Of a stretch of 32,598 nt of DNA, positions 1 to 32,598 are shown piece by piece (within the stretch, counting starts at the first letter, position 1; every line of letters begins with the position of its first letter). Made by a program: the position numbers and the translations under genes. This DNA is from Chloroflexi bacterium HGW-Chloroflexi-1 (GTDB lineage: Bacteria; Chloroflexota; Anaerolineae; CG2-30-64-16), in the NCBI GenBank assembly GCA_002842085.1, contig PHCA01000004.1, positions 1-32,598 of the forward strand, given 5' to 3'. Under the pieces are notes generated by a model. That model was not told where the DNA came from, did not search any database, and saw nothing but the letters and a program-made list of their open reading frames with translations.

Positions 1-294
1 ATGTCTGAGGTTTTGACCGCCGTATATGAGCGCGGTGTCTTACGCCCTCTCGGCCCTGTCGGCCTGTGCGAACGCCAGACCGTGCGTTTGCAGATTCTGC
101 CCGAAGAACCAATTGACGAGGCTGAGCAGGTCATCCGGATGCTGGTCAGGACAGAACTACTCACACCGCCGGCAGGTCGCTCTGCACTTGAGCCGATTTC
201 AGAAGCCGAGCGGCGCGAAGCGGCCGACGCGTTGGGCCGGGTAGCGGGTAAACCGCTTTCTGAGATCATCATCGAAGAACGGGGCTTGAGGTGA
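1..294 (+). CDS. DUF104 (AF2212-like) family antitoxin
   Basis: A 97-residue protein opening with the pattern 'AVYERGVLRPL', which is typical of the AF2212-like/DUF104 antitoxins usually found directly upstream of PIN-domain (VapC) toxins. The N-terminal ~30 residues would form the small beta-rich DNA/toxin-binding fold; the rest is charged and predicted helical, as expected for a toxin-wrapping tail. The stop codon overlaps a GTG in a GTGA arrangement, so a downstream toxin was translationally coupled, but only a remnant of that toxin survives (291-443). The ATG is the first base of the window, so the promoter and any upstream RBS are outside view. Family assignment is by pattern recognition and is fairly confident; the DNA target is unknown. 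With its toxin broken, it may be an orphan. Confidence 0.75.
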   Translation: MSEVLTAVYERGVLRPLGPVGLCERQTVRLQILPEEPIDEAEQVIRMLVRTELLTPPAGRSALEPISEAERREAADALGRVAGKPLSEIIIEERGLR

Positions 295-443
295 GTGTTC
301 TTCTGGCAGCCGTATTGCGAGTTCAGCCAGCCTTCGCACGGACAAAATCCGCCCCGCTCATTTTCCTCTCGGCCGACGACAACCTGGTTGCTACTGCAAA
401 GGCCGAAGGTCTGCTTGCAGAGAATCCCAACCAGCACCGATAA
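291..443 (+). pseudogene. VapC-type PIN toxin remnant with internal deletion
   Basis: GTG at 291 overlaps the antitoxin stop and opens a 50-codon frame absent from the ORF track. Its second half, around 'PLIFLSADDNLVATAKAEG', is the C-terminal strand and helix of PIN-domain toxins, ending in the common 'ENPN.H' tail. The first few codons look like a toxin start, but the ~80-90 residues between, which carry the first catalytic acidic residues, are missing. The simplest reading is a deletion joining the start of vapC to its last third. It cannot be an active ribonuclease as it stands. Alternatively it could be a short protein that only binds the antitoxin; nothing in the sequence shows that. 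Confidence 0.7.
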
Positions 444-466
444 TCACCGACATCAGGTGAACCGCC

Positions 467-570
467 GTGCTGACTCTATCCACCCCCCTGTTCTACGCGC
501 TGGAGCTAACCTCCGCCTGCGACAACGCCTGTCCGGGTTGCAGTAACGTCTTCGCCGAGCGGCGGGCGGT
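467..570 (+). pseudogene. Radical SAM protein, N-terminal fragment
   Basis: From GTG 467 the frame reads about 33 residues including 'ALELTSACDNACPGCSN', which contains the CxxxCxxC cysteine triad that binds the 4Fe-4S cluster in radical SAM enzymes (AdoMet radical superfamily). Similarity stops abruptly after about position 566; the frame then runs into the mreB promoter region and onward as an out-of-frame shadow over mreB. Only the cluster-binding loop remains, so no enzyme can be made. A weak 'AGGTGA' lies just before the GTG. It lies immediately beside the vapC remnant, which suggests one deletion-prone segment. Confidence 0.65.
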
Positions 571-602
571 GTGCATCACGAAGCGCAGCGCCCGGTTTGT
601 TT

Positions 603-631
603 TTGCGCAGCGCCCCGCTTTAGCATATAAT
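603..631 (+). promoter_or_regulatory. Sigma-70-like promoter of mreB
   Basis: TTGCGC (603-608), a 17-bp spacer and a perfect TATAAT (626-631) lie 45 bp before the mreB ATG. The spacing and -10 box are ideal; the -35 matches TTGACA at four of six positions. Confidence 0.7.
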
Positions 632-675
632 CACCGAGAATCCGATTCGAGCACCCGTTCAATCGAGGAGCAAGC

Positions 676-1680
676 ATGTTCGAGCGACAGATCGGCATCG
701 ATCTGGGCACCGTCAACGTCCTGGTGTATGTCAGTGGGCGCGGCATCGTCCTGCAAGAGCCGTCGGTGGTGGCCATTTCTACCCGAGACAATAAGATCGT
801 GGCCGTGGGCCACGAAGCCCACGATATGTTGGGGCGCACCCCGGAAAGCATCGAGGTCGCCCGGCCGATGCGGGACGGCGTCATCGCCGATTACGTGGTC
901 ACCGAGGCGATGTTGCGCTATTTCATCCGCAAGGTCAGCGGCCGCAACCCCCTCTTCCGCCCTCGGGTGATGATCAGCACGCCCAAGGGCGTCACCAGCG
1001 TCGAGAGCCGGGCAGTGCACGACGCGGCGATGCAGGCCGGGTCCAAAGAGGCCTATCTGATCCCCGAGCCGCTGGCAGCGGCCTACGGCGCCGGATTGCC
1101 CATTGGCACGCCCACCGGCAACATGGTGGTGGACATCGGCGGTGGCACCACTGAGGCCGCTGTGATCTCGATGAACGATATCGTGGTGTGGAGCAGCGTG
1201 CGCGTGGGCGGCATCCGCACCGACGAAGCGATCATCGCTTACGTACGCAGAAAATACAACCTGATCATCGGCGAGCAGACCGCCGAAGACATCAAGATCC
1301 AGATCGGCAGCGCCTTGCCGTTGGCCGATGAGCTTGATATGGAAGTGCGCGGCCGCGACCAGGTGGCCGGCTTACCCAAGACCATCACCCTCACCTCCGG
1401 CGAGGTCACCGAGGCGATCGTCGAACCGCTGAGCGCCATCGTGGGGGTCGTCAAGCAGACGCTGGAGAAGACCCCGCCCGAGCTGGCCGCCGATATCATC
1501 GACCGCGGGATGGTGCTGAGCGGCGGCGGCGCCCTGTTGCGCAACATCGACCAATTGCTGACCAAAGAAACCGGCGTGCCCTGTTTCGTGGCCGAGCACC
1601 CGTTGGCGTGCGTCGCGCTGGGCGCGGGCCGGGCGTTGGAGAATTACGAGATCATGCGGCGCAGCCTGCCGGCAGTGTAG
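676..1680 (+). CDS. mreB: Rod shape-determining protein MreB
   Basis: A 334-residue actin homologue that polymerises under the inner membrane and guides elongation of the peptidoglycan wall. The actin-fold ATP site is complete: phosphate-1 loop '[11 protein letters not shown]' near residues 8-18, phosphate-2 loop '[14 protein letters not shown]' at 151-164, and adenosine loop '[13 protein letters not shown]' at 278-290. Length is normal for the family (about 330-350). The ATG is preceded by GAGGAG at a good distance and a strong promoter lies upstream. No mreC, mreD, rodA or pbp2 follows, so it stands alone, as is common for extra MreB paralogues (Mbl/MreBH-like). A palindromic repeat and a terminator-like hairpin separate it from the convergent gene. 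Confidence 0.93.
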
Positions 1681-1686
1681 TTTTCA

Positions 1687-1808
1687 AGTATCCTCTCAAG
1701 CGACAGCCATAATCCGGGGTGGCTGTGGCCGGTCTCCTGACCGAGCCACGGTGGCTCGGTCAGGAGACCGGCCACAGCGAGCGACTCCCCGAAAAATTGA
1801 GAAGATAC
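1687..1808. repeat. Palindromic dispersed repeat, full copy (core 1722-1778)
   Basis: The core is a perfect inverted repeat with 28-bp arms (1722-1749 and 1751-1778) around one central G, beginning 'GCTGTGGCCGGTCTCCTGAC'. Outside the core both flanks carry an outward-facing 'GTATC(C/T)TCTCAA' motif (1689 on the plus strand, 1808 on the minus strand), so the element itself looks like an imperfect terminal inverted repeat unit of about 120 bp. Related partial copies occur at 6693-6755, 10728-10950 and 20618-20875. It could fold into a very stable hairpin in mRNA and may end or protect the mreB transcript. Confidence 0.85.
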
Positions 1809-1836
1809 GTTTTCAACCGGCTCTCGTGCGCAACAG

Positions 1837-1872
1837 AAGGCCCAGGGAGAATGTCCATGGGCCTTGTTTTTT
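1837..1872 (+). terminator. Rho-independent terminator after mreB
   Basis: AAGGCCCA (1837-1844) pairs with TGGGCCTT (1858-1865), extended by GGA/TCC after one mismatch, and is followed by GTTTTTT. It points along the mreB strand and lies between two convergent genes. The other strand lacks a good T-run. Confidence 0.7.
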
Positions 1873-1914
1873 GGCTTCATCACTACGCAAACGCGTCAGA
1901 TGATGATTGACGGA

Positions 1915-2808
1915 CTACCTGGCCGGGCGCGCGCGGATTTGTGCCAGGGCCGCGCGGGCGGCCTTGCGGATTTTGCCCTTGGAGTCCGATCGGGCAACGT
2001 TTTCCAGATAGGATTCGACGGTGTGATCGCCGATGCGCCCCAAGCTCTGCGCCGCGGCCTGGCGAGCCATGCTGGCGGCATCGTTGACCAGGCGATCGCA
2101 TAGATCCGGCAGGCCGGCCGGGTCACCCAGATCGCCCAGCGCCAGCAGCGCAGCCGCGCGCATGCGCGCATCCGCGTGGGTCAGCGCATCCCGCAAAGGC
2201 GCCAAAGCCAGTTCCCCGCCGTAGTGGCCGAGCCAGCGCGCCGCGTCCTGGGCCTGATCGGTATCGTCACCATATAGCTTCTCGATCCAGAGCTGAGGAT
2301 CGATCTGGGCTTCGTCCGGAAAACGGACACGGGCCTTGTCGGCCTCCACGAAGCCGCTGTAGATATCGGCGAAGGCGGGGGCGTGGGGATCGGGCGGGGG
2401 CTCAACGGCCGCGGGTGTCTTGGGCGCGGCCCGGTGCGCCAACCGGGTCACAAAATCGCTGGCCCGGATCAGGCTGGCCCCCACGGCCCGCACCCGCTCG
2501 GCCAGGCCGTGATCGTTGGTCACCACCGCATACTGGCCCGGCTGCGTCCGGCCGCGCAAAAAATCCACGATCGCGTCGTCGGCCGTCTGGCCCAGATCAG
2601 AAAAGCGCACTTGAACGCCGGGTGTGGATGGATCCGGGAAATATACGGGCAGGTCCCCGCTGTCGAAGAACACGATCATCGATCGACCGGCGGCGCGCGC
2701 GCGATAGGCGCGCAACCGTCCCAGCAGTTGCAGCTCGTCGTGGGGGTCGGCCAGATCGATGTCCGGCGTGACCCCGATCAGGTTGTGGCCGTCGATGATG
2801 TAGGTCAT
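1915..2808 (-). CDS. NYN (YacP-like PIN fold) domain protein with C-terminal HEAT repeats
   Basis: 297 residues. Residues 1-~135 form a YacP-like NYN domain (PIN-fold RNase): 'YIIDGHNLIG' near the start, 'VFFDSGD' around 46-52, 'TADDAIVDFL' around 75-84 and 'VVTNDHGL' near 95-102 supply the conserved acidic residues of this nuclease fold. After a Pro-rich linker, residues ~185-290 show repeated helical pairs such as 'ARWLGHYGGELALAPLRDAL' and 'AALLALGDLGDPAGLPDL', typical of HEAT/PBS-lyase-type repeats used for protein or RNA contact. NYN proteins of this group are linked to RNA processing, but the substrate here is unknown. The fusion with HEAT repeats is the noteworthy part. It is monocistronic and convergent with mreB. 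Confidence 0.8.
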   Translation of the reverse strand: MTYIIDGHNLIGVTPDIDLADPHDELQLLGRLRAYRARAAGRSMIVFFDSGDLPVYFPDPSTPGVQVRFSDLGQTADDAIVDFLRGRTQPGQYAVVTNDHGLAERVRAVGASLIRASDFVTRLAHRAAPKTPAAVEPPPDPHAPAFADIYSGFVEADKARVRFPDEAQIDPQLWIEKLYGDDTDQAQDAARWLGHYGGELALAPLRDALTHADARMRAAALLALGDLGDPAGLPDLCDRLVNDAASMARQAAAQSLGRIGDHTVESYLENVARSDSKGKIRKAARAALAQIRARPAR

Positions 2809-2912
2809 TTGGTCCCATCAAGTGAGTTACTATACGAAAATCGTTGTTTCGATTTGATTTTCGTTTGTTCGTGCGGCGGCTTCTATTTTCGTGCCAATTC
2901 GTGCAATTCATG

Positions 2913-3047
2913 GTAACTGCTCAGCTTGTCATTGCTCAGCTTGTCATTGCGAGGAGGCGTTTTTTGCCGACGAAGCAATCGGAATTGCGGCAATCCGAAA
3001 TTGCTTCGCAAAAAACGCTCGCAATGACACGGCGGCTGAGTAGTTAC
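2913..3047. mobile_element. MITE-like element with terminal inverted repeats
   Basis: A 135-bp non-coding unit bounded by GTAACTGCTCAG (2913-2924) and CTGAGTAGTTAC (3036-3047), inverted repeats with one mismatch. Inside, 'GTCATTGCGAG' and 'CTCGCAATGAC' form a second inverted pair, and GCGTTTTTTGC / GCAAAAAACGC with ATTGCTTCG complete a long hairpin (2943-3028). The 5' part carries a partial duplication of GCTCAGCTTGTCATT. Flanks AATTCATG and AATTCGTG could be an 8-bp target duplication. The right end recurs exactly at 30359-30385. The remaining part of the 2809-3190 gap holds 'TTCGTGCCAATTCGTG'-type repeat sequence and the nadE promoter; no gene is seen. Confidence 0.65.
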
Positions 3048-3113
3048 AATTCGTGGCAAAATTCTCCCCAGGGAGTTGAGAACGATTGCGCCCTATTGAG
3101 CCGCCCGGTATCG

Positions 3114-3142
3114 TTGACGCTGTTCATAGTGTATGTTATGAT
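3114..3142 (+). promoter_or_regulatory. Sigma-70-like promoter of nadE
   Basis: TTGACG (3114-3119), 17-bp spacer, TATGAT (3137-3142); a near-consensus promoter 49 bp before the nadE ATG. Confidence 0.75.
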
Positions 3143-3190
3143 GAGGCAAAAGTCAATCACAAATAAACGCGTAATGAGGCTATCACATCC

Positions 3191-4849
<1,659 letters not shown>

Positions 4850-4902
4850 GAGAGGTCAACAAGAAACGCACTGTGGGTAGGTGACAGGAATCAGGAGGGG
4901 TC

Positions 4903-5913
4903 ATGGGTCAAAACTCAGAATCGGAACACAGGGAAATCGTACGAGAACCGGTTGCCACGTACATCCGAAACACCCAGGTACCCTCGTTTTTCGGCGAGTC
5001 AATGCTCAGAGGGGCATACGCGCCGGTTGATCCTGCTCGCCTGGATCCCCAAGCACCAGTGATATACTACACACACCCACACGGCAAGATTTGGGTTGGA
5101 GATGCGGTGACCTGGCTGCAAACTCTTCCTGATGCTTCGGTAGATCTGGTTTTCGCCGACCCGCCCTACAACATCGGCAAAGCGGGATGGGACACCTTCG
5201 AGTCTCAACAGGAATACGTGGATTGGTCTCTGCGATGGATTGAACAGGCGGCGAGAGTGCTCAAACCGACCGGCACATTGTATGTCTGTGGGTTCTCCGA
5301 GATTCTGGCAGATCTCAGGCTGCCCGCCTCAAAGTTCTTCCAGGGATGCCGCTGGCTGGTTTGGCACTACAAGAACAAGGCCAACCTGAGTAATGATTGG
5401 GGCCGCTCTCATGAAAGTCTCTTGCATTTTAGAAAAAGCCGGAAGTTCACATTCAACACCGATGATGTGCGCATCCCTTATGGCAACCACACGCTGAGGT
5501 ACCCCGAGCATCCCCAGGCAGAGACCAGTCAGTACGGAAGGGGCAACAGCAGTGGGCGCCTGTGGCATCCCCACCCGAAGGGAGCCAAGCCCAAAGACGT
5601 CATCGAGATTCCTACCACCTGCAATGGAATGCACGAGAAGACGCCACACCCGACACAAAAACCCGAAGAACTACTGCGAAAGATCATCCTGGCTTCGTCC
5701 AATACAGATGACCTGGTCGTTGACCCCTTTCTCGGTTCAGGAACCACAGTAGTGGTTGCTGAACAACTCAGGCGCAACTGGCTGGGTTGTGACATCAACC
5801 TTCAATACTGTGATTGGGCCGCACACAGGATCGAATTGGTCGAAGATTGGCCGGTAGAAAAATGGATCGAATACGATCAGCAGAATGTTACAGGAAGGAA
5901 GTCTATCCGATGA
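4903..5913 (+). CDS. DNA methyltransferase, N6-adenine/N4-cytosine type (beta-class order)
   Basis: 336 residues. Catalytic motif IV is 'DLVFADPPYNIG' (DPPY at 86-89) and the AdoMet-binding motif I 'DPFLGSGTT' lies near 274-282, so the target-recognition region falls between them, the beta-class order. 'HPTQKPEELL' at 249-258 is the usual motif preceding motif I in this N6/N4 family. DPPY favours N6-adenine but N4-cytosine cannot be excluded. The ATG is preceded by an excellent AGGAGGGG. The sequence is less GC-rich than nadE and reads like a recent arrival. A small broken ORF overlaps its stop (ATGA), which is where a restriction partner would be expected. It is therefore probably now an orphan methylase. 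Confidence 0.9.
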   Translation: MGQNSESEHREIVREPVATYIRNTQVPSFFGESMLRGAYAPVDPARLDPQAPVIYYTHPHGKIWVGDAVTWLQTLPDASVDLVFADPPYNIGKAGWDTFESQQEYVDWSLRWIEQAARVLKPTGTLYVCGFSEILADLRLPASKFFQGCRWLVWHYKNKANLSNDWGRSHESLLHFRKSRKFTFNTDDVRIPYGNHTLRYPEHPQAETSQYGRGNSSGRLWHPHPKGAKPKDVIEIPTTCNGMHEKTPHPTQKPEELLRKIILASSNTDDLVVDPFLGSGTTVVVAEQLRRNWLGCDINLQYCDWAAHRIELVEDWPVEKWIEYDQQNVTGRKSIR

Positions 5914-6039
5914 TCACCGTGACCCTGGATGATCTGCAAGAAAGCGTCCGAGATGATCACCAATCCGCGCCTGAACGAGCAGATACGTGACTTTCAACAG
6001 TTTCTTACCGTTGACTTATGGACGTTGACAGACAGGTGA
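5910..6039 (+). pseudogene. Broken ORF coupled to the methyltransferase (possible restriction-partner remnant)
   Basis: ATG 5910 overlaps the methylase stop as ATGA and gives 'MITVTLDDLQE...' for only 26 codons. A +1 shift near 5940-5950 opens a second frame reading 'ASEMITNPRLNEQIRDFQQ...' to a TGA at 6037-6039. Together they look like the first ~40 residues of one protein with a frameshift, followed by an early end. The coupling suggests a restriction endonuclease or other methylase partner, but nothing recognisable remains and I could not name the family. Both frames are too short for the ORF track. Confidence 0.45.
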
Positions 6040-6046
6040 GCGGGCA

Positions 6047-6637
6047 ATGTACTACCTATCAAGTCGGAAGCGCCATACGATATTGTGGCTGGTTGTTGGG
6101 ATGTTGGGTGGCCTGGCATGGCTTGCCGGGTGCACTGATGGGGCTGGACCGACGGCACAGCCGGCCCAGGAAGGAGAGAGCGCTATGAAACTCACCAGCT
6201 CGGCCTTCGGCGATGGGGACATGATCCCGCGCCGATACACGTGCGACGGCGACGACGTTTCACCGCCGCTGGCCTGGACCGGCGTGCCGGCCGGGACCAA
6301 GGCGCTGGCGTTGATCTGCGACGACCCGGACGCGCCGGTCGGCACGTGGGTGCATTGGGTGCTTTTCGGCCTGCCGGCCGACATGACGCAACTGCCGGAA
6401 GGCGTGCCGGCCATGCAGACGCTGGAAAACGGCGCCATCCACGGGACCAACAGTTGGAAACGGGTCGGCTATGGCGGCCCCTGCCCGCCCAGTGGCACGC
6501 ACCGCTACTTCTTCAAGCTCTACGCGCTGGACGGCCCACTGGCCCTGGGGAGTAACGCCACCGCCAGGGACGTGCAAGCCGCCATGAAAGGACACGTTCT
6601 GACCGAGGCGCAGTTGATGGGGCGATACAAGCGGTGA
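6047..6637 (+). CDS. YbhB/YbcL-family (PEBP, Raf-kinase-inhibitor-like) lipoprotein
   Basis: 196 residues. An N-terminal basic stretch and hydrophobic segment end in a lipobox 'WLAGC' with C29, so the mature protein is probably a membrane-anchored lipoprotein. The PEBP fold follows: 'DGDDVSPPLAWTGVP', 'DDPDAPVGTWVHWVLFGLP' and the 'GTHRYFFKLYALD' strand are classic signatures of the bacterial YbhB/YbcL group. These proteins bind anionic ligands in a small pocket; a defined cellular role is not established. A second ATG (6185, 'MKLTSSAFG') marks where cytosolic relatives begin, so the lipoprotein head is an extension. The TGA stop lies inside an 8-bp tandem repeat, which may have trimmed or replaced the natural end. 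Confidence 0.88.
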   Translation: MYYLSSRKRHTILWLVVGMLGGLAWLAGCTDGAGPTAQPAQEGESAMKLTSSAFGDGDMIPRRYTCDGDDVSPPLAWTGVPAGTKALALICDDPDAPVGTWVHWVLFGLPADMTQLPEGVPAMQTLENGAIHGTNSWKRVGYGGPCPPSGTHRYFFKLYALDGPLALGSNATARDVQAAMKGHVLTEAQLMGRYKR

Positions 6638-6688
6638 CCCGGTGACCCGGTGACATGGTGACCCGGTGACATGGTGACCCGGTGACAT
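6633..6688. repeat. 8-bp tandem repeat, GGTGACCC/GGTGACAT
   Basis: Seven uninterrupted 8-bp units alternating GGTGACCC and GGTGACAT. The first unit supplies the stop codon of the PEBP gene. Related arrays lie at 6814-6912, 20455-20510 and 30394-30420. Confidence 0.9.
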
Positions 6689-6692
6689 GGGG

Positions 6693-6755
6693 GTATCTTC
6701 TTAATTTTTCAGGGACTCGCTGGCTGTGGCCGGTCTCCTGACCGAGCCACGGTGG
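6693..6755. repeat. Half copy of the palindromic dispersed repeat
   Basis: 'GTATCTTCTTAATTTTTC' followed by GCTGTGGCCGGTCTCCTGACCGAGCCAC matches the reverse complement of 1749-1808 almost base for base. Only one arm is present, so it cannot form the hairpin. Between 6638 and 6929 there is no gene, only repeats. Confidence 0.8.
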
Positions 6756-6813
6756 CGACGATTGTGGGCATGATTAATCATCCGGAAACGTGGGTGATCG
6801 GGTATCGTGGCAC

Positions 6814-6912
6814 GGTGACCCGGTGACATGATGACCCGGTGACATGGTGGCTTTGCGAGGTCACCTTGTCACCTTGTCACCCCTTCACCTTGTCACCTTG
6901 TCACCTTGTCAA
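6814..6912. repeat. 8-bp tandem repeats in both orientations upstream of the NfeD-type gene
   Basis: GGTGACCC/GGTGACAT units (6814-6848) are followed after ten bases by the reverse-orientation series GTCACCTT (6859-6912). The two halves are complementary enough to fold back. The array ends 18 bp before the start codon of the next gene, so the promoter or leader of that gene is made of repeat. Confidence 0.85.
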
Positions 6913-6929
6913 GTGTAGCGAGGGGTAAA

Positions 6930-8258
6930 ATGAAACAACGCAAGATGGGGACACGAGCAAATCTGTGGCTGCTGGCGCTGCTGGCGGCCCAACTGGCGAT
7001 GGCTTTGCTGTTCGGGCAAGCCAACGCGCAGGCGCCTGGGGCGGTGAAACTGGCGACCTTCAAAGGCCCGGTGACGCCGGTGCTGGCGGAGTACATCGAC
7101 CGGGCGATCTCCGCCGCGGAGGCCACGGGCGCGGCCGCACTGGTGATCGAGCTCGACACGCCCGGCGGCTCAGTGGACATCACCAAGGCGCTGACCCAAC
7201 GGATGACCAGCGCCACCGTGCCGGTTATCGTCTACGTGGCGCCGCGCGGCGCGCACGCGGGGTCGGCGGGCACCTTCATCACGTTGGCCGGCCACGTCGC
7301 CGCGATGGCGCCGGGCAGCAGCATCGGCGCGGCCAGCCCCGTGAGCAGTGAGGGCGGCGAGCTGCCAGAGACGCTGAAGACCAAGGAGACCAACATCCTG
7401 GTCGCCGACATCAAGAACCTGGCCGCCCGGCGGGGTGAAAAGGCCGTCGCCTGGGCCGAAAAAGCGGTGTCTGAGGCGGCCGCGGCCACGGCCGACGAGG
7501 CGCTGGCGTTGGGCGTGATCGACGTGGTGGCGGATGACCTGCCCGATCTGCTGCGCCAGTTGGACGGCCGCACGATCACCGTCGCAGGAAAAGAAATCAC
7601 GTTGCAGCTCAGCGACCGGCCCATCGAACCTGTGCCGCTGAGCGCCATCGAAAATTTCCTCAACACGCTGACCAACCCGGCGCTGGCCGCCATCCTGCTG
7701 ACCATCGGGCTGAACGCGATCCTGTTCGAGCTGTCCAATCCCGGCGGCTACGTTGCGGGCGTCATCGGCGTGATCTGTCTGCTGCTGGCGTTTTATGCGC
7801 TGGGCACGCTCAACGCCAACTGGGTCGGACTGGGCTGCGTCGGGCTGGCGTTCGTGCTCTTCGTGGTAGACATCAAGGCGCCTACCCATGGCGTGCTGAC
7901 CTTTGGAGGCATCGTGAGTTTTATCTTAGGAACGTTCATACTCTTCAACACCTCAGAACTTGAGGTCCCGTGGGTGACCATCATCGCCCTGGCGCTGGCC
8001 ACAGGCGGCTTCTTCGCCTTCGCCATCAGCAAAGCCCTGGCCATCCAGCGCCGCCAGCCCACCACCGGCATGGAAGGGATGATCGGCCAGACGGCCGAAG
8101 TGCGCAAGGCATTGGAGCTGGTCGGCAAGGTGCTGGCCGCAGGCGAATTGTGGACCGCCGAATCGGAGTCCGGGCCGATCGCAGTCGGAGAACGCGTGGT
8201 GATCACAGGCCACGAGGGGTTCCGGTTGCGGGTGCGAAAGATGATCCGGGAAGCGTAG
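6930..8258 (+). CDS. NfeD-family membrane-bound serine protease (ClpP class)
   Basis: I choose ATG 6930, preceded by GAGGGG, over the TTG at 6906 used in the track, which lies in repeat; this gives 442 residues. A signal peptide spans residues ~10-33. The ClpP-like protease domain follows with 'ELDTPGGS' (75-81) and the nucleophile in 'GAHAGSAGTFI' (S112); the general-base Lys is probably K150 or K152. Four or five transmembrane helices occupy ~225-370, and a C-terminal NfeD OB-fold domain starts at 'GMIGQTAEV'. These long NfeD proteins cleave membrane-associated substrates and usually pair with a stomatin/SPFH gene, which is missing here. The next gene, a TPR protein, starts 12 bp downstream and is probably co-transcribed. 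Confidence 0.9.
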   Translation: MKQRKMGTRANLWLLALLAAQLAMALLFGQANAQAPGAVKLATFKGPVTPVLAEYIDRAISAAEATGAAALVIELDTPGGSVDITKALTQRMTSATVPVIVYVAPRGAHAGSAGTFITLAGHVAAMAPGSSIGAASPVSSEGGELPETLKTKETNILVADIKNLAARRGEKAVAWAEKAVSEAAAATADEALALGVIDVVADDLPDLLRQLDGRTITVAGKEITLQLSDRPIEPVPLSAIENFLNTLTNPALAAILLTIGLNAILFELSNPGGYVAGVIGVICLLLAFYALGTLNANWVGLGCVGLAFVLFVVDIKAPTHGVLTFGGIVSFILGTFILFNTSELEVPWVTIIALALATGGFFAFAISKALAIQRRQPTTGMEGMIGQTAEVRKALELVGKVLAAGELWTAESESGPIAVGERVVITGHEGFRLRVRKMIREA

Positions 8259-8270
8259 GGGGTTGAAGTT

Positions 8271-10727
8271 ATGGCGAAACTGTCGCGCAAAAAACGCAAA
8301 TCATCCCGAAAATCACCAGGCGGTTCAGGTGCGCTGGCGCACCTGAACCGCGTCCTGAACCAAACCAAGGCGTTGCTCCACGCAAACCAGGTCCACGAAG
8401 CGCTAGGGCTGTTGGAAGCCAACGTGAACCGCCTGGGCCAGTTCGCCGCCTTTCAGGCCGCGCTGGCGACCGTCTACGGCGAGGTGGGCCGTTATCAGGA
8501 TGCGGCCCGCCACGCCCGCGTGGCCATCGACCTGGACCCCAAGCAGGCTGACTACTACCTGCTTACAGCTATGACCTACATGTCGGCGGGCTACTTCACT
8601 TTGGCGGCTCGAGCGCGCCGGGTGTGGCTCCGGACGGCCCCGCGCGGCCCGCTCCTGCCGGAGATGCGCCAACTCGACGAGGACTATCGGCGTGGGAGCG
8701 AACTGCTGCAGACTGAGTACGGGGTGCGAGACACGAAAACCGCCGAGGAGGCCGGCTATCAACTCGATGAAGGCCGCTGGGCGTTGACGCAGGATCGCTG
8801 GAAGGATGCGCTGCAACATGCGCGAGCCGCATCGAAGCTGATACCGGGCTGGCCGCCGCCACGCAACAACGCGACGATGGCCCTGTACTATCTCGGACGG
8901 TATGCCGAAGCGGTCGCCGAGGCGGAGGCGGTGCTGCGCGACGGGGACCCAGACAACGTTCACGCGTTGAGCAACCTGGTGCGTTGCCACACCATCCTGG
9001 GTGATCCCGCTCGGGCCAACGAGTACGGCAACCGGCTGGCGCGCCTCCCTTTGTCCAGCGACCCCGCCAACGTTGTCAAGCAGATCGAGGGGCTGGCCTT
9101 CCTCGATCGCGATGCTGAGATCGAACGCATACTGGTGGAAGCCGAAGCGGAATTCGACGAGCTGCCGGCGGATCTGTACGTGCATTGGGGAATCGTCGCG
9201 GCCAACGCCGGCAGGCGAAAGGAGGCGCTGGCGCATCTCCAGCGCGCCCAGCAAGCCGGGGTGGCGTCACAAATCCTGCAAGACACGTTGGAAGCCCTGC
9301 AAAGTGGCCAGACAGGGCTGGGCACCGCCGATCGCTTCTCCCACACCCACTACGTCGACCTGATCGACCGGGATGCCATCGAAAAAGCCATCAACCAGGC
9401 GCTCCTGGATAAAAAGACCAAGAAACATGACGACCGTGCCTGGGCCGAGCTGGTACGTCAATTCCCTCAGTTACCCCTCGTCGTCCGCAAGATGCTCTAT
9501 GAGGCGCCCGAAGGGGTGATCCCGATGGCGCAGTTGCTGGCGTGCCTCCGGACGCCCGCGGCTGTTGCGGCACTGCATGAATTCGTTTCCGGGCAACTTG
9601 GCGAGCAAGAGGATCGCATGGCAGCGCTGCGGATCATGCAGCAAACCGGCGTCCTGCCACGCGGCGCCCAGATCGAGATGTGGATCGAAGGAAAGCACCA
9701 GCCCGTCAGGACCATGCTGCAAGAGATCTCTGACGAATTTGTGCCGGACTATTCACCAGAAGTGTGGGATCTGTACGCACAGGCCCTGACGGCCGGGCGG
9801 GAAGGCCGCGTCGCCGAAGCGGAGCGCCTTTACGAGGCGATGCTCAGGATCGAGCCGAACGCCAAGGAAGCCTATAACAACCTGGCCACCATCTATTTGA
9901 AGCGCGGTGACACGGCCCGTGCCGACGAATACGTGGACAAGGCACTGGAGATCGACCCGCTCTACCCCTTCCCCCGCACCGCGCGGGCTCTCCAGGCACT
10001 GCAGCAAGAGGGCGTAGAGGCGGCCAAGGCGTGGATGGAACCGCTCCATGCCATTCAACAATGGCATCCGCTCGGCTTTGCCGTATACCAGAAAGCCATG
10101 GCCCGGATCGCCACCAAAGAACAACTGTACGACGTGGCGATCCGCCATCTGGAAGCCGCCAAACAGATCAACGAAGATGACCCCGACATCGCACCGCTAC
10201 TCAGCCGGGTCACCTTGTTGGAGACTTTCAGTAAGGGGAGCGCCATTTGGCAGGAACGGGTCGATAGCTATCGCCGGCGTCGCCAACAGGCGCCGCTCCC
10301 GGCCGACCCGACCCTGGCCGATTGTTTTGGATTGCTGACCAAGGGCGACATGACCGGCATCCGCCAGGTGCATGGGCTGAGCGGTGTTTCGGCTTACAAG
10401 AAGGCGCAACTGCGCGACTATTTGATGAGTCTACTGAGCGACGCCGACCACCTGGTCGACCGCGTCGCTGGGCTCACCGACACCGAGCGCGCCGCGCTGG
10501 ACGACATCCTGGGTCACGACGGGATCATGGGCCGACAGGAGTTCATCGACGCACACGGCGACGATCGCGACGATTCACCCTACCTGGAGTATCACGCGAC
10601 CCAATCAAAAACCACCGCAGGCCGGTTGTGCGCGCACGGCCTGCTGTTCCAGGGCGCCATCAATGAGCGCACCGTGTTCGTCGTCCCGCGCGAACTGCGG
10701 CCACTGCTGCGGGAGATCCTGGCCTGA
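8271..10727 (+). CDS. Large tetratricopeptide-repeat protein
   Basis: 818 residues, no signal peptide; starts 12 bp after the NfeD-type gene. The N-terminus is strongly basic ('KLSRKKRKSSRKS'), which suggests contact with nucleic acid or acidic partners. TPR-like helical pairs run through residues ~25-350 ('AALATVYGEVGRYQDAARHA', 'MALYYLGRYAEAVAEAEAVL') and again ~500-650 ('AYNNLATIYLKRGDTARA'). The last ~110 residues lack TPRs and end in 'GAINERTVFVVPRELRPLL', which could be a winged-helix-like domain, though I cannot name it. The overall plan resembles the TPR protein of the chaperone operon at 14821, including the basic head. Function unknown; probably a cytosolic scaffold. Confidence 0.8.
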   Translation: MAKLSRKKRKSSRKSPGGSGALAHLNRVLNQTKALLHANQVHEALGLLEANVNRLGQFAAFQAALATVYGEVGRYQDAARHARVAIDLDPKQADYYLLTAMTYMSAGYFTLAARARRVWLRTAPRGPLLPEMRQLDEDYRRGSELLQTEYGVRDTKTAEEAGYQLDEGRWALTQDRWKDALQHARAASKLIPGWPPPRNNATMALYYLGRYAEAVAEAEAVLRDGDPDNVHALSNLVRCHTILGDPARANEYGNRLARLPLSSDPANVVKQIEGLAFLDRDAEIERILVEAEAEFDELPADLYVHWGIVAANAGRRKEALAHLQRAQQAGVASQILQDTLEALQSGQTGLGTADRFSHTHYVDLIDRDAIEKAINQALLDKKTKKHDDRAWAELVRQFPQLPLVVRKMLYEAPEGVIPMAQLLACLRTPAAVAALHEFVSGQLGEQEDRMAALRIMQQTGVLPRGAQIEMWIEGKHQPVRTMLQEISDEFVPDYSPEVWDLYAQALTAGREGRVAEAERLYEAMLRIEPNAKEAYNNLATIYLKRGDTARADEYVDKALEIDPLYPFPRTARALQALQQEGVEAAKAWMEPLHAIQQWHPLGFAVYQKAMARIATKEQLYDVAIRHLEAAKQINEDDPDIAPLLSRVTLLETFSKGSAIWQERVDSYRRRRQQAPLPADPTLADCFGLLTKGDMTGIRQVHGLSGVSAYKKAQLRDYLMSLLSDADHLVDRVAGLTDTERAALDDILGHDGIMGRQEFIDAHGDDRDDSPYLEYHATQSKTTAGRLCAHGLLFQGAINERTVFVVPRELRPLLREILA

Positions 10728-10950
10728 GAATACACAGCGAATGAGGAAAACAACGAATCTCTTGCTGTGGCCGGTCTGCGACCGAGCCACCTCGTCCCCC
10801 CACGGCGAGCACGGTCAGGAGACCGGCCCGCGCGGTGAGGGATGTTTTCATTCTCTCTTGCTGTGGCCGGTCTGCGACCGAGCCACCTCGTCCCCTGCCA
10901 CGGCGGGCACGGTCAGGAGACCGGCCCGCGCGATGAGGGATGTTTTCATT
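10728..10950. repeat. Dispersed-repeat block with a 96-bp tandem duplication
   Basis: Two near-identical units (10758-10853 and 10854-10950) each contain 'GCTGTGGCCGGTCTGCGACC', GAGCCACCTCGTCCCC, a CACGGTCAGGAGACCGG arm and GAGGGATGTTTTCATT. The lead-in 'AATACACAGCGAATGAGG' recurs in reverse at 20849-20863. This is a variant of the palindrome at 1722 with the arms separated by about 25 bp. The 10728-11086 gap holds this block, the hairpin at 11003 and no gene. Confidence 0.85.
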
Positions 10951-11002
10951 CATCGTGGCGTCGCACCCGGTATGGCTATCTGCCCTGAGAATAGACTCAC
11001 AT

Positions 11003-11038
11003 CAGGCGCCAGGCACTTCCAAAAGTGCCTGGCGCCTG
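11003..11038. repeat. Perfect 16-bp inverted repeat (hairpin)
   Basis: CAGGCGCCAGGCACTT (11003-11018) and its exact complement (11023-11038) flank a CCAA loop. There is no T-run, so it is more like a REP element than an intrinsic terminator. It lies 48 bp before the SpoIID-domain gene. Confidence 0.85.
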
Positions 11039-11086
11039 ACCTGGCGATCTTGACATGAGTCACCGTTTTCACGCTGCCGGATCTCC

Positions 11087-14000
11087 ATGAAACGCCCCTT
11101 GATCGTGCTCGCGTTGGCCCTGCTCTGGATACTCATCCCGGCATGGCCTCCGGCACGCGGCCAGACCTCGACCCCGGAGACGCGGAGCCAGCCGGCCAAC
11201 CCCTTCCCACACACCGGCGCTCACGCCTTTGCCAGCCCGACCGGGGAAGCCGTCGCGTGGTTGACGCCCGGCCCGGCGCCCGAGCTATGGCTGGCGGCCG
11301 GAGCTGACCCACCCCGCCTCATCCTGCGCGGCGAAAGCGAACACTTCAGCCGGCCGCATTGGTCCCCCGACGGCCGCGCGCTGGCCGTGTTGGCCGTGCC
11401 CACCGGCACACAAACCGCCGCGCTGGGCCGCCAATGGGTGGTGGATCTGAATACGTCCGCTGCCATCACCCAGGTTCCCCCCGACGGAACCGACGCAGCC
11501 TGGTTCGACAACCCATCCCTTTCACTGCCCGAGCCCAATACCCAATACCCAATACCTGATACCCAATACCCAGTATCCAGCTTCCAACCCCCCGCCACCA
11601 TCCGCGTCGCCCACCACCCCGACAACAGTTGCCGCGACCTGCCCGCTTGGGCCGTGACGGTGCTATCTTTCGAGGAATACGTCGCCCGCGTGTTGCCGGC
11701 CGAGGTTTACACGACCTGGCCGGCGGCCACACTCCAGGCGCAGGCGATCGCGATCCGCACCTTTGCCTGGCTGTCGATCGCCCTGGCCGCGCCGGGCGCG
11801 ACCTACGACATCACCGACTGGGCCGTGGACCAGGTGATGTGTGACCAGCGCTACGGGAGCACCGATGCCGCGACCGCCGCGACCGCCGGTCAGTACCTGG
11901 CCTACGAGGGCGCGCTCATCCTGGCGCAATACAGCGCGGAAAACGGTCACCCCACGGTCGACGGCGGCCGGCCCTACCTGCAAGCCGTGCTCGACCCGGT
12001 GTCTTTGGGCCAGCCGCGGCACGGCCACGGGCATGGCCTATCGCAATGGGGCGCGTATCGCTGGTCCGCCCTCCACGGCTGGAACGCCACCCAGATCCTG
12101 GCGCATTACTACACCGGCGCGCAGGTGGTGGACCCGAGCGGCGTCACCCCCAACCTGGCCCTGCTCACCCCCTGGCCTGGCGCCTGGCTCACCGCCGCGA
12201 CCGCCCGCATCACGGCTCACGCGGCGTTCGCACCGCCGGAAACGGTCACCGTGACGTTCCGCGCGCCGGGCTGGACCGCCGTCGATGCGGACTCGACCGA
12301 CGGCTGGGGGGCAGTGTGGCCGTTCGAGGACGCGCTGGCGCGGCCCGTGACATTGACCGCCAGCACCGGCGTCTTGACCCACACGCTCGTCCTGGCCGGC
12401 GCAGACCGCATCCCGCCGGAGGGCAATCTCACCTTGCCGGCCAACACAACCTCCCTCACAGTTCCGTTGCGCATCGCGGGGACCGATCTTGGGGGCAGCG
12501 AGTTGATGGCCGCGGCGGTCGGCGGTGACTGGCAAGCGCGCGCCGCGGATTTTCAGCGTCAGGCCGGCCAGGGTGCCCTCGTCCCCGACCCGGACGCGCT
12601 GAGCGGCAACGCGCTGGTGCTGCCGGCGGGGATCGCGAGTCGCTGGAGGGCCATCCTCCCCGAGCCACTGGTGGTGAATCACATCTACCAGGCTTATGCC
12701 AGGTTACGGATCACGCAACCCACAACCCGCAGCGCAGCATCTCCCGTGGCCAGCGTCCGCGCCGAGCTATATGACCCTGCCGGAGGCGTGTTGCTCGGTT
12801 TTGCCGATTTGTGGCCCGGCGACTTCCGACAAGCGGGCGTTTACCAGGAATTCCCCATCGACTTCTGGCTCACGCCGGCGGCCAGCGGGCAGATCGGTGT
12901 TTGGTTGATCACCAGCGGGGACGCAGAGATCGCGCTGGACCGGGTGCGCGTCCTCGCGGAGCCGCAGCCGTTCCAAACCGACCTGGTTTATACGCTGGAA
13001 CGCCGCGCCGGGCCGCAGACCGTGGTGGCCAAACTCATCGACGGAGCCGGCAACCCGTCGACCGACCTGGTCGGGACAACCGAGCTGCTCGACGTCACGC
13101 CGCCGGGCAACTGGCGGCTGCTCGCGCCCTCCGGCTGGGTCACCACGACCACCCACCCGTTGATCGTCGCCCGCGCGGCCGACGACCTGAGCGGCATCGC
13201 GCTGGAGAGCGCGGAGGCGCGCTGGTCGGCCGACGCCGGGGTGAGCTGGAGCCCCTGGCAGCCGATCAGCGCCACGGCCTTGCCGGACTTGACGGCCGAG
13301 TTCACCCTCGCCTGGCCGGGCGCCGAAGGGGGCGGCAACAATCGCGTCCAGTTACGCGCCGCCGACCACCTGGGCTGGCGCTCGACCAGTCCGGCCTGGC
13401 CGGTGCGCGTGGACCTGACGCCGCCGGCGGTCTACGCTGACCTGAGCGCCACGCCGAGCGCCACCGGCTGGATCACCACGCCGGCCACGCTGACCCTGTG
13501 GGCCGAAGACGCGACGGCCGGGGTGGCGGGAATCTGGTACGCGCAGACCGGTCCCGGCCAGCGCGCATCGGCCGGTTCGCCAGCGCCGGTAGTCAGCGGG
13601 CCCGTCTCCACCCAGGCCGAGACCTGGCAGCCGTACGCGGCGCCGGTAAGCCTCTTCGGCGAGGGGGAGGTCCTGGTGCGCTACTACGCGCTCGACCACG
13701 CGGGGCTGTGTTCGGCCATCGGCCAGGAGACGTGGCGCTTCGACACGACGCCGCCGACCACCGTCTTGACCGCGCCCGCGCGCTATCCGCCCGCCGCGCC
13801 GATCCCGGTCAGTTGGACCGGCCAGGATGGGAGTGACATCGCAGCGTTCGACGTCCAGTTCAGTTTGGATCTGGGACCGTGGAAGGAGTGGCTCCAGGCC
13901 ACCGCTTTCACCGACACCCATTTCCCGCCGCTGGCCTTCGGCGCATTGCGCCTGCGGGCGCGGGCACGCGACCTGGCCGGCAACGTCGGCCTGTGGTCCG

Positions 14001-14125
14001 AGCCGCAGCAAGTGACCGTAGGCAGCGCATTTCAGTTTTTGCCGCTTGTCTCATCCTGGTGGGAGTGCTATAATCAGCGCGTGGAAGTAAGTCTGAGGGC
14101 AAACCTGGAGGGGGTGAACCGATGA
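11087..14125 (+). CDS. Secreted SpoIID/LytB-domain protein
   Basis: 1012 residues. A signal peptide covers ~1-27 ('LIVLALALLWILIPAW'). Residues ~180-345 are a SpoIID (stage II sporulation D / amidase-enhancer) domain: 'SFEEYVARVLPAEV', 'TLQAQAIAIRTFAW', and 'GHGHGLSQWGAYRW' matching the family's GHGxGxSQWGA. SpoIID enzymes are peptidoglycan lytic transglycosylases; outside spore formers such proteins are thought to trim wall glycan. The remaining ~650 residues are beta-rich, with repeated 'DVTPPGNW', 'DLTPPAVYADL' and 'DTTPPTTVL' boundaries that mark several Ig-like modules, probably carbohydrate or surface binding. An in-frame 42-bp heptanucleotide repeat encodes a linker at ~150-163. The stop overlaps the next ORF as ATGA. 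Confidence 0.85.
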   Translation: MKRPLIVLALALLWILIPAWPPARGQTSTPETRSQPANPFPHTGAHAFASPTGEAVAWLTPGPAPELWLAAGADPPRLILRGESEHFSRPHWSPDGRALAVLAVPTGTQTAALGRQWVVDLNTSAAITQVPPDGTDAAWFDNPSLSLPEPNTQYPIPDTQYPVSSFQPPATIRVAHHPDNSCRDLPAWAVTVLSFEEYVARVLPAEVYTTWPAATLQAQAIAIRTFAWLSIALAAPGATYDITDWAVDQVMCDQRYGSTDAATAATAGQYLAYEGALILAQYSAENGHPTVDGGRPYLQAVLDPVSLGQPRHGHGHGLSQWGAYRWSALHGWNATQILAHYYTGAQVVDPSGVTPNLALLTPWPGAWLTAATARITAHAAFAPPETVTVTFRAPGWTAVDADSTDGWGAVWPFEDALARPVTLTASTGVLTHTLVLAGADRIPPEGNLTLPANTTSLTVPLRIAGTDLGGSELMAAAVGGDWQARAADFQRQAGQGALVPDPDALSGNALVLPAGIASRWRAILPEPLVVNHIYQAYARLRITQPTTRSAASPVASVRAELYDPAGGVLLGFADLWPGDFRQAGVYQEFPIDFWLTPAASGQIGVWLITSGDAEIALDRVRVLAEPQPFQTDLVYTLERRAGPQTVVAKLIDGAGNPSTDLVGTTELLDVTPPGNWRLLAPSGWVTTTTHPLIVARAADDLSGIALESAEARWSADAGVSWSPWQPISATALPDLTAEFTLAWPGAEGGGNNRVQLRAADHLGWRSTSPAWPVRVDLTPPAVYADLSATPSATGWITTPATLTLWAEDATAGVAGIWYAQTGPGQRASAGSPAPVVSGPVSTQAETWQPYAAPVSLFGEGEVLVRYYALDHAGLCSAIGQETWRFDTTPPTTVLTAPARYPPAAPIPVSWTGQDGSDIAAFDVQFSLDLGPWKEWLQATAFTDTHFPPLAFGALRLRARARDLAGNVGLWSEPQQVTVGSAFQFLPLVSSWWECYNQRVEVSLRANLEGVNR
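11534..11575. repeat. Six 7-bp units (CCCAATA-type) inside the SpoIID gene
   Basis: CCCAATA x3, CCTGATA, CCCAATA, CCCAGTA; 42 bp in all, so the reading frame is kept and a 'TQYPIPDTQYP'-like linker is encoded just before the SpoIID domain. Confidence 0.9.
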
Positions 14126-14694
14126 CGACAATTCAACTGTCTGCACACACCTATGATTTGTTGGCCTGGCGTGCCCGACAGATCAACCGTGCGCCCGACG
14201 CACTGGCCGACGAAGTGCTTCACCGTGAGCTGCAACCGATACATCCCTACATTGAAATCCAAACTTCCCGGTAGGGTGATCGGGCAGTGGTCAAGGGCGC
14301 TGGCACTCCGGTGAACGTAGTCGTGGACTATGTTCGACTGGGTCTGGCGCCAGAAAAGTTCACCGAGGAAGTCCATCCGGCTCTGCTGCCCGCTTGTGTG
14401 TATGACGCCCTGAGCTACTACTACGATCATCGCAGTGAGATCGACCGCGAGATCGCTGAGAACACCGAGGAGGTCCACCGGCTGCGACTTGCTGCACGGA
14501 TGCGTTCTGAGGAGGACTATCAAAAGATTACTGGCCGGCAACGTCGGGCCGTGATCAGAGACGCAGACGGTGACGGTCGGGACGGTCTTGCAGTTCTTGT
14601 CCTTCGTCACAACCGCGCCCGCAGGTCATCGAGAAAGATAGGTAGCTATCCGGCGTGTCAAGGATGTCAGCCTCGAGCGGGGCAGGCGCCCTGA
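14122..14694 (+). pseudogene. DUF433-family antitoxin gene split by an in-frame TAG
   Basis: ATG 14122 overlaps the previous stop (ATGA) and gives 50 codons ending 'HPYIEIQTSR' then TAG (14272-14274). The same frame resumes at once with 'GDRAVVKGAGTPVNVVVDYV' and 'VYDALSYYYDHRSEIDREI', the DUF433 helix-turn-helix region seen in antitoxins next to PIN-like or DUF5615 toxins. The two halves are clearly one protein broken by a nonsense codon. The track shows only the second half from GTG 14287. Homology fades near 14550 ('DYQKITGRQ'); the tail to 14694 looks non-native. No toxin gene is recognisable downstream. TAG is an ordinary stop in neighbouring genes, so routine readthrough is unlikely. 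Confidence 0.8.
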
Positions 14695-14758
14695 ACGAAG
14701 CGAAGCCGCAGGGTGGCTTGCGGAACAGGCGCCGCATTCTTCGACTGCGTGGCGGAAT

Positions 14759-14787
14759 TTGTCATACGAGTTGTTCAATGCTAGAAT
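14759..14787 (+). promoter_or_regulatory. Promoter of the chaperone operon
   Basis: TTGTCA (14759-14764), 17-bp spacer and TAGAAT (14782-14787), 34 bp before the GTG start at 14821. No CIRCE-type inverted repeat (the HrcA operator of many hsp70 operons) was seen, so heat-shock control by HrcA is not indicated. Confidence 0.65.
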
Positions 14788-14820
14788 CTGTTTTTGACGA
14801 GCATTGGAGGCATTAGAACG

Positions 14821-17079
14821 GTGGCGAAGAAAAACAAGCGCAAGGCGAGACTGCCGGTAAAGCCAGTTCGGGCTCAGACGTCACAGGGTGCGGCGGGTCC
14901 GCTGCAGGAGGCTGTGCGTCAGTTGCGCCGCGGGAATACCGATCAGGCATTGCGCCTGGCCTCGCAAGGGCTGGCGACGGCTGGCTCTCCGCAGTTCTTG
15001 GATGCCGCCCAGCGGGTGCTGGCTGAGGTGCACTTCCGTGCGGCCGTGCGCAGCGACAAGCCGAATAAGCAATTACAACATCTGGACAGCGCGCTCAAGT
15101 ATACGCCGGATGCCGCCCGGCTACACTTCCATCGGGGCCTGGTCCTGGGGCGTCTGGGCCGCCTGCCCGAGGCCTTGTCTGAGCTGGATGCCACCGCCGT
15201 CCGCGAGCCGGCGCGACCTGGCCTGGCCTATTTGCGCCAGTTGGCCCGCCTGGCTACCGGGCAGACGTGGGAAGCCTCCGGACTGGCCCCGGCCGAAGCC
15301 AACACATTGCGCGTGGTGCAGGCGCTCTTGCGAGACGGACCCTTGCCTGAGCCGACCGCGCTGCAGGAACCATTGCTGAGCAAGGGCGCCGAGATGTGGC
15401 AGGCGCTGCTGCAGATGCGCGCTGATGCCGCGGCCGCGCCGGTAGCGCTGCTGAAAGAGGCCGCCGAGAAGAACGGCCGCAAGCCGATCAGCCGCATCCT
15501 CCACTATTATCGTGGCCTGGCGGCCATGCGCGCCGACGACCGCGCCACCGCGCATGCCGCCTGGGTCAGCGCCGGGGGCGCGGGATTGGCAACCCCCTGG
15601 TTGGAGCAAAACCTGAAGGCCATGCTGCGCGAGCAGATCCTCGAACCTGCCCAGGTCGGGCAGTGGCAGGATGTGGCCAATACGGCAAACCGCTTTCCAT
15701 CCAGCAGCGAAGACCGGATCCTGGCCGAGACGGTCGGCCTGGCCTACTACCACCTGGGCTATGAGGCGGCGCAGGCCGGCAAATGGCCTGTAGCGGTCCA
15801 ACACTGGCGCAAGGCCAACGAGCAGATCAGCAGCCACTACCTGGCGCAGAACCTGGCCCTGGCCGAGGAGGCGTTGGGTCACTGGGTCCAGGCGGCCGAG
15901 GCGTGGCGCGACATGGTGCGCCGCCGACCCCGTAAAACGGACCATCCCGATTATCTCGACGATCCGCAAGTCGCGGCCATCTGGGATCACGTGGCCGAAT
16001 GCTATCGACACGTCGACGCGGATGATCAGGTCCTCAACAGCCTGAAGGCCGCCGCCAAGCACGCCCAGGATGATGCCGCACAGCGCCTGAAGCTGGTCGA
16101 CGAAATGATGGCGGAGCAACATGACGAGGCGGCAGCGAACGAATTGGAGCGCATCCTTGAGCTGGAGCCGCAGCACGAGGAAGCGCTGGCTCGCCTGGGC
16201 GCCCTGTACAAGATGCGGTGGGACAAAGACGCCATGCCGATCTGGCGGCGCGTGTTGGCGATCAATCCACAGAACAACGAAGCCAGAGAAGAGTTGGCCG
16301 AGGCATACCTCGCGCGGGCCCGCGTCGATACGCCGCGCTCGCAGTTCTTGTTCTTTGGCCGTCACTCCGAAAAAGAGGGGATCAAGCTGCTCGAGGAGGG
16401 GTTGCAGGAGTTGCCGCAACATCCAAAGCTGCTCCTGGAGCTCGGTATCACCTATTGGAGAGCAGGCAAAAACAAACCGGCCCGCGAATATCTGTTGCAA
16501 GCGTATGAGGTAGCTTCCGACAATGTCGCGATCGTCGGCTCGGTCCTGCACGAACTGCTCCATGTCAAAGCAGGGGATGTCGTCGAGACGCTATTGCCAC
16601 GGGTTCGTCAGTTGCCGCGCCTGTTGCCCGGCTTTTGGTTAAACCAGGGCAAGATGGCCTTGAATTGCAAGTTGGGCGAGGAATGGGCCGATTTCTTCTT
16701 CACGGAAGCCCTGGCATTGGTCGGGCAACCGTGGGTCGAAGAGACCAAGGCCAGCGTGTTGCTCCAGGCCTACGAGCTGGCCCACGAAGAAGGCGCCCAA
16801 GAGCTGATGAAGCTGTACGAGCAGCGCGTCCGCGACGAAACGCCAGCCAGTGGCGCCATCCAGTATATCGAGGCGTATCGCCTCTACCACGAACAGCGTG
16901 ACCGTCAGGGCGCGCTCAAGCGGATCCGGCAGGCCCAGCGGGCAGCCCGGGCAACGAAAGATGCCGGCGTGCTCAAAATGGCCGGCGAGATCGAGGCATT
17001 CTTCAAGAGCGGGCCTTCGGTTGACTTTCTCAAGCTATTGAGTGGGATGTCAGAAACATGGGAGCACGAATGGAACTGA
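14821..17079 (+). CDS. TPR protein, first gene of the chaperone operon
   Basis: GTG 14821, preceded by TGGAGG at ten bases, is a better start than the TTG at 14794, which falls at the expected transcription start; this gives 752 residues. The head is basic ('AKKNKRKARLPVK'). Many TPR-like pairs follow, e.g. 'HFHRGLVLGRLGRLPEALSE', 'YYHLGYEAAQAGKWPVAVQH', 'LLELGITYWRAGKNKPAREY', nearly to the C-terminus ('FLKLLSGMSETWEHEWN'). No enzyme motif or membrane segment is seen. TPR arrays bind peptides and are frequent Hsp70 co-factors, and the linked J-like, GrpE-like and Hsp70 genes make a client or adaptor role likely (inference). It is similar in plan to the TPR protein at 8271. The J-like gene starts 48 bp downstream. 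Confidence 0.82.
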   Translation: MAKKNKRKARLPVKPVRAQTSQGAAGPLQEAVRQLRRGNTDQALRLASQGLATAGSPQFLDAAQRVLAEVHFRAAVRSDKPNKQLQHLDSALKYTPDAARLHFHRGLVLGRLGRLPEALSELDATAVREPARPGLAYLRQLARLATGQTWEASGLAPAEANTLRVVQALLRDGPLPEPTALQEPLLSKGAEMWQALLQMRADAAAAPVALLKEAAEKNGRKPISRILHYYRGLAAMRADDRATAHAAWVSAGGAGLATPWLEQNLKAMLREQILEPAQVGQWQDVANTANRFPSSSEDRILAETVGLAYYHLGYEAAQAGKWPVAVQHWRKANEQISSHYLAQNLALAEEALGHWVQAAEAWRDMVRRRPRKTDHPDYLDDPQVAAIWDHVAECYRHVDADDQVLNSLKAAAKHAQDDAAQRLKLVDEMMAEQHDEAAANELERILELEPQHEEALARLGALYKMRWDKDAMPIWRRVLAINPQNNEAREELAEAYLARARVDTPRSQFLFFGRHSEKEGIKLLEEGLQELPQHPKLLLELGITYWRAGKNKPAREYLLQAYEVASDNVAIVGSVLHELLHVKAGDVVETLLPRVRQLPRLLPGFWLNQGKMALNCKLGEEWADFFFTEALALVGQPWVEETKASVLLQAYELAHEEGAQELMKLYEQRVRDETPASGAIQYIEAYRLYHEQRDRQGALKRIRQAQRAARATKDAGVLKMAGEIEAFFKSGPSVDFLKLLSGMSETWEHEWN

Positions 17080-17127
17080 GAATGCTGGAGGCCGATAGGA
17101 AAGTCTTGATCCGCGCAGGAGGCCTGC

Positions 17128-17487
17128 ATGCCGGCCAAAACACCCACTAAACCAGCGGACCCTTACACCGTGTTGGGGATCGATCGCCAGGCCAGCGAGG
17201 CGGAGATCAAGCGCGCCTATTTCCGCCTGGTGCGAGAGTATTCGCCGGAGAACGAGCCGGCGAAGTTTCAGGAAATCCGGGCGGCCTACGAGCAGTTGCG
17301 CGCCCCCGAGACCCGGGCGCAGGCCGATCTCTTCCTGCTCCAGCCACCACCCCCGCTGCCCAGGCGGCGGCGCTTGAAATTCGATCTGGATCTGCACGCC
17401 GAGGATATCGTCAATTTGGCTTTCGAGTTGGCCCTGGCCCAACTTTCACTTCACGAGGATTTTCATGAGCCTGAACTCCCAAGATGA
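17128..17487 (+). CDS. J-domain-like protein lacking the HPD motif
   Basis: 119 residues. Residues ~10-60 follow the DnaJ J-domain: 'DPYTVLGIDRQASEAEIKRA' (helices I-II start), 'YFRLVREYSPENEP', then 'FQEIRAAYEQLRAP' (helix III). The invariant His-Pro-Asp loop, which activates Hsp70 ATPase, reads Ser-Pro-Glu at 39-41. A Pro-rich and Arg-rich linker (~73-83) leads to a short acidic helical tail. It lacks the zinc finger and C-terminal domains of true DnaJ. Its 3' end overlaps the GrpE-like gene by 23 bp, so the two are translationally coupled. It is probably a J-like adaptor that docks on the operon's Hsp70 without classical stimulation; loss of activity is inferred from the family, not shown. 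Confidence 0.82.
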   Translation: MPAKTPTKPADPYTVLGIDRQASEAEIKRAYFRLVREYSPENEPAKFQEIRAAYEQLRAPETRAQADLFLLQPPPPLPRRRRLKFDLDLHAEDIVNLAFELALAQLSLHEDFHEPELPR

Positions 17488-18682
17488 TGGTTTGACCGGG
17501 CAGGGCCATTTATTGCGCCTGGTCGCCCAGGCCGACCGCATGAGCGACCGACTCGATCAGTTACTGGAGGAAACCCAAGATAGCGGCGCCCAGGTCGCCA
17601 TCCTGACCCGCCATCTGACGGATCCGGCCACGACGCGGCCCACCGATGAACGCCTGGCTGAGCTGCTGGACCGCCTGGAAGCCAACCAGGAGCGTCTGGC
17701 CGAGATAGTCCAGGCCGTAGTGAAGTTGAGCCGCACCCAGTTCAAGTCCAATACCCTGGCCGAGGCCAAAGACCAGCAGATTGCCAGCGCACTGACCACC
17801 CTCCAGGACATCGCCACCCGGCGCGAGCAAGTGCAAGAAGCGCGTACGCTGCAAAAACAGGCGCTTTTGAAAGAGTTGCGTGCCGAAGCGCGCGGCGAGC
17901 TGGCGGCCGATCTGCTGCCGGTGTTGGATGGCATGGAGCTGGCGCTGGACAGCGGCGGTGCGCTGCTGGCAAGGCGTCGGGCACAGGCGGCTCAGGCCGC
18001 CCAAGCGGCGCGGGCACAGCCCCCCACGCCGCCCCGGCCAAAGAGTTGGTGGCAAAAGTGGTGGTGGTGGGCATTGGTCGGCCGCCCCTCCAGCGCGCCC
18101 AAGGCGCCTCGGGCAGCGCCACCGGAGGCGCAAAGTGACGTCGCCGACGAGACCCCCGACATGCTGGAGGGCTGGCTGCGGGGCCTGGAACTCGTGCGTG
18201 AGCGTTTCCTGAGCTTGTTGGCGCTGGAGAGCATACAACCTATCCTCGCCCAAGGCCAGCCCTTTGACCCGCGCCTGCATGTGGCCGTGGAAGCTCAGGT
18301 GGGGGCCGCTGTGCAGCCGGGCGTGGTCGTGACGGTGCTGCGCAAGGGGTATCGTCAGCGTGCGCGCGTGCTGCGCTATGCCGAAGTGGTGGTCAGCCGG
18401 GCGTCACAACCGGAAAAAGCACCGGACGTACAGGAAAAAGCACCGGACGTACAGGAAAGTGCACCGGACGTCCAGGAAAGTGCGCCAGACGTCCAGGAAA
18501 GTGCGCCAGACGTCCAGGAAAGTGCGCCGGACGTCCAGGAAAGTGCGCCAGACGTATCGCAGACGGAGCCGGGCTGGGGCACGTTGTGTGTGAAGCAACC
18601 CGACGAGATATCAACGCCGCCGGGCGAAGTCATTGCCTCTGAACAAGATGGCATCATTTGGGAGGAGAAGGACGAGTTATGA
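17465..18682 (+). CDS. GrpE-like nucleotide exchange factor with Trp-rich insert and heptapeptide repeat tail
   Basis: 405 residues, about twice GrpE length. Residues ~1-135 are predicted coiled coil ('LDRLEANQERLAEIVQAVVK'). The GrpE core begins at 'ELAADLLPVLDGMELAL' (~140-156) and resumes at 'GLELVRERFLSLLALESIQP', 'QPFDPRLHVAVEAQ' and 'VVTVLRKGYRQRARVLRYAE', which match the family's FDP.LHEAV and KGY...RVLR signatures. Between the two parts is an insert of ~65 residues with 'KSWWQKWWWWALVG', which could touch a membrane. The tail has seven copies of (E)(K/S)APDVQ. GrpE releases ADP from Hsp70, and the fitting Hsp70 gene overlaps its stop (ATGA). It starts inside the J-like gene. A housekeeping role is unlikely given the additions. 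Confidence 0.85.
   Translation: MSLNSQDDGLTGQGHLLRLVAQADRMSDRLDQLLEETQDSGAQVAILTRHLTDPATTRPTDERLAELLDRLEANQERLAEIVQAVVKLSRTQFKSNTLAEAKDQQIASALTTLQDIATRREQVQEARTLQKQALLKELRAEARGELAADLLPVLDGMELALDSGGALLARRRAQAAQAAQAARAQPPTPPRPKSWWQKWWWWALVGRPSSAPKAPRAAPPEAQSDVADETPDMLEGWLRGLELVRERFLSLLALESIQPILAQGQPFDPRLHVAVEAQVGAAVQPGVVVTVLRKGYRQRARVLRYAEVVVSRASQPEKAPDVQEKAPDVQESAPDVQESAPDVQESAPDVQESAPDVQESAPDVSQTEPGWGTLCVKQPDEISTPPGEVIASEQDGIIWEEKDEL
18413..18559. repeat. Seven in-frame 21-bp coding repeats
   Basis: Seven units of GAA(A/G)(A/G)TGC...CCAG type encode (E-K/S-A-P-D-V-Q). Units 1-2 carry Lys, units 3-7 carry Ser and are almost identical at the DNA level, pointing to recent expansion or homogenisation. 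Confidence 0.95.
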
Positions 18683-20433
18683 GCCTGAAAGAACGGATTT
18701 TGGGGATTGATTTGGGGACGACTTATTCGGCGCCGGCCATCATCCAGGATGGCGTGCCGACACTCGTGCCTGTCAAAGGGCAACACCTGCTGGCCTCTGT
18801 GGTGGGCATCTCGCCTTCGGGTGAGGTGCTGGTGGGGGCGCCAGCGCGCAATCAGTGGGTGGTCGCACCCGAGCGCACCATCCGCTCGATCAAACGCCAG
18901 ATGGGTAAAGGCGAGACGGTGACCATGGCGGGAAAAACGTACACCCCGCAGGAGATCTCGGCCTTTATCCTGAAGGAAATCAAAGAGGGCGTCGAGGCGG
19001 AGTTAGGCCATCCGGTGCGGCGGGCGGTGATCACGGTGCCGGCCTATTTCAACGAAGTGCAGCGCCAGGCGACTTTGGAGGCCGGTGAGATCGCTGGCCT
19101 GGCCGTCGAGCGCATCATCAATGAGCCGACAGCGTCTGCGCTGGCCTACGGCTATGGCCTGAAAAGCAATCAGGACCTGCGCATGTTGGTCTATGATCTG
19201 GGAGGCGGCACTTTTGATGTTTCCGTCATAGAGTTGTCCAATGGCGTGGTGGACGTGCTGGCGACCGCTGGCGACAACTACCTGGGTGGCGATGATTTCG
19301 ACGAGCGGTTGGCCGAGCAGGTGGCAAATGACTTTGTCAAGGAACACGACATCGATCTGCGGGCGAATCATCAGGCCTGGGCGCGCCTGCTGCGCGCGGC
19401 CGAGGAAGCGAAGATCGAGCTCTCGTCGGCGCCCTACGCGATGATCAGCCTGGAGTACATCGCCAAAGATAAGAAGGGTCGGCCGCTGCACATCCACCGC
19501 GAGGTGGCGCGGGACGAGTTCGTCGAGTTGATCGACGATCTGCTCATCCGGACCATCACGAGCGTTGACAAAGCCCTGGCTGACGCCAACCTGGAGCCGA
19601 CCAATATCGACCGGGTACTGCTGGTCGGCGGCTCGACTCGCATCCCGGCTGTGTGGGACATGGTCTCCACGCGCATGGAGCAGGAACCGCATATCGAGAT
19701 CGACCCTGACGCGGCGGTAGCCCTGGGGGCGGCGGTGCAGGCCGGGATCATCGCCGGCGAGCAGATCGATACCATCCTGGTGGATGTGACACCGCTGTCG
19801 TTGGGCATCGAGGTCGCCCATTTCGGCTTTACTGGCCGCATACAAAGTGACCGCTTTGCCCCCCTGATCCGGCGCAACACCACCATTCCTGTGCAAAAAA
19901 GCCATGTGTTCTCGACCCTGTACCCCGGACAGGAGGCCATCCATATCAAAGTCTACCAGGGTGAGAGCCCGATTGCCTCGCAGAACATTCTGTTGGGCGA
20001 TTTCATGGTGGAGGACCTCAAGCCCAACCGGCCGGACGGCCGCAGCGATGTGACCGTCAATTTCCAGCTCGACGTCAACGCCATCCTGGACGTGGCTGTG
20101 ACGGAGCGCAAGAGCGGCAAGCGGGTGAGCGAGCAGCTCAAGGCCAACCGTCAGCGTCTGAGTCCGGATGAAATCGCACAGAGCCAGGCCAGGCTGACCG
20201 CGGCCTATGAGGGGGGAGGAACCGCGGACCTCGAGATCATGGATCCCGGAGTGACGGCGCTGCTGGACCGCGCTCAAATGGCCCTGGACCGCCCGGACTT
20301 GGACGGCCTGCTGGCGGCTGAAATCGCCGGCACCATCGCCGACATCCGCCGCGCCACGGCTGAAGAGGACTACAAGCAGGTCGAGGAGCACTGCGATCAT
20401 CTGATCGACCTGCTGTTGGAGGTCGAGGAGTAG
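18679..20433 (+). CDS. Hsp70 (DnaK-like) chaperone, last gene of the operon
   Basis: ATG 18679 overlaps the GrpE-like stop and follows GGAGGAGAAGG, so I prefer it to the upstream TTG; 584 residues. The nucleotide-binding domain is intact: 'GIDLGTTYSAPAI' (9-21), 'IINEPTASALAYG' (147-159), 'VYDLGGGTFDVSVIEL' (171-186), 'LLVGGSTRIPAV' (314-325). The linker 'ILVDVTPLSLGIE' (366-378) and a beta substrate-binding domain follow, then a short helical lid. It is ~50 residues shorter than E. coli DnaK, lacks the disordered tail, and ends 'LLLEVEE'. The first loop has GTTYS where most DnaKs have GTTNS. It should refold or remodel clients with ATP, working with the three proteins encoded upstream. I withhold the symbol dnaK because the setting suggests a specialised paralogue. 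Confidence 0.92.
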   Translation: MSLKERILGIDLGTTYSAPAIIQDGVPTLVPVKGQHLLASVVGISPSGEVLVGAPARNQWVVAPERTIRSIKRQMGKGETVTMAGKTYTPQEISAFILKEIKEGVEAELGHPVRRAVITVPAYFNEVQRQATLEAGEIAGLAVERIINEPTASALAYGYGLKSNQDLRMLVYDLGGGTFDVSVIELSNGVVDVLATAGDNYLGGDDFDERLAEQVANDFVKEHDIDLRANHQAWARLLRAAEEAKIELSSAPYAMISLEYIAKDKKGRPLHIHREVARDEFVELIDDLLIRTITSVDKALADANLEPTNIDRVLLVGGSTRIPAVWDMVSTRMEQEPHIEIDPDAAVALGAAVQAGIIAGEQIDTILVDVTPLSLGIEVAHFGFTGRIQSDRFAPLIRRNTTIPVQKSHVFSTLYPGQEAIHIKVYQGESPIASQNILLGDFMVEDLKPNRPDGRSDVTVNFQLDVNAILDVAVTERKSGKRVSEQLKANRQRLSPDEIAQSQARLTAAYEGGGTADLEIMDPGVTALLDRAQMALDRPDLDGLLAAEIAGTIADIRRATAEEDYKQVEEHCDHLIDLLLEVEE

Positions 20434-20454
20434 CCGGGAAAGTATACTTGACAA

Positions 20455-20510
20455 GGTGACCGGGTGACCGGGTGACCGGGTGACAAGGTGACAAGGTGAC
20501 AAGGTGACCG
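20455..20510. repeat. 8-bp tandem repeat, GGTGACCG/GGTGACAA
   Basis: Seven 8-bp units (three GGTGACCG, three GGTGACAA, one GGTGACCG) begin 21 bp after the Hsp70 stop. The same family as 6633-6688. Confidence 0.9.
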
Positions 20511-20617
20511 GCCACGCCAACGCCGTGCGGTTCCCGCGGACGCGGGGATGTGACAAGGTGATGCCGATGCTGCGCATCGGACAACCTCACTTTGTGACCG
20601 TGACGAGTATATAATCC

Positions 20618-20875
20618 CGAGCCACGAACGGGCACGGTCGGACCGGCCCGAGCTGCCCCCGGATTATTGAGAAGTCGCCATGAATTTCGTTCACCACCAG
20701 GTATGAAAACGAGCAGCGAACGGCTATTTTCAGGGCAGTTACTCATGCCGCCCGCGGCGCCACGGCGCATGAAAACGGTGGCTCGGTCGCAGACATCATC
20801 GTGAGTTTATCGAACGGCGGCCACAGCCAGGGATTCGTTGTTTTCCCCATTCGCTGTGTATTTTCGGGGCAGATA
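20618..20875. repeat. Degenerate copies of the dispersed palindromic repeats
   Basis: 20618-20675 keeps 'GAGCCACGAACGGGCACGGT', an ACCGGCC arm and a 'GATTATTGAGAAG' end like that at 1790-1805. 20778-20865 in reverse carries GCTGTGGCCG, GTCTGCGACCGAGCCACC and 'ATACACAGCGAATGGGG', matching 10733-10790, but with ~25 bp inserted in the arm. Two related 'ATTTTC(A/G)GGGCAG' motifs occur at 20734 and 20859. The 20434-20937 gap contains these repeats, a lone TATAAT at 20610 without a good -35, and no gene. Confidence 0.65.
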
Positions 20876-20937
20876 CTGTTTTTGACACCCGCGCGCTGGT
20901 CAAGGGATCCTGGGGAACTGAAGGGAGTAGTTGTACC

Positions 20938-21177
20938 ATGGCTACAGGGATGGCACGTGAATTACTGAAGAATGAAGTTGCTACATTGCCCGAGCCGATC
21001 GCGGCCGAGATGCTTGACTTCGTACTGCTTGTGAAAACCAGGCACGCTGAGAACGCGTTTCTGTGGCAACAGGTTGAGGCTACCCGCGCACGCCGCCGCG
21101 AGCATCCCGAGGAAGTTGTAACCGTTACGGCAGAGGAGTGGGATGCAGTTACAGCCAACCTGGTGAGCACGGACTGA
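20938..21177 (+). CDS. Antitoxin of a RelE/ParE-type pair (DUF2281-like)
   Basis: 79 residues. The N-terminal half 'LLKNEVATLPEPIAAEMLDF' followed by 'VLLVKTRH' resembles DUF2281-type antitoxin heads ('LPE....EVLDFV.FL'), and the acidic, helical C-terminus would mask the toxin. ATG 20938 has an upstream AAGGGAG. The TGA stop overlaps the toxin ATG (TGATG), a standard antitoxin-toxin joint. It probably represses its own promoter, but no clear operator was recognised in the repeat-filled upstream gap. Family assignment is moderate; the role follows mainly from its neighbour. Confidence 0.72.
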   Translation: MATGMARELLKNEVATLPEPIAAEMLDFVLLVKTRHAENAFLWQQVEATRARRREHPEEVVTVTAEEWDAVTANLVSTD

Positions 21178-21467
21178 TGGCCTATCGTCTGCGCTACGAT
21201 CGGGAGTTCATGCGGCAACTTGAAGCTCTGCCAGGTGACGTGAGGGGCATAGTCCGCCGAGAGGTGAGAAAGCTGGCCGAACAGCCGCGTTCTCCGCGAG
21301 CAAAGGAACTCGAAGATCACCCCGGTTATTACCGTCTCTGGCTGCCACGTGACCACCGATTGGTCTGGGAAGTGCTGGAGGAAGAGCAGGTGGTAGACCT
21401 GCTCTTCGTTGGTCCCAAGTTGCCAGACCTCTACAAGCGGCTGGGGCTGGGGCGAAAGGCAAGATGA
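21177..21467 (+). CDS. RelE/ParE-family toxin
   Basis: Start placed at ATG 21177, overlapping the antitoxin stop, rather than the GTG at 21138; 96 residues. 'YRLRYDREFMRQLEALPGDV' is the RelE/ParE N-terminal helix region, 'KELEDHPGYYRLWLPRDHRL' contains the conserved core strand with the Arg of the R.Y/RLWL pattern, and 'VWEVLEEEQVVDLLFVG' is the last strand pair. Members are ribosome-dependent mRNA interferases (RelE) or gyrase poisons (ParE); the sequence alone does not decide. The gene looks intact, making this the only undamaged TA pair in the window. It is convergent with the Lon-related gene, with only 5 bp between stops. Confidence 0.88.
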   Translation: MAYRLRYDREFMRQLEALPGDVRGIVRREVRKLAEQPRSPRAKELEDHPGYYRLWLPRDHRLVWEVLEEEQVVDLLFVGPKLPDLYKRLGLGRKAR

Positions 21468-21472
21468 AATAA

Positions 21473-24025
21473 CTACTGAGACTCCGCCGGCGCCGGTTGA
21501 TCCCCGGGCAGATCGGGCTCGCCGGGCGGCGTGTCTTCCGGCGCTTGGGATGGCTCCTCTCGTGGCCTGGCTTCGGTCTTTTCTTCGCCCCCGTCGTTCT
21601 TCTCCGGCCGGCCGAACCGCTGTAGTTTCTCGGCCAGCTCCCGCAATTGGCGGTCCACCCGGCCGTTGACCGTGTCGGGCGGGTAGGCGCCGGCGGGGTC
21701 GCGCTCGCCGGCCGGCACGCCAGTCAAGATCGCGATCCCCTCGTCCACGGTGCGCACCGGGTAGATGTGGAACACGCCCTGCGCCACCGCCTCGACCACG
21801 TCCTCCCGCAGCATCAAGTGGGGCACGTTGGCCGCGGGCAGGATGATCCCCTGATCGCCGGTGAGCCCGCCCGGCATCGCCCGGCAAACGTCGAAGAAAC
21901 CCTCGATTTTGGTCGTCGCGCCGCCGATCGCCTGAATTTCGCCGCGCTGGTTCACGGAGCCCGTGACGGCGATGGCCTGCTTGATCGACAGCTCCGACAA
22001 GCTGGAAAGCAGCGCGTACAGCTCGGTGGAGGACGCGCTGTCGCCGTCGACCCCTTCGTAGGACTGCTCGAACGCGATGCTGGCCGACAGGCTGAGGGGC
22101 TTGTCTTGTGCAAAACGCCCACCCAAAAAACCGGATAGGATCAGCACGCCTTTGTCGTGAATGCGCCCGCTGAGCTTGACCTCCCGCTCGATGTTGATCA
22201 CGCCCGCGCGGCCCTGGAAGGTTCGGGCGGTGATGCGACTTGGCCGGCCGAACGCGTAGTCGCCCAGCTCGAGCACTGCCAGTCCGTTGACCTGGCCCAC
22301 CACCGCGCCCTGCGTGTCCACCATGATAGTGCCATCGGTGATCATCTCGCGCACCCACTCCTCGAACTGGTTGGAACGGTAGATCCGCTCGTCGATGGCC
22401 CGGGCCACGTCCTCCGCGGTCACCAGGTCCCGCCCGACGTGTTGCGCCCAGAAGGCGGCTTCCCGCACGATGTCGTTCACGTGGGCGAAGCGGGTGGTCA
22501 GCTTACGCTGGTCCTCCACCAGCCGGCCACTGTACTCGATCACCTTGCCCACCGCGCTGATGTCGAAATGGGGCAGCCCCTCCTCCGCGCAGCGGCTGCG
22601 GATGAACTGGACGATCTTCGCTTCGTTCTGCGGCGTCCATTCCATCTCCACGGCAAAATCGGCCCGCACCTTGAAGAGCTTCTCGAACTGTTCGTCGTAG
22701 GCGTAAAGCAGATAGTACGTGTTCGGATCACCGATCAGCACCACCTTGACGTCCAGCGGGATCGGCTCGGGGGTCAGTGTCGTGGTCGCGAGCACACCCA
22801 GTCGCTGGCCGGGATCCTCGATGCGGATGCGGCCGTGGCGCAAAGCCTGCTTGAGCGCTTCCCAGGCCAGTGGCTGGCGCAGCAGCACCCGCGCGTCCAG
22901 CACCAGATAGCCACCGTTGGCCCGGTGGAGCGCGCCGGCCTTGATCAAGCGGTAGTCGGTCACCAGAGTACCGAACTCAGCGCGCTGTTCGACCCGGCCG
23001 ATGAGATTGATGTAGGTCGGGTTGGTTTCCAACACGACCGGCGCGCCTTGCAGGTCTTTGTTATCAACGATGACGTTCAGCCGGTAGCGATCGTAGGGGG
23101 AACCAGCCTGCGGCCGGAGCCAGGGCGGCACGCGGCCGGCATTCGCGTCCCCTTCCTCAGCCGCCTCGCCCGGATTGGTCTTGAAGTCATCTGTACGCGC
23201 GGCGATGTGCGCCTCCATGCCCGTCAGGTAAGCGATCACGTCCGGCCAGTTGGCGTACCCCTCGCTCAGCTTCTCGAAAAACGGCCGGATAGCGGCGGCG
23301 GCGATCTCCTGATCCAGACTGTTCAAACGAGCCTGGGCCGCCGCTTCCAACTCCTGAATCTGCCGCATGGTGCGTTCCAGCGACTCCTGCAAAGCCTGCC
23401 CGCGCTCGCCAAATGCCTCCTGTTCCGCAGCCGACAACGCCTGAAACTGCTCCTGGGTCAGCGGCTGGCCATCCTTCACCGGTGCGACCACCAGGCCCAT
23501 GGGCGTGCGCACCAGCGAGAAACCCTGCGCCCGCACGAACGCGTCCAACTCCCGGAAGCGCTCAGTGCGCTGGCCATCCAGCTCCCGCCCCAGCGCGCGA
23601 CGATGTTCGGCGTACTGGTCGCTGGCGAAGGCTTTCGCTAACGCGTCGGCCACCTGAGCCAGCAATCCGTCCACCTGGTCGCGCAGCCGGCACCCTCCGC
23701 CTGGCGGCAGCCGTAGCGCGCGCGGCTGATCCCCGTCCACCAGGTTGTGGGCATAACCCCAATCGGACGGCACAGCGCGGGTCGCGGCCTTGCGTTCCAG
23801 GAAATGAGTAATGAAGCTGGTCTTGCCAGCGCCGGCCGGCCCCATCGCGTAAACGTTGTAGCCGGGATAGGGGATCTCGATCCCGAACTCGATGGCCCGC
23901 GCGGCGCGCTCCTGGCCGATGATCCCTGTCAGGTCGGGCGCCCCGGCAGTGGAGTTGAAGTCGAATTGTGTTGTATCACACCGACGGCGCAACTGCTCGG
24001 CGGTGAGCTCGCTGGGTTGGGTCAT
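21473..24025 (-). CDS. Lon-related ATP-dependent protease (LonB-like)
   Basis: True start at ATG 24025 (AGGAG eight bases upstream), giving 850 residues. The longer ORF in the track only adds translated repeats. Order: N-terminal LonB-type region with Walker A 'GPAGAGKTSF' (62-71), a long coiled-coil insert (~130-300), the rest of the AAA+ module including 'GALHRANGGYLVLDA', then a Lon protease domain with the catalytic Ser in 'DGDSASSTELYALL' (~664) and Lys in 'GGATTKIEGFFD' (~706). A Pro- and acid-rich tail closes the chain. No transmembrane segment is evident, unlike archaeal LonB. It should degrade damaged or regulatory proteins using ATP. Upstream lies a large heptanucleotide array. Confidence 0.92.
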   Translation of the reverse strand: MTQPSELTAEQLRRRCDTTQFDFNSTAGAPDLTGIIGQERAARAIEFGIEIPYPGYNVYAMGPAGAGKTSFITHFLERKAATRAVPSDWGYAHNLVDGDQPRALRLPPGGGCRLRDQVDGLLAQVADALAKAFASDQYAEHRRALGRELDGQRTERFRELDAFVRAQGFSLVRTPMGLVVAPVKDGQPLTQEQFQALSAAEQEAFGERGQALQESLERTMRQIQELEAAAQARLNSLDQEIAAAAIRPFFEKLSEGYANWPDVIAYLTGMEAHIAARTDDFKTNPGEAAEEGDANAGRVPPWLRPQAGSPYDRYRLNVIVDNKDLQGAPVVLETNPTYINLIGRVEQRAEFGTLVTDYRLIKAGALHRANGGYLVLDARVLLRQPLAWEALKQALRHGRIRIEDPGQRLGVLATTTLTPEPIPLDVKVVLIGDPNTYYLLYAYDEQFEKLFKVRADFAVEMEWTPQNEAKIVQFIRSRCAEEGLPHFDISAVGKVIEYSGRLVEDQRKLTTRFAHVNDIVREAAFWAQHVGRDLVTAEDVARAIDERIYRSNQFEEWVREMITDGTIMVDTQGAVVGQVNGLAVLELGDYAFGRPSRITARTFQGRAGVINIEREVKLSGRIHDKGVLILSGFLGGRFAQDKPLSLSASIAFEQSYEGVDGDSASSTELYALLSSLSELSIKQAIAVTGSVNQRGEIQAIGGATTKIEGFFDVCRAMPGGLTGDQGIILPAANVPHLMLREDVVEAVAQGVFHIYPVRTVDEGIAILTGVPAGERDPAGAYPPDTVNGRVDRQLRELAEKLQRFGRPEKNDGGEEKTEARPREEPSQAPEDTPPGEPDLPGDQPAPAESQ

Positions 24026-24039
24026 GGATGTTGCTCCTG

Positions 24040-24384
24040 GCGAATGGCGAATGACAAAGGGCAAAGGGCAAAGGGCGAATGGCAAATGGCAAATGGCAAA
24101 TGGCAAATGGCAAATGCAAATGGCAAATGGCAAATGGCACATGGCACATGGCACATGGCAAAGGGCAAAGGGCAAAGGGCAAAGGGCGAATGGCAAATGG
24201 CAAAGGGCAAATGGCAAAGGGCAAAGGGCAAAGGGCAAAGGGCAAAGGGCAAAGGGCAAAGGGCGAATGGCAAAGGGCAAATGGCAAATGGCAAATGGCA
24301 AATGGCAAATGGCAAAGGGCAAATGGCAAATGGCAAATAGCAAAGGGCAAAGGGCAAAGGGCAAAGGGCGAATGGCAAATCGGC
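24040..24384. repeat. Heptanucleotide array (AAATGGC/AAAGGGC), about 48 units
   Basis: About 345 bp of 7-bp units, chiefly AAATGGC and AAAGGGC with some GAATGGC, AAATGCA and ACATGGC variants. Because 7 is not a multiple of 3 but every frame cycles through the same 21-bp period, all three minus frames stay open as (FAICHLP)n and plus frames as (MANGKWQ)n. It begins 15 bp upstream of the Lon-related ATG, so the natural promoter is displaced or lies within the repeat. Confidence 0.95.
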
Positions 24385-24398
24385 GAAGTGCTGGCGAC

Positions 24399-24440
24399 TG
24401 ATGGCTGATAGCTGATAGCTGATAGCTGATAGCTGATAGC
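24399..24440. repeat. Second heptanucleotide array (TGATAGC), six units
   Basis: TGATGGC followed by five TGATAGC, exactly 42 bp, 14 bp beyond the larger array but with an unrelated unit. Confidence 0.92.
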
Positions 24441-24547
24441 TGGAAACCATTGTAGCACCAGGCGCACGGTAGGGCAAAGGGCGGGGTTGGGCGAGAGAAA
24501 TTGGATGCCACGCGGGGGCATATCTGAGGCGAGAAACTCCGGCGCGC

Positions 24548-24720
24548 GTCATGCTGAGCGGGTCGACCGGCCAACGATCGTTGCAACGAACGTCCAGCGA
24601 AGCATCTCCTGTTCGAAGTTTCTGAGCAGCGGGTTAGTCCCGTGAAGTCCATTGCGGCAAGCAGCCAGCGAAGCATGTCCTGAGCAATGTCCTGAGCTGG
24701 TCGAAGGGTGAAATCGAAGG
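24548..24720. repeat. Intergenic dispersed-repeat sequence
   Basis: 'GTCATGCTGAGCGGGTCGAC' opens a stretch with two CCAGCGAAGCAT(C/G)TCCTG motifs (24594 and 24668) and a repeated ATGTCCTGAGC; the general form GTCATGCTGAGC...GCGAAGCATCTC is a familiar dispersed repeat of bacterial genomes. No gene or promoter was recognised between 24441 and 24750. Confidence 0.5.
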
Positions 24721-24750
24721 GGGTCTCGCCGTGGCAAGGAGATTCCAAGG

Positions 24751-25640
24751 CTATCCAATCGACTTCGCCAGGGCAGCCAGATCCTCAGCGTTGCTGATCA
24801 GGATGCCTCGCTCCGCGGCGAAGGTCGAGGCCTCGGGTGTAAAGCCGGCCTGCGAGACGCACCAGGGACGCGCCTGGAGGCTGGCCGCAGCCGTCAGGAG
24901 CTGGTCCAGTTCATTGCGGCCGACCCGCTTCTGTCGCCACTGGACCTCGACCGCCCACCGCTCTCCGTTCTCGGCCAGGGCATCGATCTCCGTCTGGCCA
25001 TCCGGCGAGCGGTATGGCTCGATGCGTGTGAAGGCCGGGACCTGGATCGTGGCGGCCTGGCCCAGGTAGGCGCCAGGCACGGTCGAGCCGGCCAGCTTGC
25101 GCAGCAGCTCCCGCACCTCGCTTTCTTTGGCTCGCCCCAGTTGGGTCGAGGCTCGCGCAAACCGTTCGGCCAGGCCCGCTACCAGCGCCTTGAGCTCTTC
25201 CTGGCGCGGGAACCCCGTGATCGCGACCCCCTTGGTGGTCTGCGCCACCCAGTAGCGGAACACCGGATCGGCGTAGAGGTAACGCCCCTCGCGCTCTACC
25301 AGCAAATCCACTTCCATCAGCCGCCGGAGGTAGTCGCGCGTGGCTGATGCCTGGCGCCGCAAGCGACGGGCGATCTCGGACAAGGCCAGGCCATCTTCAG
25401 TTGCCAGGAGCTGCAGCAACGCCTTGAGCACGCCGTAGCCGCGTGCTCGCTGGAGCGAGATGTCGTACAGATAGCGGCAGTAGCCGTAGATTTGACCGCG
25501 GCTTTCCAGGGCTTCCAGCACGAATGCCTGGCTGACCAGGTCGGGTGTGACCGCGTCGGCCTCAGTCGCGGTCAGCTCGCGCACGCGCTCGGTGAGCGCG
25601 GTAATGTAGAAAGGATGGCCGAAGGTGTTCTGATGGTATT
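24751..25640 (-). pseudogene. C-terminal part of a DUF234-type AAA ATPase (ATPase domain missing)
   Basis: The track calls 277 residues from GTG 25584, but the frame remains open upstream and still reads like family sequence ('NTFGHPFYITALTERV') to about 25640. In full-length archaeal-type ATPases (MNS/STAND relatives with a C-terminal DUF234 nuclease-like domain) this follows ~250-300 residues with the P-loop, which are absent. What remains is a winged helix ('LALSEIARRLRRQASATRDY', ~70-90) and a PD-(D/E)XK-like region ('TEIDALAENGERWAVEVQW'), where the expected ExK reads EVQ. The 5' side runs into the ytxH promoter. It is probably a decayed remnant, though an independently translated nuclease-like protein is possible. 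Confidence 0.62.
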
Positions 25641-25695
25641 TGTCTGGTTGGCTCTGGCTTGTACGCGCAGCGGCCTTGTCCAGGTTGGGTTGACT

Positions 25696-25724
25696 TTGTG
25701 ACCTTTGGGCCAGTGTGCTATACT
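25696..25724 (+). promoter_or_regulatory. Promoter of the YtxH-like gene
   Basis: TTGTGA (25696-25701), 17-bp spacer, TATACT (25719-25724) with TGC directly before it (extended -10). It lies 59 bp before ATG 25783. Confidence 0.65.
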
Positions 25725-25782
25725 CTTACCGGATCATGCGAGCCAGGTAAGGGCCGGTTTCGACGTCTAAGGGGGAGGTTTT

Positions 25783-26004
25783 ATGCGCAAAGCAATCAAT
25801 TTTCTGAGCGGGGTGTTGTTGGGCGCGCTGGTGGGCGCAGCCGCGGGGTTGCTGATGGCGCCCCAGGCGGGTTGCGAGACGCAAGAGATGCTGCGCGACC
25901 ATTTGAACACGGTGATCGAAGAGGGCCGGCGCGCCGCGTCCGAACGCCGCGCGGAGTTGGAGGCCCAGTTTGCTGAAGCCAAACGAGTCGCCCTGAAGAC
26001 CTGA
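25783..26004 (+). CDS. YtxH-domain small membrane protein
   Basis: 73 residues. One transmembrane helix (~6-29) rich in Gly and Ala, 'GVLLGALVGAAAGLLMAPQ', contains the YtxH hallmark G..G...GLL.AP..G; it is followed by a charged helix ('EEGRRAASERRAELEAQFAE') probably forming a cytoplasmic coiled coil. YtxH proteins are linked with general stress responses in Firmicutes, with no known enzymatic activity. A strong GGGGGAGG ribosome site precedes the ATG. Nothing downstream is coupled; 26005-26184 appears non-coding. Confidence 0.85.
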   Translation: MRKAINFLSGVLLGALVGAAAGLLMAPQAGCETQEMLRDHLNTVIEEGRRAASERRAELEAQFAEAKRVALKT

Positions 26005-26184
26005 CCCGAAATCCGATTTGGTCACCCCCGAAAGATGTCTGGGGAGATCGGTCGGACGCTGTATCGTGACTGCTGACCGCGTTCGGGCGCCATGGATGAC
26101 GCGGCAGCGGAGCGCGGCTGTATTCGATGGGGGCTGCCGGGTCACAAAAAGGCTATTTCGGGACGGTTTTGCGCGAGGTCAGAC

Positions 26185-26757
26185 ATGCCTGAGACGAAGT
26201 CGAATGACGATGTGGTGATCGTTGAGTACGATCCGCGCTGGCCAGCGGCCTACCAGGCCGAGGCCGCGTTGATCGCCCAGACGCTGGGGCACAATCACAT
26301 CGAGATGCACCACGTCGGTAGCACGGCGGTCCCGGGCCTGAGCGCCAAGCCCACTATCGATATTTTGGTGGCCGTCGCGCATTTCGCGCCCGTGGAGGAA
26401 TACGACTGTCGCCTGGCGCCGATCGGCTACCAGCACGGCTCCCACGAAAACGACGCGGTCCGGCTGTTCTTCCGGAAAGGCGCGGCGCATAGTCACCATC
26501 TCCACATCGTGGAGCACGGCAGTTGGGAACATTGTCGCCATCTCTTGTTCCGCGATTACCTGCGCACCCATCCCGAGACGGCCCAGGAATATGAGCGGTT
26601 GAAACGCCGGTTGGCCGACCAGTTCGGGGAAGATCGGGCGACCTACACCGCGAGCAAGGCCGATTTCATCTTTTCGGTGATCGCCGCCGCCGCGCAGGAA
26701 CATTCGGTGAACCCCGAAGGCTTCGGTGGGTGTCCCGGTTCGGAAGGGCTGGAATGA
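26185..26757 (+). CDS. GrpB family protein (UPF0157 nucleotidyltransferase fold)
   Basis: I start at ATG 26185 ('MPETKSNDDVVIVEYDPRW'), preceded by GAGGT, because the extra 31 residues in the track show no family similarity; 190 residues. The signature 'HHVGSTAVPGLSAKPTIDIL' is the GrpB/UPF0157 nucleotidyltransferase-like motif (GSTS/AVPGL..KP.IDI). 'HHLHIVEHGSWEHCRHLLFRDYLRTHP' is the second conserved block. Substrates of the family are not established; fusion with CoaE occurs in some bacteria. The 3' end is crossed on the other strand by the extended metallophosphoesterase frame. Single gene with no obvious own promoter. Confidence 0.9.
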   Translation: MPETKSNDDVVIVEYDPRWPAAYQAEAALIAQTLGHNHIEMHHVGSTAVPGLSAKPTIDILVAVAHFAPVEEYDCRLAPIGYQHGSHENDAVRLFFRKGAAHSHHLHIVEHGSWEHCRHLLFRDYLRTHPETAQEYERLKRRLADQFGEDRATYTASKADFIFSVIAAAAQEHSVNPEGFGGCPGSEGLE

Positions 26758-27791
26758 TGTCGACGAGCAAGCGCACCCCAACCAGGTTTCTCTGAGAAAC
26801 CTGGTTTCTGAATTTCCCGGCCCCTGACATCGACGACGAAGATATCCGGCTGGCAGAGGATACGGAACCGCGGCATCGCCGCGCCGACGCCCGCGGTGAC
26901 GAACAGATGGGTGTGCTGGCCGGGGGCGCCGAAGACGAAATGACCGTGATCGAACCGCCGACCGTAGCTCGACGGCACGATCACCGGGCCCAGCAGTGGC
27001 AATTTGATCTGCCCAGCGTGGTAATGCCCGGCGAAGACAGCCGCCATCCCTGAGTCGCGCAGGGCGTAGATGTTGTCGGGGGTGTGCGTGAGGACCAGCC
27101 CGATTTCGCCGGCTGCGAGGTGCGGCGGTTGCCAACGCCGACCGCGCCACGGGTACTCGTAGCCGAAGATGCGCAGCGCGGCGCCGGGCCCAACGGCAAC
27201 TCGCAGCGGGTGTTCATCGAGCAGGGTGATCGCCGATGCGCGCACGGCCGCAGCAACTTGCGCCGCGCCGGCCCAGTAGTCGTGGTTCCCCAGGATCGCG
27301 AACGTCCCGAGCCGCCCTTTGGCCGCGGACAGGATGTCGGGGAGCAGGGGCGCGTACTCGGCCTTTGTCACGAAGTCGCCGGTGTGGAAGATGAAGTCCG
27401 GGTGGCTCGCGGCGACCCGCGCCATGACCGCGCGGTAGTAATCCGGCGGCAGATGGCTGTTGACGTGAAAATCGCTCACGTGGGCGATCCGGAAGTCGGG
27501 GCCGGGCCAATCGGGGCAGACCAGCTCGTAGCGTGCAACGACCAGATCGGTGGTCGTGACCGGCGCGCGCAGCCAGCCCCTGGCATTTTCGGTGACCACC
27601 GGCGGCGCGCCTCTGTGCCGCTTGCGGATGACCAGCCGCCGGACTTCCCCCAGCGCCACAACCGCCAACGCGGCGACCGGCCCCCACACCCACCGCGTCC
27701 CGGCCGTCACGTACCCGAAGGCCGCCGACCCCAGCCCGACGGCGGCCATGCTCCCCACGATGATCCACAGCTTGCGCCGGCCATCCCGCAT
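26643..27791 (-). CDS. Membrane-associated metallophosphoesterase (YkuE/YaeI-like) with altered ends
   Basis: 382 residues from ATG 27791. Calcineurin-type metal-site motifs are complete: 'AHVSDFHV' (103-110), 'HTGDF' (136-140), 'LGNHDYW' (167-173), 'LTHTPDN' (234-240) and 'FAGHYHAGQ' (253-261). An N-terminal membrane helix spans ~8-29. Relatives of this plan act on phosphoesters at the membrane, including UDP-DAG-type lipids in YkuE-like enzymes; the substrate here is not known. The frame is open 30 more codons upstream with a second hydrophobic helix ('LFLALAAGACIFLFLLNRY') but no ATG, GTG or TTG start, so the original start seems lost. The last ~55 residues come from a palindromic repeat and antisense of the GrpB gene, so that tail is not native. 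Confidence 0.82.
   Translation of the reverse strand: MRDGRRKLWIIVGSMAAVGLGSAAFGYVTAGTRWVWGPVAALAVVALGEVRRLVIRKRHRGAPPVVTENARGWLRAPVTTTDLVVARYELVCPDWPGPDFRIAHVSDFHVNSHLPPDYYRAVMARVAASHPDFIFHTGDFVTKAEYAPLLPDILSAAKGRLGTFAILGNHDYWAGAAQVAAAVRASAITLLDEHPLRVAVGPGAALRIFGYEYPWRGRRWQPPHLAAGEIGLVLTHTPDNIYALRDSGMAAVFAGHYHAGQIKLPLLGPVIVPSSYGRRFDHGHFVFGAPGQHTHLFVTAGVGAAMPRFRILCQPDIFVVDVRGREIQKPGFSEKPGWGALARRHHSSPSEPGHPPKPSGFTECSCAAAAITEKMKSALLAV
26780..26806. repeat. Perfect 13-bp inverted repeat between convergent genes
   Basis: AACCAGGTTTCTC and its complement around a single T (26793). It lies between the GrpB stop and the natural end of the metallophosphoesterase and encodes 'KPGFSEKPG' in the latter's frame. 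Confidence 0.88.
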
Positions 27792-27877
27792 CTGGATCAG
27801 ATAGCGATTCAGCAGGAACAGGAAGATGCACGCGCCCGCGGCGAGGGCGAGGAATAGAGAGAGGAGATATAACGAAT

Positions 27878-28030
27878 CTAACTGCCCGTATGCACGGGAA
27901 CTGTAATCGATATTTGGCGCCCTTCATGCCAGAGCGTTAGATGGCTCCCTGATTGGCGATCTTCGACAAAACCTTGAGCTTTCAGGAATTGCACCAAGTC
28001 ACGAGCCGTCACCTGAGGCATGCGCGTCAT
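27878..28030 (-). pseudogene. hicA: HicA toxin, C-terminally truncated
   Basis: ATG 28030 overlaps the HicB stop (ATGA); an internal ATG at 28021 gives the usual 'MPQVTARDLVQFL' start. The 50-residue product has the HicA dsRBD-like fold signature 'FLKAQGFVEDRQSGSHLTLW', including the catalytic His in GSH, and 'ISITVPVHTG', but ends there with TAG. Full HicA proteins continue with a K/RD...G.L..IL helix of ~20-30 residues. The cut lies exactly where the upstream open frame of the metallophosphoesterase begins, so one deletion probably removed both the hicA tail and that gene's start. It was not listed in the ORF track. Residual RNase activity is doubtful. Confidence 0.82.
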
Positions 28031-28266
28031 GCTGGCACTCCGACCGATAGGGTCTCCACGTGCACCAGGCGTCGATGTTGCGGCACTGGTTGATTATGCT
28101 CTTGCAGGACTGCGATGTGCTGCTGAATCGCGAGGCGTATGTTGCGACTGGTCTCTTCGATGGTTGAGCCGTTGCTGAAACATCCCGGCAGGCTTGGGCT
28201 ATAGGCAAAATAGCCCTCGTCTTCCGGTTCTTTCTCGATGATAATCTCGAAATCATAGAACTTCAT
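28027..28266 (-). CDS. hicB: HicB antitoxin
   Basis: ATG 28266 (GGGAG nine bases upstream) gives 79 residues; the track's longer start at 28356 lies beyond the likely -10 region. 'EGYFAYSPSLPGCFSNGSTI' is the HicB partial RNase H-like fold signature, followed by 'EETSRNIRLAIQQHI'. No DNA-binding domain is obvious at the C-terminus; in such short HicBs regulation relies on complex formation. The stop overlaps hicA, giving the order hicB-hicA. Since its toxin is truncated, the antitoxin may be free of selection. Confidence 0.87.
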   Translation of the reverse strand: MKFYDFEIIIEKEPEDEGYFAYSPSLPGCFSNGSTIEETSRNIRLAIQQHIAVLQEHNQPVPQHRRLVHVETLSVGVPA

Positions 28267-28364
28267 TACGTCATCTCCCTGATCTTGGATTGCCCTTCGA
28301 CGATCGACCGCGTCATCACGTTTTCCAGCACTTGATCCACCCTCTTCTCGACACAACTGCCCGG

Positions 28365-28373
28365 ATTATAACA
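28365..28373 (-). promoter_or_regulatory. Extended -10 promoter of hicBA
   Basis: On the minus strand TGT-TATAAT, a perfect -10 with the TGn extension, 99 bp before the hicB ATG; no good -35 at the right spacing. Confidence 0.5.
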
Positions 28374-28463
28374 CACATCCAGGCTTGACACGCACCATCT
28401 CCTTCACCCGCCGCCTGGCTTCTTCCAGCAGGCGGTGAGCCTCCCGACGGCTGGTTCGCCACC

Positions 28464-29051
28464 CTACATCAACTCGAAAAACGCGGCGGCGCCCAGCTTG
28501 GGGACCATCTGGCGGGCCAGGCGGTCTACCGGCCCCGGCGACCCGATGTCGATCCAGTCGTCGATGCTGCCCAGGTAGCACCAGCGTTCGGCGCGGTAAG
28601 TGCGCCGTTCTTCGTCGCTCAGGATGAAGCGCAACACCGGCGTGAACTGTCCATGCTGCTCGATTTCATCCCGGATGCGCTGATCCAGGCCGGCCATGAG
28701 CGGCCCGACCTCCCCCAGTGCCGAGATCAGGTCATCCGCATCCGGCCCGACCCGCTCGTAGACCTCGATCCGGTCATGTTTGACGCGGACGCGGTAGTTG
28801 CCAGGTTTGCGATGGCGCACCACCGCGGCCTCCACGGCAGCCACCTCTTCCGGGCGGATCAGCATCGGGCGGTCCTTTTCCAGGAAGACGAGGCCGTTGA
28901 CGCTTTCGCCGATTCTAAAACCTTCGGGGATCGCCTCGACCGGTTCGCCCTTCTGCGCGCGCGCGAAATAGTAGCGCGGCTTGCCGGTCTTGGTGACGCT
29001 ACGGCAAAGGATGAGGGTGACGCCTTTGCGGTTGGTGTAGGTTATGGACAT
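28464..29051 (-). CDS. Uncharacterised protein
   Basis: 195 residues; I do not recognise a named family. The start ATG 29051 has an AGGAGC site. The N-terminal third ('ITYTNRKGVTLILCRSVTKT', 'RYYFARAQKGEPVEAIPEGF') is beta-rich and reads as if the protein describes or handles a short fixed ligand; the middle 'NYRVRVKHDRIEVYERVG' is a further beta pair; the C-terminal half is helical ('DQRIRDEIEQHGQFTPVLRF'). No signal peptide or membrane segment. A 35-residue paralogous stretch is encoded at 30201-30344, and a regulator remnant with possible operator repeats sits upstream, so these three may once have formed an accessory unit. Confidence 0.6.
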   Translation of the reverse strand: MSITYTNRKGVTLILCRSVTKTGKPRYYFARAQKGEPVEAIPEGFRIGESVNGLVFLEKDRPMLIRPEEVAAVEAAVVRHRKPGNYRVRVKHDRIEVYERVGPDADDLISALGEVGPLMAGLDQRIRDEIEQHGQFTPVLRFILSDEERRTYRAERWCYLGSIDDWIDIGSPGPVDRLARQMVPKLGAAAFFELM

Positions 29052-29103
29052 CGGTTTGCTCCTGTGCTACGGCACATTCCCTTTCACTCAGTTCCTTGTC
29101 TGG

Positions 29104-29158
29104 ATAAAGGACATCCTCACGCTCTAAAGGACAGTCTCCCAATACCAATGTCCTTTAT
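29104..29158. promoter_or_regulatory. Possible operator: three AAAGGACA sites in inverted arrangement
   Basis: ATAAAGGACAT (29104-29114), TAAAGGACA (29125-29133) and the reverse-oriented ATGTCCTTTAT (29148-29158). The second and third extend to CTCACGCTCTAAAGGAC and, in reverse, CTCACTCTCATAAAGGAC. They sit between the uncharacterised gene and a winged-helix regulator remnant, as expected for an operator. Confidence 0.4.
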
Positions 29159-29167
29159 GAGAGTGAG

Positions 29168-30204
29168 TTATAGAGGTGGACTGTGCAAGATATAGCGTGC
29201 CCAGCGACGTTTGCCCTGTCTATCGAGCCAGCCTTCTTCTGTCAGACGCTGCAGAATGCGCGTTGCAGTCTTAGTGGAAACCCGCAGCACTACCGAGACA
29301 TCCCGATTCACAATGAATCCCTGCTGCTGCAGCAAGGGTAACAACGGCGCAAGATCGCCTGGCATGGCCCGCTCTTCAAGCGGAGGCTCGATAATCTCAT
29401 ACACTCGGCCGCCCTTCCGGGTTAGACGCGCTACCTGTTTGCTGATCAGATCCTTAATGGCGCTAGAAGCCCCGTAGATGTCCGGACCGACAAGCTTCTG
29501 GAACTCTCTGCTGGTGAAATGCCCCCCATGTGCTTTCGCGTAGGCCAAGATACGCTTCTGGTCTCCCGTCAGGTTCCTGTTCTCAAACCGCTGTAGCCAT
29601 ATTAGCGTCTGCGGGTCATAAACGGGTTGGTTCAACAGGGTCACTTGCACAACGAACGTGCTGACGAGATCGAACCGGGGCGGATAGAAACCTTCGCGCT
29701 CCATCACGTCGAACATCCGGAGGATACCTTCTCCCAATTCGCGCATGTATCCCAGGGCTACCAGGACACGCACGATCAGCGGATTGCGCGAGAGATGGAC
29801 GCCCCTTCTGAGATTGAGGTCCTCAATGGTGACTGGTGTAGGCGGCAGACCGGGGCTGTGGATTTCCAGCCGATCGTCAAACATGGATACTTCGATGCCA
29901 AGCCCCTGAATGCTGTAATCTCGGTGAGCGATAGCATTGACGATGGCCTCTTGCCAGGCGAAGGTGGGGTATTCCAGACGCTCGGTGAAAAAGAGATCCT
30001 GCTGTCCTCGATGCCGATCACCAACTCGCCGCCATCGGCGTTTGCCATCGCAGAGAGGGTCGCGGCCACGTCGCGAGCGATGTCAGCGGCTCTACGATGC
30101 CGCCATGTTCCGCGGCTGCGATCGAAGGCCGACTTGCGCTCGAAAAACTGCCCCTCCGGCTGGGAGGCCCATCGGAACAGGATTTCCATCGGGACTGTGC
30201 TCAT
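29168..30204 (-). pseudogene. AlbA_2/Schlafen-type ATP-binding transcriptional regulator, deleted and frameshifted
   Basis: The N-terminal part from ATG 30204 reads 'ILFRWASQPEGQFFERKSAF' and 'VAATLSAMANADGGELVIGI', the AlbA_2 DNA-binding domain. In the track it then runs out of frame. At about 30000 the other frame takes over with 'LFFTERLEYPTFAWQEAIVNAIAHRDY', the start of the HATPase-like domain (with the N..HRD box), and continues through two winged-helix regions ('HFTSREFQKLVGPDIYGASS', 'STKTATRILQRLTEEGWLDR'). Normally ~150-200 residues separate these two blocks, so there is an internal deletion as well as a frameshift. The second half could still be made from ATG 29884 as a shorter regulator. 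ATGA-coupled to the small ORF upstream. Confidence 0.75.
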
Positions 30205-30344
30205 TTCTTCCTCTCCACAACCGCCACTTCGAACACGACGCCGTTGACGCCTTCGCCGATTCTAAAACCTGCGGGGATCGCCTCGACCGGCTCACCTTTT
30301 GGATCGCGGGCGAAGTATACTGGTCGGAAATCAAACGAGTGCAT
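30201..30344 (-). CDS. 47-residue ORF, paralogous to part of the protein at 28464-29051
   Basis: Too short for the ORF track. 'YFARDPKGEPVEAIPAGFRI' matches 'YFARAQKGEPVEAIPEGFRI' of the 195-residue protein almost exactly, followed by 'GEGVNGVVF' against 'GESVNGLVF'. Its TGA overlaps the next ATG (ATGA), so it was translated with the AlbA_2 regulator. Either a minimal domain on its own or a remnant of a second full copy; the unrelated first eight residues favour a remnant. Function unknown. Confidence 0.6.
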   Translation of the reverse strand: MHSFDFRPVYFARDPKGEPVEAIPAGFRIGEGVNGVVFEVAVVERKK

Positions 30345-30358
30345 TAGAAGCCAGAACC

Positions 30359-30420
30359 GCAATGACACGGCGGCTGAGTAGTTACGGTTTTTTCACCTTG
30401 TCACCTTGTCACCTTGTCAA
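30359..30420. repeat. MITE right end plus 8-bp repeat
   Basis: 30359-30385 is a 27-bp exact copy of the right end of the element at 2913-3047, followed by TTTTTT and three CACCTTGT units of the 8-bp family, which enter the 3' end of the fusion gene at 30401. Confidence 0.8.
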
Positions 30421-32113
30421 TGGTGGGCACCTCATACTCGATCTGTAGGCCCCAGTCTGGATCAGCGTAGCCGCCGTAATGCTCGAATTCCCAGTCGCTG
30501 CCCGCGACGCGATAGCCGCGCGCCGGGTCGACCGGCGCGCCGTCGACGTGCAATACGCCATCCCGCATCGTCCCGCCGCTGAGATGAAGCAGGCCCCGTT
30601 CCTGGCCGCGCAGCGTGTGCGGCCGTTCGGCCGCGAAGGCCGGATCCAGGCCCTTCGCCAGCAGCGCGCTCAACTGCGCGCCCGGCAGCGTGGCGATCGC
30701 CGGGTTGGCCGTGGAGCTACAGACGTCCCACAACGTCCCCCGGCGCAGCGGTCCGGCCGGCAGCGGCCCGGTGAACGCCTGGCCGGCCGCCACGACCGCG
30801 ATCTCGCCGCCCATCCGCTCCCGCAACATATCCGCCATCAGGTTGGCGGCCCCGCATTCGCGGTCCAGCGCAAAGTCCAGCGGCTCCGCCAGCTCGCCGA
30901 TGATCTCGTCCAGGAAACGCGCGGCCTCGGCTTCGATCACGTCGACCTCGGCCAGGACGCGCGGCGACCGGGGTGTGGCCTGTGTCACCGGGATCATCGT
31001 CGCCCGGACCACCTCCAACCGCTCGCCGTCCCAGGCCAGATCCAGCCGGCCCAGGTGTTCCGCATACTGCCCGGCCTGGGCGATCAGCACCCGGCCCACT
31101 CGCTCACCCTCCGGCAACAGGTCGTGGCTATGCGCGCCGATGATGGCCACAACGTCGTTCTGGAGCTCAGCCGCCAGCTCGCGGTCGGTTTTCAGGCTCA
31201 TGTGTGAGAGCACGATCACCGCGTCCGCGCCGTCCTGGCGCAACGCGGCGGCCAGCTCCCGGACCAGCGAGGCCGCGGGCACGGCGCTCAGATCGAAGAA
31301 CGCACTGTATTCCGGCATGTCGGCGGTCATCCCGATCAGGCCGAGACGCCAGGGGCCGGCACGCTGTTCGGGGTCAGACGCGATTTCGAGGGTGGTGGTC
31401 GGCTGCACGCCCGGCGGCAGAACGCCATCGGACATCCGCAGGTTGGCCAGCAGCAGGGGATAACGGGCTGCCCGGCCATGATCCCCGAGCACCTGGGGGC
31501 CGTAGCGCAGCCACGCGCCGTTGCCGGCCACCGCCGCGTCGCAGCCGGCCAGGTTGAGCAGCCGGTGCATGGCCGTGCCTTTGGTGAGATTGCTCAGCCG
31601 GCGGGACGGTTCCTCGATGTCCCCCGCGTCGAAGTAGAGCACAGGCACGCCCGGATTCTCAGCGCGGGTCTGCTCGACCAGCGTGGCGATGCGCGCCAGC
31701 CCCTCGACCCGGCCGTGGATGTCGTTGGTGTGCAGGATGATGAGGGCGGTCCAGAACGGGCACTCGTACATCTCAGCCAGCGCCAGGTAGTGGGCATCGT
31801 AGGCGGCCGGGCGATTCAGACGCTGCGCCAACTCGGACGCGCGCGCGTGGAGGTCGGGCGGCCTCATCAACTGCACGGGCAGGCGCAACACGGTTGTCAG
31901 GGTCGCTGGTTCGGCATCTGGAGCCATCTGACGCCGGTAGACCTGTTTGCGAACAACGGATGTAACCTCGTAGGCCCACAAAGTCGGCGCAATGACCGTC
32001 AGCTTCTGCTCTTGCCATTCGGCCCAAAGCGCCCGCGCCAGGGAGGCGTCCGGCTCATCGAGGAAGACTCGCTTGATTGCCAGGCCGGCGTCAGCGCAAA
32101 CCCAGGATTTCAT
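30401..32113 (-). CDS. In-frame fusion: VapC PIN toxin (N) and 5'-nucleotidase-like metallophosphatase (C)
   Basis: 570 residues. Residues 1-~122 are a PIN toxin: D8 ('VCADAGLAIK'), E49 ('WAYEV') and D106 ('AAYDAHYLALAE') of the acidic site are present, but the chain leaves the family at 'CPFWTA', just before the fourth acidic residue (TAD). Residue ~124 on is a 5'-nucleotidase/UshA-type enzyme from its very first strand: 'ILHTNDIHGR' (126-135), 'DAGD' (162-165), 'SHMS' (303-306), 'GAHSH' (326-330) and a C-terminal nucleotide-binding domain. GNHE of the family reads GNGA (197-200). No signal peptide. The last six residues derive from an 8-bp repeat. It follows a Phd antitoxin with 23 bp overlap. 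A deletion is the likely cause; a functional fusion is less likely. Confidence 0.85.
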   Translation of the reverse strand: MKSWVCADAGLAIKRVFLDEPDASLARALWAEWQEQKLTVIAPTLWAYEVTSVVRKQVYRRQMAPDAEPATLTTVLRLPVQLMRPPDLHARASELAQRLNRPAAYDAHYLALAEMYECPFWTALIILHTNDIHGRVEGLARIATLVEQTRAENPGVPVLYFDAGDIEEPSRRLSNLTKGTAMHRLLNLAGCDAAVAGNGAWLRYGPQVLGDHGRAARYPLLLANLRMSDGVLPPGVQPTTTLEIASDPEQRAGPWRLGLIGMTADMPEYSAFFDLSAVPAASLVRELAAALRQDGADAVIVLSHMSLKTDRELAAELQNDVVAIIGAHSHDLLPEGERVGRVLIAQAGQYAEHLGRLDLAWDGERLEVVRATMIPVTQATPRSPRVLAEVDVIEAEAARFLDEIIGELAEPLDFALDRECGAANLMADMLRERMGGEIAVVAAGQAFTGPLPAGPLRRGTLWDVCSSTANPAIATLPGAQLSALLAKGLDPAFAAERPHTLRGQERGLLHLSGGTMRDGVLHVDGAPVDPARGYRVAGSDWEFEHYGGYADPDWGLQIEYEVPTIDKVTR

Positions 32114-32426
32114 CGTCGCGCTCCTCGCGTAGCTCGCGCAGTATCTCAGTGGAGTCTCTGGGCTGGATACCTTGCTCTTGACGCCAACGACAGATCTGCT
32201 CGCCTACCTGATCGGCCCTGGCCAATGCTTCACGGTAGTTGTCTTCACGGTCTGTGATCAGCCTGCCCAGGTTTTTCAAGCGCGTGAAATCATCAACCCC
32301 GATAATCGCCGCCTTGGCCTGACCGTGCGACATCAGGACGATCTGCTCGCCGCGGTAGGCCGCGCGGTTGACCAGGTCGCCTAAGTCCTGGCGCAGTTCG
32401 GTCATGCTGACTCGAATTTCACTCAT
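32091..32426 (-). CDS. Phd/YefM-family antitoxin
   Basis: 111 residues. 'VSMTELRQDLGDLVNRAAYR' and 'IVLMSHGQAKAAIIGVDDF' are the Phd/YefM DNA-binding fold; the C-terminal ~55 residues are charged helix that would bind a VapC-type toxin. ATG 32426 has an upstream GAGGGAAGG. The 3' end overlaps the VapC::nucleotidase gene by 23 bp, the classical order for a TA pair. It should neutralise the PIN part of the fusion and repress its own promoter; no clear -35/-10 pair was confirmed in the 32427-32500 region. Confidence 0.88.
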   Translation of the reverse strand: MSEIRVSMTELRQDLGDLVNRAAYRGEQIVLMSHGQAKAAIIGVDDFTRLKNLGRLITDREDNYREALARADQVGEQICRWRQEQGIQPRDSTEILRELREERDDEILGLR

Positions 32427-32499
32427 TGCACACCTTCCCTCGCGCGCGCTGTATAGTATTACCTTTCAATATTCGCGTTGATCGCGAGAATCTTCGACG

Positions 32500-32598
32500 G
32501 CGTCATTGCGAGCGGTGTTTGCGAAGCAATCCCCGATTGCCGCAATCCCCGATTGCCGCAATCCCCGATTGCCGCAATCCCCGATTGCCGCAATCCCC
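32500..32598. repeat. GTCATTGCGAG-type repeat with 16-bp tandem array, cut by the window edge
   Basis: GTCATTGCGAGCGG...GCGAAGCAAT is the same motif as inside the MITE-like element at 2943. It runs into four full copies of CCCCGATTGCCGCAAT (from 32531), and a fifth is cut off by the window end. Confidence 0.88.

Follow-up and report, generated by a model that had tools for sequence, protein, structure and literature searches.

An in-frame joint of a truncated VapC/PIN toxin and a YunD/UshA-like phosphoesterase in one draft Chloroflexota genome: a one-off rearrangement or an assembly error?

Several described systems resemble the locus analyzed here: (i) VapBC-type toxin-antitoxin (TA) systems with a Phd/YefM antitoxin share with it the gene order, the small gene overlap, the antitoxin family, and the N-terminal part of the PIN toxin, (ii) B. 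subtilis YunD (PDB 9a7h) and UshA have the same Metallophos plus 5_nucleotid_C architecture and the same metal ligands, and give the best structural match, (iii) the thiosulfohydrolase SoxB is the best NCBIfam and PDB sequence match of the nucleotidase part, and (iv) in multidomain type II TA toxins, such as those of the RelE/ParE superfamily (PMC11980606), a toxin-family domain is also joined to another domain. The locus differs from each of them. Its toxin lacks everything from the fourth acidic residue onward and continues as a different enzyme; its YunD/UshA-like part belongs to a subfamily in which the GNHE histidine is replaced, has lost the C-terminal helix, and carries an N-terminal PIN stub; identity of the nucleotidase part to SoxB in the structural match is about 21%; and, unlike in the multidomain toxins, only a stub of the toxin is present and a single genome carries the fusion. 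Assignment of the nucleotidase part to SoxB was rejected, as it scores 95.7 bits with TIGR04486 versus an equivalog cut-off of 550 bits.

The window, a 32,598-nucleotide stretch of the Chloroflexi bacterium HGW-Chloroflexi-1 draft genome, contains at positions 30401-32113 of the minus strand one uninterrupted ORF of 570 amino acids with zero internal stop codons, in which 123 residues of VapC/PIN lead directly into the first strand of a YunD/UshA-like protein. The features of the locus are as follows.

26643-27791, minus strand: metallophosphoesterase gene used as a synteny anchor
30316-30362, no strand assigned: dispersed repeat of 47 bp, present genome-wide in at least 33 near-exact copies, this one being truncated
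30393-30419, no strand assigned: array of 3.4 copies of the octamer TCACCTTG; its minus-strand reading encodes DKVTR and a stop
30419-31744, minus strand: YunD/UshA-like protein with Metallophos (PF00149) and 5_nucleotid_C (PF02872) domains, residues 124-565, supported by Foldseek
31744-31745, minus strand: joint of PIN stub and nucleotidase, 0-1 nt of microhomology versus the nearest relatives
31745-32113, minus strand: VapC/PIN toxin stub, residues 1-123, ending in FWTA
31772-31774, minus strand: in-frame ATG (M114), from which a nearly PIN-free product (MYECPFWTALIILHTND...) would be possible
32091-32426, minus strand: Phd/YefM-type antitoxin of 111 amino acids (PF02604, E 1.6e-9, above the cut-off; phd_fam TIGR01552)
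32121-32126, minus strand: Shine-Dalgarno-like GAGGAG, 7 nt upstream of the ATG that starts the toxin/fusion, read from the sequence
32443-32598, no strand assigned: dispersed repeat (TATAGTATTAC ... GTCATTGCGAGCG ... GCAATC), present genome-wide in about 40 or more copies

Overall, the locus does not look like a new form of gene control; it resembles instead a recent, one-off rearrangement, or else an error of assembly close to the end of a contig. We favor a real, recent chromosomal rearrangement of the insertion type in a repeat-rich region, with a rough probability of 0.58; the existence of the joint in the cell, through an insertion-type event or a simple deletion, appears somewhat more probable still.

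The transition between the two parts is sharp. On the PIN side, DNA similarity to a VapC relative in genome G006 (83-85% identity) ends at position 31746, and on the nucleotidase side, similarity to the closest copy, in genome G005 (74% identity for DNA and 70% for amino acids), begins at position 31744. Both matches are far above chance, with E-values down to 3e-45 for the PIN part and 5e-198 for the nucleotidase part. The joint is in frame and coincides precisely with the beginning of the conserved nucleotidase core; both of its sides are single-copy in this genome, and a search for a repeat or shared sequence at 31744-31745 revealed none, any microhomology versus the nearest relatives amounting to about 1 nt at most. 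Thus, the in-frame passage from PIN to nucleotidase described in an earlier note on this DNA is borne out by both the ORF and the switch in similarity.

A search for further PIN-5'-nucleotidase fusions, called for by the earlier note, was run at the protein level on 199 relatives, 400 genomes of the phylum, and 396 genomes of the class, three sets that overlap, and none was found; PIN relatives and nucleotidase relatives were recovered as separate genes only. A stable fusion family would call for more than one genome, and this fusion is found in one. No PIN gene lies near the nucleotidase relatives at the loci examined, no fusion was seen among the 15 best plasmid matches inspected, and viral contigs did not contain the exact sequence of the joint. 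A scan of genome contigs also yielded no fusion, the nucleotidase relatives there being from a Rubrobacter sp. LC5_2 MAG, Ktedonospora, and Firmicutes (YunD-like). The same-genus genome G001 (75% complete) has distant matches only, for either part. Plasmid matches that appear to start at query residues 75-115 were considered as candidate PIN fusions and rejected, being nucleotidase/SoxB-like proteins with 24-32% identity.

Relatives 43-63% identical to the toxin stub occur in many genomes of the class. Alignment of the stub with 11 intact relatives demonstrated that of the four acidic positions of VapC proteins (usually D, E, D, and D/N) three are kept, D8, E49, and D106, whereas the fourth and the last helix and strand of the fold are lost. 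In all aligned intact relatives, WT(A/T) is followed by D or N and then by roughly 25 additional residues; in the fusion ORF, WTA is followed by LIILHTNDIHGR instead of the PIN tail. Thus, the earlier statement that the PIN domain stops at FWTA, before its last catalytic acidic residue, was confirmed. Loss-of-function data exist for active-site residues of VapC, with lowered toxicity of H. influenzae VapC1 (PMC4229260). Together with the lost acidic position and C-terminal elements, these data make a dead toxin likely, as had been proposed, and the stub is very probably inactive as an RNase. Taken alone, it scores 21.0 bits with the Pfam family PF01850, just under the gathering score of 23.6 bits, and sequence search detected no relative of it in PDB; its dN/dS versus the G006 relative is about 0.11. 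In the AlphaFold model, confidence is low for the PIN part, as the underlying alignment lacked PIN relatives, and no conclusion was drawn from this part. The nearest relative of the stub (L034 4798-5035, in G006) is itself frame-disrupted by an internal deletion of 131 bp, and the two share a one-residue insertion (KRVFLDE) missing from the other relatives.

In the nucleotidase-like part, both Pfam domains score above their cut-offs, the dimetal-site ligands D131, H133, D165, N198, H304, H328, and H330 are invariant in the alignment of relatives, and the structure model is well folded from residue ~121, with YunD and UshA ranked first by Foldseek and SoxB also matching. The GNHE histidine is absent, GNGAWLRYG standing in its place, and other non-GNHE forms are seen in 13 relatives; the GNHExxD motif that carries the Asp-His catalytic dyad of UshA-type 5'-nucleotidases (PMC8475336) is therefore not present. 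Thus, of the label "5'-nucleotidase-like" the fold, domains, and metal ligands stand, whereas the histidine does not; we use it as a name of fold and family, and the activity may differ. The YunD/UshA-like group at loci L004-L014, L053, and L054 likewise keeps the metal ligands and lacks the GNHE histidine.

The earlier note took the nucleotidase to be complete, which did not hold. Following residue 565 (...YEVPTI), some 15-25 conserved C-terminal residues are swapped for the octamer-encoded DKVTR and a stop; the relatives run past this point (13 in one alignment and 8 in another), nearly all with a conserved helix of the LREAxEEY type, for example LREALEEYLATHRPVRV. Apart from this end, the core is without decay: 4 of 143 otherwise invariant sites are changed, compared with 14 of 153 in the G005 copy, and its dN/dS is about 0.26. 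The phosphoesterase domain of the fusion keeps its core and metal ligands, could still fold, and may be active.

Conserved gene neighborhoods indicate what should precede the nucleotidase. Its nearest relative is in G005, which belongs to the same family but to a different genus. There, the gene order is sigma factor, anti-sigma-like gene, mutM, and nucleotidase, the last overlapping the mutM end. The metallophosphoesterase gene 26643-27791 of the window shares the strand of the nucleotidase and is located downstream of it; its orthologs in G003, G004, G006, and G007 follow mutM on the same strand at a distance of 0.2-3.5 kb. Elsewhere in the genome under study, contig C409 carries the sigma factor, anti-sigma-like gene, and mutM in the G005 order and ends within mutM, at about codon 195 of 278. 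The last ~83 codons of mutM are missing from the assembly: this tail and the missing PIN tail were sought on the other contigs and neither was found, the only PIN tail elsewhere in the genome belonging to a paralog on contig C377. On the simplest reading, C409 and the contig of the window (C16) would face each other in the genome, and the toxin-antitoxin DNA would occupy the place where the mutM tail is expected.

This arrangement argues against the origin proposed earlier, a small deletion between an already adjacent vapBC and nucleotidase that left the enzyme under antitoxin control. An in-frame joint and an intact antitoxin are what such a deletion would leave, but vapC stands beside the nucleotidase in none of the relatives examined, the nearest of them (G005) has mutM there, and the linkage of mutM and the phosphoesterase in the family argues for mutM upstream, so that we consider a small deletion very unlikely.

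The same synteny is compatible with an assembly chimera. In that case, the true order would be sigma factor, anti-sigma-like gene, mutM, and nucleotidase, and assembly would have attached an unrelated vapBC contig from elsewhere in this genome to the nucleotidase start. Such a misjoin would account for C409 stopping inside mutM and for the confinement of the fusion to one genome, and a benchmark of metagenome assemblers reports 2.6 (SPAdes) to 22 (megahit) chimeric contigs per genome (PMC11261854). The joint also lies near a contig end, 854 bp from that of C16, in a draft of 419 contigs. These points, namely a single assembly, the closeness of the contig end, and mutM as the predicted immediate upstream neighbor, count against the rearrangement. 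On the other side, nothing is shared at the joint that could cause a graph misjoin, the joint is in frame exactly at the core start, its two sides are single-copy, and no alternative contig supplies either of the missing tails, of PIN or of mutM. Weighing these, we hold a chimera possible but doubtful. The chromosomal rearrangement is further favored by the far side of the joint, which bears a dispersed repeat belonging to this genome and a PIN gene most closely related to one from the same family, as well as by the dN/dS of the PIN part, the undecayed nucleotidase core, the well-folded phosphoesterase model, and the rearranged surroundings. In such an event, the antitoxin and a 3'-truncated vapC would have been joined to about codon 4 of a YunD-like metallophosphoesterase gene, at the site where the lineage carries the end of mutM. 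If real, the locus would be a snapshot of a toxin-antitoxin fragment landing in a housekeeping gene cluster, the adjoining enzyme having turned into a TA-expressed fusion whose toxin domain is dead. The case also illustrates how synteny within a family reveals joints in draft assemblies for which read-level checks are required prior to claiming a new fusion.

As expected for a VapC, an intact Phd/YefM antitoxin gene lies directly upstream of the fusion ORF and overlaps the toxin start by 23 nt; the earlier note also places an antitoxin upstream. Antitoxin homologs sit likewise upstream of the PIN relatives at loci L020-L023, L025, and L030. The dispersed repeat 32443-32598, inside which C16 ends, has a sharp edge (TATAGTATTAC) and a core (GTCATTGCGAGCG...GCGAAGCAATC), and its copies are 81-92% identical. 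Since it begins ~17 bp before the antitoxin start codon, the promoter/operator may not be the original one, and a simple scan found no sigma-70-type promoter site. Control of the fusion by the antitoxin is speculation, and the capture of a TA promoter proposed in the earlier note is hypothetical.

If the joint is real and the ORF expressed, ribosomes would start at the vapC ATG behind GAGGAG and a single 570-residue protein is the likely product, in which a presumably inactive PIN stub precedes a phosphoesterase core devoid of its C-terminal helix. Two other readings concern the product and not the joint, and their likelihoods overlap with those given above. According to the first, the locus is a decaying pseudogene, debris between repeats that yields no functional product: the nucleotidase is eroded at both ends, the neighboring SLFN/RecG-like gene is frame-split, the G006 vapC relative has its 131-bp deletion, and repeats lie on both flanks. 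The 570 stop-free codons and the conserved sites speak against this, yet a recent event would look alike; we regard decay as unlikely. According to the second, the nucleotidase is made separately from M114 (~457 amino acids), with the PIN stub as a mere leader. This ATG is in frame 10 codons before the first strand and would give an N-terminus of about the length of the relatives', but it lacks a clear Shine-Dalgarno sequence, whereas the vapC start has one at 7 nt, and such a start seems quite improbable.

The antitoxin could still bind the PIN stub of the 570-residue protein. That the joint is real and expressed, and that this binding subjects the abundance, localization, or activity of the metallophosphoesterase to the TA antitoxin, is in our view very improbable; if true, the toxin remnant would be a regulatory handle on this enzyme.

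The surroundings are visibly rearranged, with broken repeat copies, the frame-split SLFN/RecG-like gene, and a HicB-like antitoxin. The 47-bp repeat has fixed ends; its other copies continue with GCTGTCATTGCGAGCG..., which is cut off in the copy ending at 30362, and in several contigs the repeat is found about 50 bp from the contig end. The gene 29168-30204 (minus strand) encodes SLFN_AlbA_2 and RecG-C-like (HATPase_c_4) domains over two frames and looks frame-shifted. The HicB-like antitoxin gene (28027-28356, minus strand), located between the nucleotidase and the phosphoesterase, is a second TA remnant or module. An 87-bp fragment at ~30231-30317 (minus strand) is 85% identical to the hypothetical gene 28464-29051 (minus strand), which suggests a partial duplication. 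Finally, a 7-bp microsatellite, TGGCAAA in ~49 copies, occupies positions 24038-24380 in the 5' part of the ORF 21473-24748 (minus strand).
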